From Candidatus Mycolicibacterium alkanivorans (GTDB taxonomy: Bacteria; Actinomycetota; Actinomycetes; Mycobacteriales; Mycobacteriaceae): DNA of 64,000 nt. Of this stretch, positions 1-64,000 are shown one piece after another. Both the position numbers and the translations under genes were made by a program. The stretch lies in the NCBI RefSeq assembly GCF_022760805.1, contig NZ_JAIVFL010000001.1, forward strand, positions 62,001 to 126,000, written 5' to 3'. The first letter of the stretch is position 1. Each line of letters starts with the position of its first letter. Under the pieces are notes generated by a model. The model worked only from the letters and a program-made list of their open reading frames with translations, ran no database searches and had not been told where the DNA came from.

Positions 1-62
1 CACAAGCTCAACCGTAGAGGTGACCACTGACACAAACGACGTATCGCCGTAAACGGCACAGC

Positions 63-440
63 GTGTCGCTGCTGCACGCCCACCTCGTCTTCGTAACCAA
101 GTTCCGACGCAAACTGTTCACCGATCCAATACTCACCTTCGCCGAAACCACCATGCGTACCGTGTGCGCCGAGCTCGATGTCGAGTTGGTCGAGTTCAAC
201 GGCGAAACCGACCACGTGCATGTGCTGGTCGCCTATCCGCCCACGCTGGCGATTTCCGTTCTCGCGCAGCGGCTCAAGGGCCGCACCGCTTACGCGGTGC
301 GACGCGAATTCACCGGCGCGTGTGTGCGCGCCCGCATGCGCGGACACCTGTGGTCGCCGTCCTACTTCGCCGTCTCCTGCGGAGGCGCCCCGCTGTCGAT
401 CATCAAGCAATACATCGACGGCCAAGCCCGACCTCTCTGA
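63..440 (+). CDS. tnpA: IS200/IS605-family Y1 transposase TnpA
   Basis: The predicted 125-residue protein is a single-domain Y1 (HUH) transposase that cuts and rejoins single-stranded ends of its element. The HUH metal motif is HVH at residues 51-53, and the nucleophilic tyrosine is Tyr117 in IIKQYIDGQ near the C-terminus; both catalytic elements are intact. The start used is GTG at 63. The frame stays open upstream to position 24 with residues TYRRKRHS, which look family-like, so the true N-terminus may lie before this GTG or outside the window. The length fits the family (about 130-150 aa). Probably functional, with an uncertain start. Confidence 0.85.
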   Translation: MSLLHAHLVFVTKFRRKLFTDPILTFAETTMRTVCAELDVELVEFNGETDHVHVLVAYPPTLAISVLAQRLKGRTAYAVRREFTGACVRARMRGHLWSPSYFAVSCGGAPLSIIKQYIDGQARPL

Positions 441-481
441 ACGCCGGGCTACGCCCGCCGACACACCGGATGGGCTCACCC

Positions 482-495
482 CGCCATAAATGGCG
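482..495. repeat. Subterminal hairpin of the IS200-type element
   Basis: A perfect inverted repeat, CGCCAT-AA-ATGGCG, lies 42 bases after the transposase stop. IS200/IS605 transposases recognise short imperfect hairpins near each element end, so this is the likely right-end hairpin. A second small stem (GGGC/GCCC, 446-456) lies between it and the stop codon. The cleavage site itself cannot be placed by eye. Confidence 0.45.
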
Positions 496-636
496 AGGCT
501 TGCGCCCAAGAATTCGGTCAACACCGATGTGGCCGTATCGAGGTCGTACTTGATCATGGTCACCATCGTGCACCCGAACCCAAGGCCCGGTAATGGGCCA
601 AGGTCATCGAGTCCAAGGATGGGTTAGTCCGTGACC

Positions 637-696
637 GCGAGCAGACGCAGAATCGCATCGATCGCACACTTTTCGTGCGATTGTGCGTCTGCTCGC
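637..696. terminator. Long stem-loop downstream of iniB
   Basis: Arms at 637-657 and 676-696 form a 21-bp inverted repeat with one mismatch; the outer 13 bases (GCGAGCAGACGCA) are perfectly complementary. An inner alternative stem, ATCGCAC/GTGCGAT, lies at 661-681. The structure starts 28 bases beyond the iniB stop on the minus strand, a position expected of a transcription terminator. It has no long U-tract, which is common for mycobacterial terminators. Confidence 0.6.
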
Positions 697-724
697 CGGG
701 AAAGCCACCCGCTGACTCTGCGAC

Positions 725-2854
725 TCAGAAGCCCGTGTGCTGGTCGAACTGGTTGTGCGACGCCAAGTCGGTGGCCGCCTGGGCGTGCGAAGCCGACGGG
801 TCGTGGCTGACGTCGAACAGCGAGTGGCTCGAGTAGTCGGTCGCCGCGTGCGACGACTGGTCGAACGCCGAGTGATCCGGCGCCGGGGCCGCCACGTGGG
901 TCGACGACTCCAGTGCCGAGTGCTGGTCGACGTCGGCCGACGCGTGGCTGGCACCCACCGAGGTAGCACCGCTGGCTGCGCTGCTGCCCTGCGCCCCGGT
1001 GATGACCGAGGAGCCGTGCGAACCGGACGCCACCTCGCCATCGCCGACCGCCGAACCGCCGGTCTGGATGACCGCTCCTTGGCTGCCCGGCGCGTGCGTC
1101 ACGACGCCCCCACCGGAGCTGATGGTGCTGTGCCCGCCCAGCGAGGCGCTGTCCTGGCCGAGGATGTCGGTGTGGGTGCCGAAACTGTTGTGAGCGTTGG
1201 CATTTCCGCTCAATCCGGTCTGCCCGGCCGACGCGGCCGCGTTGGTGGCGCCAGCCACCTGGACGGTGCTGTGCGCGCCTAGGGTGGTCGCCTCGTGGTT
1301 GAGGAAGTCCGCGCTGCCACCGGCCCCGGCGGTTGCGCCCGCAGCCACATTGGTGTGAGCACCGAGGTTCGCGCCGGCGATCGGTGGGGCAACCTCCGCG
1401 TTGGTGTGGCCGCCGAATGCGCTTGCGATATTGGTCTGTCCGCCGAACCCGCCGCCCAAGTTGGACTGCGCGCCGAAGCCACCGGCCACGGTGGACTGGC
1501 CACCGAGTGCGGCACCCTCGTTGTGCAGGAAGCTCGCGGCCGCGTTGTTGGAGGCCGCTGCCTGGGTGCCGACAGCAGCACCACCGAGGGGGCTTACGAT
1601 CCCGGCCGAGGTGGCCGTGGTCATGGCGTTGTTGCCGGCGGCGCTCAGACCGCTCCCGCCGAGACCGATCGCCCCGCCGCCGCCAGCAGCGGTCTGGTTG
1701 GCGAAGCTCGCGCCACCGAGCGGACTGCTGACGCCGGCGCTGGAGGTGGAGCTGAAGTTCTCCTGCGTGCTGAGCCCGCTGTTGACAGAAGGCGTGCCCG
1801 CAGAGTTGGTGTTCAGCGCCGCGCGACGCTCAGCGTCGATTCCGCTGCTGGTCGAAAAGCGCGCGCGATCGACGGTTTCCGCGCTGCCACCCGCGGCAAG
1901 TCCGGTGCCGATGTTGGCCCCGGCGTTGCCGCCGACCTGCCCGCCGAGTTCACCACCCCCGCCGATCTGGGCTCCGCCACCGGCTTGTCCGCCGAGTTGT
2001 GTTGCGCCACCGAGTTCTGCACCGCCGGCGACCTGTCCGGTGCCGCCGACGCCGAAGCCGGTGCCAATGCCGCTCTCTCCGCCGACGCCAGCCTGTGCTC
2101 CCAGACCGGCATTGAAACCGCCGCCGACCTCCGCACCGCCACCGACACCGACACCGAGTCCAGTGCCCAGACCGACCTGGCTACCCAGACCCGTGCCCAG
2201 ACCGACCTCAGTACCAAGCCCAGCGTCGAAACCACCGCCGACCTCCGCACCGCCACCAACACCGAGTCCAGTGCCCAGACCGACCTGGCTACCCAGACCC
2301 GTGCCCAGACCGACCTCAGTACCAAGCCCAGCGTCGAAAGCACCGCCGACCTCCGCACCGCCACCAACACCGAGTCCAGTGCCCAGGCCGACCTGGCTAC
2401 CCAGACCCGCATTGACCCCACCGCCGGCGCCACCGCCGAGTTCGGCGCCGCTGCCGATGCCCAGGCCTGTCTCGAGCCCGCCGCCAAGAGCCGTGCCGAG
2501 TCCGGCACCGATGCCCTCGCCGACCGCGGCCGCCAGGCCGGTACCGGCGTCGGCACCGACCTGCAGCGCCTGGTCGCCGATCACTTGAGCGACGGGTGCG
2601 GCGAGGAACGGCACAGCCTCGGCCACCGGTGCGAAGCCGTACTGGTCCGAAACCGTCTGAGCCAGAGAGGAAACCGGGTCAGCGCCGACCAGTTGAAGAC
2701 CGGGGATCGCCGAGGCGGCCACGGACTGGATCTGCTCGGGGCTGATGTTGGCCAGACCGGCATTGGCCAGCGCGGCATTGGGGTCAGCGACGAACGTCTG
2801 CGCGGCGCTCTCGTTGCGGAACAGGTCCAGGATGAATTGCAGCAGGGAGTCCAT
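725..2854 (-). CDS. iniB: IniB-like glycine/alanine-rich cell-envelope stress protein
   Basis: The 709-residue protein opens with an IniB N-terminal domain (MDSLLQFILDLFRNESAAQ, continuing to about residue 75). A low-complexity Gly/Ala/Asn-rich body follows with internal 36-residue repeats, then a His/Asp/Ser-rich tail with SHSLFDVSHD-type motifs like the C-terminus of M. tuberculosis IniB (Rv0341). IniB belongs to the isoniazid-inducible iniBAC operon; its molecular role is unclear. The dynamin-like iniA and iniC partners are absent downstream, where a stem-loop and an insertion sequence follow, so this copy is an orphan. It is longer than M. tuberculosis IniB (about 480 aa) because of the repeats. 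The start is ATG at 2854, preceded by GAAAGG. Confidence 0.8.
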   Translation of the reverse strand: MDSLLQFILDLFRNESAAQTFVADPNAALANAGLANISPEQIQSVAASAIPGLQLVGADPVSSLAQTVSDQYGFAPVAEAVPFLAAPVAQVIGDQALQVGADAGTGLAAAVGEGIGAGLGTALGGGLETGLGIGSGAELGGGAGGGVNAGLGSQVGLGTGLGVGGGAEVGGAFDAGLGTEVGLGTGLGSQVGLGTGLGVGGGAEVGGGFDAGLGTEVGLGTGLGSQVGLGTGLGVGVGGGAEVGGGFNAGLGAQAGVGGESGIGTGFGVGGTGQVAGGAELGGATQLGGQAGGGAQIGGGGELGGQVGGNAGANIGTGLAAGGSAETVDRARFSTSSGIDAERRAALNTNSAGTPSVNSGLSTQENFSSTSSAGVSSPLGGASFANQTAAGGGGAIGLGGSGLSAAGNNAMTTATSAGIVSPLGGAAVGTQAAASNNAAASFLHNEGAALGGQSTVAGGFGAQSNLGGGFGGQTNIASAFGGHTNAEVAPPIAGANLGAHTNVAAGATAGAGGSADFLNHEATTLGAHSTVQVAGATNAAASAGQTGLSGNANAHNSFGTHTDILGQDSASLGGHSTISSGGGVVTHAPGSQGAVIQTGGSAVGDGEVASGSHGSSVITGAQGSSAASGATSVGASHASADVDQHSALESSTHVAAPAPDHSAFDQSSHAATDYSSHSLFDVSHDPSASHAQAATDLASHNQFDQHTGF
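2110..2409. repeat. 108-bp tandem repeats inside iniB
   Basis: Nearly identical units begin at 2161, 2269 and 2377 (period 108 bp, 36 codons), with partial copies on both sides. Each unit encodes a Gly-rich segment with GLGTGLGVGGGAEVGG. One upstream unit carries an extra six bases. The near identity at DNA level indicates recent unequal crossover or slippage, so copy number probably varies between strains. Confidence 0.85.
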
Positions 2855-2994
2855 ATAGGGAGTGCCTTTCTCGTAACTCGAACACTTTTCGCCGGCCCCG
2901 CCCGGTGACTGATTGCCACGCTATGGCGAAGCTCCCGCCCCCAACATGGGGCGCAGTCCCCTACCCGACAGGGCCCCTACCGGGATGTCCCAGC

Positions 2995-3020
2995 AATCCC
3001 CGTTAGGGGATTAGGGGATT
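2995..3020. promoter_or_regulatory. Candidate operator upstream of iniB
   Basis: AATCCCC (2995-3001) and GGGGATT (3006-3012) form an inverted repeat with a 4-base loop, and GGGGATT is repeated at 3014-3020. Nearby CCCCTACC also occurs twice (about 2959 and 2975). The sites lie about 140-165 bases upstream of the iniB start in a 366-base gap (2855-3220) that has no convincing gene. Regulation by these repeats is inferred from symmetry only. Confidence 0.3.
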
Positions 3021-3220
3021 CGGTTGGCCGGACTGCGCGTGAGCAGGAAACTTCCCACCTCGAACGCCATAAATACTGATCACGAACCACCCACCCGACA
3101 ACCCGGGTGCCCGAACCGATCCCCAACTGTTACCCGGAAATCGACACTCAGGAAAGTTCCAGCAAACGCACAGGGCCTCGGCGTCCGTCGCTGGGACGGA
3201 CGCCCCGCATCAGGCGGCAG

Positions 3221-3538
3221 CTACACCGCGTGGTGATGGTGGTCGCGCCAGTGGTTCGGATGCTCAGCCAGCCACTGTCGCTCCACCCGCTGCACCCGGT
3301 GATGTTCGACCGTGATCATCAGCGCGCCGGCGATCAGCAGCCCGGCCGCCACCGCAACCAAGACCGCCAGCGGCCCGTGGTCGTTGTAAGCAAGGGCCGC
3401 AACCACTCCGGCCATGCCGACCACACTGAGGGCGATCAGCAGCAGACCTGGAAACCACAGCGTGTCGATGAACGATTCACCGGCATGGGGTTGAGTTGTT
3501 CGGGAGTGATCCACCGGATCACGAAATGCACCCTTCAT
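3221..3538 (-). CDS. usfY: UsfY-like small membrane protein
   Basis: The 105-residue protein has an N-terminal segment RDPVDHSRTTQPHAGES, two transmembrane helices (about residues 28-50 and 56-77), a charged linker and a His-rich end (HWRDHHHHAV). The N-terminal pattern and two-helix layout match my recollection of mycobacterial UsfY, first described in the usfX-sigF region. This copy is not next to a sigF locus, so it is probably a paralogue. The function is unknown. A CRP-like site lies about 45-60 bases upstream. The histidine tail could bind metal, but that is speculation. Confidence 0.6.
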   Translation of the reverse strand: MKGAFRDPVDHSRTTQPHAGESFIDTLWFPGLLLIALSVVGMAGVVAALAYNDHGPLAVLVAVAAGLLIAGALMITVEHHRVQRVERQWLAEHPNHWRDHHHHAV

Positions 3539-3581
3539 GGCGTCTCCCTTTCTCGACGAGACGCTTCCAGCCTACGCCGGT

Positions 3582-3597
3582 TGTGAGCTAAGTCACT
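3582..3597. promoter_or_regulatory. CRP-like binding site upstream of the UsfY-like gene
   Basis: The sequence TGTGAGCTAAGTCACT matches the CRP consensus TGTGA-N6-TCACA at nine of ten conserved positions. It is centred about 51 bases upstream of the minus-strand gene starting at 3538. Mycobacterial CRP (Rv3676 family) uses this consensus. Placement is consistent with activation or repression; it is untested. Confidence 0.4.
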
Positions 3598-3637
3598 ACC
3601 CGCCTTCGCACTTCGGCGCGGGTCGCGCAGCGCTAAT

Positions 3638-3655
3638 TGACTGCGGCGTCAGTCA
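3638..3655. terminator. Short inverted repeat after the first L,D-transpeptidase gene
   Basis: TGACTG (3638-3643) and CAGTCA (3650-3655) form a 6-bp stem with a 6-base loop, 17 bases beyond the stop codon of the minus-strand gene at 3672. The stem is short and lacks a U-tract, so terminator function is only possible. Confidence 0.3.
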
Positions 3656-3671
3656 GGACGGGCGAGCAACC

Positions 3672-4940
3672 CTACGGCTTGGGCGTCAGTGCGCTGCCCT
3701 CGAGCCACTTGTCCCACGGAACGGTCCAGTCGCCGTTCTGCCACGGCTGCAGCGACGGGCCGCCGGTGTGGCGCACCTCCACGACGTCGCCCGGCTGCGA
3801 GAACCTGAAAAACCACGCGGCGTTCTCGCCGTTGAGGTTCAAGCAGCCGTGCGAGGTGTTCGTGTTGCCCTGCGCCCAGACGGTCTCGTTGAGCTGATGC
3901 AGGTAGATCCCGTCGGTGCTGATCCGGGTGGCGTGCGGGATCTTCAGCTTGTAGCCCATCGACGAGGAGACCGGCAGACCGTAGGTGGACGAGTCCATCG
4001 TCACCACGTCGGCCTTGTCGATCACCGTGTACACCCCGGGCGGCGTCCAGAACGAGAACGTCCGTCCCGCAATGGTTTCGGTGCCACCGCGGCCCATCGA
4101 CGTCGGCATGCTGCGCACCAGCTTGCCGTTGTCGAAGACGTTCACCGTCTTGGTGATGTCGTCGGCGATCGAGATGTGCGCAGCACCGATCCTCAGCGTC
4201 GCCTTCTCGTTCTCCTGGCCGTAGAGCCCGTCACCGAGTCGCACCCCGAAGATGTTGGCCGCCACCGTCACCGTGGTGCCCGGCGCGTAGTACTTCTCCG
4301 GACGCCAGTGCGCGGTCGCATCGTCGAGCCAATACCACGACCCCTGCATCGGCGGGTTGGTCCTGACGACGAGCTGACGCTCGGCCGCGGCCTTGTCGGC
4401 GATCGGCGCGTCGAAGCGCGCCGCGATGATCGTGCCGATGCCGTAGCGCCGATCCTCGTGGATCGGCAGTCCGCCCGGCGTCTCCAGGTAGACCGCGGTC
4501 ACGTTGTTCGGTGTCGCGGTCGCAAACGACGTGGTCCGGGCCAGCGGAATTCCGCTGGTGCCGCGGCTGGCGACCTGCATGGTGTAGCTGCGCCCATACT
4601 TCAGCGGTTCGGTCGGCTGCCATAACCTGCCGTCCGGCGAGATCGCACCGGCAACGGCATTGCCGTAGTCGTCCTGCAAGGTGACGTTGGTCAGCGTGCC
4701 GTCGAGAACCGCGGCGGTCACCCGGGTGAGCGGGCTGAGCTCCGCTGCGCCGTTCGCCGGGGCAACACCCAGCACCGGCGGCGTGGGCGCCGCCGGAGCC
4801 AGCTCGGCCGCGGCGCTGGCGGTGGCCGTCTTGCAACCGCCCACGCAGCCGGGCAGCCCGGCGACGTCGCTACCCAGGATCCCCAGGAGCAACACCGCCG
4901 CGACCAGGCCAGTCGTGCGGACACGACGGGGAAGACTCAC
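3672..4940 (-). CDS. L,D-transpeptidase with Ig-like domains (YkuD family), copy 1
   Basis: The 422-residue exported protein forms 3-3 peptidoglycan cross-links outside the membrane. It has an N-terminal signal/anchor helix (residues 10-30), Ig-like domains (about 55-250) and a C-terminal YkuD catalytic domain with His348 and the SHGCLN motif (Cys366 as nucleophile). The conserved PPGVY, YGLP and SHGC landmarks are intact. Start GTG at 4940 has GGAG about ten bases upstream. A close paralogue lies at 6344-7600 with a matching promoter segment. The exact Ldt class (LdtMt2, 4 or 5-like) cannot be assigned by eye. A beta-lactam-relevant cell-wall role is known for the family. Confidence 0.88.
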   Translation of the reverse strand: MSLPRRVRTTGLVAAVLLLGILGSDVAGLPGCVGGCKTATASAAAELAPAAPTPPVLGVAPANGAAELSPLTRVTAAVLDGTLTNVTLQDDYGNAVAGAISPDGRLWQPTEPLKYGRSYTMQVASRGTSGIPLARTTSFATATPNNVTAVYLETPGGLPIHEDRRYGIGTIIAARFDAPIADKAAAERQLVVRTNPPMQGSWYWLDDATAHWRPEKYYAPGTTVTVAANIFGVRLGDGLYGQENEKATLRIGAAHISIADDITKTVNVFDNGKLVRSMPTSMGRGGTETIAGRTFSFWTPPGVYTVIDKADVVTMDSSTYGLPVSSSMGYKLKIPHATRISTDGIYLHQLNETVWAQGNTNTSHGCLNLNGENAAWFFRFSQPGDVVEVRHTGGPSLQPWQNGDWTVPWDKWLEGSALTPKP

Positions 4941-4994
4941 CGAAATTCGCTCCAGAACTGGTCGACGATTGTGTTGCCGGCGTCACCATTGACG

Positions 4995-5011
4995 CCTGAA
5001 TCATAGACGGA
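4995..5011 (-). promoter_or_regulatory. Putative promoter of L,D-transpeptidase copy 1
   Basis: The 17-base string CCTGAATCATAGACGGA occurs here and again at 7661-7677 ahead of the paralogue. Read on the minus strand it contains TATGAT, a good sigma-A -10 hexamer, 60 bases upstream of the start codon. Exact conservation upstream of two diverged paralogues supports a retained promoter. Confidence 0.55.
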
Positions 5012-5188
5012 ATCCGGGGTCGGATGTCACCCGATGGCGGCCGCCCCGCCGCCGACCGACAGCAAACTCACGTCACTTAGCGGGGCCCAACTTTCTGCCG
5101 CGTCAGCGGCGCCCGTCGGTGCACGTCCCGGCCCAGTGGTGCGGTAGCTTTCGGGGCAACTTGGTCGATGCCCAGGAGGTCGGGTGCA

Positions 5189-6340
5189 ATGAGAACGCGT
5201 ACCGTCACCGCTGTCGTCGCGGCGGCAACGGCGTCGGTGGTCGGTGTGTCGTCGGCGGCGCCGCAGGCGCGTGCGGCAGTGGTCACCCCGGGCAGCGCCA
5301 CCAACTGGGACGCCACCGGCATCGACAAGTTCTACGGCCTGGACTGGAACACCATGCCGGGGCCCACCGTCGCCGGCCCCGGCGTCTACGGCCCGACCGC
5401 CGTCGCGACGTTTCACCTGCTCCAGGACTACATCCAGGTGGCGGCCATCGACCAGGCGCTCAAGACCAACCCTGTGCCGAACGGCGTCGTCAGCTCCGGC
5501 CGTGGTGCGGGCAACGCCAGCGCCCTGATCAGCCAGTACGCCATGAACGGCGATCCGACGCTGCAGAACACCAACTGGCTGCTGGACAACAACATCGACC
5601 GGCCCAACGGCGGCTACGCCTCGCGCTACCCCGCCTGGTCGATCGTCAACGTCAACCCGCTGCCGACGCCGACCGACACCGGCGCGCCGATCATCGACGT
5701 CGGCTACGAGTACGCGTGGAACTCCGACGTCCCGGCCTACGCGCTTAACCTCGTCGCCCTGCTGAACTCGATCACCGAGTACGCCTACCGCTACCGCAAG
5801 CAGGACGTCACCACACTGCCGGCCCCGCTGCTGAGCCCCGATGGCAAGACTGTCAACTTCGACGCCCCGCCCGGCCACTACATCGTCGAGACCGACAGCA
5901 CCTACACCTTCGAACCGCTCTCGCCGGGCAACACCACGATCTACGTGACCTACAAGTCGAAGGACCTGGCGATGCTGCGGCCGCTGCGCGACGTCGGCGG
6001 CGCGGTCGGCAACCTCGTCGCCGACGCCGTCGAGCCGGTGCTGACGGTGATCGTCAACGCCGGCTACCCCGACAACAACCCGGTCAGCCCACCCGAGGTG
6101 TACACACCGTTCTCGCTGCTGCCGCCGCCGAAGGTCGTCGGCACTGCGCTGCACCAGATCCCGGGCGCCGTCCAGCAGGGCGTCGAGAACGTCAAGCGGG
6201 ACCTCGGCATCGGCGGCGACAGGTCCACCCGGCCGTCGAGCGCGGCCAAGGCCGCCACGGCGTCGACCGCCGGTCGGGTCAGGGCCGAGTCGCAGGCCGC
6301 CAAGGGTTCCAGCGGCACCGGGCACACCAGGCGCGACTGA
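5189..6340 (+). CDS. Exported protein of unknown function between two L,D-transpeptidases
   Basis: The 383-residue protein starts at ATG 5189, chosen because CAGGAGGT sits eight bases upstream; this removes a 7-residue extension. A signal peptide with an AQA-type site ends at about residue 29 (PQARA-AVV). The middle carries YEYAWNSDVPAYALNLVALL, loosely like the C-terminal part of PE-PPE esterase domains, but no GxSxG nucleophile motif was found. The C-terminal 60 residues are basic and low-complexity. It reads opposite to its two flanking transpeptidase genes. A cell-wall role is suggested only by context. Confidence 0.7.
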   Translation: MRTRTVTAVVAAATASVVGVSSAAPQARAAVVTPGSATNWDATGIDKFYGLDWNTMPGPTVAGPGVYGPTAVATFHLLQDYIQVAAIDQALKTNPVPNGVVSSGRGAGNASALISQYAMNGDPTLQNTNWLLDNNIDRPNGGYASRYPAWSIVNVNPLPTPTDTGAPIIDVGYEYAWNSDVPAYALNLVALLNSITEYAYRYRKQDVTTLPAPLLSPDGKTVNFDAPPGHYIVETDSTYTFEPLSPGNTTIYVTYKSKDLAMLRPLRDVGGAVGNLVADAVEPVLTVIVNAGYPDNNPVSPPEVYTPFSLLPPPKVVGTALHQIPGAVQQGVENVKRDLGIGGDRSTRPSSAAKAATASTAGRVRAESQAAKGSSGTGHTRRD

Positions 6341-6343
6341 AAG

Positions 6344-7600
6344 CTAGTGCAGCGCACTGCCTTTGAGCCAGTCACTCCACGACAGTGTCCAGTCCCCGTT
6401 CTGCCAGACCGGCAGCGGCGGACCGCCGGTGTTGCGGACCTCGACGACATCGCCGGGCCTCGAAAAGCCGTAGAACCATGCCGCGTTCTCACCGTTGAGG
6501 TTCAGGCACCCGTGTGAGGTGTCGGTGTTGCCCTGCGCCCACACGGTGGCGTTCAGTTGATGCAGGTAGATGCCGTCGGGGCTGATGCGAGTGGCATACG
6601 GGATGGTCTCCCGATAGCCCAGCCGCGAGTTGATCGGCAGGCCGTAGGTCGAGGAGTCCATGATCACCGGGTTCGCCTTGTCCATCACGGTGTAGACGCC
6701 GGGCGGGGTCCAGAACGACAGGGTCTGCCCGCCGATGGTCTCGGTGCCGCCGCGGCCCATGGACGTCGGCATGGTGCGCACCAGCTTGCCGTTGTCGAAG
6801 ACGCTGACCTGCTTGGTGGTGTCGTCGGCGACCGAGACATGGGCGTCGCCGATGGTGAACGTCGCGGTGCTGTCCTCCTGGCCGTAGAGGCCGTTACCGA
6901 GCGGGACTCCGTAGATGTCGGCCTTCACCGTCACCGAAGTGCCTGGCGCATAGTACTTTTCGGGTCGCCAGTGCGCGTTCTGGTCGTCCATCCAGTACCA
7001 GGAGCCCGTGACCGGCGGGGTGGTGGTGACCCGGAACCGTCGCTCGGCGGCGGCCCGGTCGGCGATGGGCTCGTCGAAGTGTGCGACGACGATGGCGCCG
7101 ATGCCGAGCGTCGCGCCGTCCAGCGGCTGGCCGCCCGGGGCGGTCAGGTAGACCTCGGTCTGTTTGCCGGGGACCAGGGTCTGGAAGGTCGAGGTCGCCG
7201 TGGACGGCACACCGCCGGGCCCGCGGGCGTCGACGGTCAGGGTGTAGGTGCGCCCGTAGCCCAGCGCGATGGTGGGTTTCCAGGTCTTGAAATCCGGGGT
7301 GACCACGCCCGGCACGAACCTGCCGGCGTCGTTGACCATCGTGACGTGGGTGAGCATGCCGGTATGCGCGACGGCGGTGATCGCTGCCAGCGGGTCGACG
7401 TCGGTGGCCCCGTCGGCGGGGCTGACGGCGACGACCGCGGGATCCTTCGACGGCGCGGGTTGCGGCACCCGCGCGGCGGCCTCGGTACGGCATTGCTCCG
7501 GGCAGTGCGGCGCCGTGGAGATCACCACGCCGCCCAGGACGGCCAGCACCGCCAACACTGCGGCCAGGTACGCCCCGCGCGCACGACGACTCAAAGACAC
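6344..7600 (-). CDS. L,D-transpeptidase with Ig-like domains (YkuD family), copy 2
   Basis: This 418-residue paralogue of the gene at 3672-4940 has the same layout: membrane anchor, Ig-like domains and YkuD domain with SHGCLN (Cys365). I chose GTG at 7600 over TTG at 7615 because GGAG lies seven bases upstream and the resulting VSLSRRARG aligns with MSLPRRVRT of copy 1. The stop lies three bases beyond the stop of the inverted gene 5189-6340, so the two genes converge. Both copies keep all catalytic landmarks and are probably active; divergence suggests different timing or partners. Confidence 0.88.
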   Translation of the reverse strand: MSLSRRARGAYLAAVLAVLAVLGGVVISTAPHCPEQCRTEAAARVPQPAPSKDPAVVAVSPADGATDVDPLAAITAVAHTGMLTHVTMVNDAGRFVPGVVTPDFKTWKPTIALGYGRTYTLTVDARGPGGVPSTATSTFQTLVPGKQTEVYLTAPGGQPLDGATLGIGAIVVAHFDEPIADRAAAERRFRVTTTPPVTGSWYWMDDQNAHWRPEKYYAPGTSVTVKADIYGVPLGNGLYGQEDSTATFTIGDAHVSVADDTTKQVSVFDNGKLVRTMPTSMGRGGTETIGGQTLSFWTPPGVYTVMDKANPVIMDSSTYGLPINSRLGYRETIPYATRISPDGIYLHQLNATVWAQGNTDTSHGCLNLNGENAAWFYGFSRPGDVVEVRNTGGPPLPVWQNGDWTLSWSDWLKGSALH

Positions 7601-7660
7601 CGGATCACTCCACAAAGGTCGGCCATTCTCGCCGCGACACCCACCCGAACGGATGAGGCC

Positions 7661-7677
7661 CCTGAATCATAGACGGA
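7661..7677 (-). promoter_or_regulatory. Putative promoter of L,D-transpeptidase copy 2
   Basis: This is the second exact copy of CCTGAATCATAGACGGA, giving TATGAT on the minus strand about 65 bases upstream of the GTG at 7600. The surrounding leader differs from copy 1, so the string is conserved beyond its background. Confidence 0.55.
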
Positions 7678-7743
7678 TCGAGTGACCGAATCGTTCTGCG
7701 CAAATGCGCGTGCTTCGTCACAAGATGGACAAGACTTCAGCAC

Positions 7744-8592
7744 ATGACCGAACCCGGTATGACCCGTGTCGCGGTGTATCTGGACTTCGACAACATCGTG
7801 ATCTCGCGTTACGACCAGGTCAACGGACGCAACTCTTTTCAACGCGACAAGGCCAAAGGTCTCGAGGCGGCAAAGCTGGCCCGGGCGCGGGTGGACGTCG
7901 GCGCGGTGCTCGACTTCGCGTCGTCGTTCGGGACGGTGGTCCTGACGCGCGCGTATGCCGACTGGTCGGCCGACGTCAACGCCGAGTACCAGGAGCAGCT
8001 GGTCGGTCGCGCGGTCGACCTGGTGCAGCTGTTCCCGGTGGCGGCCTACGGCAAGAACGCCGCCGACATCCGGCTGGCCGTCGACGCCGTGGAGGACATG
8101 TTCCGGCTGCCCGACCTCACCCATGTGGTGATCGTGGCCGGCGACTCCGACTACATCCCGCTGGCGCAGCGCTGCAAGCGGCTGGGCCGCTACGTGGTGG
8201 GCATCGGGGTGGCCGGGTCCTCGAGCCGATCGCTGGCGGCGGCGTGCGACGAGTTCGTCATCTACGACGCGCTGCCCGGCGTGCCGGTGTTCGAGCCGCC
8301 CCGCGAGGCGGAGAAGCCGAGCACCAAGAGCACCAAGTCCCCCGAGCCCGAGCCACCCGACACGCAGGCCGCCGCGACGGCACTGCTGAAGCGGGCGCTG
8401 CAGATCGGCCTGGAGAAGGACGACGTCGAGTGGCTGCACAACTCGACGGTCAAGGCCCAGATGAAGCGGATGGACCCGTCGTTCTCGGAGAAGTCGTTGG
8501 GGTTCAAGTCCTTCAGCGACTTCCTGCGGTCACGGGCCGACCTGGTCGAGCTCGACGAGAGCTCGACCACGCGGATGGTGAAGCTGCGCTAG
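7744..8592 (+). CDS. NYN-domain (PIN-like) RNase with C-terminal OST-HTH/LOTUS domain
   Basis: The 282-residue protein has an N-terminal NYN/LabA-like nuclease fold with acidic residues in VYLDFDNIV (Asp14, Asp16), ADIRLAVDAVE and GDSDYIPL. After a Pro/Lys/Glu-rich linker (about 185-205) comes an OST-HTH/LOTUS-like domain ending in SFSDFLRSRADLVEL. NYN proteins are metal-dependent RNases, and LOTUS domains bind RNA, so it is likely an RNA-processing enzyme. ATG 7744 or 7759 could start it; no strong ribosome-binding site separates them. It stands alone, followed by a gap of about 150 bases. Confidence 0.82.
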   Translation: MTEPGMTRVAVYLDFDNIVISRYDQVNGRNSFQRDKAKGLEAAKLARARVDVGAVLDFASSFGTVVLTRAYADWSADVNAEYQEQLVGRAVDLVQLFPVAAYGKNAADIRLAVDAVEDMFRLPDLTHVVIVAGDSDYIPLAQRCKRLGRYVVGIGVAGSSSRSLAAACDEFVIYDALPGVPVFEPPREAEKPSTKSTKSPEPEPPDTQAAATALLKRALQIGLEKDDVEWLHNSTVKAQMKRMDPSFSEKSLGFKSFSDFLRSRADLVELDESSTTRMVKLR

Positions 8593-8746
8593 GCGGCGGC
8601 GAAGGACCAGTTGCGCATCGGCGACGTCGCCGACAAAGTGGATCTGCCGGAGTATGCAATCTAGGCAACATCGTCCGGCGCCCACTGTGGGGGTTGTGCA
8701 GGAATTTCGCGGCTTTCCCCTGCATAGGGCCCACGCTCGGCGGGGA

Positions 8747-9283
8747 TCAGCTCACGGCGCGGGCCAGCAGCCAGGCCTCGCCGTCGCCCTCCCCCGCGGC
8801 CAGCTGCTCGAGGGCCGCGAACGCCTGCGGCAGTTCGCCGGCGCTCACGCGGAACGGCCCGGGTCGGGCCCCGACTTCACTGAGCGCGCTGATTGCCAGC
8901 AACCCGCCCGGAGCCAACCGCTCGACGATGGCGCGGTCCAACCTGCGGTCGCGAAACTTGTGGCAAACGATGACATCTGCGGGTGGCCCAGCCGGCAGTC
9001 CCTCGTCGAGGTCGGCAACCTCGAAGCGGCACCGGCCGCCAATCCCGTTGGAGGCGGCCAATTCCCGGGCCCGCTCGATCGCCACCGGCGACACGTCGAC
9101 ACCGACAACGTCCAGCCCGCGCAACGCCAGCCACACCGACACACCGCCCTGCCCGCACGCCAGATCGATCGCATGACCTGAAGTCGGGAACGGGTGGTCG
9201 GCGGACACCACGGGTGGCCCGACCTGGGCAGGCCCGCGGTCGGCATAGCGCTCGTCCCAGCGCACACGATCGGTCTCGGCCAC
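8747..9283 (-). CDS. Class I SAM-dependent methyltransferase
   Basis: The 178-residue protein shows the Rossmann methyltransferase motif I DLACGQGGVSVWLA (about residues 40-53), motif II acidic GVDVSP, and the motif IV region ADVIVCHKF. It is shorter than average but covers the whole core. The substrate is unknown; similar small mycobacterial proteins are annotated only as methyltransferase-domain proteins. It is monocistronic and divergent from the cold-shock helicase leader. Confidence 0.82.
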   Translation of the reverse strand: MAETDRVRWDERYADRGPAQVGPPVVSADHPFPTSGHAIDLACGQGGVSVWLALRGLDVVGVDVSPVAIERARELAASNGIGGRCRFEVADLDEGLPAGPPADVIVCHKFRDRRLDRAIVERLAPGGLLAISALSEVGARPGPFRVSAGELPQAFAALEQLAAGEGDGEAWLLARAVS

Positions 9284-9379
9284 GCTCTCACCGTAGTGAC
9301 CGAAATTGTCTGCCGCACCGTTGCCGCTGGACAGGGCGCGTAGAGTGGTACTCGAACCGCCTAATAGTCAGCGGAGATC

Positions 9380-9460
9380 GTGGACACACGCTTTGATGTG
9401 GTGATCCGGTCCCTTCAGGGGCCGCCCACGGTCGATCTTCCAACAAAGGACCCTCTTTGA
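9380..9460 (+). CDS. Leader peptide ORF 1 upstream of the cold-shock helicase
   Basis: A 26-codon frame begins at GTG 9380 with GGAG nearby (spacing only three bases). It ends in TGA at 9458-9460, overlapping the TTG of the next small frame as TTGA. It reads MDTRFDVVIR and onward. Such overlap suggests translational coupling. Too short for certainty. Confidence 0.35.
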   Translation: MDTRFDVVIRSLQGPPTVDLPTKDPL

Positions 9461-9588
9461 ACCTCTTTTCCCACCCGGTGGAAACCGAGCCGACCTCACC
9501 GAAGGACGCGGACTCGGCGCCCGTGGAGAACCCGGTGTTCTCCGACCGCGAAGCGAACCGTCAGCCGAAAAACACTGGCGGACAATAG
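9457..9588 (+). CDS. Small 43-aa ORF in the leader of the cold-shock helicase
   Basis: The frame starts at TTG 9457 with AAGGA six bases upstream, a good ribosome-binding site, and runs to TAG 9586-9588. The product is hydrophilic (MNLFSHPVETEPTSPKDA at the start). It overlaps the preceding small frame by four bases and lies about 280 bases before the helicase start. It could be a real small protein or a leader that regulates the downstream gene. No homologue is recalled. Confidence 0.45.
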   Translation: MNLFSHPVETEPTSPKDADSAPVENPVFSDREANRQPKNTGGQ

Positions 9589-9647
9589 AATTCGGACGCC
9601 GGCCGGGGCCCTCCGTTGTCGCTGTGTGAAATCGGAGATCGACGTGC

Positions 9648-9653
9648 TATGCT
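9648..9653 (+). promoter_or_regulatory. Putative -10 element of the helicase promoter
   Basis: TATGCT lies about 215 bases upstream of the helicase start and would give a 5' untranslated leader of roughly 210 bases. Cold-shock helicases and csp genes often have long structured leaders. The -35 region is weak. A second candidate -10 hexamer (TAGAGT near 9340) would drive the small upstream frames as well. Confidence 0.3.
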
Positions 9654-9869
9654 TCGTGCAACGTTGACGTCCCAAAAGAGCCGCCAACACGTCGTGGAAC
9701 ACCTTCACTTCACCGGCCACCCGGGCCGAGTTCAGTTGATTAAGTGCCCCCGAAGCACAGAGTCTCGCGGCGATCGATTTTGCCCACCGGCAATCTCGCC
9801 AACTTTGTGTTGACCTGCGCCTGACGATCCCGTCGCGAGGACCGGCACACCTGATGCCTGAAAGGCACC

Positions 9870-11156
9870 ATGAACCCCGATAAGACCTTCGCCGACCTCG
9901 GCGTGCCCGCACCACTGGTGCGCGTGCTCACCGACGGCGGCATCACCCATCCATTCCCGATCCAGATCTCGACCCTGCCCGACACCCTGGCTGGACGCGA
10001 CGTGCTGGGCCGGGGCAAGACCGGCAGCGGCAAGACGCTGGCGTTCTCGATTCCCCTGATCAGCAGGCTGGCCAACAGCACGCGGCGCCCGTCACGGCCC
10101 GCCGGTCTGGTGCTGGCCCCCACCCGGGAGCTGGCCACCCAGATCACCGCGGCCCTCGCGCCGCTGGCCGAGGCCTACGGCCTGAAGGTCACCACCATCT
10201 TCGGTGGCGTCCCGCAGCTCAAGCAGGTCCGGGCACTGAAAGCCGGTGCCGACATCGTGGTGGCCTGCCCCGGCCGCCTCGAGGACCTCATGCGCCAGAA
10301 GCTGATCACCCTCGACGGCGTCGAGATCACCGTGATCGACGAGGCCGACCACATGGCGGACCTCGGCTTCCTGCCCGGCGTGACGCGCATCCTGGCGGCC
10401 ACGCCCGCCGGTGGGCAGCGCCTGCTGTTCTCCGCGACGCTGGACAACGGTGTCGACAAGTTGGTCAAGCGGTTCCTGCGCAACGAGGTGTCACACGCCG
10501 TCGATTCCGACACCTCCCCGGTGGACGCGATGACCCATCACGTGTTCCACGTCGCCGGTGTCGAGGCCAAGAACCAGCTGGTACACACGTTGGCTTCGGG
10601 TACCGGGCGCCGCATCCTGTTCCTGCGCACCAAGCACCATGCCCGCAAGCTGGCCAAGCAGCTCAATCAGGCCGGTATTCCGTCGGTGGACCTGCACGGC
10701 AACCTTTCCCAGCCTGCTCGTGACCGCAACCTGGCGGCGTTCACCGCGGGCACGGCGCGGGTCCTGGTGGCCACCGACATCGCCGCGCGCGGTGTGCACG
10801 TCGACGACGTCGAGCTGGTGGTGCACATCGACCCCCCTGCCGAGCACAAGGCCTACTTGCACCGCTCCGGACGCACCGCACGCGCGGGCCGGGCCGGTGA
10901 CGTCGTCACCGTGGTGTTACCCGAGCAGCGCCGCGATACCCAGGCGCTGCTGCGCCGGGCCGGCATCAGCGCCACGCCGCAACAGGTTTCAGCCGACTCC
11001 GAGTCGGTGCGGGCTTTGGTCGGCGAGGTGGCGCCGTATCAGGCGCCGGTCGCCGCACCCGTCACTCCCCCACCCGCAGCGCGCCCCCGCTCGGGCCCGG
11101 CCCGCAGCGGCCGCCCGCGGTCGCGCCGGCCTCGCTCCAGGGTTGGAGCGAAATAG
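9870..11156 (+). CDS. rhlE: DEAD-box RNA helicase, RhlE-like
   Basis: The 428-residue helicase has a Q motif (HPFPIQ near residue 30), Walker A TGSGKT (51-56), PTREL (about 84-88), DEAD (157-160), SAT (188-190) and HRSGRTARAG in the second RecA domain. It ends in a basic Arg/Pro-rich tail that probably binds RNA. It most resembles mycobacterial RhlE (Rv3211). Such helicases unwind RNA in ribosome assembly and mRNA decay, especially in the cold. A long leader precedes it and cspA follows 78 bases later in the same direction, so cold regulation is likely. Confidence 0.88.
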   Translation: MNPDKTFADLGVPAPLVRVLTDGGITHPFPIQISTLPDTLAGRDVLGRGKTGSGKTLAFSIPLISRLANSTRRPSRPAGLVLAPTRELATQITAALAPLAEAYGLKVTTIFGGVPQLKQVRALKAGADIVVACPGRLEDLMRQKLITLDGVEITVIDEADHMADLGFLPGVTRILAATPAGGQRLLFSATLDNGVDKLVKRFLRNEVSHAVDSDTSPVDAMTHHVFHVAGVEAKNQLVHTLASGTGRRILFLRTKHHARKLAKQLNQAGIPSVDLHGNLSQPARDRNLAAFTAGTARVLVATDIAARGVHVDDVELVVHIDPPAEHKAYLHRSGRTARAGRAGDVVTVVLPEQRRDTQALLRRAGISATPQQVSADSESVRALVGEVAPYQAPVAAPVTPPPAARPRSGPARSGRPRSRRPRSRVGAK

Positions 11157-11234
11157 ATTTCGCGCTGGCGGTCCCGCCGGGCGAACACTGGATGTCGCAA
11201 GCAGGCATCCAACTCAATGAAAGAAGAAAGATAG

Positions 11235-11438
11235 ATGGCGCAGGGAACTGTGAAATGGTTCAACGGCGAAAAGGGCTTCGGCTTCATCGCTCCTGACAGT
11301 GGCGAGCAGGATCTGTTCGTACACTACTCCGAGATCCAGGGCAACGGCTTCCGTTCGCTCGAGGAGAATCAGCGCGTTCAGTTCGAGGTTGGCCAGGGCC
11401 CCAAGGGTCCCCAGGCTACTCAGGTGTCCGCGGTCTGA
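11235..11438 (+). CDS. cspA: Cold-shock protein CspA
   Basis: The 67-residue protein is a complete CSD domain with RNP1 KGFGFIA and RNP2 LFVHYSEI, nearly identical to mycobacterial CspA. It binds single-stranded RNA and DNA and acts as an RNA chaperone. The start ATG is preceded by an A/G-rich stretch (GAAAGAAGAAAG). An excellent terminator hairpin follows. Its position after an RhlE-type helicase makes a plausible cold-response pair. Confidence 0.95.
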
Positions 11439-11454
11439 TCGGACCCCAGACCAA

Positions 11455-11491
11455 CCAAGGGCTGGCACGGCAATGCCGTGCCAGCCCTTGG
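11455..11491. terminator. Strong hairpin terminator between cspA and the next gene
   Basis: Arms 11455-11472 and 11474-11491 are perfectly complementary over 18 bases (CCAAGGGCTGGCACGGCA) around a single central base. The stem lies 17 bases after the cspA stop and 8 bases before the stop of the minus-strand gene at 11499, so it can terminate both convergent transcripts. Confidence 0.85.
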
Positions 11492-11498
11492 CATTTGG

Positions 11499-12017
11499 TC
11501 AGCTGGTGCGGGCGGTGTCAGCGGCACTCTGCGCCGCGGCGGCTTTGACCAGCCGATCGGCCGCCTGGTATTCCGCGCTGTCCTGATCCGCGACGGATAC
11601 CGACATGTCGGCGGCGCGCCGCAGCACCATCATGCCGAGCTGCGGCGTGGTCATGTGCGGGATGACGAGCAGTCGCGCGCTGGCGAGCTTGCCGACTACC
11701 ACCATGATGCGCTGCCGACTGTCGTTCCAGCGCATCTTGAGCAAGGCGGCCGAGGACTGGGTGACCATCAGCGGCGCACCGGACGTCGCCGACCAGTTGA
11801 TGGTGATGTCGACGATCTCACCCAGCGGCGTGTGCAGAACGTCGATCAGTTCGGGCAGTTCACCGGCCAGCGATCCGGTGCGTGGCCACCACGCTCCGTC
11901 GATATCCCCGCCCAGCGGGGTACTGAGGGTCAGGCGAACCGGGCTGGCAGTGCGTCGCGGTGCGCGCATCCCGTTCACGGGAACGCCGGTTCGGCCGCAT
12001 GGTGGTCCATCAGGCAA
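11499..12017 (-). CDS. DUF5994 family protein
   Basis: The 172-residue product carries the DUF5994 pattern: RLTLSTPLGGDIDGAWWPRTGSL near the N-terminus, a central beta-rich core, and PHMTTPQLGMMVLRRAA near the end. The family is common in actinobacteria and has no known function. The start is uncertain: a methionine 17 residues in (position about 11969) is equally plausible because the first residues are not family-like. It converges on cspA. Confidence 0.65.
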   Translation of the reverse strand: MPDGPPCGRTGVPVNGMRAPRRTASPVRLTLSTPLGGDIDGAWWPRTGSLAGELPELIDVLHTPLGEIVDITINWSATSGAPLMVTQSSAALLKMRWNDSRQRIMVVVGKLASARLLVIPHMTTPQLGMMVLRRAADMSVSVADQDSAEYQAADRLVKAAAAQSAADTARTS

Positions 12018-12132
12018 TTCCTCACGAACAGCCCGCTACTTCGCAACGGATCTAGTCTGAGATTACACCCCGCGACTCGAAGTGCTTTCGGGCGACAGCG
12101 GATAGACGCAGTTTTCGGGGCGGTATGCGCCC

Positions 12133-12945
12133 TCAGCCGATGGACACCAGGTGGTCGATCGAGTCCCTGGGCAGATCGCCGTCCACGATCGCCGAGACCT
12201 CCAACCGGTTCAGTGCGATCGCCCCCTTGTGGTTGTCCAGAAAGGCGACATCGGCCGCATCCCGGCCGGTCGCGATGCGGACCAGGCTCTGCCGGGGCGC
12301 CAGCAGAGTCCCGTCGACGACACGCCACTGCCCGTCGACGTAGGCCTCGGCAACAGCGTGGAAATCCATCGGATACAGGCCCGGCGCATACACCGACACG
12401 ACCCGTGCGGGCACGTTGACCGCACGCAGCAGCGCGACCACCAGGTGCGCGAAGTCGCGGCACACCCCGGCGCCGGCCAGCAGCGTGTCCACCGCCCCGT
12501 CGAGCGGGTCGCTGGAGCCGGGCACGTAGTTCAACCGGGTGCCCACCCACAGCGACACCCTCTCCAGCAGCGCCGCCGAATCGAGGTAGTTGCCGAATTC
12601 CGTTGCGGCGAAACCGAAGAACTTGTCGGACTCCGCGTAGCGGCTGGGCCGCAGGTACATCGACAGGTCGTATTCGGTCACCGGAGCCGGGTCGGTCCGT
12701 CCCACGATCGTCGCGGCGTAGTCGACAACCAGATTCCCCTCCGCGACATCGAGTTTGTGGATGCGGTTGCCGTGCCCGCCGCTGATCTCCAGCGCCGAGA
12801 CGGCCGACCCGTTCAACACGAACGACAACGCCTCGTAGACCGTGGTGCCCGGATGCGGCGCGACGGCGATCTGGAACTCCAGCGTGGTCGGCGCGATGAT
12901 CGCGACCTCGAGCCCGGCGGCCACCTGTCGTCTCATGTCGTACAT
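12133..12945 (-). CDS. Transglutaminase-like cysteine protease-fold protein
   Basis: The 270-residue protein has an N-terminal beta-sandwich region and a transglutaminase-like core with a complete triad: Cys in GAGVCRDFAHL, His in DFHAVAEAY and Asp in WRVVDGTLLAP. Proteins of this type are predicted peptidases or amidases; the substrate is unknown. The stop lies about 115 bases downstream of the next gene's start, and the gene shares direction with the glycan operon to its right but is separated from it by 16 bases (12946-12961), so it may be co-transcribed. Confidence 0.82.
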   Translation of the reverse strand: MYDMRRQVAAGLEVAIIAPTTLEFQIAVAPHPGTTVYEALSFVLNGSAVSALEISGGHGNRIHKLDVAEGNLVVDYAATIVGRTDPAPVTEYDLSMYLRPSRYAESDKFFGFAATEFGNYLDSAALLERVSLWVGTRLNYVPGSSDPLDGAVDTLLAGAGVCRDFAHLVVALLRAVNVPARVVSVYAPGLYPMDFHAVAEAYVDGQWRVVDGTLLAPRQSLVRIATGRDAADVAFLDNHKGAIALNRLEVSAIVDGDLPRDSIDHLVSIG

Positions 12946-12961
12946 GATCGCTCAGTTTTGC

Positions 12962-14440
12962 TCAGATACCCAACGCAGTCATCAGCTCCGGCATAGCCAC
13001 GGTGGCGAAACCGATTGCGCTGTCACCGATGCCGTAGGGCAGCACCAGGGTGTCGGCGTGGACCAGCGCACCGCAGGAGTACACGACGTTGGGGACGTAG
13101 CCGTTCTGCTCGTCGCCGGCCGGGCTCAGCAGGGGCTTTCGCAGCCGGCCGATGATCCGGGCCGGATCATCGAGGTCGAGCAACATCGCGCCGATCCGGT
13201 AGGTGCGCATCGGCCCGACGCCATGGGTGAGCACCAACCACCCGGCATCGGTCTCGATCGGCGAACCACAGTTGCCCAGCTGCAACACTTCCCAGCTCTC
13301 AGCCGGAGACTGGCATTCCTGTGCTTCGGTCCAAACATACGGGTGGTCGGAGAAGGTGATGGCATTCGATTCGCGGTCGGCTCGCGACAGTGCCGCGTAG
13401 CGGCCGCCGATGCGGCGTGGGAACAAAGCCAGACCTTTGTTCGCCGCGGCCGGGCCCACCATCGGCGTCGAGGTGAAGGTCCGGAAGTCCGTTGTGGCCA
13501 GCAACTGCTGGCTGATGTCCGAGCCGCTGTAGGCGGTGTAGGACGCGTGGAACGTCACCGAGCCGTCGTCATCGACGAAACGGACGAAGCGGGCGTCCTC
13601 CATGCCGACCTCCTCGGCGGGCATGGCGGGCCACAGAACGCGCTCGGAAAGCGGCACGCGGGAGTCGAATTCGACGCCGTAACTTCGCTGCGCGATGGCG
13701 CGGATCTCGTCGGCGGTCCGCTGCACATGCCCGCGGGTGCTCATGTGGTTCTCGAGGTTGGCCAGTTGCCCGTCGAGGTCGGCCCGGGTGAACTGCTCGC
13801 CGAGGGCGGCGAGGACGAATTCGGCTGCCTCGCCGGAGTCGTCGAGCCGGGCCAGTTCGATGCGGAAGACCGCGGGGTCGAGGAGAGCCGGTGTGGTCTC
13901 GCCGACGGTGGCGAGCGCGACCGGGCGGTCGATCCTGGGCTGTCCGGCCGCGTCGATGACCCCGGTGCGGAACCCGATGGAGGATCGGTGCCCTTCTCCG
14001 ATGCCGCGGACGCTCATCACGAACCGCAGGCTGCCGGAGGCCGTTCCGGCCTGGTCGGGATGCGCAACGATGCTCGGGTTGCACAAGGCGGCACCCTCGA
14101 TCGCAAACTCGCTGGTGAATGTGGCGCCCAGCAACAACATTCGCGGTTCGGACAACTCCGCGCCGGGTCGAAGGCGGTCCGCGAGCTCGAGAGCGTTCCG
14201 GCGGAAGGCACAGGACAGTTCGCGGTGTCGGCCGTCGAATCGGGTGATGACGTCGTCCAGGGACACCAGCACCTCGTCTTCGCTCAGGGCCAGGATCCTC
14301 GACAACACCGCTGCCGTTCGGGGCTCCTGGTGCTCGAATCCCTCCAGCCCGGGTACGAACAGTCTGGCGATGACGCGGGACGGATCGGCCCGCAGCCGCT
14401 GCGAACTCCGTGTCACTACGGGTGCGATCGCCGAGGTCAT
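12962..14440 (-). CDS. GH130-family glycosidase/phosphorylase
   Basis: The 492-residue protein matches the GH130 beta-propeller family: CNPSIV, GMEDARFVRF, NKGLALFPR and NGYVPNVVYSCG are visible landmarks. GH130 enzymes phosphorolyse or hydrolyse beta-mannosides. The start ATG at 14440 overlaps the upstream stop as ATGA, which fixes it; a much longer in-frame extension is an artefact overlapping the upstream gene. It is the last gene of a three-gene operon with a glycosyltransferase and a toroid-type protein. The substrate is likely a mannose-containing oligosaccharide, by family inference. Confidence 0.8.
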   Translation of the reverse strand: MTSAIAPVVTRSSQRLRADPSRVIARLFVPGLEGFEHQEPRTAAVLSRILALSEDEVLVSLDDVITRFDGRHRELSCAFRRNALELADRLRPGAELSEPRMLLLGATFTSEFAIEGAALCNPSIVAHPDQAGTASGSLRFVMSVRGIGEGHRSSIGFRTGVIDAAGQPRIDRPVALATVGETTPALLDPAVFRIELARLDDSGEAAEFVLAALGEQFTRADLDGQLANLENHMSTRGHVQRTADEIRAIAQRSYGVEFDSRVPLSERVLWPAMPAEEVGMEDARFVRFVDDDGSVTFHASYTAYSGSDISQQLLATTDFRTFTSTPMVGPAAANKGLALFPRRIGGRYAALSRADRESNAITFSDHPYVWTEAQECQSPAESWEVLQLGNCGSPIETDAGWLVLTHGVGPMRTYRIGAMLLDLDDPARIIGRLRKPLLSPAGDEQNGYVPNVVYSCGALVHADTLVLPYGIGDSAIGFATVAMPELMTALGI

Positions 14441-15462
14441 CTCTGCAGCAGAGATATTCGTTGGGCGTGCTGAAGGGTCGAGATGACGGCCAGCGTGGAC
14501 TCCGCACCCTGGTTGCGGTTGACCCCGTGCTCGTGCAACCCATCGAAGCCGGCGCCGGTCTCGGGGTCCCACATGCGCTGTCCGAGGTCGTTGACACCTT
14601 CGAACCAGGCCGCCGCGGCGCGAACCCCTTCGGGCCACCTCGCGCTGGCGTCCACGGCAGCGGCGCGCGCGCATGCGTCGGCCAGGGCTGCCGCTTCGAT
14701 CGGCTGCTGGTCGAACGCGGGCCGCGGGTCGCCGGGCCCGCGACCGCCGACCGGAGTGGGCGAAAGGTGGCCACCGTCGGTCTCGATGTCGAGTAGCCAG
14801 CCGAGCAGCCCCAGGCCGCGCTGCCACAGTTTGGGTGCCTCCAGCGCCACGCCGGCCGCGATCATCGCCTCGGCGAGCACGGCATTGGCGTAGCTGAGCC
14901 GGGGCTCGAGCCACGGCCATTCGGCGGACTGGCCGTTCGACGTCCGTGTCGAGACGGCGTAGTCGCTGATCAGTTTGAGCGCCGCCCGATGATCGGGGTG
15001 GGCGGAGAGAACCTCGGCGGCACCCAATGCCGCATACGCCATCGACCGTGGATGCGGCGAGCGCCCCTGCGCGGCACGCTCGAACTGAACCAGCGCCATC
15101 TTGCGCACCCAGGTGACCTCACTTCGCGCCACCGCCGTTCCCAGTCCCCAGACGCATCTGCCCCAAGAGTCGTCCAGGCTGGGCTTGTCCGTCCAGACGC
15201 CAGTGCTGTCCATCCGATTTCGGCAGGCTCCGGTGAGGGTTTGCGCATCGCCGAGGAACCGCACCGCGATGCCGGCGAGCCGGTTGACGTCCCCGGAGGC
15301 TTCGGGCTCCCGGGTGGTGACGACGAGCACGCGGGCCATGTCGTCGGTGCAGTAGCCGTGCTCGGCGCGCGGCTCGACTCCACAGGCGTGCTCGAAGGTG
15401 CCGCGGCGATCGGTCATCCGCACCAGGTGGTCGAAGATCGGCGCCGGCGCCCCGTCGTTCAC
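14437..15462 (-). CDS. Predicted glycan-active alpha/alpha-toroid protein
   Basis: The 341-residue protein contains HGYCTDDMARVLVV near the N-terminus, PSLDDSWGRCVWGLG, and many helical hairpins, consistent with a six-hairpin glycosidase-like or isomerase-like toroid. Exact activity is not recognised. GTG 15462 is chosen as start because it overlaps the upstream stop (GTGA); the preceding open extension runs through the upstream gene. Overlaps on both sides make this a tightly coupled middle gene. Similar proteins sit next to GT4 and GH130 genes in other actinobacteria, as far as I recall. Confidence 0.65.
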   Translation of the reverse strand: MNDGAPAPIFDHLVRMTDRRGTFEHACGVEPRAEHGYCTDDMARVLVVTTREPEASGDVNRLAGIAVRFLGDAQTLTGACRNRMDSTGVWTDKPSLDDSWGRCVWGLGTAVARSEVTWVRKMALVQFERAAQGRSPHPRSMAYAALGAAEVLSAHPDHRAALKLISDYAVSTRTSNGQSAEWPWLEPRLSYANAVLAEAMIAAGVALEAPKLWQRGLGLLGWLLDIETDGGHLSPTPVGGRGPGDPRPAFDQQPIEAAALADACARAAAVDASARWPEGVRAAAAWFEGVNDLGQRMWDPETGAGFDGLHEHGVNRNQGAESTLAVISTLQHAQRISLLQR

Positions 15463-16637
15463 AGCAGTGCCGACCGGGATGCGCAAAGCCGTTGTGCCAG
15501 AGCGAGATAGGTGTCGGCGACCACAGGCCAGTCGACACTGGGTGCCAGATGGCGCGCTTCGGCTGCCATGGCTCCGGCCAACCCGGGCTGGGTCAGCACC
15601 CGCCGGAGTGCCAATTCCAGCGCATCCGGGTCCTGATGGTTGACCACGATTCCCGCTCCGCTGCTCAGCAGTTCCACCGCGTGCGGGAATGCGGTGGCCA
15701 CGACCGGGCGACCCTTGGCGATCGCTTCGACCAGCACCCCGGAGGTGACCTGATCGGTCGAGTCGTACGGCAGTACGACGGCCGCGGCGGACTGGATCAA
15801 CGCTCGCAGGGACTCCGCACCCAGATAGCCGGTCTCGAGGTTCACCGCGTCGGCGACGCCGCGGGACCGGGCCCGCTCGCGCAGCGACTCGCGGTATGCC
15901 TCGCCTTGGGCGGCGAGAACTTTGGGGTGGGTGCGGCCCGCCACCACGTATCTGGGGCGGCCGGGCAGGTTCTGCAGCGACGCCATCGCGTCGATGACAC
16001 GCTCGATGCCCTTGCCGGGGCCGAGCAGTCCCCAGCTCAACAGGGTTGGCCGTCCGGCGCGGCGCACCCGGAAGTCGGTTGCCACGGCGGCACCGTGCGG
16101 AATCATCGCCACCTTGCGGCGATCCACGTCGTAACCGGTGCTCAACCGTCCGCTGGCGGCCTCGGACATCACGACGATCTGATCGGCTTCTGCGGCAATC
16201 GCTTCCAGTACCCAACGCTGATGTGCCGTGGGCTCTCTCACCACGGTGTGGGCGACCACGATCGTCGGGACGCGAAGCGCCCGCAGGATGTCGACGACTT
16301 CGTCGCCGTCGGGGCCGCCGTAGATGCCGTACTCGTGCTGCACGAGCGCCACGTCACACCGGTTCAGCAGCTCCGCGGTGGCCGCTACCGATGCTGCGGA
16401 GCCGCTGATCAGCTCGCCGACCACCTCGGTGTCGTCACAGGTCGATCCGTCGGCGATGCGCACCGTGTTGACGGTGGCGCCGCCGGCCCGCAGGCCACGG
16501 GACAGCGCGGAGGAGAACGTCGCCAATCCACATCGCGTCGGCGGATGGGTGCTGAGCACCCCGATGGTCGGCGAGCCGGAAAAGCCTCGCCGTGTCACGG
16601 GATGTCGCAAAGGGTGTAGTAAGGGTGGGAAAGTCAA
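15459..16637 (-). CDS. Family 4 glycosyltransferase (GT-B fold)
   Basis: The 392-residue protein has GT4 features: N-terminal Rossmann region with STHPPTRCGLATFSSAL, QHEYGIYGG, SWGLLGPGKGIERVIDAM, and the C-terminal nucleotide-sugar region PYDSTDQVTSGVLVEAIAKG. It transfers a sugar from a nucleotide donor in the cytoplasm; acceptor and donor are unknown. It is the first gene of the operon with the toroid protein and GH130 enzyme. That pairing suggests synthesis and turnover of a defined oligosaccharide, possibly mannoside. Confidence 0.82.
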   Translation of the reverse strand: MTFPPLLHPLRHPVTRRGFSGSPTIGVLSTHPPTRCGLATFSSALSRGLRAGGATVNTVRIADGSTCDDTEVVGELISGSAASVAATAELLNRCDVALVQHEYGIYGGPDGDEVVDILRALRVPTIVVAHTVVREPTAHQRWVLEAIAAEADQIVVMSEAASGRLSTGYDVDRRKVAMIPHGAAVATDFRVRRAGRPTLLSWGLLGPGKGIERVIDAMASLQNLPGRPRYVVAGRTHPKVLAAQGEAYRESLRERARSRGVADAVNLETGYLGAESLRALIQSAAAVVLPYDSTDQVTSGVLVEAIAKGRPVVATAFPHAVELLSSGAGIVVNHQDPDALELALRRVLTQPGLAGAMAAEARHLAPSVDWPVVADTYLALAQRLCASRSALL

Positions 16638-16752
16638 GGTGATTCCGCCTGGCGGTTGTCACCGGTGTGCCCGGCCTGAGCGGCTGCTCGGTGAGTTCAG
16701 CGGCGGACAGCTGACTCGTCCCGGACTGGCTGGGTTCACCAACACCTTCAGG

Positions 16753-17595
16753 CTACACCCCGGACCTGGGCGCCGTGCGGGCGCGGGCGCTGCGCACCGC
16801 CTCCTCGACGAGGTCGCGGGCCACGTCGGCGAGCTTGCGTTGGTCGGCTTGACTGATGGCCCGCAACTGGGCGAGGGCATCCTCGGCGCTGCGGCCGGTG
16901 CGTCCGCGGATGAGGCCGATCGCCTGATCGATGACGGGACGGGTCAGCAGGACCTCCTGCAGGCGGTCGGTCAGGGCGAGGGCCGCCGCGAGAATCCGGG
17001 CGTTGTGGACGGCAACGGCGGCCGGCCTGGCGAACAGCTCGCCGAGTTCTGCGGCGTGCCGGTCGAACACATCCTTGCCGAAGGCGTAGGCGGTGATGGC
17101 ACCGACCACGTCGTCGCCCACCATCAACGGCAGCGCGAGCGCGCTGTGGACACCGAGGCGCCCGGCGCGCGGCCCGAACCGCGGCCACAACTTCTCCCCG
17201 CCCAGCGACCCGGACAACACCGTGCGCCGCGTCAGGGCAGCCGTGACGCCCGGGCCCTCGTGCAGGCCGCCGTATTGCAGACGGTCAAGTTCTACGACGA
17301 AGCCGGCGCTGACCGCCGACTCCTCGACCATGTCGTCCACCCGATCGGCGCGCAACAGCGCCAACCCGACGCCGTCGGCGCCCGGTATCGCACCGACCGC
17401 GAAGGTCGCCACCTCGGCCAGCAGCTCCGGCAGCGGTCGACTGTCGGCGACCAGGTTCGCGATGTCCCGGATTCCGGCCTGCAGATTGGCGTCATCGGCT
17501 GTCAGCTGACCGGAGGCCGGCGACTCGTCACCGTCTTGGGGGAATGTCAACACCGCGGACCTGCACTCGCACTCTCGAGGGCCGACGCCCACCAC
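16753..17595 (-). CDS. GAF-ANTAR signal-response antiterminator protein
   Basis: The 280-residue protein has a GAF domain (about 40-195) followed by an ANTAR RNA-binding domain (about 215-270; RPVIDQAIGLIRGRTGRSAEDAL). ANTAR proteins bind paired hexaloop RNA hairpins and prevent termination when their sensor is triggered; in mycobacteria they regulate lipid and redox genes. The N-terminal 15 residues are not conserved-looking, so the start may be later. It stands alone; the 115 bases before the glycosyltransferase start hold no gene. Confidence 0.85.
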   Translation of the reverse strand: MVGVGPRECECRSAVLTFPQDGDESPASGQLTADDANLQAGIRDIANLVADSRPLPELLAEVATFAVGAIPGADGVGLALLRADRVDDMVEESAVSAGFVVELDRLQYGGLHEGPGVTAALTRRTVLSGSLGGEKLWPRFGPRAGRLGVHSALALPLMVGDDVVGAITAYAFGKDVFDRHAAELGELFARPAAVAVHNARILAAALALTDRLQEVLLTRPVIDQAIGLIRGRTGRSAEDALAQLRAISQADQRKLADVARDLVEEAVRSARARTAPRSGV

Positions 17596-17729
17596 CTGCC
17601 GTCAACGAGGTGTCGTCGCCAGCACTGTCACCCCATCCTACTTGGGCTAACGGGCCGGCGGATGAGCATTCGGGCGTACAGTCGCCAAGACAGGGACCGC
17701 CAACAGGCCCCCAATGAAAGGGCCCACGC

Positions 17730-17858
17730 ATGTCCGACAAGTCCCCCCGTAAGGCGATGACGAAGAAGTCCGGCAAATCCCTCAAGGAAAAACGGGCCGA
17801 GAAGCGGGCCAAGACCGACGGCCACACCGAGACGGTCCTGAACATCAAAGGACGCTGA
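17730..17858 (+). CDS. Small lysine-rich protein (42 aa)
   Basis: The ATG at 17730 is preceded by GAAAGG eight bases upstream. The product starts MSDKSPRKAMTKKSGKS and ends TETVLNIKGR; about one third of residues are Lys or Arg. I believe very similar short proteins occur in other mycobacteria, but this rests on memory. High charge suggests nucleic-acid binding or a disordered adaptor. It is divergent from the ANTAR gene and convergent with the redox operon. Confidence 0.65.
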   Translation: MSDKSPRKAMTKKSGKSLKEKRAEKRAKTDGHTETVLNIKGR

Positions 17859-17933
17859 GCACACCGGCCTCGGTGATCCCAAATAGATTGCGGGTCAACG
17901 CTTTCCACTGACATCCACCGTCGATGAGTCACC

Positions 17934-19172
17934 TCACCCGCGGGGACTCTGCGGACGGGACTCGTGGACAAGGACGTCCGCCGCGGCGCACCTGGCGTGG
18001 TGGTGGGCTTCGATGTCGGTGGCGAAGGCGCGCAGCGCGCTGCGGACCAGACGTGCGGTGCCATCGGGATGGCGGCACGCCCCGCGACCGTCGACCAGGC
18101 GCACCATTCGCCGGATCTCTTTCACCAGAGGGTCGTTCGCGCGTCCGTAGGCCAGTTCGTCGAGCAGTTCGGCCAGCCGGGGCAAACCCTTCTTGCACGG
18201 GCCGCACTGCCGCGCGCCCTCGTCGGCCAGATACCCGACGATCTCGGCGGAACGGACCAGGCCGCACTCGGTTGTGCCCAGCGCGTGGATGATGCCCGCA
18301 CCCGGAGTGGCCCCGAGGTGCTTGAGCCCGGTGCGCGACAGCTTCGTGCCGCCGAATGTGTTTGCCGGAAGCCATGTTCCGTGATAGCCGCCGACCAGGA
18401 TGGCGCTGACGTTGCGCGGGTCGGTTCCGCCGTGGTGCGAGATGAGGTCGGTGAGCAGCGTGCCGGTGGGCACCTCGACGACGCCGTGGTGGTCGAACGC
18501 CCCGGACAGCGTGACGAGCATGGTGCCCGGATCGTCCTGATCGCCCACCGAGCGGAACCACTCAGCACCGTAGCGGGCGATGAGCGCGACGTGCGCGAGG
18601 GTTTCGATGTTGTTGACCAGAGTGGGCCGGCCGCGAACTCCCGACACCGCGGCGATGACAACGCGGTCCCGCGGTAGCGCCGGGCCACCCTCGATGCGGC
18701 GGATGGCGGCGGATTCCTCGCCGGCGACGAACTTGTCGGGCGCCTCGACCAAGGTGATGTTGTGGGGGTCCAACCCGGCGGCGCGCCGCTCCTCGAGGGC
18801 TTTGGTGGCCGCCGGTACGGCGTCGGGGTGCAGGTAGAGGAAGACCTTGTCCGCGTTGACGGCCGTCGCGACGGCCTCGAGTCCGTCGAGAACCAGTTGC
18901 GGGGCGCGTTTGATCAGCAGGGCGTCCTTGCGGCTCAGCGGTTCCCCCTCGGCGGCGTTGCCGACCACGACCGGCTTGGGGCCGCTGACCGCGGCCAGTT
19001 TGATCCCCGCCGGGAAGCCGGCACCGCCGCGCCCGGACAGCCCGGCCTCGTCGATGGCCGCGATCAGGCCGGGACCGTCGACGGCCGGCATCAGGCCGAA
19101 GCGCTCGTGGTGGTCGGCCAGGGTGCGGCCGTTGGCGGCCAGCAGCCGCGGCATGGTCGGTGCGGTGTTCAT
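17934..19172 (-). CDS. NuoF-like NADH-binding flavin/Fe-S oxidoreductase subunit
   Basis: The 412-residue protein resembles complex I subunit NuoF: GRGGAGFPAGIK and NAAEGEPLSRKDA form the NADH/FMN site, an SLBB-like domain follows (about 230-290), and QCGPCKKG...GACRHPDG supplies cysteines for a 4Fe-4S cluster. No other Nuo genes are present. It is the last gene of an operon with a ferric-reductase-like membrane protein (spacing 8 bases). It therefore probably delivers NADH electrons to a membrane haem protein instead of to complex I. Confidence 0.8.
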   Translation of the reverse strand: MNTAPTMPRLLAANGRTLADHHERFGLMPAVDGPGLIAAIDEAGLSGRGGAGFPAGIKLAAVSGPKPVVVGNAAEGEPLSRKDALLIKRAPQLVLDGLEAVATAVNADKVFLYLHPDAVPAATKALEERRAAGLDPHNITLVEAPDKFVAGEESAAIRRIEGGPALPRDRVVIAAVSGVRGRPTLVNNIETLAHVALIARYGAEWFRSVGDQDDPGTMLVTLSGAFDHHGVVEVPTGTLLTDLISHHGGTDPRNVSAILVGGYHGTWLPANTFGGTKLSRTGLKHLGATPGAGIIHALGTTECGLVRSAEIVGYLADEGARQCGPCKKGLPRLAELLDELAYGRANDPLVKEIRRMVRLVDGRGACRHPDGTARLVRSALRAFATDIEAHHHARCAAADVLVHESRPQSPRG

Positions 19173-19180
19173 CTACTGGC

Positions 19181-19723
19181 TCACACGCCCGCGTATTCGG
19201 TGAAGTTGGCGCGCAGCCGCCACCCGAGGCTGGCGGTCACGATCAGCGCGCAGCAGCCGGCGAACGCCAGGAACCAGATGCGGAACGCATCGGTGCCATT
19301 GCCGATGGCGTGGGCCATCGCGATCGGCCACAGCGTGTAGGTGGCCCAGTGGATGACACGAAATGCCTTGAGCCCCAAGCTTTTCCGTAGCATGCTGGTG
19401 ACAATGATGATGATCAGCAGGTCGAAGGCGACGGTGCCCAGACCCTGCCACAGCGGCCGGTACTTGCCGAGGAACGGAACGACGAAGTCGATGACGCGCA
19501 GCTTGGCATATGGGTCCATGAACAGCAGGCCCATGTGCAGCCCGACCAGCAGTACGGCCGCCAGGGCCACGAAGCGGTGCACGTCGGCGACGGCGAAGCG
19601 GGGCAGCGCCACGAGCGGGCGACCCGAACGGGTGGCGATACCCAGCGACACGGAGATGGTCATGAACGCCAGGGCGACGATGCCGTTGCCGCGACCCAGC
19701 GCCCACAGAGCTTCGCTGCTCAC
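19181..19723 (-). CDS. Ferric-reductase-like/YedZ-like haem membrane protein
   Basis: The 180-residue protein has about five to six transmembrane helices and paired histidines typical of b-haem ligation: DVHRFVAL and GLHMGL on one side, VIHWATY and AMAHAIG on another. The fold is that of ferric reductase-like transmembrane (YedZ/FRD) domains. It lies between a proline-rich exported protein (3-base gap) and a NuoF-like protein, so it is the likely electron conduit across the membrane. The terminal acceptor is unknown. Confidence 0.78.
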   Translation of the reverse strand: MSSEALWALGRGNGIVALAFMTISVSLGIATRSGRPLVALPRFAVADVHRFVALAAVLLVGLHMGLLFMDPYAKLRVIDFVVPFLGKYRPLWQGLGTVAFDLLIIIIVTSMLRKSLGLKAFRVIHWATYTLWPIAMAHAIGNGTDAFRIWFLAFAGCCALIVTASLGWRLRANFTEYAGV

Positions 19724-19726
19724 CGG

Positions 19727-20218
19727 TCAAGAACCGCGAGAGATCGTGACGTGCGGCGAGAAGCTGTTGCCGCCCGAGGTCTGGCTGCCGCCGATCGGGA
19801 CGTGACTCTGCCGGATCGGGAAGGACGACCGGGACTGCGGCGCCTGCTGGACCGGCGCCTGCCGCACCGGGGCCTGCTGGACGGGTGCCTGCGTGTACTT
19901 CGGGGTGTAGGTCGGCTCCGGGGTGTACTTGGGCGCGTACGTCTCGACCGGGGCCTGGGTAGCCACCGGCTCCGGTGCGGGCGGCGGGGCGTCGACGGTC
20001 GGGGGCGGTACGACGACCGGCGGTGCCGGCGGCAGGTCCACCGGGGTGTCGATCACCGCGGGCTCGACGGCCTCCGGGGCCGGAGCCTCCGCAGCTGGGG
20101 GCTTGTAGGTGTCGGCGTAGGCGAGGGCGGACGCGCCGGCCACTCCGGCGACGCCGATCCCGGCCAGCGCCCACGAGGCGACGGCGGCCCGGCGAAATCC
20201 GGAACGGCGTGAGGTCAT
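19727..20218 (-). CDS. Proline-rich exported or membrane-anchored protein
   Basis: The 163-residue protein has an N-terminal transmembrane/signal segment (residues 12-35, ending ASALAYA) followed by a Pro/Ala/Val-rich region with YAPKYTPEPTYTPKYT repeats and QAPVRQAPVQQAP repeats, then a short Ser/Gly-rich tail. It is first in the redox operon. It may be an extracytoplasmic partner or spacer crossing the cell wall; no cofactor-binding motif is visible. Function unknown. Confidence 0.7.
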   Translation of the reverse strand: MTSRRSGFRRAAVASWALAGIGVAGVAGASALAYADTYKPPAAEAPAPEAVEPAVIDTPVDLPPAPPVVVPPPTVDAPPPAPEPVATQAPVETYAPKYTPEPTYTPKYTQAPVQQAPVRQAPVQQAPQSRSSFPIRQSHVPIGGSQTSGGNSFSPHVTISRGS

Positions 20219-20347
20219 GTAGACGATGGTGGCAACCGATTCTTAAAGCGCTCAAAGAACTCGCTATGGACCCGCTAGGTGGTGACCAAAGACCCCAATC
20301 GCGCCTCTGACCGTGGAGTTTGCGCCGCCCCGTGACATTCTGGACTC

Positions 20348-20806
20348 GTGAGTACCTGGGACGACACCACCATCGAGTCCGGCGAGTACAGCGTCGAGGA
20401 CAACAACCAGCTGCAGCCGGAGGACACCCTGGTCGACCGCGGGGTCGACGACGTCCTCGACGAGGGCATCTCGCCGCCGGAGCGGCCCTATGCCAAGGCC
20501 ATCCTGGACCACCCCGGCAAGGAGACGCTCGAGGAACTGCTGGCCGAGGAGGAGCCCGATCCGCTGTCGCGGCTCAACAATGTGCTCGACGAGCTGGAGC
20601 GCGAGCGCTCCGACGGTTCCGAGCAGGAATCGGAGTTCCCGGAGTCCGACGAGGTAGGCCGGGCGCGCTCGGGCCGGCTGGTGGCCTCCAACCTGGGGTC
20701 CGGCGCCGACGACGACGCCGAGATGTTCGCCTCCGACGTCGGCATCGATGGTGGTGCGGCCTCGGCCGAAGAGGCCGCCATGCACATCATCGGAGACGAA
20801 GACTAA
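20348..20806 (+). CDS. DUF5709 family acidic protein
   Basis: The 152-residue protein is strongly acidic with YSVEDNNQLQPEDTLVDRGV, LDEGISPPERP and EEEPDPL segments typical of actinobacterial DUF5709. It is soluble and predicted partly disordered. Function is unknown. It starts with GTG at 20348 and stands alone, divergent from the redox operon. Confidence 0.75.
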   Translation: MSTWDDTTIESGEYSVEDNNQLQPEDTLVDRGVDDVLDEGISPPERPYAKAILDHPGKETLEELLAEEEPDPLSRLNNVLDELERERSDGSEQESEFPESDEVGRARSGRLVASNLGSGADDDAEMFASDVGIDGGAASAEEAAMHIIGDED

Positions 20807-20999
20807 GCCTCGACGTGTCGATCGCGGACGTTCAGGTTTAGCCATGACCGGCCGGTAGGCTCGAGATGCTGGCCCACCAGCCGGCCCGAAGCGGGGGTCC
20901 CATTGTCGTGCCCCCGCGAGCACCCGCTCACCGTCGGGCACATCCTTCCACACCGTCGCCGCTCAGCCGGACGACGGTCGCATTCGCTCAGGACTCTTC

Positions 21000-22142
21000 A
21001 TCGCCATCACAGATGTCGCCCGCTATGCCCACCTCAGCCCGCGGGAGATCGACGCACTCGGTGCCGCGCTCGACTCGATCCGCACCGAGGTCGAGGATTC
21101 CCGCGGTGGGCGCGACGCCGCCTACATCCGCAGAACCATCCAGTTCCAGAGGACCCTGGACGCCGTTGCCCGACTGCTGATCTTCGCCACCCGCTCGCGG
21201 GCCGGGTGGCTGCTGGGAACAGTCTCGCTGGCCCTGGCCAAGAGCATCGAGAACATGGAGATCAGCCACAACGTCGCTCACGGACAATGGGATTGGATGA
21301 ACGACCCCGAGATCCACTCGGCCACCTGGGAGTGGGACATGGCCGGGCTGACCTCCCAGTGGCGGTACTCGCACAACTACCGCCACCACGTGTTCACCAA
21401 CGTTCTCGACGTCGACGACGACCTGGGGTTCGGCATCATGCGGGTGACCCGCGACGTCGCGTGGCGGCCCCGCAATCTGATACAGCCGTTGCGCAACGTG
21501 CTGCTGGCCGTGATCTTCGAATGGGGCATCGCCCTGCATGGCCTGCATTCGGAGCACGAGCGTGCGACGAGCACCGCAGAACGGACGGCGCACACACAGG
21601 CACTGAGGCGCAAGATCACCCGTCAGGTCATGAAGGACTACGTGGTGATCCCGGCGCTCAACGGATCTCGGTGGCGACGGGCGCTGACCGCCAACGCCGC
21701 GGCCAACGTACTGCGCAACCTCTGGGCGTACGCGGTGATCTTCTGCGGGCACTTTCCCGACGGGGCCGAGAAGTTCACCAGCGGTGTCCTGGAGCAGGAG
21801 AGCAGGCCCGAGTGGTACCTGCGTCAGATGCTGGGCAGCGCCAACTTCCGGGCCGGACGAGTGCTCGCGTTCCTCAGCGGCAATTTGTGCTATCAGATCG
21901 AACACCATCTGTTCCCCGATCTGCCGAGCAACCGCTACGCCCAGATCGCGTCCCGGGTGCAGGCGTTGTGCGCCGCATACGGCCTGCCCTACACCACGGG
22001 CCCGCTGCCGCGCCAGTTCTGGCAGGCCCAGCGGACCATCCTGAAATTGGCGCTGCCGGACCGCTTCTTGCGCGCCACCTCTGACGACACCCCCGCAACC
22101 GCTTCGGAATTAAGGGGTTACCAGGCGCGGATGGAGTCGTGA
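21000..22142 (+). CDS. DesA3-like membrane acyl-CoA/fatty-acid desaturase with an apparent AUC start
   Basis: The 380-residue product carries three histidine boxes (HNVAH, HNYRHH, QIEHHLFPDLPSN) of membrane di-iron desaturases and closely follows M. tuberculosis DesA3 (Rv3229c), an oleoyl-forming stearoyl-CoA desaturase. Alignment places the DesA3 initiator MAITDV over ATC-GCC-ATC-ACA-GAT-GTC at 21000. AGGA (20990-20993) lies six bases upstream of the ATC, as for a normal start. No ATG, GTG or TTG lies in frame until ATG 21255, which would delete 85 residues including conserved sequence. The electron-transfer partner gene found beside desA3 is absent. Either a rare AUC start or a start-codon mutation. 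Confidence 0.78.
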   Translation: MAITDVARYAHLSPREIDALGAALDSIRTEVEDSRGGRDAAYIRRTIQFQRTLDAVARLLIFATRSRAGWLLGTVSLALAKSIENMEISHNVAHGQWDWMNDPEIHSATWEWDMAGLTSQWRYSHNYRHHVFTNVLDVDDDLGFGIMRVTRDVAWRPRNLIQPLRNVLLAVIFEWGIALHGLHSEHERATSTAERTAHTQALRRKITRQVMKDYVVIPALNGSRWRRALTANAAANVLRNLWAYAVIFCGHFPDGAEKFTSGVLEQESRPEWYLRQMLGSANFRAGRVLAFLSGNLCYQIEHHLFPDLPSNRYAQIASRVQALCAAYGLPYTTGPLPRQFWQAQRTILKLALPDRFLRATSDDTPATASELRGYQARMES

Positions 22143-22299
22143 GCGTGAGCCGGCCGGTGCGGAGCTGACCAGGACGTCGCGGTGTGCGGGTAAGGACTTC
22201 GGCCCCTACCCGCAGGCTCGGTGCCGTGATTGCATCGCCAAACAGGGTCGACCGCCGTGCAGTGCGACGGTGCCGTGATGACCACAGGTGCGGGGGCAG

Positions 22300-23157
22300 A
22301 TGGTGCTGGAGAGTTTCGACTTCCGGGGTTTGTCGATCGCCTATGAGCGCACCGGTCAGGGTGAGCCGGTGATCATGCTCCACAACGGTGGCTCCTCGCA
22401 TGCCATCTGGGATGAAGTGGCGAACAGGCTGGCGGGCAAGTACGAGATCTTCGCCCTGGACCTGCTGGGGTTCGGCAACTCGGCCAAGCCCGGCGCGGGC
22501 TACACCTTGGACAACTATGTCGCGATGCTGGAGGACTTCGTCAGCTCACGAGGATGGGAAAAGGTTGCGCTCGTGGGCAACTGCACGGGATCCGCCATCT
22601 CGCTGGCGTTCACCGAGCGCCATCCGGAGAAGGTGAAGGCCCTGGTGCTCTGCAACCCGCTCACCGAATCGACCTTCCTGGGTGGCTGGTTGGGACCGTT
22701 GCTGTGGTTGCGGGAGCGCATGCCCGGAATCAATCGGCAGGTGTACCGGTTGCTCGGGCACCTGAAGCTCACCAACGGCATCGGCTCGGCCGCCACCCTG
22801 TTCCAGCTGGGGCCGCGCGGCCGAGCCCTCAACGTCCATCGCAACCCTGAAATCTGCGGCCCGTACGCGGCCTCCGGCCAGCTGGAGTCGCTGCTCGGGG
22901 TGCTCGACGACCTGGAGAATTACTCGGTGATCGACAACCTCGCGCCGCGGCAGGGGTTCCCGCCCATCTGCACCATCTGGGGGCTGAAGAACAAGATCGT
23001 CTCGCCTAAAGCGGGACGCCGGCTGAATTCGACCCTCCACCCCGCTCGCCAGGAATGGCTACCCGAGAGCGGCCACCTGCTGATGCTCGAGCAGCCGGAT
23101 GAGGTCGCCGCGATCATCGACGGGTTCCTGCAGGGCGCCGCGGCGACGCAGGCCTGA
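22300..23157 (+). CDS. Alpha/beta-hydrolase with Cys nucleophile and altered acid residue
   Basis: The 285-residue protein has the alpha/beta-hydrolase fold with LHNGGSSHAIW (oxyanion region) and DLLGFGNSAKP. The nucleophile elbow reads GNCTGS (Cys95) instead of GxSxG. The usual WGxxD acid site reads WGLKNK, replacing Asp by Asn, while the histidine in PESGHLLMLEQP remains. It is thus either a cysteine hydrolase with a relocated acid or a non-hydrolytic member. It ends one base before the OleC-like gene, which argues for joint function. Start chosen at ATG 22300; GTG 22288 is possible. Confidence 0.75.
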   Translation: MVLESFDFRGLSIAYERTGQGEPVIMLHNGGSSHAIWDEVANRLAGKYEIFALDLLGFGNSAKPGAGYTLDNYVAMLEDFVSSRGWEKVALVGNCTGSAISLAFTERHPEKVKALVLCNPLTESTFLGGWLGPLLWLRERMPGINRQVYRLLGHLKLTNGIGSAATLFQLGPRGRALNVHRNPEICGPYAASGQLESLLGVLDDLENYSVIDNLAPRQGFPPICTIWGLKNKIVSPKAGRRLNSTLHPARQEWLPESGHLLMLEQPDEVAAIIDGFLQGAAATQA

Positions 23158-23158
23158 G

Positions 23159-24910
23159 ATGGTGCTGTTCGCCGACGACATCTTCAACCTCGCCGACATC
23201 GTGTTGCGGGTAGCGCGCGAGGATCCTGAGCGCATCGCGGTCATCGACCTGGACGGCTGGGAGGGCTACGGCACGCGCCGCTACAAACGCCACACCTACG
23301 CCGAGCTGTCGGCCGACGTCGAGTCGGTCGCTGTGGGGCTGCGTGAGATGGGCATCGCCGAGCTGACCCGCATCGTGTGCATGTCGCCGCCCAGTTACCA
23401 GACCTGCGTGGTGGGCGTGGCCCTCACCCGGGTGGGCGCCTTCTCCATCTGGATCGACCCCGCGGTCGGCTATCGCAACGTCGCAGAGCGGCTCAGCCGC
23501 GTGCAGCCGGAGGCGTTCCTGGGCAACGCGCTCGCGCACCTCGGGCGGATCACATTCGGATGGGGTCCTCGCGATCTGCGCAAGCTTGTTCTCACCGAAA
23601 GCCCACTCGCGCCGGGTGGCCGAATCATCACCGGGTTTCCGCCCTTCCCCGGCGCGCGATCAATCAGTTCGCTGCGAAAACACGCGCCCGCCGAGCCGCA
23701 GCCGCCACAAGTCGGGCCCGACGATCCCTGCGCCGTTCTCTACACCACCGGCAGCACCGGGCCGGCGAAACCGTCGCTGTACTTGCACCGCAACTTCTGT
23801 CAGCTGTTCCGCAACGCGCACCACAGCTGGCGCTGGGATCCAGACCACGACGTCCCGGTGGACATGGCCGTCTTCCCCGCGTTCTTGTTCATCCCCATCA
23901 GTGCCGGCGGCACCATGGTGGTGCCGCCCATCGACTTTGCCCGGCAGAGCCCGGCCACGGTCGATCCGGCCGCCCTGATCCAGGTCATCAACGATTGCAA
24001 GGTCGGGTCGTTTTTCGCCGCGCCGATCCTGATCGAGAACCTGGCCCGGGAAGCGCTCGCGCGGAACCTGACGATGCCCTCGTTGAAACGAGTCATCGGG
24101 GCCGGGGCGCCGATCTCTGGCCCGGTGGAAAGAATGCTGCGCGCGGTGATGGCTCCAGACGGAGAGTTGGCCGCGAATTACGGTGCCACCGAGGCCATGC
24201 CGTCGACCGAGATCGGTAGTCACGAGCACCTTGACGGCTTGTGGGACCTGACCGAGCAGGGTGCCGGCGTCTGTGTGGGCTACGCGCTGCCGGGCGTCGA
24301 ACTGAAGATCATCGACATCGTCGACGGTCCCGTCGACGCCATCGAGGAAACCTCGGAGCTGCCCACGGGCCACGTCGGGGAAATCCTGGTGCGGGGCAAG
24401 CACGTGAGCCCCGAGTACTACCTCGACCCCGAGGCCACGCGCAAGAACAAAGTGCCTGACCCACAAGGGGATTGGCACCGCTTCGGGGACGTCGGCTACC
24501 TCGACGCGCAGGCCAGGCTCTGGGTCTGCGGTCGGGTGTCGCAGCGGGTGAAGGCAGTTGGCGGGAACGTCTTCCCGCTACAAGTCGAGCCGCTCTTCGA
24601 CGCTCACCCCAAGGTGAGGCGAAGTGGACTGGTGGGCGTGCCCGGACCGGCGGGTGAGCTGCCCGTCCTGTGCGTCGAGGTCGAGCCCGACGTGGGCAAG
24701 CATGAACTCGCCGGCTTGCACCAGGAACTCGTTGCCCGGGCGGCAGATTCCGACATGGCGAACACGATCCACGCCATCCTCTTCAAACGCAGGCTGCCGG
24801 TGGATCCGCGCCACGACTCCAAGATCGAGCGAGGACAGCTCGCCAAGTGGGCCGCCCGGCAGTTGTCGGGACCCCGCTTCCGCAGCCGGCGCGCGCGCCC
24901 TGTCGCCTGA
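23159..24910 (+). CDS. OleC-like adenylate-forming enzyme (possible beta-lactone synthetase)
   Basis: The 583-residue protein belongs to the ANL adenylating superfamily: TTGSTGPAKPS (P-loop), NYGATEAMPS, and hinge/C-terminal region WVCGRVSQRVKAVGG. The tail HPKVRRSGLVGV and LPVDPRHDSKIERGQLAKWA is typical of OleC, which converts beta-hydroxy acids to beta-lactones in olefin synthesis, more than of standard fatty acyl-CoA ligases. No oleA or oleD is nearby. It follows the variant hydrolase by one base and a desaturase, suggesting a lipid-modifying cassette. Assignment as OleC-like is by motif memory. Confidence 0.7.
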   Translation: MVLFADDIFNLADIVLRVAREDPERIAVIDLDGWEGYGTRRYKRHTYAELSADVESVAVGLREMGIAELTRIVCMSPPSYQTCVVGVALTRVGAFSIWIDPAVGYRNVAERLSRVQPEAFLGNALAHLGRITFGWGPRDLRKLVLTESPLAPGGRIITGFPPFPGARSISSLRKHAPAEPQPPQVGPDDPCAVLYTTGSTGPAKPSLYLHRNFCQLFRNAHHSWRWDPDHDVPVDMAVFPAFLFIPISAGGTMVVPPIDFARQSPATVDPAALIQVINDCKVGSFFAAPILIENLAREALARNLTMPSLKRVIGAGAPISGPVERMLRAVMAPDGELAANYGATEAMPSTEIGSHEHLDGLWDLTEQGAGVCVGYALPGVELKIIDIVDGPVDAIEETSELPTGHVGEILVRGKHVSPEYYLDPEATRKNKVPDPQGDWHRFGDVGYLDAQARLWVCGRVSQRVKAVGGNVFPLQVEPLFDAHPKVRRSGLVGVPGPAGELPVLCVEVEPDVGKHELAGLHQELVARAADSDMANTIHAILFKRRLPVDPRHDSKIERGQLAKWAARQLSGPRFRSRRARPVA

Positions 24911-24936
24911 CTCGCCTCTCGGCTGTTAATGGCGAG
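24911..24936. terminator. Possible terminator after the OleC-like gene
   Basis: CTCGCC (24911-24916) and GGCGAG (24931-24936) pair around a 14-base loop directly after the stop codon. The stem is only 6 bp, so this is a weak prediction. Confidence 0.3.
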
Positions 24937-25028
24937 CATCGAGTGTCGGTGGGATCCGCCAGACTCGGATGCGGCCGCTAGTCCGCGTAGTCTGCAACTA
25001 CTCGAGTTCCATCGGGAGGAGGTGCGCC

Positions 25029-25601
25029 GTGTCGGAGCTTGCACACCTGCCACGTGGTTTGCTGACCCTAGAGCAGTGGGATGCGCTTGACCTCGACCGG
25101 ACACGACGGTGGGAGCTCAGTGAGGGAACACTCATTCTGTCGCCGCGTCCGCACCCCCGGCATCAGCTCATTTCGAGAAGGCTTACCCGCCTACTCGAAG
25201 ACCACCTGCCGGCTGGGCTCGAGGCGGTTCCGGAGATCGAAGTGACGACGAGCGGGGCCTTTCCGCCGAGTGTTCGTGACCCTGACATCGTTGTGGTTCC
25301 AGATCGCGTGTTCGACCAGCTTCCTGCCCGTGTCGCCGCAGCCGATGTTGTGCTTGTCGTCGAGATCGTATCGGCCGGCTCGCGCGGCACGGACCACGTC
25401 ATGAAGTTGCACGAGTACGCCGAGGCGGGCATCGAGAACTACTGGATCGTCGATCTCGAGGCACCGGCCGACGACCAATTTCTCGCGTATCGGCTCGACG
25501 GCGGAAGCTATCGACGGATCCCGGCTCTCGACGGGGACAGGGTCCGTGTGAACGAGCCGACAGCGCTGGAATTCACGTTGGATATGTTGACGCGTCGCTA
25601 A
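25029..25601 (+). CDS. Uma2-family restriction-endonuclease-fold protein
   Basis: The 190-residue protein has the PD-(D/E)XK-like core of Uma2 proteins: VRDPDIVVV, VVLVVEIVSAGSRGTD and HVMKLHEYAEAGIENYWIVD. Uma2 proteins are abundant in actinobacteria and cyanobacteria; their biological role is unsettled, though they are usually described as endonucleases. GTG 25029 is chosen because GGGAGGAGG lies six bases upstream. It opens the accessory stretch that runs to about 33,000. Confidence 0.85.
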   Translation: MSELAHLPRGLLTLEQWDALDLDRTRRWELSEGTLILSPRPHPRHQLISRRLTRLLEDHLPAGLEAVPEIEVTTSGAFPPSVRDPDIVVVPDRVFDQLPARVAAADVVLVVEIVSAGSRGTDHVMKLHEYAEAGIENYWIVDLEAPADDQFLAYRLDGGSYRRIPALDGDRVRVNEPTALEFTLDMLTRR

Positions 25602-25619
25602 ACGAAGCGCCGCGAATAG

Positions 25620-26834
25620 CTAGGCGACCTCGCCGAGAACTCCCTCGGCGGGCACAGGAGCGGTGACGCGCAACGGCCGGACCCGGACCGCGATCGACGA
25701 CGTGGACCGGACAATCCCGATCGGGCCTTGGCGGGTGAATCGCGCCAAGTTGCTGGCGCGCAGAACAAAATTCGCTTTGGCCTGCCGATATCCGATCCGG
25801 ACCCCAGCAGCAGTCGCTATCAGAAGGCCGCCGACACCTGGAAGGGCGGCCGCGGCCAGCGCCGCCAAGGAAAGGTGAGCGGCGATCTCTCGGAACGCCT
25901 GCCCGAGAAATGACCCGAAAGCCCCCGCTGGGGATGCGACCTTCCGCGGCAAGGAAGCTTGACCCGAAAACCCCAGTGCCGCAACCCCGGCCGTGGCGTC
26001 GGGTACGCCGCGACCATCAGCAATGGGAAGGGTCAGAAGAACTCCAGAACTCTGTGACACGCGAGGCGCGACCAACACCGGCGCACCCGCCGCTGATGGG
26101 TGCCCGACGGCGTGGGCGCCTGCCGCGGCGTCCACTGGATTCCGGCTGCCGACGCCCATCAGAGCCGGGAGGCTTGGCGGGGATGACGTGACGTCGCCGA
26201 CCGAACCGACCACCGAGGTGAAGACATCCTGCATGCCGCCGATGACGTCGGATGCCGGCACGCCGACGACGGGAACCGCCGCCACCACCGCGGTGACCGT
26301 CGCTCCCAGGCGGTCAAGGGAGGTGGACAGGGTGTTGGAGATCGATCCAGCCGCATTCGGAACCGATCCAGCCGCGTTCGGAACTGAGGCGGGCGCGTTC
26401 GGAATCGAGGCAGGCGTGTTCGGAATCGAGGTGGCCGCGTTCGGAATCGAGGTGGCCGCCGCCGTGGGCAGGCCCGCGTTACGCCGGCCGGGGGTGCGTG
26501 CGTGGCCCGTGCCTGTCGTGGGACTGCCCGCGATCTCGGACTGCGGCCGGCCTGGTTTCCGGCCCGCACCGAGCGCGCCTGCCGTGTCTCGAACTGCCTG
26601 TCGCAAAGTGTCGGTGACACTGGCGGCCGGGCTGTTGTCCTGGTTCGACTCGCGGGCACCCTGGGGGGCGTGAGCAGTGGACCCGCTGGAATCAGGATCG
26701 GCGAAGGCAACCGCGCCTCCGGTACTGGCGACGAACAGACCCGCAGACAGCAGGCCGGCGCAGGCCGCTACACGCACATGTGACGCAGGCACGGGCGCCT
26801 CCCCCCCGGAAAAGCTCAGCTTCGTCGCCCCCAT
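25620..26834 (-). CDS. Exported low-complexity protein with C-terminal hydrophobic domain
   Basis: The 404-residue protein has a signal peptide (to about residue 45, GAVAFADP), an Asn/Pro/Ala-rich repeat zone with seven-residue units such as SIPNAPA and SVPNAAG (about 130-170), a hydrophobic middle (VTAVVAAVPVVGVPASDVIGG) and a C-terminal membrane segment ALAAAALPGVGGLLIATAAG followed by GYRQAKANFVLR and a basic tail. The C-terminal pattern recurs in mycobacterial exported proteins as far as I recall. Function unknown. Its gene converges on the Uma2 gene. Confidence 0.65.
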   Translation of the reverse strand: MGATKLSFSGGEAPVPASHVRVAACAGLLSAGLFVASTGGAVAFADPDSSGSTAHAPQGARESNQDNSPAASVTDTLRQAVRDTAGALGAGRKPGRPQSEIAGSPTTGTGHARTPGRRNAGLPTAAATSIPNAATSIPNTPASIPNAPASVPNAAGSVPNAAGSISNTLSTSLDRLGATVTAVVAAVPVVGVPASDVIGGMQDVFTSVVGSVGDVTSSPPSLPALMGVGSRNPVDAAAGAHAVGHPSAAGAPVLVAPRVSQSSGVLLTLPIADGRGVPDATAGVAALGFSGQASLPRKVASPAGAFGSFLGQAFREIAAHLSLAALAAAALPGVGGLLIATAAGVRIGYRQAKANFVLRASNLARFTRQGPIGIVRSTSSIAVRVRPLRVTAPVPAEGVLGEVA

Positions 26835-26860
26835 AAGAAACCGGCGTCGTGACGACCATT

Positions 26861-27781
26861 CTATAGTCCCCTGTGTGCGGGGACATCGCTCCTCTCGATC
26901 GCCTCCGTCACATGGCCGATCGCACCGAAGACTGCGACCGCCACGGCGCCGGCGACGGCACCGACGAAGCCGAGGGCCACCACCCAGCCCAGCCCGGGTC
27001 GGGCGCTGTCACCGAGGAACACCACGCCGATGATGCCGGGGACTACCGTCTCACCGACGACGAGGGCGGCGGTGGCCCCGTTCACCGAGCCGAGTTGCAG
27101 CGCCACGGTGTGCAGGTAGAAGCCGCCTATCCCGGCGAGGAGGACCGTCCACGACGCTGGGTCGGCCGCCAGAGTCCACGTCTGCAGCGGTTCGAGACCG
27201 TCGGCCACCCGAACGGCGATGGCGAGCATGCCGAACAGCACACCCGCGATCAGTCCGGCCATGACCGCGCCGCGCGACCCGAGGACGCGGATGAGTCCAA
27301 TCCCGCCGAGCAGGATCAGCACCGAGACCGCCAGCACGACCCAGTGCACCAGCCGATCCGGATTCGCGGCGCCGCGCTCACCCGAGCCAAGACCGAGCAC
27401 CAACAGCGACACGATGACCGCAACGATGGCGATCCAATCCCGGGCGTGCAAGCCGATGCCGAGGACCGCGATACCGAGCACGGCGGTGACGACGAGGTTG
27501 GCGCTGATGATCGTCTGCGACAAGAACAGCGGAATCAGCCGGGCCGAGACCGCACTGCCCGCGAAGCCCACGACGTCCAGGACGATGCCGGCGACGAACG
27601 CGGCGGTCAGCGCGGCCCCCACGGTCGAGCGCAGCGTCGGGCCGCCGGTCGCGGTGACATGCCCGGTCGCGCCACGGTCCCGGGCCGCGGTCGCCGATCT
27701 GCGCGCCCCGTAGGCCTGCAGCACCGAGGAGACCCCGTAGGCGACACACGCCAGCAGCGCCGCCGCGACACCGATGATCAT
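26861..27781 (-). CDS. DMT-superfamily (EamA-like) transporter or integral membrane protein
   Basis: The 306-residue protein has about nine to ten transmembrane helices in two similar halves, typical of drug/metabolite transporters. The first half contains SQTIISANLVVTAVLG and the second VVGETVVPGIIGVVFLGD. Substrate is unknown. It shares direction with the exported repeat protein but is separated by 26 bases, so co-transcription is possible. Confidence 0.75.
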   Translation of the reverse strand: MIIGVAAALLACVAYGVSSVLQAYGARRSATAARDRGATGHVTATGGPTLRSTVGAALTAAFVAGIVLDVVGFAGSAVSARLIPLFLSQTIISANLVVTAVLGIAVLGIGLHARDWIAIVAVIVSLLVLGLGSGERGAANPDRLVHWVVLAVSVLILLGGIGLIRVLGSRGAVMAGLIAGVLFGMLAIAVRVADGLEPLQTWTLAADPASWTVLLAGIGGFYLHTVALQLGSVNGATAALVVGETVVPGIIGVVFLGDSARPGLGWVVALGFVGAVAGAVAVAVFGAIGHVTEAIERSDVPAHRGL

Positions 27782-27893
27782 CGCTTGAGGTTAGCGGCCC
27801 GTCGTGCCAGAGCTGATCTGCACGCGACGATCCCACTCGACACGCCGACGCAGACACGTTCGTGCGAAAGCTGCGGCTTCTACAGAGTGATGG

Positions 27894-28190
27894 TCACGTG
27901 GTTCCAAGCTCGACTCGTTCAAGCCGCAGTCGCATGGCGAAGCCCCGCCGATCGGCGCGCTTTGCCTATGCGTCTGCGACGATCGCATCGAGTGAAATCC
28001 CCTGGCTCCCGGCTAAATCCGCTAGAACCTCGGACACGCCGGCCGCCTCACCGACGACGTCTTGAGTTGACCGGGGCTCGTCGTACAAAGCGGTTCGGTA
28101 GCGCTCTTCATCGAGGGTAATGAAGTGGGGCGTCCCGCCCAATCGCGCGATGATTTCGGCAGCCTTGTCCCGTACGAGCTTGCCCGCCAC
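27894..28190 (-). pseudogene. Broken MazG-like nucleotide pyrophosphohydrolase
   Basis: The frame begins MAGKLVRDKAAEIIARLGG, typical of small phosphoribosyl-ATP/NTP pyrophosphohydrolases. After TALYDE about ten residues that normally hold the EExxE metal site are missing, and the later helix reads GEAAGVSEVL where an acidic residue is expected. A TAG at 27966-27968 interrupts the gene, yet beyond it the same frame continues with the family-like tail AKRADRRGFAMRLRLE to TGA at 27894. Deletion plus nonsense codon indicates a dead gene. Confidence 0.65.
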
Positions 28191-28256
28191 GCTGACCCCC
28201 TAGCCATAATGTCGAGATTGCGGTTCTACAGGCATGCACCGACAGGGGGAAGCGTT

Positions 28257-29342
28257 GTGGCCGACGGCGTCGTCGATCCGTTGCTGCTGGGTCAGCGGGT
28301 CGTCGCGATCCTGGAAACAGGGCTACGAACGGCGACGTACAAGCTGGCGACGTTGATGGCGTTGATAGACCACTGCGTCGAGAACCTCCCCGAGCAGCTT
28401 GACGACGACCTGGCGGTGCCGATTCCCGACCTGGCGCGCCGGGTGCTCGAGGTCTACTGGCGGCAGGTAGTGCCGTTCGACGGGCACGAACTTCGGCAGT
28501 CAACGCAGCCGCGTGCTCGAATTCTGATTGCGGCAAATAACCTCCGGAATGCCGCGGGAACCCAATCACAAAGTCTTGCAATCGAAATCGCAGCCATCCG
28601 CGCTCCGGATACTTATCAACGAGCGATCGATGAGATCACGTTGTGCCTGGCTCAGCAGCCACTCCACCGTCTGCAGCGGCTTCCGGGTTCGGACGCGTCC
28701 GACTGCTTTCTCTACGACGACTCATTCCTGCACGATCACGTGAGCCGGTCGACCTTGCGGGCACACAACGACTCGATAGTCCTCAATCCGGGGGTGGCTC
28801 ATGGATTGGCGCGCCTGGCGGGCTTGCTTAAGCCCGCACTGGAGATCATGTGGGTTGATGACGTGCGCCGGATGAACAAATTCCTGCTCGCCGATCGATT
28901 CCCCGACGTCGCGGGTCACCTCTTTGGTCGGGAGCGGGTCATGCTGAACGCCGTTCGGGAACCATTGAAGGAAGCCTTTGGCCCCCATTGCTTCTACTGC
29001 AATACGCATCTGCCGGCTGGCAATCCGATCGACCATGTGCTGCCGTGGTCGCTGGTGGGGATCGACGGGTTGGCGAACTTGGTCCTGGCGTGCGCACGGT
29101 GCAACAGTGACAAGAGCGGGGCTCTCCCCGCGATCGCGATTGTCGACCGGGTTCTTGAGCGCGACCAAGAGACGTTGGAGGACATTGCTGCCACGATTCA
29201 GTGGCCCACTCAACATCAGAGAGTCGTGGCCGCCGCGCGCGGTATCTATCGAGGGCAGCCAGCGGGTCTACCGACGTGGTCGGGCTACGGAGACACGGTC
29301 CGCTTGGACGTCAGCTTTCCGCCTGCCTGGCTATCAACATGA
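28257..29342 (+). CDS. HNH endonuclease of the accessory island
   Basis: The 361-residue protein has a large N-terminal region of no recognised family and a C-terminal HNH nuclease: zinc cysteines Cys245-x2-Cys248, catalytic IDHVLPW (Asp259-His260), Asn in DGLANLVLAC and Cys279-x2-Cys282 (CARCNSDKSG). GTG 28257 is preferred because GGGGGAAG lies just upstream; ATG 28209 is an alternative. The stop codon abuts the stop of the convergent helicase gene with no gap. The context of helicase plus decayed nucleases suggests anti-phage or plasmid-targeting function. Confidence 0.82.
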   Translation: MADGVVDPLLLGQRVVAILETGLRTATYKLATLMALIDHCVENLPEQLDDDLAVPIPDLARRVLEVYWRQVVPFDGHELRQSTQPRARILIAANNLRNAAGTQSQSLAIEIAAIRAPDTYQRAIDEITLCLAQQPLHRLQRLPGSDASDCFLYDDSFLHDHVSRSTLRAHNDSIVLNPGVAHGLARLAGLLKPALEIMWVDDVRRMNKFLLADRFPDVAGHLFGRERVMLNAVREPLKEAFGPHCFYCNTHLPAGNPIDHVLPWSLVGIDGLANLVLACARCNSDKSGALPAIAIVDRVLERDQETLEDIAATIQWPTQHQRVVAAARGIYRGQPAGLPTWSGYGDTVRLDVSFPPAWLST

Positions 29343-32300
29343 TTAAGCGACTGCGGCCCGCGACGCGATGAACATCTCCATGGGCATCGGTCGACGGAGT
29401 CGCCACGTGATTGCGATCGGTCGGTCCCCCTCGTGCGTGACGTAGTCGGCTGGGCCCAAGAAGAGATACGGCGAAGTGCCAAGAGAATTGGTCTTTGCCT
29501 CGCGGACGAACAGCAGGATGTGCGAGCCGTTCTTCCGGTGATTGATGTATCGCTGCCCGGTCGGTGAAGTTGAGGAGGTTGTCGATTGCGATTCCCAGTG
29601 GAACAGGTCGGGACTAAGCGCGAAATCGCGATACATCGTTGTCGGCGAGTAGTCGGTGTCGCTCTTCTTGAGCGTGATCAAAAACGCGTCGACGTTAAGC
29701 CCGGGGCACCAGGCAACGCCCTCGCGCATGGTGCTAGGGACTCGACCCTGCGATGTCCAGTCGAGCGCGGCCAAGATCTCCTCTCGGGTATAGCTAGCAT
29801 GCAAAGCGAGCGGCACGTCGGCGAGTGCCAGTTCGACTTCGCCCAGAGCTGACGTCGTTCGATGCGCCGCATTAAAACCGATGTCGATGATCTGCCGCAT
29901 TTCCTCAACGACCGGTTCGCCGCTCAAGATTTCTAGACCTGCTGGCGCACTGCCGAAGCCGCCGCCGTTCGGGAACAGGGAATAGAACAGCATCTCGGTG
30001 AGCCGCCGTTCCATAGCGCTTCCGACGGAGAGCTTCTGCCCAAGCATGGCTCGGTAGTTATGCCAGCGGAGTCTGTCATCGACGTGGGCGAGTGCCCGAA
30101 GCCGCTTGACCAAGTCTTGTTCACGTCGACCAGGGCCCACATCGGTCTTACCAGCGTCGCGGCACAACGTAGTCCAAGACTTCCCCGACCGGAGAATATC
30201 TTCGAGCGACCGTCCTGAGGCGTCGAGATAGGAGGCCAGGTCGTCGCCCGGATGTGACCGGACCTCCGCCACTAAGGCGGCCCACTTCGGCGACACCTGC
30301 TGTCTTATGTTCTCCAGGACCAACTCTCGTGCAACGGAATCGAGCACGATCTGGCTGCCCGACGGCAGGAATGGAAAGCCGTCTCTAACTTGCCGTTCCA
30401 ACTCCTTCCGGCTCAGGCCGGTGAGAGCTCGAAAGCGCTGATCGAATCGGAACTCTTTGCGCTGGTGCCCAACGAAATCGAGGGCCGTCAACACCGTCTT
30501 GCCTTCTGTCAAGCGCAAACCTCGTCCCAGTTGTTGCAGGAAGACTGTCGCGCTCTCGGTCGGTCGAAGGAACAGGACGGTGTCTACGTCAGGTATATCG
30601 AGGCCTTCGTTGAAGAGGTCGACCGCGAAGACGATGTTGATTTCCCGTGCCCGGAGTTGAGCCAGAGCATTCTGCCGGTCGAGCGGTGAGGTTTCGGCCG
30701 ACACCGCCCTGGCCTTGATCCCGGCGGCGGCAAACTTCTCTGCCATGTATCGGGCGTGCTCGACGCTGACGCAGAACCCTAGCGCGCGCATTCTGCCGAC
30801 ATCAGCGACCTTGTCACGTAACTCCTTGAGCACGATCCGCGTTCGCGAATCGTTGCCGGTGTAGACGTTGCTAAGTTCAGCGACGTCGTAGCCGCCGCGC
30901 TTCCACTCCAAACCTTCGAGGTCGGTTTGGTCGTGAACACCGAAGTAGTGGAAGGGGCACAGAAGGTTCTGGTCCAGCGCATCCCACAAGCGGAGTTCGG
31001 CAGCTACCCGTCCACCGAAGAGGTCCCGGACGTCGACGCCGTCGCCCCGTTCGGGGGTTGCGGTGAGACCGAGCAGTTCTATTGGCTTGACGTGGTTCAG
31101 CAGTCGCCGATACGACGCAGCCTCGGCGTGGTGGAACTCGTCTACGACGACTACATCGAACTGGTCGGGGGACATCGTTGAGAGCCGGTGCGGGGTGAGC
31201 GACTGAATGCTCGCAAAGACATGCCGCCATTTCACGGGCTGCTCTCCGCCGACAAGCAGTTCGCCAAAGGTTGGGTCGACTAGGACCTCTTGATACATGC
31301 GTCGGGACTGCATCAGGATCTCTTTGCGATGGGCGACGAAAAGTAGGCTCAAATCTCTGCCGCGGATCTCGCGGAGGCTTCGGTAGTCCAGCGCCGCGAT
31401 TACGGTCTTGCCGGTGCCGGTCGCGGCGACAATCAGGTTGCGATGGCGGTCGTGAAGCGACCGCTCGGCATCGAGTTGCTCAAGCATCTCGGCTTGGTAG
31501 GCCTTCGGTTGCACCTCAAGCCCGGACAGCGTGATAGTGATCTGCTCCCGTGCCTGTCTGCCGGCCGCAACGTCGAGTGCCACATCAAGCCGCTGACGAT
31601 CGGTGCTCGGGTGGTAAGGCTCGAATTCCTTGTTCTCCCAATATGAGTCGAAGGTCGACTTGAACTTGTCGAGCATATGAGGGGTCGATTGGGCTGACAA
31701 CCTTACGTTCCATTCGAGACCGTCCACCAACGCCGCGTGGGATAGATTGCTCGATCCGACATAGGCAGTATGGAAGCCGGTGTTGCGGCGCAGCAGCCAC
31801 GCTTTGGCGTGCAGGCGGGTGCGATGCAGTTCGTAGTTGACCCGGACCTCGGCGCCAAACTCATCCACCAAAGCATCAAGCGCGCGCGCATCAGTGGCGC
31901 CGAGATAGGTCGTTGTGATGACTCGTAGCCGAACGTTCCGCTGCCGGATCTCGTTCAGTTGATCTTCAAGCAAGCGCAGGCCCTGCCACTTTACGAACGC
32001 ACAGAGCAGATCGACCTGGTCGGCACTCGCGAGTTCGGCGCGAAGCTCGGCCGCGAGCGTGGGTTCGTGACGCGCGTTGGTCATCAACGCCGTGTCAGAG
32101 AATGGCGTAGCGCGCCGCGGCAGACGCCCGTCCGTAAGCGTCGACACCCGCCGAACTTCATCGAGGCGGGTGACGCGGTGGGGTTCAATCTGATGCAGAA
32201 CCTCCTCAGCTAGGGAAGCCTGCGGTAGGACTCGGAGGATCTGCCGAACTAGATCGAGGCGCGCTTCGGCACTATGGGCTGCCTTCAGCGATCGCTCAAC

Positions 32301-32441
32301 GAGCGGCAAAAGATGGCGCGCAATAACCAGCGCTTGCTCAGCGTCATCGACTGTGCCGTACTCGGCATGCAGGTCGTCTCGTTGTTGGATCTGTGCGAAT
32401 AACCCTTCAGTGAGCAATGATTCGTAGACGCCAAGATCCAT
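29343..32441 (-). CDS. PLD-like nuclease / SF2 helicase / DUF3427 fusion protein
   Basis: The 1,032-residue protein has a phospholipase-D-like nuclease domain (HAK at 211-213 and GSSNLS at 229-234), an SF2 helicase core with Walker A ATGTGKT (about 340-346), DEFH (434-437) and motif VI QQLGRGLRLTEG, and a C-terminal DUF3427 domain (LFHWESQ, GQRYINH, ILLFVRE). Only one HxK motif is present, so PLD activity would need dimerisation. Such fusions occur in defence islands, but I know no established mechanism. One 60-base line inside the gene (29581-29640) is 53% GC, against 68% for a line in gpsA. Start ATG 32441. Confidence 0.85.
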   Translation of the reverse strand: MDLGVYESLLTEGLFAQIQQRDDLHAEYGTVDDAEQALVIARHLLPLVERSLKAAHSAEARLDLVRQILRVLPQASLAEEVLHQIEPHRVTRLDEVRRVSTLTDGRLPRRATPFSDTALMTNARHEPTLAAELRAELASADQVDLLCAFVKWQGLRLLEDQLNEIRQRNVRLRVITTTYLGATDARALDALVDEFGAEVRVNYELHRTRLHAKAWLLRRNTGFHTAYVGSSNLSHAALVDGLEWNVRLSAQSTPHMLDKFKSTFDSYWENKEFEPYHPSTDRQRLDVALDVAAGRQAREQITITLSGLEVQPKAYQAEMLEQLDAERSLHDRHRNLIVAATGTGKTVIAALDYRSLREIRGRDLSLLFVAHRKEILMQSRRMYQEVLVDPTFGELLVGGEQPVKWRHVFASIQSLTPHRLSTMSPDQFDVVVVDEFHHAEAASYRRLLNHVKPIELLGLTATPERGDGVDVRDLFGGRVAAELRLWDALDQNLLCPFHYFGVHDQTDLEGLEWKRGGYDVAELSNVYTGNDSRTRIVLKELRDKVADVGRMRALGFCVSVEHARYMAEKFAAAGIKARAVSAETSPLDRQNALAQLRAREINIVFAVDLFNEGLDIPDVDTVLFLRPTESATVFLQQLGRGLRLTEGKTVLTALDFVGHQRKEFRFDQRFRALTGLSRKELERQVRDGFPFLPSGSQIVLDSVARELVLENIRQQVSPKWAALVAEVRSHPGDDLASYLDASGRSLEDILRSGKSWTTLCRDAGKTDVGPGRREQDLVKRLRALAHVDDRLRWHNYRAMLGQKLSVGSAMERRLTEMLFYSLFPNGGGFGSAPAGLEILSGEPVVEEMRQIIDIGFNAAHRTTSALGEVELALADVPLALHASYTREEILAALDWTSQGRVPSTMREGVAWCPGLNVDAFLITLKKSDTDYSPTTMYRDFALSPDLFHWESQSTTSSTSPTGQRYINHRKNGSHILLFVREAKTNSLGTSPYLFLGPADYVTHEGDRPIAITWRLRRPMPMEMFIASRAAVA

Positions 32442-32514
32442 AGCCTGACGTTATCGGATCCCACTGACATGCTGAACGATGCTGGGGCGAGCGCCGTTCT
32501 AACGCTTGCTCTAG

Positions 32515-32920
32515 ATGACCGGAAGCTCTCACGCGCGCTGCTCCGCAGCAGCTTAAGTTGCGAATAGAACCGGACGCGGCGCAACTCAATTCCAAGGTCA
32601 CCCGAAAGCAAGGTTCCGAGGGTCTTGCGAAGCGTCGAGCCCTCTGCGTTCCCGTTGTAGTGGTACCTGATGCGTTGACGAATATTCTGGCTGCTAGGCG
32701 GCTTTCCATTGCTCGGTGGCCGCGACGGGCCGATTCCCGCATACAGCAGCGTCAATCCATCGCGACGCTGACAGCCAGCGGTATCGATTGGGCCCGGAAC
32801 TTGCCTGAACCACCAACCGTAGACACCGGCAGATTTTGGAATTGGGCAGGGGCTCGGCGAAGACCTCGTCGCGCGAGTAGCAGGGCGCCGTCAAGAACTG
32901 ACTCTGACCAGGTACGTCCT
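32515..32920 (-). pseudogene. Frameshifted GIY-YIG nuclease-like gene
   Basis: Minus-strand reading gives family-like YSRDEVFAEPLPNSK in one frame (about 32,890-32,845). Near the A-rich AATTCCAAAATC the match shifts to a second frame: SAGVYGWWF, DGLTLLYAGIGPSRPP, NGKPPSSQNIRQRIRYHY and GNAEGSTLRKTLGTLL. The GIY-YIG hallmark (here VYG...YAG) and basic core are present. After GIELRRV the match is lost, so the C-terminal part is deleted or scrambled. The gene lies directly upstream of the helicase and occupies the 546-base gap 32442-32987. Confidence 0.6.
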
Positions 32921-32987
32921 GCATGCCATGCACCCCGCAATGACTTGTTGCCAAAGGCTGAACGGGAGGCAACGACATTCCGTAGCC

Positions 32988-33428
32988 CTACCCCGCCGCC
33001 TTCACCAACCTGAACGCAATCTGGGACTGCCCCGGCCGGGTCATCTGGCACACACCTCGTTGGACCGCCGTCAGCTGACCCTCCAGGCTGACCGCGTCCC
33101 ACTGGTAGATCATCGCGCCTTTGGCGTTGGTCTTGTCCGGGCAGACCGGCACCAGGCCCGTGAGCGTCATCACCCAGGTGTTACCGCCCCGGTAGAAGGC
33201 CTGCCCGTCGATCAACGGCGAGTGCACGTCGGACTCACACCCGATGGACACCTCGGAACACTGCGGGGTGATGGTCCAGGTGTCCAGGAGGCTGCTCGGC
33301 CCGACGACGTCGTAGGTTCCGGCCAGCGCCGTGCCCGTCGCGTGGGCTGCCGGCGGGACTGCGAGCACCAAGGAGCCCACCACCGCCCCCACCATTGCGA
33401 CACCGCCGCCGGTCCTCATGTGCGCCAT
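32988..33428 (-). CDS. Secreted mycobacterial protein of unknown function
   Basis: The 146-residue protein has a cleavable signal peptide (LVLAVPPAAHA, about residue 30) and a mature domain of about 115 residues with four cysteines (CSEVSIGC, VCPDK, GVCQM), probably two disulfides. The beta-rich pattern GTYDVVGPSS...WTITPQC is typical of small mycobacterial secreted proteins. Function unknown. ATG 33428 or 33419 may start it. Confidence 0.72.
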   Translation of the reverse strand: MAHMRTGGGVAMVGAVVGSLVLAVPPAAHATGTALAGTYDVVGPSSLLDTWTITPQCSEVSIGCESDVHSPLIDGQAFYRGGNTWVMTLTGLVPVCPDKTNAKGAMIYQWDAVSLEGQLTAVQRGVCQMTRPGQSQIAFRLVKAAG

Positions 33429-33478
33429 CCTCCAGAAATCAGTCCGATCAAGATCCTTCGGAACCGTATCCCAAGACG

Positions 33479-33740
33479 TTACTGAGCCCCAGTTAGAGGA
33501 TTTCTAACCGTGCGCGCATCCGCCTTCGACCAGGCTGCCACAGCCTCGCCCGCCGGAGCCGGCACGGCCAGCGCGACCAGCTGATCGAGCTGAAGCCGGA
33601 GCGCCACCAGGGTCTGATCCACGACGACCATCCGGCTGTCCGCGACGTGCGACTGCGGCCCTGAAGCCGACGTGCTCGCCGCACCGGCATGGCCAGCAGC
33701 ACGCTGCCGGTGACCACCTCGCGCAGCTGAGACAGAGAGG
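33479..33740 (-). pseudogene. Possible decayed small exported protein
   Basis: One minus frame begins MVTGSVLLAMPV, resembling a signal peptide; an adjacent frame continues AGAASTSASGPQSHVADSRMVVVDQTLVALRLQLDQLVALA to a TGA near 33479-33481 in several short segments. Joining them needs a single-base frameshift near 33690. Neither frame alone is convincing, and no family is recognised. This is what the 345-base gap before the tRNA holds. Confidence 0.25.
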
Positions 33741-33773
33741 GTTGGTCTTATCGAACCGCGGGGCATCACAACG

Positions 33774-33856
33774 TGGCAGGTACAGGATTCGAACCTGTGT
33801 AGGCTTTCGCCGACGGATTTACAGTCCGCTCCCATTGGCCGCTCGGGCAACCTGCC
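33774..33856 (-). tRNA. tRNA-Tyr (anticodon GUA)
   Basis: On the minus strand GGCAGGT (5') pairs with ACCTGCC (3') as acceptor stem. The anticodon arm GCGGA-CTGTAAA-TCCGT carries GTA, and a long variable arm (CGGCGAAAGCC) is as expected for bacterial tRNA-Tyr. The T arm is ACAGG-TTCGAAT-CCTGT. CCA is not encoded. The 3' end faces the accessory island to the left, but I saw no second copy of the 3' end that would mark an attachment site. Confidence 0.95.
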
Positions 33857-33955
33857 GGGGTGGCACCACACCGGGGACCGGTTTGGTGCGACTAGCAGGG
33901 TACAACGAGGATGTACCCCAGACACAAACCGGCCGATCACACCGAGGAGGGCCCA

Positions 33956-34447
33956 ATGGCGGATTCATCGTTCGACATCGTCAGCAAGGTCGACCACCAG
34001 GAGGTCGACAACGCGCTGAACCAGGCGGCCAAGGAGCTGTCCACCCGCTTCGACTTCCGCGGCACCGACACCACCATCGCCTGGAAGGGCGAGGAGGTCA
34101 TCGAGATCGTCAGCTCCACCGAGGAGCGCGCCAAGGCCGCCGTCGACGTCTTCAAGGAAAAGCTGATCCGCCGCGACATCTCCATGAAGGCCTTCGACGC
34201 CGGCGACCCGCAGCCCAGCGGCAAGACCTACCGGGTCAGCGGCAGCATCAAGCAGGGCATCGACCAAGAGCACGCCAAGAAGATCAACAAGCTCATTCGC
34301 GACGAGGGCCCCAAGGGCGTGAAGACCCAGGTTCAAGGCGACGAGATCCGGGTCAGCTCCAAGAAGCGCGACGACCTGCAGGCCGTCATCGCCCTGCTGA
34401 AGGGCTCCGATCTGGACGTCGCCCTGCAGTTCGTCAACTACCGCTAG
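33956..34447 (+). CDS. YajQ family nucleotide-binding protein
   Basis: The 163-residue protein is a full YajQ (UPF0234) homologue, matching M. tuberculosis Rv0566c, with [20 protein letters not shown] and [16 protein letters not shown]. YajQ proteins have two ferredoxin-like folds; some bind cyclic di-GMP. ATG 33956 is preceded by GAGGAGG six bases upstream. It is divergent from tRNA-Tyr and followed by a hairpin. Confidence 0.92.
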
Positions 34448-34463
34448 CCCTGGCCCTCGGTTC

Positions 34464-34494
34464 GCTTCGTGCGCTACTTGTAGGTGCACGAAGC
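34464..34494. terminator. Hairpin after yajQ
   Basis: GCTTCGTGC (34464-34472) and GCACGAAGC (34486-34494) are perfectly complementary 9-base arms around a 13-base loop, 17 bases after the yajQ stop. The downstream arm overlaps the start of the next gene, so the hairpin could also influence its translation. Confidence 0.6.
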
Positions 34495-34753
34495 CGTTGA
34501 CCTGATCGCCGCGAATCGCCGTATCCGTGAGAGCGCCCGCGCCGTCGGTGACGGCCTGTCCGCGGTCGAGGTGTACACCGAACCCGCGATCGCCCGGGCC
34601 GTGCAGGCGATCCAGCGGTCTGAAGCCGGCTTGGTGCAATGGCTCTGCGCGCCGACCACCTACTTCGACGGTGATCGGCCGGTGGACCATCTCACCGGAG
34701 ATCCAGACCGGGTCGTCGCCGTGGCGAAGGAGGCTCTCGCCGTCTCGTGGTGA
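34484..34753 (+). CDS. Antitoxin-like protein with DUF2384/ParS-type domain (MbcA-like)
   Basis: The 89-residue protein ends with VQWLCAPTTYFDGDRPVDHLTGDPDRVVAVA, typical of the toxin-binding domain (DUF2384) of Xre/MbcA-type antitoxins paired with RES toxins. The N-terminal helix-turn-helix part is short, and GTG 34484 lies inside the yajQ hairpin, so the true start or integrity is uncertain. Its TGA overlaps a GTG of the following RES-like gene as GTGA, the normal coupling of such pairs. Confidence 0.6.
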   Translation: MHEAVDLIAANRRIRESARAVGDGLSAVEVYTEPAIARAVQAIQRSEAGLVQWLCAPTTYFDGDRPVDHLTGDPDRVVAVAKEALAVSW

Positions 34754-35041
34754 CGCGCCCATCATCCCCGTTCGAACCCGCCGTCACCACGGTGCCAGCA
34801 GGGCAACAGCTGTACCGCGTGCTGTCATCAACGCGCACGGCACGGCATGGGGTTGCGGCAGTTGAAAGTCACTGCCCAGGACGTCACCGCCGGCTCGGCG
34901 TCAACCTACGGCGAGACGGTCGCATGGGCGCAAGCCGCGCATGCGACCGGCCTCGACAGCCTGGTGTGGATGTCGAGGATGTGCGATGACACAAAGGCGT
35001 ACGTCTTCTTCGGGCACCGCTGCACTATCCCACGGCGTTAG
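34750..35041 (+). pseudogene. Decayed RES-domain toxin (MbcT-like)
   Basis: From GTG 34750 the frame reads PAGQQLYRVLSSTRTAR, the start of a RES domain, then loses the match. In another frame from about 34853 the C-terminal RES pattern resumes: GSASTYGETVAWAQAAH, TGLDSLVWMSRMCDDTKAYVFFG, ending at 35041. The central part with the ADP-ribosyltransferase-like Arg/Tyr/Glu residues is missing. RES toxins degrade NAD+; this copy should be inactive. Confidence 0.65.
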
Positions 35042-35144
35042 CCGCATGAGCGGCTATCGAAACGCCTAGTCAGGGCGGGAATAACGGAGCCCCGGATCCG
35101 GTTACCGCCAACGCATAGTTGGACTATGTAGTTGGGAGTTGATG

Positions 35145-35393
35145 ATGAGGGAGAACCACACGAAGCTACTGACAGTTGTCAGCGCCGGTGCGGCGATCGC
35201 GTTGGGTGCAATCGGCGCGGCTGTTGGTCAGCAATATGAAGTACCCGCCTCGATCTCGGGCCCCGGAATGTAGACCGGAGTGACGATCATTCAAAGCACC
35301 GCTCCGGCAGCGCTTGACACGTCCGTGGCCGTGCCGAGCATCACCGGGCCTGCCCCCCTTCCGCCCGAGGAGCAGGGGCTGCCCGGCTCCTGA
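35145..35393 (+). pseudogene. Small exported protein interrupted by an in-frame TAG
   Basis: ATG 35145 (GGGAG six bases upstream) starts a signal-peptide-like protein, MRENHTKLLTVVSAGAAIA, that stops at TAG 35271-35273 after 42 codons. The same frame continues without further stops to TGA 35391-35393, encoding a Pro/Ala/Thr-rich tail ending PAPLPPEEQGLPGS. The tail looks like part of the original protein, as small mycobacterial exported proteins of this composition run on without a break. Either a recent nonsense mutation or a short product. Confidence 0.5.
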
Positions 35394-35443
35394 ATCCGTG
35401 GATGGGCCGGTGATCTGATCGGCGCACTTTCGATGCACTCATC

Positions 35444-35839
35444 CTATCCGTTCACCACCGGGACGGCGGTGTTTGACGAGCAGAGTCGCTCGGAGGCGGG
35501 CGCGCCGACCGGCTGGGAGCTCGCCGCCGGGTCGGTTGAGGTCGTCGACGGCTGCGGCGTCACCTCTTCCGCCCCTGGGCTGAGGTGCAACGCGAGGGTG
35601 ATGGCGACCAGCGCCCCCAAAGCAGCTGCGGCGAAACCGATTCCGATCCACCGGGTCGGCTGCCACGGCAACGTGAAGACCGCGAGCGCCGTCGGGATGA
35701 TCCAAGCGATGCCCCAGAACCAGTAGAAGCACAGACCGAGGGAGAGACACCCAGCCGCGGTCCCCAACAGAAGCTGCCCAACCTTCACCGATTCCGAGAG
35801 CTCGCCCGGTTCGGCGGTAGCACCCTCGGCCATGTTCAT
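35444..35839 (-). CDS. Small membrane protein, third gene of the ESX-like cluster
   Basis: The 131-residue protein starts MNMAEGATAEPGEL and has three hydrophobic segments (about 22-40, 42-58, 68-88), followed by a Thr/Ser/Pro-rich tail likely outside the cytoplasm. The start overlaps the upstream stop by one base (TGATG at 35837-35841), which fixes it over longer open frames. No family is recognised. Context suggests an accessory or immunity role. Confidence 0.6.
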   Translation of the reverse strand: MNMAEGATAEPGELSESVKVGQLLLGTAAGCLSLGLCFYWFWGIAWIIPTALAVFTLPWQPTRWIGIGFAAAALGALVAITLALHLSPGAEEVTPQPSTTSTDPAASSQPVGAPASERLCSSNTAVPVVNG

Positions 35840-36183
35840 CAGCCACCCCTCAACATGAGCACGAAAAGCGTTCCCCAGACAAACAACACCGAGCCCCCTG
35901 ACATCGCCATGACGATCAGGGCCACGCCTGCCGTTCGCAGCGCTCGCAGCCGCGACCACGCCGCCAGCGCGAGACCGGCAAGCACGACAAGAAGACAGCC
36001 GACGCTCAGGGCCAGCCATCCTTGTCCTGCCGACAGGACCGGGTTTCGATCGAGGATCGTGTAGCGGGCGATGAAAGCCCACACCACACCGCCAGCCGTG
36101 GTGCCGAAGAACACGGCCGGGATCCAGTAGATCTGGCGGATGAAATCGCGTTCAGGCACAGATTCTCCTCTGCTGGAACTCAT
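35839..36183 (-). CDS. Small membrane protein, second gene of the ESX-like cluster
   Basis: The 114-residue protein has three predicted transmembrane helices (about 20-40, 50-72, 85-110) and short charged loops. Its ATG overlaps the stop of the large upstream gene (ATGA at 36180-36183), and its stop overlaps the start of the next membrane protein. Such tight coupling implies stoichiometric function with the large protein. Family not recognised. Confidence 0.65.
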   Translation of the reverse strand: MSSSRGESVPERDFIRQIYWIPAVFFGTTAGGVVWAFIARYTILDRNPVLSAGQGWLALSVGCLLVVLAGLALAAWSRLRALRTAGVALIVMAMSGGSVLFVWGTLFVLMLRGG

Positions 36184-37565
36184 CTCAGCTCCGTGACCGT
36201 CGGCGGGGAGGTCACCGGTCCGAGTGTTGTCGTGTGCGGCGGAATCGCTCGGCCTTGGATGAACGTGTAGTACTGATCGACAATGCCGACGTCACCAACA
36301 GTGGTCGGTCGCCACAACCCGGCAAGCGGGCCCCACTCATTGTCGATCCATGGATACATCTGGGCGACAGTCGAAGTCGTCAGTGCAGCCGAACCCGCGG
36401 CCGGCCGGTCGTTGTAGACCTCGAGTGCCGGGAACGCCGTCGGCGTCCCGCCGACACTGACCATGATTGGACCGGGCTGCACGGCAAGTTCACCGCGCAC
36501 AGCAACGGTCGCCTTACCCAACCCCTCACCGCCCGGCGAGAACGGATCTGCGGCCACGTAGCGGATGTAGAGCGAGCCGTCGGGACGCTGTGCGACTCCG
36601 ACGGTCGGAGTGCCGGCTTTGGCTTGCCGAAGTTCGACGTCCACCGACGGATTCTGACGGGCGAGTACCAGTCCGTTCTCGTAGTCGACGAGCAACGCCA
36701 CGCGAGACTGCTCAGGCGTCGCCGAGGGATCGAACCGCCGGTTGTCGCCGATGTTGCTGTCGAACTGCGGAGTCAGTTCGCGGAAGGCAGGGTCGTTCAC
36801 CGTCGCCGACGGGATGAAGAGATTCGCCCGCACGACACCCTGCCCCGGGACGGGCTTGATTCGGCCGACCACGATGTTCGCCGCCACACCTTGGTTGAAC
36901 CAGTTGTAGCTGTGCGCATCCAACGCCGCGGCCGTCTCCCAATCCGCCGCGGACGACGGCGGCCGGTCGAAGACTTTCTTGAACGCGTCGATCTGGTTCT
37001 GCAGCCGTGTCTCGGCGTCCCGCGCCGGGCCCGGAACCGCAGGGATCGGCGCGTCACCGTCGGCCATGTTGATCGCGGTAGCCAACTCGTCGTCGACGGC
37101 ATCAGCCTCGGCCAGGATGGCGTCCAGCTCCTCCTGCAGCGCAAGGGCATTGAGCAGTCCGTCGACGGGGCCACCGACCGGGTCAACACCCAGATCCACC
37201 GTGCTCGTGTACACGTCGATCACGAGCCCAAGTGCGGTTGCCCGGTCCTCGCATCGCTGCAGGCTGAGCTTGATCCCGTCGATGCGATCTGCGGCATCGC
37301 GCGCGGCGTGCGCTACCGCCATCGCTTCCGTGCCATGCGCGTCGAGGTCGGCCCGGGTGGTCGCGATCGACGTCCTGGCCGCAGTGGCCGCATCGCCACC
37401 CCAGCTGCTGAACACCTGCAGAGTGTCGAGTCCGCGTGCGACATCGAGTGCGGCGGCCGCCCGTTCCCGTGCGGCGTCGAAGACCTCCCGGACGGCGTGC
37501 GAGCTCCACCGCTTCACGTCGGCAACCGACAATTCCGAACGACTCATTGCACCAAATTCTGACAC
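36180..37565 (-). CDS. Rv0026-like WXG-type protein, possible type VII secretion substrate
   Basis: The 461-residue protein has a helical N-terminal half (about 1-210) with SSWGGDAATAARTSI, a WxG turn between two helices as in ESX/LXG-type proteins, and a beta-rich C-terminal half with no recognised catalytic motif. It resembles M. tuberculosis Rv0026 by architecture, from memory. ATG 37547 is an alternative start. It heads an operon with two overlapping membrane proteins, and a WXG100-like gene is divergent from it. A secreted effector with membrane partners is an inference. Confidence 0.6.
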   Translation of the reverse strand: MSEFGAMSRSELSVADVKRWSSHAVREVFDAARERAAAALDVARGLDTLQVFSSWGGDAATAARTSIATTRADLDAHGTEAMAVAHAARDAADRIDGIKLSLQRCEDRATALGLVIDVYTSTVDLGVDPVGGPVDGLLNALALQEELDAILAEADAVDDELATAINMADGDAPIPAVPGPARDAETRLQNQIDAFKKVFDRPPSSAADWETAAALDAHSYNWFNQGVAANIVVGRIKPVPGQGVVRANLFIPSATVNDPAFRELTPQFDSNIGDNRRFDPSATPEQSRVALLVDYENGLVLARQNPSVDVELRQAKAGTPTVGVAQRPDGSLYIRYVAADPFSPGGEGLGKATVAVRGELAVQPGPIMVSVGGTPTAFPALEVYNDRPAAGSAALTTSTVAQMYPWIDNEWGPLAGLWRPTTVGDVGIVDQYYTFIQGRAIPPHTTTLGPVTSPPTVTELR

Positions 37566-37634
37566 CGCCGGGCAAAGCCGTCACTTCACCGCGGGTGACT
37601 GGTGAGCCGGCGCGCATCTTGATATCCAAGCCTC

Positions 37635-37931
37635 ATGTCCTGGTTCGCACATCTCGAAGACCTGGTGGCCTCAGCCACCGCCGTCGCCTGCCACGGCGAC
37701 GATCTGGCCGCCAGACACCTCGCCGCCGACGGCCGCACCGACTCCGCTGCGTCCGGTTGGACCGGCCGATCCGCCGCCGCCCTCAACGACCGCGCCGCGC
37801 GATGGGCCGCGACGTCGACGGCGCTGCTCGCCCGCATCGGGGAACACGCAGTCGATTTGCACACCTGTGCCCACGTGTACTCGGTCACGGAGGCCCAGCG
37901 CGCTCAGGCCTGCGAACAAGGCACATGGTAG
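37635..37931 (+). CDS. WXG100-like small protein
   Basis: The 98-residue helical protein contains SGWTGRSAAALNDRAARW, a WxG-like turn between two long helices, and ends with VTEAQRAQ, loosely like the YxxxD/E secretion signal (here YSVTE). Size and layout match ESX-related proteins such as Rv0025. It is divergent from the Rv0026-like gene, with about 70 bases between starts, so the two may be coregulated and interact. Confidence 0.65.
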   Translation: MSWFAHLEDLVASATAVACHGDDLAARHLAADGRTDSAASGWTGRSAAALNDRAARWAATSTALLARIGEHAVDLHTCAHVYSVTEAQRAQACEQGTW

Positions 37932-38003
37932 GAAAACCGCCAGCCCGAATCCACCTCGCCCAACTCGACGTGAACAGCCGACCCCGGCAATACCCTGATC
38001 CCC

Positions 38004-39029
38004 ATGACACCTGACCGCCGCGAACCCAACGTCGTCGTGCTCGGCGGGGGCTCCTGGGGCACCACGGTCGCATCCATCTGTTCCCGGCGCGTGCCGACCC
38101 TGCAGTGGGTGCGCTCGGAGGAGACCGCCGAGGACATCACCAAGAACCATCGCAACTCCAAGTACCTCGGCGACGAGGTGGAGTTGTCGGAGACTCTGCG
38201 CGCCACCACCGATTTCGGCGAGGCCGCCGACCGCGCCGACGTGATCGTCATGGGTGTGCCCAGCCACGGCTTCCGCGATGTGCTCGAACACCTCGCCGCC
38301 GAACTGCGGCCGTGGGTGCCGGTGGTCAGCCTGGTCAAGGGCCTCGAGCAGGGCACCAACATGCGGATGAGCCAGATCGTCGACGAGGTGCTGCCCGGCC
38401 ACCCGGCCGGCATCCTGGCCGGACCCAATATCGCCAAGGAGGTCGCCGAGGGCTTCGCTGCGGCCGCCGTGCTGGCGATGCCCGACCAGAGCCTGGCCGC
38501 CAACCTCGCAAAGATGTTCCGCACCAGGCGATTTCGCACATACACCACCGACGACGTCGTCGGCGTCGAGATGGCCGGGGCGTTGAAGAACGTCTACGCC
38601 ATCGCCGTCGGCATGGGCTACTCGCTGGGCATCGGCGAGAACACCCGCGCCATGGTCATGGCCCGCGCGGTGCGCGAGATGTCCAAACTCGGCGAGGCCG
38701 TCGGCGGCCAGCGCGACACCTTCTCCGGCCTGGCCGGCATGGGCGACCTCATCGTCACCTGCACCTCCAAGCGCAGCCGCAACCGCCATGTCGGCGAGGA
38801 GCTCGGCTCAGGCAAGACCGTCCAGGAGATCATCGCCTCGATGAACCAGGTCGCCGAAGGCGTCAAGGCCTGCAGCGTGGTCATGGAATTCGCCGAGAAG
38901 TACGGCCTGAACATGCCGATCGCCCGCGAGGTCGACGCGGTGGTCAACCACGGCGCCAACGTCGAGCAGGCCTACCGCGGCCTGATGGCCGAGAAACCCG
39001 GCCACGAGGTGCACGGCTCGCGGTTCTAG
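38004..39029 (+). CDS. gpsA: NAD(P)H-dependent glycerol-3-phosphate dehydrogenase
   Basis: The 341-residue enzyme reduces dihydroxyacetone phosphate to sn-glycerol-3-phosphate for phospholipid synthesis. It has the Rossmann GGGSWGTT (about residues 14-21), GVPSHGF, the catalytic-lysine region VVSLVKGLE, GPNIAKEVAEGF and GALKNVYAIAVG with GMGYSLGIGENTRA. It corresponds to M. tuberculosis Rv0564c. Its 3' end overlaps the convergent secreted-protein gene by four bases. Confidence 0.95.
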   Translation: MTPDRREPNVVVLGGGSWGTTVASICSRRVPTLQWVRSEETAEDITKNHRNSKYLGDEVELSETLRATTDFGEAADRADVIVMGVPSHGFRDVLEHLAAELRPWVPVVSLVKGLEQGTNMRMSQIVDEVLPGHPAGILAGPNIAKEVAEGFAAAAVLAMPDQSLAANLAKMFRTRRFRTYTTDDVVGVEMAGALKNVYAIAVGMGYSLGIGENTRAMVMARAVREMSKLGEAVGGQRDTFSGLAGMGDLIVTCTSKRSRNRHVGEELGSGKTVQEIIASMNQVAEGVKACSVVMEFAEKYGLNMPIAREVDAVVNHGANVEQAYRGLMAEKPGHEVHGSRF

Positions 39030-39571
39030 CCCGGTAACCCCGGGAAATAGGGGTTGGTGCCCTCAGGCCGATCCAGCATCGGGCTAGGCCCGGAGGTGAA
39101 CGTGCCGCCCGGGCCGACAACGAAGCCGACCTGGTCGTGTTGGTTCACGCACGCGACGTTTCCGGCGCCGTCCACTCCGCAGGCGATCTCGCGGAAGCCC
39201 AGCCGGGTTTTGGGCGGCAGGGCCTTGACGTCACCGGCCGCCGCGAAGATCGAGTTGGTGGTCGTCGAGAAGCCCGGCTCGCCCGACACTCCCGCGCTGA
39301 CCAGGTTCGCCCCGCCAGGCGCGCCCGGCAGCGGGCCGCTGCAGCCGTAGCTGGTGTTCTGCTTGTTGATCACGCAGGTCACCCCGGGCGGCCCGGCGAA
39401 GGCGTACCAGTTGCCGCCCATCACGGTGTAGTCCACCGGGCTGATCGGGGTGTAGACGTTGACGTTGGGAAGCACCGGTGTCGGGGCAGGCGTCGGATCG
39501 GCCGCGGCACTGCCCGCCACACCGATCACGGCGGTCGCACCCAACGCACCGATCAGGATTCTGCTCAGCAT
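39026..39571 (-). CDS. Secreted protein of unknown function
   Basis: The 181-residue protein has a signal peptide (residues 1-24, GSAAA-DP), a Pro-rich linker and a mature domain with cysteines in VTCVINK, SYGCSGP, IACGVD and VACVNQ, probably two disulfides. The pattern is common in mycobacterial small secreted proteins. Function unknown. It overlaps gpsA by four bases at the 3' end. Confidence 0.75.
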   Translation of the reverse strand: MLSRILIGALGATAVIGVAGSAAADPTPAPTPVLPNVNVYTPISPVDYTVMGGNWYAFAGPPGVTCVINKQNTSYGCSGPLPGAPGGANLVSAGVSGEPGFSTTTNSIFAAAGDVKALPPKTRLGFREIACGVDGAGNVACVNQHDQVGFVVGPGGTFTSGPSPMLDRPEGTNPYFPGLPG

Positions 39572-39623
39572 TCGCCCACCCTATTCATTCGCGGTCCTGA
39601 CTGGGCGCTCCTGTCCCGCCGGC

Positions 39624-40487
39624 TCAGTGCCCGGCCAACTTCTGCAGCCGCGCGATCCGGTCCGCAATCGGCGGGTGGGTGGAGAACAGCTTGCCGATGC
39701 GCTCACCGGAACGGAACGGGCTGGCGATCATCAGGTGCGCCTGGTCGGCCAGCTGCGGGTTGGGCGGCAATGGCGCGGCCTCCACACCGCCGCTGATCTC
39801 GCGCAACGCCGACGCCAGCGCCAGCGGATCACCGGACAGCTCGGCGCCGGACTCGTCGGCCTGGTACTCCCGCGATCGCGACACCGCCAGCCGGATCAAC
39901 GTCGCCGCGATCGGGCCCAGCAGTGAAATCAGCAGCAGCGCAAGAGGATTGGTGCCCCCCTCGCGGTTACCGCCGAACACCCCGGCGAACATCGCCATGT
40001 TGGCCAGCGCAGTGACCACCGATGCCAGCGCGCCGGCCACGCACGAGATCAGGATGTCGCGGTTGTAGACGTGTGAGAGTTCGTGCCCCAGGACCGCGCG
40101 CAGTTCGCGCTCGCTGAGGAGGTTCAGAATGCCGGTGGTGACGCACACCGCGGCGTTGCGCGGGTTGCGGCCGGTGGCGAAGGCGTTGGGGTGGGCGGTG
40201 TCGCTGATGTACAGCCGCGGCATCGGCTGGTGTGCGGTGGTGGCCAGCTCACGCACGATCGCGTAGATCCGCGGGGCCTGCACCTCGGTGATGGGCTGGG
40301 CGTGCATGGCGCGCAGCGCGAGCTTGTCGGAGTTGAAGTAGACGTAGACGTTCATGCCGATGGCGAAGATCAGCGCCAGGAACATGATGTTGCGGCCGAA
40401 CAACGAGCCCAGGAAGACGATGAACGCCGACATCCCAACGAGCAGAACGAACGTCTTGAGCCGGTTGGCGGTCGGATGCCAGGTCAT
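39624..40487 (-). CDS. htpX: Membrane zinc metalloprotease HtpX
   Basis: The 287-residue M48 protease has two N-terminal transmembrane helices (about 12-50), the zinc motif HELSH, the third-ligand region [11 protein letters not shown] and two further hydrophobic segments. HtpX degrades misfolded membrane proteins. Family length and order relative to grcC1 match Rv0563. It lies 72 bases after grcC1 in the same direction and may be co-transcribed. Confidence 0.95.
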
Positions 40488-40559
40488 CAGGTTCCTCCTA
40501 CGAACGCACTCTCCGGGAGAGTAACGCCCGGAACCGACCGTGAGGTTCCGGGATCGCCG

Positions 40560-41567
40560 TCAGCCGTGCCGGTTGATCGTGTAGTCGACCAGCGAGGCCA
40601 GAGCGCGACGACCGGGCGCATCGGGCAGTGCGGCCAGCTCCTCGCCGGCCTGTGCGGCGTACCGCTCCACGGTGGCCTTCGCCTTGGCGATGCCGTCACC
40701 GGCGCGCAGCAGACCCAGCGCCTCGGCAAGCAGATCATCGTCCTCGATCGGCCCCCTGAGCAGCTCGCGCAGCCGCTCGGCGTCCGGGCCGGTCCCGTTC
40801 AGCGCGTACAGCACCGGCAGGGTATGCACGCCCTCGCGCAGGTCGGTGCCGGGCAGCTTGCCCGACTCGTCGGGGTCGGAGTCGATGTCGATGATGTCGT
40901 CGGAGATCTGGAACGCGGTGCCGACGATCCCGCCAAGGCGGGCCAGCCGCTCGACCTGGTCTTCGGTGGCCCCGGAGAACGTGCCGCCGAAGCGGCCGGA
41001 GGCCGCGATCAGGCAGGCCGTCTTCTCGTAGACCACCTTCAGGTAGTGCTCGACCGGGTCGATGTTGGTGGTCGCGCCCTTGGTCTCGCGCATCTGGCCG
41101 GTGACCAGCTGCGCGAACGTCTCGGCGATGATCCGCACCGCGTCCGGGCCCAGCTCGCTTACCAGCCGCGAGGCCGTCGCGAACAGGTAGTCTCCGGCCA
41201 GGATCGCGATGTTGTTGCCCCAGCGGGCGTTGGCGGACGGCGCCCCGCGGCGGATCTGCGCCTCGTCCATGACGTCGTCGTGATACAGCGTGGCAAGGTG
41301 CACCATCTCGATGACCGCGCCGGCCACCGTCACCTGCCAGGCGTCCGGCTCGGGGCCGATCTGCGCCGCGAGCACGGTGAACAGCGGGCGGAACCGCTTA
41401 CCGCCGGCCTCGAACAGATGGAGCACTGCCTCGGTCATGAGCTCGTCACCACCGCGCAGTTCGGTGCCCATGAGCTCTTCGACGCGGCCCACCGCGTCGC
41501 GCACCCTCTGGGCGAACGCCGGGTCGCCGAAGTCCACCCCCGCTACCACGGTCGCCGGTGTCCTCAC
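40560..41567 (-). CDS. grcC1: Trans-polyprenyl diphosphate synthase (menaquinone side chain)
   Basis: The 335-residue enzyme has both aspartate-rich motifs: DDVMD (first) and SDDIID (second), plus GKRFRPLF and KTACLIAASG. It corresponds to Rv0562 and makes the long isoprenyl diphosphate that MenA attaches to DHNA. Small residues before the first motif fit a long-chain product. It starts at GTG 41567, only 21 bases from the divergent menJ start, so the two promoters must overlap. Confidence 0.92.
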   Translation of the reverse strand: MRTPATVVAGVDFGDPAFAQRVRDAVGRVEELMGTELRGGDELMTEAVLHLFEAGGKRFRPLFTVLAAQIGPEPDAWQVTVAGAVIEMVHLATLYHDDVMDEAQIRRGAPSANARWGNNIAILAGDYLFATASRLVSELGPDAVRIIAETFAQLVTGQMRETKGATTNIDPVEHYLKVVYEKTACLIAASGRFGGTFSGATEDQVERLARLGGIVGTAFQISDDIIDIDSDPDESGKLPGTDLREGVHTLPVLYALNGTGPDAERLRELLRGPIEDDDLLAEALGLLRAGDGIAKAKATVERYAAQAGEELAALPDAPGRRALASLVDYTINRHG

Positions 41568-41588
41568 ACTGCCAACATACTGGGAAGC

Positions 41589-42848
41589 GTGGAGTTGCAG
41601 TCAGCTGAGGTCCGGCGGGCAGGAGCGGAGCGACCGGGGGTCGAGGTCGTCGTCGTCGGTGCCGGGCCGTCCGGGTCCGCCGCCGCGGCCTGGGCCGCCC
41701 GGGCCGGGCGCGACGTGCTGGTCATCGACTCCGCGGAGTTCCCCCGCGACAAGGCCTGCGGCGACGGGCTGACCCCGCGCGCGGTGCTCGAACTGCTCCG
41801 GCTGGGACTGAGCGACTGGCTCGACGAGCGGATCCGCCACCACGGGCTGCGGCTCTGGGGCTTCGGCTCGTCGGTGGAAGTGCCGTGGCCGGGGCCGTCG
41901 TTCCCGTCGTACGGGTCTGCGGTGCCGCGGATGGAACTCGACGACCGGATCCGCAAGGTCGCCGAGGACTGCGGTGCGGCGATGCTGCTGGGCGTGAAAG
42001 CCGTTGACGTCGAGCGTGATTCGACCGGCCTGGTGTCCGCGGTGGTGCTGGCGGACGGCTCTCATGTGGGCTGCCGGTGGGTGATCGTCGCCGACGGGGC
42101 GCGCTCCCCGTTCGGCCGCACCCTGGGCCGGCGGTGGCATCAGGAGACGGTGTACGGGGTGGCCGCGCGCGGCTATCTGGCCTCGCCGCGCGCCTCGGAG
42201 CCGTGGATCTCCTCGGATTTGGAACTGCGCTCAGTTAACGGGCAGGTGCTGCCCGGCTACGGCTGGATCTTCCCATTGGGCAATGGCGAGGTGAACATCG
42301 GCGTGGGCGCGCTGGCCACCGCGAAGCGGCCCGCTGATGTGGCGCTGCGGCCGCTGATCAGGCACTACACCGATCTCAAGCGGGAATCGTGGGGATTCGA
42401 GGGCGCGCCGAGGGCGGTGTCCTCGGCGCTGCTGCCGATGGGCGGTGCCGTCTCCGGGGTGGCCGGGCCGAACTGGCTGCTCATCGGTGACGCCGCGGCG
42501 TGCGTCAACCCGCTCAACGGCGAGGGCATCGACTACGGGCTGGAGACCGGCCGGCTGGCCGCCGAGATGCTCGGGGCTTCCGATGTTGCGTCCGCCTGGC
42601 CCGCGCTGCTGCAGGCGCACTACGGGCGCGGGTTCTCCGTCGCGCGCCGGCTGGGTTTGCTGCTGACGCTGCCGCGGTTCCTGCCGCTGACCGGCCCGGT
42701 GGCGATGCGGTCCTCGCGATTGATGGGGCTGGCGGTGCGGGTGATGGGCAACCTGGTGACCGACGACGACGCCGATGCGGTGGCGCGGGTGTGGCGCTCG
42801 GCGGGCTACGGATCGCGAATCCTGGACCGCCGCAAGCCTTTCAGTTGA
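41589..42848 (+). CDS. menJ: Menaquinone reductase MenJ (geranylgeranyl-reductase family)
   Basis: The 419-residue flavoprotein has the FAD motif VVVVGAGPSGSAAAAWAARAG near the N-terminus, FPRDKACGDGLTPRA, and GDAAACVNPLNGEGIDYGLETG. It matches Rv0561c, which saturates one isoprene unit of menaquinone to give MK-9(II-H2)-type quinones. GTG 41589 is chosen over a very long upstream open frame that runs antisense through grcC1 and htpX. The stop is followed by a bidirectional hairpin. Confidence 0.92.
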   Translation: MELQSAEVRRAGAERPGVEVVVVGAGPSGSAAAAWAARAGRDVLVIDSAEFPRDKACGDGLTPRAVLELLRLGLSDWLDERIRHHGLRLWGFGSSVEVPWPGPSFPSYGSAVPRMELDDRIRKVAEDCGAAMLLGVKAVDVERDSTGLVSAVVLADGSHVGCRWVIVADGARSPFGRTLGRRWHQETVYGVAARGYLASPRASEPWISSDLELRSVNGQVLPGYGWIFPLGNGEVNIGVGALATAKRPADVALRPLIRHYTDLKRESWGFEGAPRAVSSALLPMGGAVSGVAGPNWLLIGDAAACVNPLNGEGIDYGLETGRLAAEMLGASDVASAWPALLQAHYGRGFSVARRLGLLLTLPRFLPLTGPVAMRSSRLMGLAVRVMGNLVTDDDADAVARVWRSAGYGSRILDRRKPFS

Positions 42849-42895
42849 GCGGAGCCAAGCGCGAGCGCAGCAGTGCGGCTTGCCGCCCGCTAGTT

Positions 42896-42948
42896 GCGAT
42901 TTCGGCGCGCATTTCGTCGCTAGGCGACGATTAGCGCGCCGAAATCGC
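42896..42948. terminator. Palindromic hairpin between menJ and hutH (repeat family copy 1)
   Basis: Arms GCGATTTCGGCGCGC (42896-42910) and its exact complement (42934-42948) enclose an inner stem TCGTCGC-TAG-GCGACGA (42914-42930). The right arm supplies the first base of the hutH stop codon (42948-42950). The structure lies between convergent genes. Related copies occur at 50854-50904 and 60374-60420. Confidence 0.8.
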
Positions 42949-44492
42949 TAAGAAAGCGGGCCGGTGACGGACTCCGCCGCCGCAACCAGCGTTCCTGAAG
43001 CGGCGGCCTGCACGACGGCCTCGATCTCCGGTGCCAGGTAGCGGTCGGTGCCCGGTCCATCGACGTGTGCCCGGATCGCGGCGATGACGGCGGCGGTGGC
43101 TGGCGCAGGCGTCAGCGGGGCGCGCATGTCCAGCCCACGTGCGGCGGTCAACACCTCGATGGCCAGCACCCGCGTCAGGCCGTCGATGGCCTTGCGCAAC
43201 TTGCGGGCCGCCGACCAGCCCATCGAGACGTGGTCTTCCTGCATCGCCGAGGACGGGATGGAGTCGACGCTGGCCGGGTTGGCAAGGCGCTTGAGCTCGG
43301 ACACGATCGCGGCCTGGGTGTACTGGGCGATCATGTGGCCGCTGTCCACGCCCGGGTCATCGGCCAGGAACGGGTTCAGGCCGCGGCTGCGGGCCACATC
43401 GAGGAACCGGTCGGTGCGTCGCTCGCTGATGCTTGCAACATCGGCGACGGCGATCGCGAGGAAGTCGAGGACGTAGGCGACCGGTGCTCCGTGGAAGTTG
43501 CCGTTGGACTCCACCCGTCCGTCGTCGGTGATCACCGGGTTATCGACTGCGCTGGCCAGCTCGCGGGCCGCGACCGTGCGGGCATGCTCGACGGTGTCCC
43601 GCGCCGCGCCGGCAACCTGCGGTGCGCACCGCAGTGAGTACGCGTCCTGGACCAGTTCGCAGTCCGGGCCGCTGTGACTGGCGACGATCGGCGAGCCGGC
43701 CAGCAGGCGGACCATGTTCGCCGCGGCCGCGGCCTGTCCGGGATGCGGGCGCAACGCCTGCAGATCCGCGGCGAACACCCGGTCGCTGCCGAGCAGCCCC
43801 TCGACACTCATCGCGGCGGCGATGTCGGCGAGCTTGAGCAGTGCCTCCAGGTCGCGCAGCGCCAGGATCAGCATGCCGAGCATCCCGTCCGTGCCGTTGA
43901 TCAGTGCCAGGCCCTCCTTCTCGGCGAGCACCACCGGCGTGAGTCCGTGCCGGGCCAGCGCATCCGCGGACGGCAGCAGCTCGCCGTCGGCGGTGCGCAC
44001 CGGGCCTTCGCCGATCACGGCCAGCGCAATGTGCGCCAGCGGCGCCAGGTCCCCGGAACAGCCGAGGCTGCCGTACTCGTGGACGACGGGGGTCAGGCCG
44101 GCCGACAGCATGCCCGCGTAGGCCTGAGCGACCTCCGGGCGCACCCCGGTGCGGCCGGTCGCGAGCGTGGACAGCCGCAGCAGCATCGTCGCCCTGACGA
44201 CCTCTCGTTCGACCTCGGGACCCGACCCCGCGGCATGCGAGCGAATAATGCTGCGCTGCAACTGGGTTCGCATCTCGAGCGGAATGTGGCGGGTGGCAAG
44301 CGCCCCGAAGCCGGTCGAGACGCCGTATACCGGTCTGGTCTGCGCGGCCAATTCCTCGATGCGGATTCGGCTCTTGGCGATCATTGCAAGCGATTCGTCG
44401 GACACCTTCACCGCGGCGCCGTCGCGGGCGACCCGCAGGACGTCGTCGATGCTGACTGGGCCGATGCCCACACTGACCGTTTCGGTACCCAC
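42948..44492 (-). CDS. hutH: Histidine ammonia-lyase
   Basis: The 514-residue enzyme deaminates histidine to urocanate. The cofactor-forming tripeptide is Cys-Ser-Gly in GSLGCSGDLAPLAH, as in some actinobacterial HutH, instead of Ala-Ser-Gly. Other landmarks are YGVSTGFG, NFHGAP and SSAMQEDHVSMG. GTG 44492 is chosen: it lies two bases after the hutI stop with GGAG nine bases upstream, giving family length; the longer open frame overlaps hutI. It is the last gene of the hut operon. Confidence 0.95.
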   Translation of the reverse strand: MGTETVSVGIGPVSIDDVLRVARDGAAVKVSDESLAMIAKSRIRIEELAAQTRPVYGVSTGFGALATRHIPLEMRTQLQRSIIRSHAAGSGPEVEREVVRATMLLRLSTLATGRTGVRPEVAQAYAGMLSAGLTPVVHEYGSLGCSGDLAPLAHIALAVIGEGPVRTADGELLPSADALARHGLTPVVLAEKEGLALINGTDGMLGMLILALRDLEALLKLADIAAAMSVEGLLGSDRVFAADLQALRPHPGQAAAAANMVRLLAGSPIVASHSGPDCELVQDAYSLRCAPQVAGAARDTVEHARTVAARELASAVDNPVITDDGRVESNGNFHGAPVAYVLDFLAIAVADVASISERRTDRFLDVARSRGLNPFLADDPGVDSGHMIAQYTQAAIVSELKRLANPASVDSIPSSAMQEDHVSMGWSAARKLRKAIDGLTRVLAIEVLTAARGLDMRAPLTPAPATAAVIAAIRAHVDGPGTDRYLAPEIEAVVQAAASGTLVAAAESVTGPLS

Positions 44493-44494
44493 GG

Positions 44495-45682
44495 TTATGA
44501 CTCCACTCGTCGAGACAACTCTTGCTGCCCACCCTTGACGACGTCGCGCACCAGCGGCACCCCGGGACGGTAGGCCAGATGGAGGTACGACGGCGCGTCG
44601 AGTCGCACGAAGTCGGCGCGCCGGCCCTCGGCGAGCACCCCGACGTCGGCGCGTCGCAGTGCGGCCGCTCCGCCGGCCGTCGCCGACCACAACGCCTGGG
44701 CGGGTGTGAAATTCATGTCCCGCACCGCGACCGCGATACAGAACGACATGCTGGTGGTGAACGAGCTGCCCGGGTTGCAGTCGGTAGCCAGCGCGACGGT
44801 GACCCCGGCGTCGAGAAATCGCTTCGCGTCCGGCCACTGCGCGCGGGTGGAGAACTCCGCCCCGGGCAGCAAGGTGGCAACCGTCGGTGAACCGGCGAGC
44901 GCCTCGACATCGGCGCCGGTGGCGTAGGTGCAGTGGTCGACCGACGCCGCCCCGAGGTCGACGCCGAGTTGGATACCGCCGCTGGGGCCGAGCTGACCGG
45001 CGTGCAGTCGCGGCACCAGACCGGCCGCCATCCCGGCGGTGAGGATGTGGCGGGCCTCGTCGACGTCGAAGGCACCGCGATCGCAGAACACGTCCACCCA
45101 GCTGGCCGCGGGCGCGCACGCGTCGAGCATGTCCCCAACCACAAGCTCGATGTAGCCGTCGCGGTCGTCGCGGAACTCCGCGGGCACCACGTGCGCGCCG
45201 AGGAACGTGGTCTCGTCGGTGACCGTGGCGGCGATCTGCAGGCAGCGGGCCTCGTCGACGACGGTTAGGCCGTAGCCGCTCTTGGTCTCGAACGTGGTCA
45301 CGCCGGCGCGCAGCAGTTCTCCCGCCAACCGTTCCACGCCGGCCCGCAGCGCGGCGTCATCGGCCGCCCTGGTCGCCGCCACCGTCGACGAAATGCCGCC
45401 TGTGCCATAGGGTTCGCCGCTCATCCGCGCGGCGAACTCCGCGGAGCGTTCGCCGGCGAACACCAGATGGGCGTGGCTGTCGACGAATCCGGGGATGACG
45501 CTGGTGCCCACGCAGCTGACCCGGCTGTCGGCTGCCGGGGCGTCGACGCGGGTACCCACCCAGGCGATCCGGTCGCCGTCGACGACCAGTGCCGCGTCGG
45601 CGATGATGCCCAGCGGGCTGCCATCACCCTGGGTGGGGTCGTTGGTGACCAGCTCGCCGATGTTGGTGTACAGGGTGGTCAT
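44495..45682 (-). CDS. hutI: Imidazolonepropionase
   Basis: The 395-residue metal-dependent amidohydrolase opens the imidazolone ring to N-formimidoyl-glutamate. Visible landmarks are [16 protein letters not shown] (metal-binding), ESKSGYGL-like [10 protein letters not shown], and [10 protein letters not shown]. Length fits the family. Its start overlaps the hutF stop (ATGA), so translation is coupled. Confidence 0.94.
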
Positions 45683-47046
45683 CGCAGCGCACTCGCGCTT
45701 TCGGTGTCCATCAGTTCACCGATGGCGGAGGCCAATTCGGCCACGACGTCCTCGACGACGAGGTGCCTGCGGTTGGCGACGACGGCCCGCCCGTCGACCA
45801 CCACATCGGTGACGTCGCCCGCGCTCGCGGCGAAGACGACGTTCTCCACCGTAGCTCCCGCGCCGGCGGTCCGCACCGAGTTGAGCTCCACCGCAACGAA
45901 ATCGGCGCGTGAGCCGACGCTGAGCGCACCGGCGTCGGACCAGCCGAGCGCGTGCTGGCCGTCTCTGGTTGCCGCCTGCAGCAGTCGGTCGGCGGAGATC
46001 GTGCCGCGCCGCCCGCTGGCCAGCCGTTCGTCGAGTTCGACCGCGCGGGCTTCCTCGAACGGATCGATCACCGCATGGCTGTCGGAGCCGAGGCTGAACA
46101 GGCCGCTGCCGGCCAGCAGCGCTGCGGCCGGGCCGATCCCGTCGCCGAGGTCACGTTCGGTGGTCGGGCAGAAGCACACCCCGGTCGACGTGTCGGCGAG
46201 GTCGGCGATGTCGGCGGGGGTCAGATGGGTGCTGTGCACTGCGGTGGTCCGCGGGCCGAGTGCGCCGACGTCGCGCAGCACGGCGGTGGGAGTTCGGCCG
46301 TACGCCGCCAGGCACTGCTCGACCTCGGCGGGCTGCTCCGAGGAGTGCACATGCAGCGGAACGCCCTGTGCGGCAGACCAGTCCACGACTGGGGGTATCT
46401 GCTCGAGCGGGACGCCACGGACCGAGTGCAGGGCGGCGCCGATCAACACCCCGGGGCGGCCGCTCAGTTGCGCGTGCAGCTCCTCGACGCGTTGCGCCCA
46501 CCGCTCACCGGTGCCGTCGCCGAACCGCTGCTGGGGGCCGTCGGCCAGGGGTGTGCCGTCGGGCGCGGCACTCAGATAGCAGGTGTCGAGCAGCGTCATC
46601 CGGATGCCGGCCTCACCGGCGGCGTCAATCAGACTGTGGCCCATGGCATTCGGCTCGGAGTACCGCGCGCCGCCGGCGTCGTGGTGCAGGTAGTGGAATT
46701 CGCCGACCGCAGTGATCCCGGCCAGCGCCATCTCCGCGTACACCGCCCGGGCCAGCCGACGGTAGCGGTCCGGGTTCAGCCGATCCGCGGCCCGATACAT
46801 CAGATCCCGCCAGGTCCAGAACGATCCGCGGTCGCGTTGGGTGCGCGCGCGGAGCGCCCGGTGAAAGGCGTGCGAGTGGGCGTTGGCCAGGCCGGGCAGC
46901 ACCAGCCCGCCGAGCCGATGCGACGACGGCAGCGGGTCGGCGCCGGTCTCGATCGCGGTGATGTGGGCGCGGGCGACGGAGATCAGCACCCGATCCGCGA
47001 CGCTGTCGCCGAGCCAGGCGTGTTCACACCACCAGCTGGACGTCAT
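45679..47046 (-). CDS. hutF: Formimidoylglutamate deiminase
   Basis: The 455-residue amidohydrolase has [11 protein letters not shown] (metal site), [18 protein letters not shown] and [17 protein letters not shown]. HutF converts N-formimidoyl-glutamate to N-formyl-glutamate plus ammonia, the five-step histidine route. Both ends overlap neighbours by four bases. Its presence implies that a formylglutamate-hydrolysing step is needed next, which the adjoining M20 enzyme may supply. Confidence 0.92.
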
Positions 47047-48272
47047 CGCGATGCCACCCAGTCGGCCATCACGTCGGCCAGCGCCTGCGCACCGCGGTTA
47101 CAGTCGACGCTCTCAGCGAACTCCGTCGGCGAGTGCGACACACCGGTGGGGTTGCGCACGAACAGCATTGCCGTGGGAACCAGCGCCGAAAGAATGCCGG
47201 CGTCGTGCCCGGCCTGCGTCGGCAGCACCGGGATGTCGCCAAGATGCGCCAGTGCCCGCTGCAGCCGTTCCCGCGGAGCCGCCGGGAAGTGCACGACGGG
47301 AGTGATCGACTCGGCGCTCACTTCGAGGTCGATGCCGTCGGCCACGGCGTGACCGCCGGCCTCGGCGCTGATCCGGTCCACCAGCGCCGTCAGCGTCGTC
47401 TCGTCGGCGGCACGGGCGTCGAGCCAGGCCCTGATCGCCGACGGAATCGCGTTGGCGCCGTTGGGCGTAACGAGTACCTTGCCGAACGTGGCGACCGCAT
47501 CGTGGGCGGCCGCACACGACCGGGCCGACAGCACCGAGGAGGCGTAGGCCAGCATCGGGTCGCGCCGGTCAGCAAGTCGGGTGGTGCCCGCGTGGTTGGC
47601 CTGGCCGCGGAAGACGAACTCCCATCGCCCGTGCGGCCAGATCGCCGAGGCGACCGCGATCGGCCGGTCGAGGAGATCCAGCGCCCGGCCCTGCTCGACG
47701 TGCAGCTCGACGAAAACGCCCACGCGGTCAGCCAATTGCGGATCGTGGCCGAGCCGATCCGGACAGCGACCCGCCTTGGTCATCGCCTCGGCGAGGGTGA
47801 TGCCGTCGATGTCACGCAGCCCGCGGGCGCGGTCGGCGCTCAACGCGCCGCTGGACAGCTGCGACCCCACGCAGGCCACGCCGAACCGGGCGCCTTCCTC
47901 GTCGGAGAACGCGACCACGGCGACCGGAACCGCCGGGACCACCCCACGGGCCCGGACGATGTCGACCGCCGCGAACGCGGACACCACACCGAGCGGCCCG
48001 TCGAACGCGCCGCCGTCGGGCACCGAGTCCAGATGCGAGCCGGTGACGAAGGCATCCGACGGGTCGCCGTCCCAGCCGGGCGGCATCCACCACGCCCAGA
48101 GGTTGCCGTTACGGTCCTCCTCGACGTCCATGCCGCGCTCGGCGGCGCAGCCGGTGAACCACTCCCGCAGCATCAGGTCCGCATCCGACCAGGCGTAGCG
48201 GCGGTATCCGCCGCTACCCGCGTCGCGTCCGACGTCGAGGATCGCCGGCCACAGGGTGTCGAATTCGGTCAT
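47043..48272 (-). CDS. M20-family amidohydrolase (allantoate amidohydrolase-like), probable hut enzyme
   Basis: The 409-residue enzyme resembles allantoate amidohydrolases/carbamoylases: [39 protein letters not shown] and QANHAGTT, with all di-metal ligands apparently present. It sits between hutU and hutF with four-base overlaps on both sides and no hutG is present. It therefore probably hydrolyses N-formylglutamate (or a related hut intermediate), by genomic context. Allantoate activity is less likely because no other ureide gene is near. Confidence 0.82.
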
Positions 48273-49957
48273 CGGTTCTCCTGCATCGGGATTCGCACGC
48301 CACGCTCGGCAGCGACCGCGGCGGCGTGCTCGTAGCCGGCGTCGACGTGGCGGATCACGCCCATGCCGGGGTCGTTGGTCAGCACGCGGGCCAGCTTCTC
48401 CGCCGCCAGCGCGGTGCCATCGGCGACGCTGACCTGCCCGGCGTGGATGGATCGGCCCATGCCGACACCGCCACCGTGGTGGATCGACACCCAGGTCGCG
48501 CCCGAGGAAGTGTTCACCAGAGCGTTCAGCAGCGGCCAGTCGGCAATGGCGTCGGACCCGTCGAGCATCGCCTCGGTCTCGCGGTAGGGCGAGGCCACCG
48601 AGCCGGAGTCGAGGTGATCGCGGCCGATGACGATCGGTGCGGACAGTTCGCCGGAGGCCACCATCTCGTTGAACTTCAGTCCGGCCTTGTCGCGCTCGCC
48701 GTAGCCCAGCCAGCAGATCCGGGCCGGAAGTCCTTGGTAGGCAACCTTTTTACCGGCCATCGTGATCCAGCGCTTGAGGTGCTCGTTGTCGGGGAACAGC
48801 TCAACGATCGCCCGGTCGGTGGCCTCGATGTCCTTGGGGTCACCGGACAGCGCCGCCCAGCGGAACGGGCCCAGCCCCTCTTCGAACTGCGGGCGGATGT
48901 AGGCCGGGACGAATCCCGGGAAGTCGAAGGCGCGGTCATAGCCCGCCTTACGGGCCTCGTCGCGGATGGAGTTGCCGTAGTCGAACACCTCGGCGCCGTT
49001 GTCCATGAAGCCGACCATCGCCTCGACGTGGCGGGCCATCGACGCCTGGGCCTGTTCGGTGAAGTAGACCGGGTCCTTCTCGGCCATCGACTTCATGTCC
49101 TCGAACTCGATGCCGATCGGCAGGTAGGACAACGGATCGTGCGCGGAGGTCTGGTCGGTGACGATGTCGATCGGGGCGTTGCGGGCCAGCAGTTCGGGAA
49201 CCACCTCGGCGGCGTTGCCGAGCAGACCGATCGACAGCGGACGCCTGGCGTCGCGGGCCTCCACCGCCAGCCGCAGTGCATCGTCGATGTCGGTGGCCTT
49301 GACGTCGAGGTACTGGTGGTCGATGCGGCGGTCGATGCGGGTGACGTCGCAATCCACACAGATAGCGACACCGTCGTTCATGGTGACGGCCAGCGGCTGT
49401 GCACCGCCCATGCCGCCGAGCCCGGCGGTCAGCGTGATGGTGCCTGCCAGCGTGCCGTTACTGTGCTCATAGCGGCCAGAGGCCGCGAACTTCTTGGCGA
49501 TCGCGCCGAAGGTCTCATAGGTGCCCTGCAGGATGCCCTGGGTGCCGATGTAGATCCACGAGCCGGCCGTCATCTGGCCGTACATCGTCAGCCCGGCGGC
49601 TTCGAGCTTGCGGAACTGCTCCCAATTCGCCCAGTCCCCAACAAGATTGGAGTTCGCGATCAACACCCGCGGTGCCCAGACGTGGGTGCGGAACACCCCG
49701 ACCGGCTTGCCGGACTGCACCAGTAAGGTCTCGTCGTCCTCGAGCGTGCGCAGCGTCGCCACGATGGCATCGAACGCCTCCCAGCTGCGGGCGGCGCGAC
49801 CGGTGCCGCCGTAGACCACCAGGTCCTGGGGATGTTCGGCCACCTCGGGATCGAGGTTGTTCATCAGCATCCGCAGCGCGGCCTCCTGCGGCCAGCCCTT
49901 GCAGGACAGTTCGGTGCCGCGCGGCGCCCTGACGGTACGGGCGGTGGAGGTGGTCAT
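48269..49957 (-). CDS. hutU: Urocanate hydratase
   Basis: The 562-residue enzyme hydrates urocanate to imidazolonepropionate using tightly bound NAD+. Landmarks include [56 protein letters not shown] and [11 protein letters not shown]. Length fits the family. It is first in the operon, so its upstream region with the IclR gene is the control region. Confidence 0.96.
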
Positions 49958-50019
49958 GGGTTCCCTTTTCCTGCGACGAGCGGTATCGGTTCAAGAAGAC
50001 CCCACCGGCACCGCTTGTG

Positions 50020-50043
50020 GTAGCCGGAATCGGCGACTACTGT
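50020..50043. promoter_or_regulatory. Candidate operator/promoter between hutU and the IclR gene
   Basis: An imperfect inverted repeat, GTAGCCG-GAAT-CGGCGACTAC (50020-50040), overlaps a -10-like TACTGT (50038-50043) for the IclR gene. IclR regulators usually bind such palindromes between divergent genes. The gap 49958-50068 is 111 bases, so one operator could control both directions. Confidence 0.4.
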
Positions 50044-50068
50044 CTGGTATCCGAGACTTGGAGTCGGC

Positions 50069-50854
50069 ATGTCCAGCACATCACCTGCGGTCGGGCGAGC
50101 CCTCGACGTTCTGCTGTACCTGGCGTCACGGCCAGGGCCGGTGCACGGCTCCGCACTGATCCGCGATCTCGGGGTGCCCCGGTCGTCGGCGTATCACCTG
50201 CTCAACGTCCTGGTCGAGCGCGGGTTCGTCGTGCATCTGCCCGACCAACGCGCGTACGCGTTGGGGGTGTCGGCCTTCGAGGTCGGTTCGGCCTACCTGC
50301 GCCACGAGCCGCTCGAGCACATCGCCAGACCCATCCTCACGAAGCTGGTCGCATCCGCGAACGAGACCGCGCATCTGGGGATTCTGTACGGCGCCGAGAG
50401 CGTGTACCTGCTCAAGGAGCAGCCCCAGGTCGTCCGGGTTCCGGTCACGCTGGTGACCGACGTCGGCGTGCGGCTGCCCGCCCACCTGACCGCGAACGGC
50501 CGCTCGATCCTGGCGCACTTGTCGGCTGCTCAGATCAGGGCGCTGTTTCCGTCGCCGGCGTCGTTCATCAGCAGGACGGGTCGCGGGCCCGGCTCGCTCA
50601 CCGAACTGCGCCGCCTGCTCCGGGACGAACGCGCCCAGGGCTGGGCGGAGGAAGTCGGCCTGATCACCGACGGGCTGCAATCGGTGGCGGCATGCGCCTT
50701 CGACCACGCGGGCAGGCCGTGCGCGGCCTTCAGCGTGACCCGCCGCCAGCACCGTTCCACCACGCCGGTGCCGGCCCTGGTGCGAAGTGTCCGCACCGCC
50801 GCGCAGCAGTTGACCCGGGCGTTGTCCGGCCACGCCCCGACCGGTTGGTTCTAG
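50069..50854 (+). CDS. IclR-family regulator, probable hut regulator
   Basis: The 261-residue protein has an N-terminal winged helix (VGRALDVLLYLASRPG...SSAYHLLNVLVERGF) and a C-terminal IclR effector domain (about 85-250). It is divergent from the hut operon, so it probably senses histidine or urocanate and controls that operon and itself. ATG 50069 has GGAG six bases upstream. The TAG stop lies within the following hairpin arm. Confidence 0.85.
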   Translation: MSSTSPAVGRALDVLLYLASRPGPVHGSALIRDLGVPRSSAYHLLNVLVERGFVVHLPDQRAYALGVSAFEVGSAYLRHEPLEHIARPILTKLVASANETAHLGILYGAESVYLLKEQPQVVRVPVTLVTDVGVRLPAHLTANGRSILAHLSAAQIRALFPSPASFISRTGRGPGSLTELRRLLRDERAQGWAEEVGLITDGLQSVAACAFDHAGRPCAAFSVTRRQHRSTTPVPALVRSVRTAAQQLTRALSGHAPTGWF

Positions 50855-50904
50855 CGATTTCGGCGCGCTTTTCGTCGCTAGGCGTTGATTAGCGCGCCGA
50901 AATC
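50854..50904. terminator. Palindromic hairpin between the IclR gene and menG (repeat family copy 2)
   Basis: GCGATTTCGGCGCGC (50854-50868) pairs over 13 bases with GCGCGCCGAAATC (50892-50904); an imperfect inner stem TCGTCGC-TAG-GCGTTGA lies between. The last base of the IclR stop codon and the first two bases of the menG stop codon are inside the arms. Convergent placement supports bidirectional termination. Confidence 0.8.
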
Positions 50905-51589
50905 ACGACTTGGTGGCGGCGTGCAGGGCGACGATGCCGCCGGTGAGGTTGCGCCAGCGCACGTCCGACCAGCCGGCTGCCTCGATGCGGCGGGCCAGAT
51001 CGGCCTGCTCGGGCCACGCGCGGATGGACTCCGCGAGATAGACGTAGGCCTCCGGGTTGCTCGACACCGCCTGCGCCACCCGCGGCAGCGCCCGCATCAG
51101 GTACTCCTTGTAGACGACGGAGAACACCGGCACCACGGGCGTGGAGAACTCGCACACCACCAGCCGCCCGCCCGGCTTGGTGACCCGCGCCATCTCGTGC
51201 AGACCCGCGGAGTGGTCGACGACATTGCGCAGACCGAAGCTGATCATCACCGCGTCGAAGACCTCGTCGGCGAACGGCAGCTTGGTGGCGTCGGCGGCGA
51301 CCTTGGGCACCGGCCGCGTGAGCCCGGCGTGCAGCATGCCCACCGAGAAGTCCGCGGCCACACACCACGCCCCGGACTTGGCCAGCTCGACCGTCGATAC
51401 CGCCGTCCCGGCGGCCAGGTCGAGCACGGTGTCACCGGGCCCGATGTTCAGCGCCGCGCGGGTGGCCCGCCGCCAAGCGCGGTCCTGCCCCAGCGAGAGC
51501 ACAGTGTTGGTGATGTCGTAGCGGCGCGCCACGGCGTCGAACATCGACGCCACGTCACGGGGGTCCTTGTCCAGCGTCGCGCGGCTCAC
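50903..51589 (-). CDS. menG: Demethylmenaquinone methyltransferase
   Basis: The 228-residue SAM-dependent enzyme methylates demethylmenaquinone in the last common step of menaquinone synthesis (Rv0558 homologue, MenG/UbiE). Motif I is [40 protein letters not shown] is the family signature. Rossmann core and C-terminal segment are complete. The stop overlaps the hairpin shared with the IclR gene. Confidence 0.94.
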
Positions 51590-51633
51590 GGACCCGACGC
51601 TACCCGAGCGGGAATGGGCAGCCCGCCGACGCG

Positions 51634-51798
51634 TTACATGGCCTTCGCGTCGACCTGAACTAATTGACGCGCACGCCCGGCCATGCGTTCACTGAGGTGG
51701 ATCAACCGATCCTCATGCCCAGCGGGCATCGTGTAAGCCAACTTTCGCAGCTCGACGGCAAATGATTGCAGTTCCTGGCGAAACGTCGAATCACTCAT
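51634..51798 (-). CDS. Small conserved-looking protein (54 aa)
   Basis: ATG 51798 has GAGGGAG eight bases upstream, a strong ribosome-binding site, so I prefer it over a 31-residue N-terminal extension. The helical product reads [20 protein letters not shown] and continues with [15 protein letters not shown]. No family is recognised. It is upstream of menG in the same direction, 44 bases away, and could be co-transcribed. Confidence 0.5.
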
Positions 51799-51992
51799 CA
51801 GACGTTCTCCCTCGTCCTGGAGTGGGATGTGAATATCGCGCGGTTGGCTCCCGCGTACTTTCCCCGACCGCTTCAGTGTGCCCTCAATCATCCTGAAAGG
51901 AAAGCCTTCTCAGAAAGAATTCAGTTCTCCGGCAAAAGCCGTTGGACGACTCGCCGATAGCGCTTCGGCGGCCGGCGGAGGGCCGGTGACGG

Positions 51993-53132
51993 TCAGGCCG
52001 CGCGGGTCCGCCAACGGCGCCGGCCCCCGGCCTGCACTGCCTCGTAATGGCCGAGCAGCTGATCGCAGATCGCCGGCCAGGTCCGGGCCAGCACGCTGCG
52101 CCGGGCCGCCAGCGAGTAGCGGCCCCGCTCGTCGAGCAGGTGCTCGACGGACTGAACCAACCGCTTCTCGAACTCCGGCACCGCCAGCAGCAATCCCGTG
52201 CGGTAGGGCGCCACGAGGTCGCGCGGCCCACCGGCATCCGGGGCCACGACCGGCAGACCGGAGGCCATCGCCTCTTGCACGGCCTGGCAGAACGTCTCGT
52301 GCTCGCCGGGATGCACGAACACGTCCATGCTGGCGTAGGCCGCCGCCAGCTGCTCGCCGTAAAGCGCGCCGGTGAACACCGCCCGCGGCAACAGCGCCTG
52401 CAGCTTGGCACGGTCCCCACCGTCGCCGACGATCACCAGCTGCAGATCGTCGCGGCCCGCCAGCACCGCCAGCCGCTCGACGTGCTTCTCCGGTGCCAAC
52501 CGCCCCACGAACCCCACGATCGGCTTGCCGTCCGGTGACCACCTCCGGCGCAACTCGCCGTCACGGTTCGACGGAGCGAACCCCGTGACGTCGACCCCTC
52601 GACCCCAGTGGTGGACACGCGGAATATGATGTGCGGCAAGGTCTTCCATCGCCGCGGTGGACGGCGCCAGCGTGCGGTCGGCCCGCGAATGCAGATGACG
52701 CGTCCACGCCCACGCCGCTCCGGACGCGACCCCGACGCCGTAACTCTCGGTGAACCCGGCCACATCGGTCTGGAAAACCGCGACCGTCGGCACCCCAAGA
52801 TAGCGCGCGGCGCGCAGCCCGCCGTAGCCCAGCAGCGCGGGCGAGGCCAGGTGCACGACGTGCGGATCGAACCCGCGCAGCACACCCACCATCCGCGGCC
52901 GCGGCACACCGAGCGGCAACGACGTCACCATCGGGAACATCCTGGCCGGAACCCGGTGGACGCGGATACCGTCGTACACTCGGTCGGCGGGCTCTTCACC
53001 GCGCAGGTTGTCCGGGGCGATGACGAGTGCTTCGTGACCGGTGCGACGCAGGTGCTCAAGCACCCGAAGCACCGAGTTGGTGACTCCGTTGACGTTGGGC
53101 AGGAATGATTCGGCGACAATCGCAACGCGCAC
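51993..53132 (-). CDS. mgtA: GDP-mannose-dependent alpha-mannosyltransferase
   Basis: The 379-residue GT4 enzyme matches Rv0557 (MgtA, formerly PimB). Landmarks are [21 protein letters not shown] near the N-terminus, [21 protein letters not shown] and [23 protein letters not shown]. MgtA mannosylates a glucuronosyl-diacylglycerol or phosphatidylinositol-mannoside acceptor in lipomannan-type synthesis at the membrane. It keeps the M. tuberculosis neighbourhood beside the menaquinone genes. Confidence 0.9.
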
Positions 53133-53219
53133 GCCCCGAGCGTGTCAGCGGCGCCTGTCAGCGAGGTTGCGTCCAGGAATACAGGACACGAAGAACTGGT
53201 GGAACGGTACCGTGCGACC

Positions 53220-53879
53220 ATGCGGTACTTGTCCGTGCTCATTCTCACATTACTGGTCGTCACCGGCTGCGGCAGGGTGGTCGCCGGTGCGGCACAGGTT
53301 GATCCGCGCGGCCCGGCCACCCAGCTCAGCACGGACGGGTTCGGCATCATCGCCGGTGACCCCAAAGCACCGATACAGATCGAGCTGTACACCGAGCCGC
53401 AGTGCACTCACTGCGCCGATCTGCAGAAGGATTTCGGCCGACAGATGGCCAGCTACATGAATCTCGGCCAGCTGGCGGTGACCTATCGTCCGGTGACATT
53501 TCTGGACTCCAAGCCGGGCGGTTACTCCGATCGCGTCGCCAACGCGTTGTTCCTCGCCGCCGGGCCGAAGACATCGGCCAAGGCGTTCCAGGAGTTCGTC
53601 GAAGACCTGTGGAGCCGTCAGGATCCGGGCGGTAAGGGCCCGAGCAACGACGAGATGGCAACGATGGCCCACGACAGCGGAGTTGACGCCGCAGCCGTCG
53701 ATGCGATCACGTCCGGCAAGAACGCGCTCGACCTCAAAGAGATGGCCGCCACCAACTTCGAGTACCTCTACGAGATCGACCCGATCAACACCGGAACACC
53801 GGCGATCTACGACCTCAAGAGGGACAAGACGCTCGACATCTACGACAACAACTGGCTGTCCAAGCTGATGTCGTCCTGA
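53220..53879 (+). CDS. DsbA/thioredoxin-fold lipoprotein
   Basis: The 219-residue protein has a lipoprotein signal (LLVVTGC, Cys about residue 17) and a thioredoxin-like domain with EPQCTHCADLQ, a CxxC active site, and a cis-Pro region NTGTPAIYDL. It probably makes or isomerises disulfides in exported proteins. ATG 53220 is chosen because it places the lipobox correctly. Its 3' end overlaps the convergent gene by 40 bases. Confidence 0.82.
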   Translation: MRYLSVLILTLLVVTGCGRVVAGAAQVDPRGPATQLSTDGFGIIAGDPKAPIQIELYTEPQCTHCADLQKDFGRQMASYMNLGQLAVTYRPVTFLDSKPGGYSDRVANALFLAAGPKTSAKAFQEFVEDLWSRQDPGGKGPSNDEMATMAHDSGVDAAAVDAITSGKNALDLKEMAATNFEYLYEIDPINTGTPAIYDLKRDKTLDIYDNNWLSKLMSS

Positions 53880-54367
53880 GCGTTGACGCGTCGCTCCACA
53901 ACCGCCAGCCCGGCCAGCAACACCCCACCGATGAGCCACGCCACCACCGCCACCGACGTAGCCGGGACGATCGCCAACGACGCGTTACGGTGTTGCACCC
54001 GAACAAGATCCGGGTTGTTCTGGTCGTACTCGACGTAGATCCGCATCCCCTCGGCCAGCTCCGACGGGTAGAGCACACCGAGTTCGGGACGGTAGGTCAC
54101 CCGGTCGGGCGTGACGAACTCGATCGTCGAGCGCCGAGGCCCGGCCGAAAGGACCTCAGCCTGTGCGACACCCATGTTCCGCTCGATCTGCCGGTCGTTG
54201 CGCCACGCCCCGGCGACCAGCAGGATCGACTGCAGGGTGGCCAGTCCGAGGATGATCCACACCGCACATTTGCTCCAGCGCAACGCTTTTCGCCGCGGCG
54301 TATCGGGAAGGTCGGGTTTGCGACGGGGCAGCGCGGGTTCCAGCAGGGCTCGTAGCCTGCCGATCAC
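53840..54367 (-). CDS. Rv0556-like two-helix membrane protein
   Basis: The 175-residue protein has transmembrane segments near residues 33-55 and 132-152 and an external beta domain between ([29 protein letters not shown]) like DUF3592 proteins. GTG 54367 overlaps the menD stop as GTGA, indicating coupling to menD. It corresponds by position to M. tuberculosis Rv0556. Function unknown; a role near the menaquinone enzymes is only suggested by linkage. Confidence 0.72.
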
Positions 54368-55989
54368 AGCGCCGCCTTGATCGCGGCGTGCAGCTGCCGC
54401 AGCGAGGACCGGTCGGCCTTGACCTCCAACACCCGCATGCCCTGGTGCGGTTCGTCGAGGGCGGCGCCGAGCTGGTCGGCCTCGATCTGGCGGGACTCGA
54501 CGTGATAGGCCCGGCACAGCGCGCCGACGTCGACGTCGTGCGGGGTGCCGAAGATGCGCGAGGACACATCGGAGAAGCGCGGGTCGCCCTGCTCGAGCAG
54601 TTCGAAGATGCCGCCGCCGTTGTCGTTGGACACCACGATGGTCAGGTCCTTCGGCGTCGGCTCGGTGGGCCCGATCAGCAGGCCCGAGCTGTCGTGGACG
54701 AACGTCAGGTCGCCGATCAGCCCGATGGTCCGGCCCTCATGTGCCAACGCAGCGCCGATGATCGTCGACACCGTCCCGTCGATCCCGGCCACGCCGCGGT
54801 TGGAACGCACCTTCAAGCCCTCGGTGTTCAGCCCGACCAGGGCGGCGTCGCGCACCGGGTTGGACGCGCCGAGCACCAGCTGATCCCCCGGGCGCACCGC
54901 GTCGGCCACCGCGGCGGCCACGTGCAGGCCGGTGGTCAGCGGATGGGCGGCCAGTTGCTCGCGGACCGCGGCGACGGCGTGCCGGTTGGCTTCGGCGCAA
55001 CCGCGCAGCCACGCGGGGTCCGGGGCGCCGACGGTGTCGGCGCGGGTGCCGGTGGCCTGCGAGTTGCCCGACACATCCGGCCAGCGCGGCCCGGTGGTCA
55101 GCGCGAACACCGGCACCGACGGGTCGGCCAGCAGCGCGGACACCGGGCGGTGCAGGGTCGGGCGGCCCAGCATGATGACCTGCTCGGGCTTGAGCAGGGG
55201 CAGCGCCAGCGGGTGCAGCGAGTTGGGCGCGTGCGGGGCGGTGGGCTCGGCGACGGTCGGCAGCCCGGCGAGGTTCGGGTGTACGCCCGCGCCGTGGCCG
55301 GCGATCACGACGGTGTCCGGGGTGAGGTCGATCTGCAGCGGCTGATCGAAGTTCACCGGCGGGGTGTAGGTCCACGGCTTGCCGTCGGGCCGGCCGGGTG
55401 GGTTGTCGCCGAAAGCCGCATCCGCGTCGGGAACCAGCGGCTCGCGCAGCGGGATGTCGAAGTGCACCGGCCCGGCGTTGGCGGTGCGCGCGCCGGTGGC
55501 GGCGGCGATGACCCGGGAGGTGGCCGAGCGCCACTGCGCGTTGAGGGAGTCGAGCCTTTCCGGCGCCTCTTCGGCCAGACCCAGGCTGATCGCGGCGCGG
55601 ACCTGGGTACCGAAGTAGCCGAGCTGCTCGAAGGTTTGGTTGGCGCCGGTGCCGAGCAGTTCGTAGGGCCGGTTGGCGCTCAGCAGGATCAACGGGACGC
55701 GGGCGTAGTTGGCCTCGACGACGGCCGGGCCCATGTTCGCCACCGCGGTGCCCGACGTCATCGCCACGCACACCGGTGCGCGCTCGGCCAGGGCGAGGCC
55801 GATGGCCAGGTAGCCGGCGGTGCGCTCGTCGATGCGGACGTGCAGGCGCAAGCGTCCGGCGCGGTCGGCGTCGGCCAGCGCAAAGGCCAGCGGGGCGTTA
55901 CGTGACCCCGGGCACAGCACGACGTCGCGGACGCCGCCGCGAATCAGTTCGTCGACGACGACCCGGGCCTGAGCCGTCGATGGGTTCAC
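54364..55989 (-). CDS. menD: SEPHCHC synthase MenD
   Basis: The 541-residue thiamine-diphosphate enzyme condenses 2-oxoglutarate with isochorismate. The N-terminal [14 protein letters not shown] and [17 protein letters not shown], and the cofactor motif [11 protein letters not shown]...[11 protein letters not shown], are intact. Length matches Rv0555 (about 554 aa). It follows bpoC by 99 bases on the same strand and is coupled to the Rv0556-like gene. Confidence 0.95.
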
Positions 55990-56088
55990 AACGACAGCGT
56001 GTCATACCCGCATTTGTGCGCCCAAACCCACAACCAGGGCGCGAAAGGACGAGCAGATCGCGGCAAAACGTCGAGTTCGAGGCCGAAT

Positions 56089-56877
56089 TCAGACCAGCGT
56101 GCCGGCGAAAAACTGCAGGATCGCGTTGTTCACGGTGTCCGGGCGTTCCAGGAAGCCCAGGTGCCCGGTGTGCCCGATCTGGATGTAGCGGCCCTTAGGC
56201 AGCGCCTCGGCGACCTCACGGCCCAGCGCAGCGGGGGTGATGACGTCGTCGGCGAACCCGATTACCAGCACCGGCGTGGTGATCGACCGGTAGGCCGGCA
56301 GCCGGTTCTCGTGCGGCACCACCGTCAGCTGCGCACGCCAGCCGGGCGTGCGCTTGAGCGGAAACGCGCTGAACATCTCGAACCAGTCGCCGATGGCCTT
56401 CTCATCATTGATGGTCTTTGGCGAAAAGTTCTCCAGCACACGGACTTTGGCGGCATATGCCGGTGGCAGCTCGATACCCGAGTCGACCAGCGCGGCTTCG
56501 GCCTTGCGGAAGGATTGCCGCGTGGTGTCGACGCGCCCGCGGGTGCCCATCAGCACCGCTTGGCTGACCAATTCCGGACGGGCCAGCATCAACTCCTGGG
56601 CGATGAAGCCCCCCATCGACATCGCCACCAAGCGGGTGGGGCCGCCGATGATTTCCTCGATGATCGCCGCGGTGTCGGCGACCATCTGCTCGGTGGAAAA
56701 GTCGCCCGCATTCTCGGTGGTACCGATTCCGCGGTTGTCGAAGGTGATGCAGCGATAGCCGGCCGCGGTGAACGCCGGCACCTGATAGATGTGCCAGGTG
56801 CGGCCCGCGCCGCCGGTTCCGGCGATGAACAGCACCGGCTCCCCGGAGCCGGTGTCGTCGTAGGCCAGGTTGATCAC
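56089..56877 (-). CDS. bpoC: Alpha/beta-hydrolase BpoC
   Basis: The 262-residue protein matches Rv0554 (BpoC) in length and sequence: INLAYDDTGSGEPV, TFDNRGIGTTENA, nucleophile elbow MSMGGF and HTGHLGFLERP. Although named a bromoperoxidase, it is a cofactor-free serine hydrolase. GTG 56877 gives the family length; a longer open frame reaches into menC in antisense-like sequence. Lying between menC and menD, it has been considered a MenH candidate, but this is unproven. Confidence 0.88.
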   Translation of the reverse strand: MINLAYDDTGSGEPVLFIAGTGGAGRTWHIYQVPAFTAAGYRCITFDNRGIGTTENAGDFSTEQMVADTAAIIEEIIGGPTRLVAMSMGGFIAQELMLARPELVSQAVLMGTRGRVDTTRQSFRKAEAALVDSGIELPPAYAAKVRVLENFSPKTINDEKAIGDWFEMFSAFPLKRTPGWRAQLTVVPHENRLPAYRSITTPVLVIGFADDVITPAALGREVAEALPKGRYIQIGHTGHLGFLERPDTVNNAILQFFAGTLV

Positions 56878-56950
56878 CTGGCAGAGGCTACAGACGAAAT
56901 GTCCGATCTGGGACAGCTTCGACGACCGTCGAAAGGGTTGGTTCGGTCCG

Positions 56951-57916
56951 CTAGCCGGCGGACGCCAACGCGGCGTAGCAGGACCGCACCCGGGCGATCC
57001 ACCAGTCGCGGCGGTCGGCGGGGGCGGCAAGCGCAGCGAGCCGGGCCGGGTCGGGGCTGACGTCGACGACCGGAAGTGCACCGTCGACGGGTGCGATAGT
57101 GGCGACGTCCTCGACGAACAGCCCGCCGGTGCCCAGGCCGCACGCATACTCGAGGCGCGGCAGCGCGGCGGCGGCCGACAATCCGGCCGCGATACCGACC
57201 GCGGAGTCCAGTGCCGAGGAGATCACCACCGGGATGTCGATCTGGGCGGCGATCGTCAACAAGGCCGAAATCCCGCCCAGCGGAGCCACTTTGAGCACCG
57301 CGATGTCGGCGGCATGCGCCCGCACCACGGCCAGCGGATCGGAGGCCTTGCGAATGCTCTCGTCGGCCGCGACCGCGACGTCCACCCACTGGCGCACCTC
57401 CGCCAGTTCCGGCACGGTGCGGCACGGTTGCTCGATGTACTCCAGCGGGCCGTCGGCGGTCAGCGCCCGCGCTGCCGCGACCGCCTCCGGCACCGTCCAC
57501 CCGCCGTTGGCGTCCACCCGCACGGTCGGAATAAGCGCCCGCACCGCATTGACTCGCGCGACGTCGTCGGCCAGCGTCTGCCCCGGCTCGGCGACCTTCA
57601 CCTTCGCAGTGCGCGCGCCGGGGAACCGGGCCAGCACGTCCACCACCTGCTCGGACGGCACCGCGGGCACCGTCGCGTTGATCGGGATGACATTGCGCAG
57701 ACCGTAAGCCATTGCGCTGTAAGCGGATTCGATTCCCGACGCCAGCCAGTGCGCGGCCTCGGGCGGCTCGTACTCGAGGAATGCACCGAACTCGCCCCAG
57801 CCCGACGGCCCGTCGATCAGCGCGACTTCGCGAACCGTGATGCCGCGGAAGCGCACGCGCATGGGAAGCGCGACGACGTGCAGGCGCTCCAGCAGGTCAT
57901 CCAGCGCCGGCAGCAT
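56951..57916 (-). CDS. menC: o-Succinylbenzoate synthase
   Basis: The 321-residue enolase-superfamily enzyme dehydrates SHCHC to o-succinylbenzoate. Landmarks are AKVKVAEPGQ (catalytic Lys pair), VRVDANGGW, YIEQPC, VAADESI and LKVAPLGGISALL. ATG 57916 (MLPALDDLLERL) matches the M. tuberculosis MenC start; an upstream extension of 47 residues is not family-like. Divergent from the HAD gene across a region with palindromes. Confidence 0.93.
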   Translation of the reverse strand: MLPALDDLLERLHVVALPMRVRFRGITVREVALIDGPSGWGEFGAFLEYEPPEAAHWLASGIESAYSAMAYGLRNVIPINATVPAVPSEQVVDVLARFPGARTAKVKVAEPGQTLADDVARVNAVRALIPTVRVDANGGWTVPEAVAAARALTADGPLEYIEQPCRTVPELAEVRQWVDVAVAADESIRKASDPLAVVRAHAADIAVLKVAPLGGISALLTIAAQIDIPVVISSALDSAVGIAAGLSAAAALPRLEYACGLGTGGLFVEDVATIAPVDGALPVVDVSPDPARLAALAAPADRRDWWIARVRSCYAALASAG

Positions 57917-58063
57917 CAGATCTCGCGGTCGGCCGGTCGTCGAGTAAGCGCGGTTCGGGAGGTGCCTGCACACCGGACAGGGTGCCACGCGGATGAAAAG
58001 CAGGGTTGCGGCTTGTCGATTTCGATGCGGCCGGCGCTCGCTCATCCCAGAGATCACGACGCA

Positions 58064-58088
58064 TCACCTGCAGGTGACGTACATCACA
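58064..58088. promoter_or_regulatory. Overlapping palindromes, one CRP-like, between menC and the HAD gene
   Basis: A perfect 14-base palindrome, TCACCTGCAGGTGA (58064-58077), shares its last four bases with GTGACGTACATCAC (58074-58087), which fits the CRP core GTGA-N6-TCAC. They lie about 45-65 bases upstream of the HAD start and about 150 upstream of menC. Two regulators competing for the shared GTGA is one possibility. Confidence 0.45.
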
Positions 58089-58129
58089 TCCATGCGGCAT
58101 CGCCCCTTCGGGGGGTGCGACGATGGGGC

Positions 58130-58813
58130 ATGCCCGTTCGCGCGGTTCTCTTCGATTTCTCCGGCACGCTGTTTCGTCTCGAGGAGGACGACAGCTGGTT
58201 CGCCGGGATGGAACTGATCGACGACCCGTTGTCTCCGGCCGGCCGCCGCGCCGTCGACGAACACGTGCAGGCCGAGCTGATGGAGCGGCTCACCCACCCC
58301 ACCGGTCGCTCCGTCGAGATGACCGAGGAGGCCTGTCGAGCCTGGCTCAACCGCGACCTCGCGCCGTCCCTGCACCGCGAGGCCTACCTGCATGCGCTGC
58401 GCGAGTCCGGGCTACCCGACCACCATGCGCGGTCGCTGTACGACAGGGCGGTCGACCCAGGCTCGTGGACGCCCTACCCCGACACCGTCGAGGTGCTGCG
58501 CTCGCTGCGCGAGCAGTCGGTCAAGACCGCCGTCGTCTCCAATATCGCCTTCGACATCCGTCCGGCGTTCGCCGCCGCCGCAGCCAGGGTCGACGAGTTC
58601 GTGCTGTCCTTCGAAGTCGGCGCGGTCAAACCCGACCCGCGGATCTTCCGCGTCGCACTGGACCGGCTGGGCATCGCGGCCGAGGAGGCGGTGATGGTGG
58701 GTGACAGCGAGGAGAACGACGGCGCGGCCCGCGAGGTCGGATGCGGTTTCCGTCTGGTCGATCCGTTGCCCACCGACCAGCGGCCGACGGGGCTCCTCGA
58801 CGCGCTGCGTTGA
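58130..58813 (+). CDS. HAD-superfamily hydrolase-like protein with DFSGT motif
   Basis: The 227-residue protein has HAD motifs I (LFDFSGTL), II (VVSNIAF), III (AVKPDPRIF) and IV (VMVGDSEEND). In motif I the usual acid/base Asp two residues after the nucleophile is Ser, which in phosphatases would weaken turnover; some HAD ATPases and dehalogenases vary here. Start ATG 58130 is used; a long upstream open frame is antisense to menC and bpoC. Substrate unknown. Confidence 0.8.
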   Translation: MPVRAVLFDFSGTLFRLEEDDSWFAGMELIDDPLSPAGRRAVDEHVQAELMERLTHPTGRSVEMTEEACRAWLNRDLAPSLHREAYLHALRESGLPDHHARSLYDRAVDPGSWTPYPDTVEVLRSLREQSVKTAVVSNIAFDIRPAFAAAAARVDEFVLSFEVGAVKPDPRIFRVALDRLGIAAEEAVMVGDSEENDGAAREVGCGFRLVDPLPTDQRPTGLLDALR

Positions 58814-58964
58814 CAGGGGCGCTGCCCGGCTATGAGCGACTTCCGTGGTGGTGGCGGTGAGCTGTCGGGGCGCGTGCGACGGTGCCGGTCATCGACGATC
58901 GATACGTGTTGGGCTGGGAGATGAGGGGGACCGCGTTCGCCGAGGCGGAGTAGCGTTTGACCAC

Positions 58965-59417
58965 ATGGCCGACTCTGAACGCATCACCCCGCCGTGGTGG
59001 CTGAAGCCGATGAACAAGGTGTTCATGACCGTCATGCGACTGGGCATCGTCAAGGACGGACCGATGGTGCTGACGGTGCCGGGCCGCAAGTCCGGCGAGC
59101 CCCGGTCCACTCCGATCACCCCGTTCACCGTCGACGGCAAGCGCTATGTCGTCGGCGGATTCCCCGGCGCGGACTGGGTGCGCAACGCCCGCGCCGCCGA
59201 CGTCGCGACGCTGACCCAGGGCAAACGCACCGAACGCGTGCGCATGGTCGAGCTGCCGCCCGACGAGGCCCGTCCACTGTTGCGGGCCTTCCCGACCCTG
59301 GTGCCCACCGGGGTCAGCTTCATGAAGAACGCCGGTCTGGTCACCGTGGGCAGGCCCGACGAATTCGAGGCGCTGGCCGGGCGGTGCGCCGTGTTCCGAT
59401 GCGACCCCGCTTCGTGA
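58965..59417 (+). CDS. Deazaflavin (F420)-dependent nitroreductase-family protein
   Basis: The 150-residue protein fits the DDN/FDOR-A family: PPWWLKPMNKVFM at the start, LTVPGRKSGEPRSTPITPF, YVVGGFPGADWVRNARAA. These enzymes use F420 to reduce quinones and other substrates; DDN activates pretomanid and reduces menaquinone. TAGCGT, a -10-like hexamer, lies only nine bases before ATG 58965, suggesting a nearly leaderless mRNA. Location beside menB fits a quinone-related role. Confidence 0.85.
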   Translation: MADSERITPPWWLKPMNKVFMTVMRLGIVKDGPMVLTVPGRKSGEPRSTPITPFTVDGKRYVVGGFPGADWVRNARAADVATLTQGKRTERVRMVELPPDEARPLLRAFPTLVPTGVSFMKNAGLVTVGRPDEFEALAGRCAVFRCDPAS

Positions 59418-59469
59418 TGACCATCAGCTGCGACGAGCAGGCCTTGGCCCTGGATGGAGTTCAACAGCC

Positions 59470-60372
59470 TTGAGTGACAGCCCCTTTGACCCGTCGTTGT
59501 GGAAGACGATCGACGGCTTCGAGGACCTGACCGACATCACCTACCACCGGCACGTCTCCGACGGCACCGTACGGGTGGCGTTCAACCGTCCCGAGGTGCG
59601 CAACGCGTTCCGCCCGCACACCGTCGACGAGTTGTACCGCACGCTCGACCACGCCCGCATGTCACCCGATGTGGGTGTGGTGCTGCTGACCGGCAACGGT
59701 CCCTCCCCCAAGGACGGCGGGTGGGCGTTCTGCTCCGGCGGCGACCAGCGCATCCGGGGGCGCACCGGCTACCAGTACGCCTCGGGTGAGACGGCCGAGA
59801 CCGTGGACCCCGCACGCGCCGGCCGGCTGCACATCCTCGAAGTGCAGCGGCTGATCCGGTTCATGCCGAAGGTCGTCATCTGCCTGGTCAACGGCTGGGC
59901 CGCCGGCGGTGGCCACAGCCTGCACGTGGTGTGCGACCTGACCCTGGCCAGCCGCGAACACGCCCGCTTCAAGCAGACCGACGCCGACGTCGGCAGCTTC
60001 GACGGCGGCTACGGCAGCGCCTACCTGGCGCGCCAGGTCGGGCAGAAGTTCGCCCGCGAGATCTTCTTCCTCGGCGAGACGTACACCGCCGAGGAGATGC
60101 ACCAGATGGGCGCCGTCAACCGGGTGGTCGACCACGCCGAACTGGAGACCGTCGGGGTGGTCTGGGCCAAGACCATCAACGGGAAATCGCCCCAGGCGCA
60201 ACGGATGCTGAAGTTCGCCTTCAACCTGCTCGACGACGGTCTGGTCGGCCAGCAACTGTTCGCCGGGGAGGCCACCCGGCTGGCGTACATGACCGACGAG
60301 GCCGTCGAGGGCCGGGATGCGTTCCTGGAAAAGCGCGACCCCGACTGGAGCCCGTTCCCCCGCTACTACTGA
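59470..60372 (+). CDS. menB: 1,4-dihydroxy-2-naphthoyl-CoA synthase
   Basis: The 300-residue crotonase-family enzyme closes the second ring of the naphthoquinone. Landmarks are FNRPEVRNAFRPHTVDEL, FCSGGDQRIRGR, INGWAAGGGHSLHVVCDLT-type NGWAAGGGHSLH, and DVGSFDGGYGSAYLARQVG. It starts at TTG 59470. Length agrees with Rv0548c (314 aa). Followed by copy 3 of the palindrome family. Confidence 0.95.
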   Translation: MSDSPFDPSLWKTIDGFEDLTDITYHRHVSDGTVRVAFNRPEVRNAFRPHTVDELYRTLDHARMSPDVGVVLLTGNGPSPKDGGWAFCSGGDQRIRGRTGYQYASGETAETVDPARAGRLHILEVQRLIRFMPKVVICLVNGWAAGGGHSLHVVCDLTLASREHARFKQTDADVGSFDGGYGSAYLARQVGQKFAREIFFLGETYTAEEMHQMGAVNRVVDHAELETVGVVWAKTINGKSPQAQRMLKFAFNLLDDGLVGQQLFAGEATRLAYMTDEAVEGRDAFLEKRDPDWSPFPRYY

Positions 60373-60373
60373 G

Positions 60374-60420
60374 ACTTCGGCGCGCATATCACCGCAGAGC
60401 GGCGACAACCGCGCCGAAAT
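60374..60420. terminator. Palindromic hairpin after menB (repeat family copy 3)
   Basis: TTCGGCGCG (60376-60384) pairs with CGCGCCGAA (60410-60418), and the ends (ACTTCGG.../...CCGAAAT) keep partial pairing. It begins directly after the menB stop. Unlike the other two copies it lies between genes in the same direction and is more degenerate. Confidence 0.6.
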
Positions 60421-60462
60421 CGCAGCAGCGCACGCAACCAAACCTGAGGTAGACACGACCAC

Positions 60463-60849
60463 ATGGAGATCCTGGCGAGCCGGACGTTGTTCCGGCCGGC
60501 CGACTACCAGCGTTCGGTGAGCTTCTACCGCGACGCCATCGGCCTGGCCATCGCCCGCGAATACGGCGGCGGCACGGTGTTCTACGCCGGGCAGTCGTTG
60601 ATCGAACTCGCCGGCCACGGCCCGCCCACCACACCGGGCGGACCGTTCCCCGGCGCGCTGTGGCTGCAGGTCCGCGACCTCTACGCCACCCAGGACGAAC
60701 TGCGCTGCCGCGGCGTCGAGATCGCCCGCGAGGCCCGCCCGGAACCGTGGGGACTGCACGAAATGCACGTCACCGACCCCGACGGGGTCACGCTGATCTT
60801 CGTGCAGATCCCCGAGGACCACCCACTGCGGCGCGATACCCGGGGCTGA
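60463..60849 (+). CDS. VOC/glyoxalase-like protein
   Basis: The 128-residue protein has two betaalphabetabetabeta modules of the vicinal oxygen chelate fold: RTLFRPADYQRSVSFYRDAIGL and WGLHEMHVTDPDGVTLIFVQIP. Length and position match M. tuberculosis Rv0546c. Ligand unknown. It may be co-transcribed with menB, though the hairpin separates them. Confidence 0.85.
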   Translation: MEILASRTLFRPADYQRSVSFYRDAIGLAIAREYGGGTVFYAGQSLIELAGHGPPTTPGGPFPGALWLQVRDLYATQDELRCRGVEIAREARPEPWGLHEMHVTDPDGVTLIFVQIPEDHPLRRDTRG

Positions 60850-61049
60850 TGGGGCTAAGATTCATGACGTCCATCGGGCGCCCCAGGACGCCCCGGCCGG
60901 GGAGCTGCCGCGGTGAACGATTTCTCACCAAGACCGCGACGCGACGGTTGTCCGACGACGAAGTCTAAGGACGTCGAATAGCAATCCTGCGAGCACTCTC
61001 CATCCCGCCGAGCCCCTCGGCGCTGTCGCTGACGGCCGCCCTCGAAGGC

Positions 61050-62177
61050 GTGCTCGACGGACGCGACGCTCCCCTAGTTCCCATCCCGGCCGGCGACCTT
61101 CGGGAAAGCGAGTTGTTGACGACCTCGCTGCGGGTCGGTGAAGAGATCGACGACGACGTCGCCCTGGTGGTGTCGACGTCGGGAACCACCGGGGCGCCCA
61201 AGGGCGCGATGCTGACCCCGGCCGCACTGATCGCCAGCGCGTCGGCCACCCATGACCGCCTCGGCGGGCCCGGCACCTGGCTGCTCGCGCTGCCGGCCCA
61301 CCACATCGCGGGCATCCAAGTTCTGGTGCGCAGCCTGCAGGCCGGCACCGCGCCGGTAGAACTGGACCTGTCGGCCGGGTTCGACGTCACCGAATTGCCC
61401 ACGGCGGTAGCACAATTGGGCTCCGGACGGCGCTACACGTCGTTGGTGGCCACCCAGCTGGCCAAGGCACTGCTGGACCCGGAGGCGACCGCGGCGCTGG
61501 CCGAACTCGACGCCGTGCTGCTCGGCGGCGGCCCAGCCCCGCGCCCGGTGCTCGAGGGCGCGGCGGCCGCGGGTATCGCGGTGGTGCGCACCTACGGTTC
61601 CAGCGAAACCTCGGGCGGCTGCGTCTACGACGGGGTCCCACTCGACGGCGTGGAGGTGCGACTCGACCAGGGCGCCGAAACCGGCGAGGGACGGATCAGC
61701 ATCGGCGGGACGACCTTGGCCAAGGGCTACCGCAACCCACCGGATCGGGACCCGTTCGCCGAGCCGGGCTGGTTTCACACCGACGACCTCGGCGTGTTCG
61801 ACGACACAGGCAGCCTCGTGGTACTGGGCAGGGTCGACGAGGCGATCAGCACCGGCGGCCTGACGGTGATGCCTGCGCCGGTCGAGGCGGTACTGTCGCG
61901 GCACCCGGCGGTGGCCGACTGCGCGGTGTTCGGCGTGCCCGACGACCGGCTCGGTGAGCGGGTGGTCGCCGCCGTCGTGCTCGTGACGGGCGCGCCGGAG
62001 CCGACGCTGGGCGACATCAGGGCGTATCTGGCGCAGTCGCTCGATTCGACAGCCGCCCCGCGGGAACTCCACCTCGTGGACGAACTGCCCCGCCGCGGCA
62101 TCGGCAAACTGGACCGCAGAGCGCTTCGGCGGCGGTTCGAAAGCGGTGGTGACTTGCCCGGAGGCTACGGTTGGTGA
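61050..62177 (+). CDS. menE: o-Succinylbenzoate-CoA ligase
   Basis: The 375-residue ANL enzyme activates o-succinylbenzoate as its CoA thioester. Landmarks are STSGTTGAPKGAML, TYGSSETSGGCVYDG, GWFHTDDLG, GRVDEAISTGG and RRGIGKLDRRAL. GTG 61050 matches the start I recall for Rv0542c (MLGGSD...), but its ribosome-binding site is poor. The frame stays open upstream with coding-like ILRALSIPPSPSALSL, back to an ATA at 60978 that has AAGGA six bases before it. The start is therefore unsettled. The stop lies inside the next palindrome. Confidence 0.92.
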   Translation: MLDGRDAPLVPIPAGDLRESELLTTSLRVGEEIDDDVALVVSTSGTTGAPKGAMLTPAALIASASATHDRLGGPGTWLLALPAHHIAGIQVLVRSLQAGTAPVELDLSAGFDVTELPTAVAQLGSGRRYTSLVATQLAKALLDPEATAALAELDAVLLGGGPAPRPVLEGAAAAGIAVVRTYGSSETSGGCVYDGVPLDGVEVRLDQGAETGEGRISIGGTTLAKGYRNPPDRDPFAEPGWFHTDDLGVFDDTGSLVVLGRVDEAISTGGLTVMPAPVEAVLSRHPAVADCAVFGVPDDRLGERVVAAVVLVTGAPEPTLGDIRAYLAQSLDSTAAPRELHLVDELPRRGIGKLDRRALRRRFESGGDLPGGYGW

Positions 62178-62192
62178 ACAATTGTTCACCAA
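62171..62192. promoter_or_regulatory. Perfect 22-bp palindromic operator between menE and the alpha/beta-hydrolase
   Basis: The half-site TTGGTGAACAA is followed directly by its exact complement TTGTTCACCAA. It overlaps the menE stop and lies 33 bases before the hydrolase start, so it is probably a TetR-type repressor site acting on the downstream gene. Core GAACAATTGTTC differs from the KstR and KstR2 consensus I know. The regulator gene is not in the window next to it. Confidence 0.65.
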
Positions 62193-62195
62193 ATG

Positions 62196-62225
62196 ACTGG
62201 AGGACATTCGACTGGAGGACATTCG
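62196..62225. repeat. Tandem duplication of the ribosome-binding region
   Basis: The 15-base unit ACTGGAGGACATTCG occurs twice in direct tandem (62196-62210 and 62211-62225), each containing GGAGG. The second copy is correctly spaced before ATG 62226; the first follows another ATG (62193) that would start the same frame. Duplication is exact, implying recent slippage. Confidence 0.85.
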
Positions 62226-63098
62226 ATGGGTGACCTGAAATACCTCGACCTACACGGCGACCGGGTGGCCTACCTTGACGAAGGCCACGGCGAGGTGATC
62301 CTGCTGCTGCACGGTATGGCCGGCAGCTCGCAGACCTGGCGCTCCGTGCTGGGGCCGCTGTCGCGCAAGTACCGCGTGATCGCCCCCGATCTACTTGGCC
62401 ACGGCAACTCGGCCAAGCCGCGCAGCGACTACTCCCTGGGCGCGTTCGCGGTGTTCCTGCGCGATCTGCTCGACGAGCTGGGTGTGGCGCAGGCGACCAT
62501 CGTCGGGCATTCACTCGGCGGCGGAGTGGCCATGCAGTTCACCTACCAGCATCCCGACTACTGCCAGCGGCTGATCCTGATGAACAGCGGCGGGCTTGGC
62601 CCCGACGTGGGGTGGACGCTGCGGCTGCTATCGGCGCCGGGGGCCGAGCTGCTCATGCCGATCATCGCGCCACCGCCGGTGCTGACCGCCGGCGAGCTGG
62701 TGCGGTCGTGGTTCGGCAAGCTCGGGATTCAGTCGCCGCGCGGAACGGAGATCTGGAATGCCTACCGTTCGTTCGCCGACGCCTCGACCCGGCAGGCGTT
62801 CCTGCGCACTCTGCGGTCGGTGGTCGACTACCGCGGTCAGGCTGTCAGCGCGCTGAATCGGCTGCATCTGAGGACCGACATGCCCACGATGGCGATCTGG
62901 GGTGAGCAGGACGCGACCATTCCCGTCCACCACGCCTATGCCGTCCAGAAGACCCGGCCCGATGTCCGGCTCGAGATCCTGCCCCGCGTCGGCCACTTCC
63001 CTCAGGTCGAACGACCGAAGGAGGTTGTCGACCTGATCGACGACTTCATCTCCAGCCGGGCCGCCGCGGACATCGAGCAGCCCGCCACCCCGATGTGA
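62226..63098 (+). CDS. Alpha/beta-hydrolase
   Basis: The 290-residue protein has LLLHGMAGSSQTW, DLLGHGNSAKP, the nucleophile elbow GHSLGG, acid in WGEQDATIP and histidine in RVGHFPQVERP; the Ser-Asp-His triad is complete. ATG 62226 is chosen because GGAGG is eight bases upstream; ATG 62193 would add 11 residues encoded by the duplication. Substrate unknown. It overlaps the next gene by four bases and lies behind a palindromic operator. Confidence 0.85.
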   Translation: MGDLKYLDLHGDRVAYLDEGHGEVILLLHGMAGSSQTWRSVLGPLSRKYRVIAPDLLGHGNSAKPRSDYSLGAFAVFLRDLLDELGVAQATIVGHSLGGGVAMQFTYQHPDYCQRLILMNSGGLGPDVGWTLRLLSAPGAELLMPIIAPPPVLTAGELVRSWFGKLGIQSPRGTEIWNAYRSFADASTRQAFLRTLRSVVDYRGQAVSALNRLHLRTDMPTMAIWGEQDATIPVHHAYAVQKTRPDVRLEILPRVGHFPQVERPKEVVDLIDDFISSRAAADIEQPATPM

Positions 63099-63502
63099 TT
63101 CCGCGGTTCGCGGCGGCACCTGTCGCCCGGCTGGCCACCGTGACTCCGGACGGCCGGCCGCACGTGGTGCCGATCGTGTTCGCGGTCGACGGTGACGTGG
63201 TCTACACCGCGGTGGACGGCAAGCCGAAGTCGTCGATGCGCGTGCGGCGGCTGGCCAACATCGAGGCCAACCCGCGGGTGAGCATCCTGGTCGACCATTA
63301 CGCCGACAACTGGTCGCAGCTGTGGTGGGTGCGGGCCGACGGCACGGCCGCGGTGTGGTCCAATGGGCCCCAGTGCGAGCGCGGACGTGCGCTGTTGCGC
63401 GCGAAATACCCTCAGTACCAGGATGTTTCGCTGGGCGGTCCGGTGATCGCGGTGGCGGTCGACAGGTGGTCATCCTGGCCGCGGGAGATGGGCCCGAACT
63501 GA
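63095..63502 (+). CDS. PPOX-fold probable F420- or flavin-dependent enzyme
   Basis: The 135-residue protein is a split-barrel PPOX-class protein: FAAAPVARLATVTPDGRPHVVPI, VDGKPKSSMRVRRLANIEANP and VSILVDHYADNWSQLWWVRADG. It resembles the TIGR03668 group of probable F420-dependent enzymes (Rv0121c-like). GTG 63095 overlaps the hydrolase stop (GTGA), so the pair is coupled. Confidence 0.82.
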   Translation: MIPRFAAAPVARLATVTPDGRPHVVPIVFAVDGDVVYTAVDGKPKSSMRVRRLANIEANPRVSILVDHYADNWSQLWWVRADGTAAVWSNGPQCERGRALLRAKYPQYQDVSLGGPVIAVAVDRWSSWPREMGPN

Positions 63503-63553
63503 AACCAGTCGGTCACTCCCGTCACGGCAGCGTGGGTAATAGGCTGGGCGATT

Positions 63554-64000
63554 GTGAGCATCGGCCGCAAGGAAGCACTCGCGGTCGGCGTGGGTGTGCT
63601 CCTGCTGGTCGCGGCGTTCGTCGTGCCGGACCTGCACCTCGGCATCGTCACGCCACTGATCAAGATGAGCCCGGGCGAACTGAAGTCCTTCGCCGACGCC
63701 GCGCCGATCTTCGGCTGGTGGAATGCCCACGTCGGCTGGGGCACCGTGCCCGCCATCCTGATCGGCGCGGCGGCGGTGCTGTGGGGAAGCACGATCGCCC
63801 AGCGCCTCTCCTGGCGCGCGCTGACGCTCACGGCGTGGGCGACCTCGTTCGCGTGGGCCTTCGCACTGGCCATGATCGACGGCTGGCAGCGCGGCTTCGC
63901 AGGCCGGCTCACCTCCAAACACGAATACCTGCGCCAGGTTCGGACAATCACCGACATCCCCGAAGCTGTCCGTACCTTCGCCAGCAGAATCGTTGATTTC
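63554..64000 (+). CDS. Rv0541c-like integral membrane protein, 5' part only
   Basis: From GTG 63554 the frame is open to the window end (149 codons), so the gene is cut. It starts MSIGRKEALAVGVGVLLLVAAF and has helices near residues 8-25, 60-75 and 85-100, followed by a segment with LRQVRTITDIPEAVRTFASRI, as in polytopic glycosyltransferase-like membrane proteins. M. tuberculosis has Rv0541c in this place after menE. Function unknown; a lipid-linked sugar transferase is possible. Confidence 0.72.
   Translation, partial: MSIGRKEALAVGVGVLLLVAAFVVPDLHLGIVTPLIKMSPGELKSFADAAPIFGWWNAHVGWGTVPAILIGAAAVLWGSTIAQRLSWRALTLTAWATSFAWAFALAMIDGWQRGFAGRLTSKHEYLRQVRTITDIPEAVRTFASRIVDF

Follow-up and report, generated by a model that had tools for sequence, protein, structure and literature searches.

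SauUSI combines a PLD nuclease, an SF2 ATPase and a C-terminal DUF3427/SRA region in one chain; type IV restriction enzymes of its type act on modified DNA only, use ATP and require two sites. Its PLD motif is reported as HxK(X)4E, with the acidic residue last, and its SRA pocket for a flipped 5-methylcytosine (5mC) as Tyr-831, Phe-841, Ile-842, Asp-858 and Trp-868 (PMC7913695). Modified-cytosine restriction has also been tied to a GIY-YIG nuclease in CMoRE, a type IV enzyme described as a single protein with its own sensing domain (PMC12923530), and the Septu protein PtuB carries an HNH domain. In the 64,000-nucleotide stretch of mycobacterial DNA analysed here (the window), the locus that resembles parts of these systems contains the following features:

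24969-25601: Uma2 gene (Pfam E 8.1e-27)
~27909..28253, minus strand: remains of a gene for a MazG-like protein (phosphoribosyl-ATP pyrophosphohydrolase-like), oriented divergently from the HNH gene and located by tblastn
28257..29342, plus strand: HNH nuclease gene, 361 aa
29343..32441, minus strand: gene for a putative SauUSI-like PLD nuclease–SF2 translocase–DUF3427 protein (hereafter the helicase), 1032 aa
32573..32851, minus strand: remnant of a GIY-YIG nuclease gene (GIY_YIG_2 match), 132 bp upstream of the helicase gene and on the same strand

TGA at 29340-29342 closes the HNH gene and TAA at 29345-29343 the helicase gene, so the two stops abut exactly, bearing out the convergent pair described in the initial annotation of this DNA. 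That annotation had also placed a Uma2 nuclease nearby and MazG-like and GIY-YIG remnants on either side of the pair, which the Pfam match and similarity to relatives' proteins, respectively, confirmed, and had described one line of the helicase gene as lower in GC content than gpsA, a difference that holds over the whole gene (60.3% against 68.0%, with 61.8% for the HNH gene and 67.7% for the window). The decayed toxin-antitoxin pair it reported without coordinates found no counterpart among the ORFs tried: neither the six unassigned ORFs nor the 146-aa ORF gave a Pfam match. Domains, kept motifs, recurrent linkage between the two genes and decay of accessory genes were all observed in the comparison of this locus with its relatives. 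We lean towards reading the locus as a defence island, mosaic and decayed, that occupies a variable slot of the chromosome and holds a type IV-like enzyme and a movable HNH unit, rather than as one fixed new system.

The helicase carries the Pfam domains PLDc_2, ResIII, Helicase_C and DUF3427, and so has in a single chain the PLD, SF2 and DUF3427 parts of a SauUSI-type architecture. It matched the PADLOC type IV model mREase_IV with 1066.8 bits over residues 109-1029, and by sequence the SauUSI structure PDB 7clg with E 5.6e-88. These matches bear on the original proposal of an undescribed module without a match to a named system: it fails for the helicase, which by homology is a putative type IV-like, modification-dependent restriction enzyme of an already named kind resembling SauUSI. 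For the HNH protein, matches to named systems are confined to the HNH domain.

Residue comparisons showed both what the helicase shares with SauUSI and where it departs from it. The PLD residues of HxK (H211/K213) and GSxN (S230/N232) are invariant in 37 of 37 aligned helicases and in all rows of a wider set (34 rows, 30 of them distinct and 3 common to the set of 37), and the Walker residues are kept. Pocket residues Asp-858 and Trp-868 of SauUSI align with D939 and W949, which are invariant in the 37 helicases and present in 33 of the 34 wider rows, the other row having a gap; HxK and the Walker residues are common to both enzymes, and this Asp and Trp appear to be. By contrast, the acidic residue of HxK(X)4E is absent from the window helicase (R218) and from all relatives aligned, the position being R in 33 and H in 4 of the 37 helicases and R, H, V, Q or F in the 34-row set; because there is no D/E here, we term the protein SauUSI-like and not a strict SauUSI member. 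The pocket Phe and Ile are kept in the window helicase, whereas Tyr-831 is replaced by V909 and Met-829 by E907; all these pocket residues, Asp and Trp included, were read by hand from a part of the alignment scoring just 18.6 bits, and the two replacements suggest that base choice may differ from that of SauUSI. The helicase also has ~90-110 extra N-terminal residues (the aligned part begins at residue 119 of the helicase and residue 31 of SauUSI) and, unlike SauUSI, HNH, MazG and GIY-YIG neighbours, and its modification dependence is putative.

The HNH protein, whose start at 28257 agrees with the usual start of its relatives, carries a C-terminal HNH domain (Pfam E 1.5e-7) with CxxC, DH, N, CN and K residues that are unchanged across all 54 sequences aligned, the window's included. 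Its N-terminal ~230-240 residues had no match in Pfam or PDB sequences, and the family libraries searched gave no named function for this separate family. Three identities were considered and rejected. PtuB models matched the HNH domain only (PADLOC PtuB, E 7.2e-8, residues 277-332 of a 405-aa ORF), leaving the N-terminal region unmatched, and the adjoining gene is the type IV-like helicase and not a PtuA ATPase, which argues against Septu. Some relatives do have an SMC/AAA ATPase gene near HNH, with partial LmuB- and PtuA-like matches. Cas9 and IscB are RNA-guided nucleases with a split RuvC as well as an HNH domain; matches to them, compared as proteins alone, covered the HNH region only and fell far below NCBIfam cut-offs (27.1 against 175 bits for IscB). 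As to a phage or viral origin, searching phage records (E 1e-5) and, with six peptide patterns, viral contigs gave no match.

Across 396 genomes of the genus, the HNH family occurs in 92 (a count that includes some partial genes) and the helicase in 72 (counting fragments and a divergent set of longer proteins), with both in 36 where 16.7 would be expected (p 2.4e-8 by Fisher's test, uncorrected for phylogeny). Of 81 HNH loci, 15 have a helicase within 2 kb, which is 15 of the 36 genomes that have both. The chance level for HNH neighbours was set by two control restriction families only: among 80 of the 92 HNH genomes, neither Mrr_cat (present in 65) nor HSDR_N (in 31) came within 2 kb of HNH when listed coordinates were compared by eye. 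The association is non-random, and the two families co-occur as the proposal in the initial annotation requires. Among the matches listed, no literature title or abstract opening described an HNH-helicase pairing, and no paper was found joining mycobacteria, SauUSI, 5-methylcytosine and restriction. Being present in 72 of the 396 genomes, a SauUSI-like enzyme would be a common and testable mycobacterial barrier to modified foreign DNA, and could bear on the poor transformability of some strains. The HNH family, for its part, recurs beside several kinds of DNA motor and is a direct lead for work on phage defence.

Recurrent adjacency raises the possibility that the two genes form one functional system, in which the SauUSI-like translocase would find or deliver DNA for the HNH nuclease to nick or degrade, GIY-YIG and MazG being optional; we regard this as somewhat unlikely. 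In its favour, the adjacent loci are scattered over a 79-row HNH tree, where they require at least 8 changes, and the HNH gene adjoins two groups of helicases (72-86% and 43-45% identical to that of the window) in convergent, tandem and divergent orders; yet 12 of the 15 adjacent loci are convergent and 1 divergent, so a shared operon is impossible in 13. HNH and helicase distances correlate more strongly in 12 adjacent pairs (r 0.80) than in 13 separated pairs (0.45). This tips towards the two being inherited together as a unit and counts against the mosaic reading, but the adjacent value is 0.52 once two tandem pairs are added. SauUSI, however, is described as acting as a single polypeptide (PMC3874153), and the partner is missing nearby in most cases: a helicase is absent from the 2 kb around HNH at 66 of 81 HNH loci, and HNH from the 3 kb around the helicase at 43 of 57 helicase loci, some of these latter regions being cut off by contig ends. 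These counts do not bear out the earlier idea of one defence unit. Beyond the genus, a search for the helicase covered 9 genomes that have a relative of the HNH protein; one of the 9 has it, on another contig.

The mosaic reading that we favour instead has two units. The first would be a SauUSI-like single-chain enzyme, in which, judging from homology, the SRA-like DUF3427 region at the C terminus most probably flips out a modified cytosine of incoming DNA, the SF2 motor would then translocate, and the N-terminal PLD domains, dimerised, would cut. Its gene has a GIY-YIG partner in some relatives and only the remnant of one in the window. The second would be the HNH nuclease, beside which some relatives have a MazG-like nucleotide hydrolase gene, again a remnant in the window; its HNH domain probably cuts DNA at targets that the N-terminal region may pick. 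Each unit would work alone, and additive protection may be why they have repeatedly been brought together. As to the slot, locus L227 has a 45% identical helicase between relatives of the two genes that flank this locus.

The surroundings of the HNH gene in relatives are very varied, and beside the same 146-aa flanking gene, the side of the helicase on which it lies differs between the window and L115. Both observations would suit a mobile nuclease, passenger or semi-selfish, that settles wherever a slot is permissive, defence islands included, and has no role with the helicase. This is quite improbable, as helicase neighbours recur while the two control families never come within 2 kb, MazG-like, ATPase and GIY-YIG neighbours recur as well, and the phage and viral searches were negative. 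In addition, six plasmid loci of far relatives were viewed out of 22 records, some of them with McrBC or methyltransferase genes alongside.

It is also conceivable, if unlikely, that the HNH family provides one conserved nuclease as an interchangeable cartridge for cutting DNA, repeatedly taken up by different DNA motors (SauUSI-like PLD helicases, SMC/AAA ATPases and NERD-UvrD helicases). Some genomes have a small nucleotide hydrolase next to it, which is MazG-like in mycobacteria and HIT in two plasmid relatives. The HNH protein would then be an effector common to several defence systems, and the hydrolase would set or clear a nucleotide signal or modified nucleotides.

Relatives of both remnants support the initial suggestion that the locus has lost accessory genes. 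The MazG-like remnant is 32-40% identical to relatives' proteins (tblastn E down to 2.7e-16), with in-frame stops and a ~10-residue gap where the relatives carry an E-E stretch; the relative in L116 gave a weak match to PRA-PH (PF01503, 21.1 bits against a cut-off of 21.3). MazG-like matches lie within 300 bp of HNH in 16 of 81 loci with the window remnant included, all of them divergent, and 13 of the 15 found among the 80 other loci are stop-free over the match. The GIY-YIG remnant is 63% identical to 93 residues of a relative's 269-aa ORF. In six relatives (L115-L120) a GIY-YIG gene free of stops lies no more than 100 bp from the helicase, and that of L115 occupies the place and strand of the window remnant relative to the helicase.

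A GIY-YIG nuclease beside a SauUSI-like gene might be tied to modified-cytosine restriction as in CMoRE, a likeness drawn from descriptions alone; unlike in CMoRE as described, GIY-YIG here is a separate gene, a remnant in the window and sometimes fused to DUF6884 in relatives. The DUF6884-GIY-YIG gene of L118 matched the PADLOC candidate PDC-M57A (DUF6884); the window itself gave no match to DUF6884. PDC-M57A is listed without a named function in the PADLOC table. GIY-YIG or DUF6884 occurs within 3 kb of the helicase in 11 of 57 helicase loci, remnants counted, and in L117 the start of the DUF6884-GIY-YIG gene overlaps the helicase stop.

The initial annotation placed an HNH gene and a helicase gene in convergent orientation with abutting stop codons, and the window coordinates bear this layout out. 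Parts between the two genes that flank this island have 60-63% GC vs 67.7% for the window (host genome, 4.05 Mb).

26861-27781, minus strand: membrane-protein-like gene, 306 aa, left flank; no Pfam match
27909-28253, minus strand: MazG-like remnant, leftmost part between the flanking genes
28257-29342, plus strand: HNH gene, apparently intact, second from left
29343-32441, minus strand: helicase gene, intact, 1,032 aa, third from left
32573-32851, minus strand: GIY-YIG remnant, rightmost part between the flanking genes
32988-33428, minus strand: 146-aa gene, right flank; no Pfam match
Right of the island: tRNA-Tyr, then yajQ (DUF520)

To the left of the HNH gene, at a distance of 2.7 kb, is a Uma2-family gene (24969-25601).

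The helicase contains Pfam domains PLDc_2, ResIII, Helicase_C and DUF3427, and the PADLOC mREase_IV model PDLC03659 matches residues 109-1029 at 1066.8 bits. Its closest solved structure is 7clg (aligned at E 5.6e-88; entry title 'Putative helicase'), which on the strength of this match we take to be SauUSI, a type IV modification-dependent restriction enzyme, and whose residues fit the numbering in PMC7913695. According to that paper, SauUSI combines a PLD nuclease with an SF2 ATPase, a coupler and a target-recognition domain of SRA fold, whose pocket is formed by Tyr-831, Phe-841, Ile-842, Asp-858 and Trp-868; PMC3874153 places DUF3427 at the SauUSI C-terminus. Asp-858 and Trp-868 align with helicase D939 and W949, which are invariant in 37/37 mycobacterial homologues and kept in 33/34 rows of a wider set (30 distinct sequences, 3 common to the mycobacterial set), the remaining row being a gap. 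HxK, GSxN and Walker residues did not vary in either set. The glutamate of the SauUSI HxK(X)4E motif is replaced by R218, a position occupied by R, H, V, Q or F and never by D/E across both sets. Tyr-831 aligns with V909 and Met-829 with E907. We therefore read the helicase as one of a known kind, belonging to a SauUSI-like clade in which the PLD motif is altered and the base pocket may be as well. By homology, it would recognise modified cytosine, then translocate, then cut. Divergent longer ORFs of about 1300-1400 aa in genomes G011, G150, G155, G197, G212, G220 and G422 match the helicase query only at residues 129-681 (39-43% identity).

Matches to the HNH protein were limited to its HNH domain (Pfam; PtuB and Cas9 in PADLOC; NCBIfam, with scores far under cut-offs; Cas9 and others in the PDB). 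An alignment of 54 sequences, whose relatives share 32-84% identity with the window protein, shows no variation at C245, C248, D259, H260, N274, C282, N283 and K286, residues to which we presume metal-site and catalytic roles. Since many N-terminal residues are likewise invariant, the window protein looks intact. It probably cuts DNA through its HNH domain. Close relatives at 36 named loci came from Mycobacterium, Mycolicibacterium or Mycolicibacter (35) and an uncultured actinobacterium (1), and on this basis we call the window mycobacterial. Far relatives (24-31% identity) were found in 22 plasmid records outside Actinomycetota; a single place covers at least 80% in 9 of the 22, and lower rows include IscB matches to just the later part. 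At plasmid loci L283-L286, the far relative is preceded by an overlapping SAM-methyltransferase gene in Acinetobacter and Pseudoalteromonas and by a HIT-family gene in Polaromonas (44 bp gap) and Aromatoleum (overlapping). The Marinomonas relative (L287) has McrC and genes for an AAA ATPase and a type I M subunit as neighbours.

Across 396 genus genomes, HNH was present in 92 (E up to 1e-30) and the helicase in 72 (E up to 1e-60). Both occurred together in 36 genomes vs 16.7 expected (Fisher p 2.4e-8), and a stricter helicase set, without the seven genomes that carry the divergent longer group and a further one that has a fragment, gave 32/64 vs 14.9 expected (p 2.2e-7); these p-values overstate independence because they were computed without a species tree. 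Excluding 12 of the 92 HNH genomes with partial or split matches only, we examined 81 HNH loci, including the window, from 80 genomes. The helicase lay within 2 kb in 15 (12 convergent, 2 tandem, 1 divergent), counting L173, where only the helicase end is present at a contig edge. On a quick 79-row HNH tree, in which 31/76 inner branches are open, this adjacency requires at least 8 changes; two loci missed by the gene caller (L129, L152) are absent from the tree, neither with a helicase within 2 kb. In the 36 named loci, which partly overlap the 81, five were adjacent: M. helveticum, Mycolicibacter longobardus, Mycolicibacter senuensis and two metagenome-assembled genomes, in one of which the genes are divergent and the helicase is 44% identical. 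As far as our searches show, this HNH family and its repeated partnering have not been described. At L121, a 361-aa gene between helicase and HNH (8827-9912) matches PADLOC candidate PDC-S14 and DUF4357.

A search for two control restriction families, covering 80 of the 92 genomes with HNH, found Mrr_cat in 65 and HSDR_N in 31. By eye comparison of listed coordinates, neither fell inside 2 kb of HNH in these 80 genomes; two Mrr matches (G433, G226) were about 4-5 kb away. HSDR_N is the better control, because a single core gene seems to account for many of the Mrr matches.

Conversely, 66/81 HNH loci had no helicase inside 2 kb and 43/57 helicase loci no HNH inside 3 kb, counts that are upper bounds because some regions stop at contig edges. 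Among nine non-genus genomes with an HNH relative, one had the helicase, on another contig. These low mutual neighbour rates and the 1/9 outside the genus speak against a fixed HNH-helicase unit. That the two genes form a single system is a serious rival. Distance correlation was stronger in 12 adjacent pairs, at r 0.80, falling to 0.52 when two tandem pairs were added (14 of 15 adjacent pairs used), than in separated pairs, at r 0.45 in 13 of 21 such genomes (genes on different contigs or separated by some 5 kb or more). From these correlations, we read the HNH and helicase genes as additive, partly co-inherited units.

Other genes recur nearby. A divergent MazG-like match lay within 300 bp of HNH in 16/81 loci including the window, with no stops over the match in 13, one in two and two in the window. 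In 11/57 helicase loci, a GIY-YIG or DUF6884 match lay no more than 3 kb from the helicase. L115-L120 have it without stops and at most 100 bp away, the L114 match contains three stops, L161 has a short piece of DUF6884, the L158 and L232 matches are on the opposite strand at over 2 kb, and the eleventh is the window remnant. Helicase and HNH are separated by a DUF6884-GIY-YIG type gene in L117-L120 and by a GIY-YIG part in L116; the L117 gene has its start overlapping the helicase stop. Among 79 clustered HNH loci, 10 (L116, L120, L134, L139, L141 and five more) had an SMC/AAA ATPase gene within 5 kb, about 830 aa where whole, beside MazG in several; the L116 copy has partial LmuB- and PtuA-like matches. 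A 115-aa family, within 5 kb of HNH in 7/79, often accompanies it. Four of the 79 (L127, L128, L184, L208) had a convergent 547-580-aa gene, with 4 bp between its end and that of HNH; the sole copy tested (L208) matched NERD and UvrD-type helicase domains as well as PADLOC RTasNERD-Hel.

The chromosomal slot itself is a turnover site, since its contents and order differ between genomes. At L227 (genome G053), a 45% identical helicase, with no HNH match, is enclosed by genes related to both of the window's flanking genes, and at L115 (G355) the order is 146-aa neighbour, HNH, GIY-YIG, helicase, unlike the window. In the G053 slot, an ORF after the alternative helicase (L227:8317-8712) has, by eye, the look of a PIN-type toxin.
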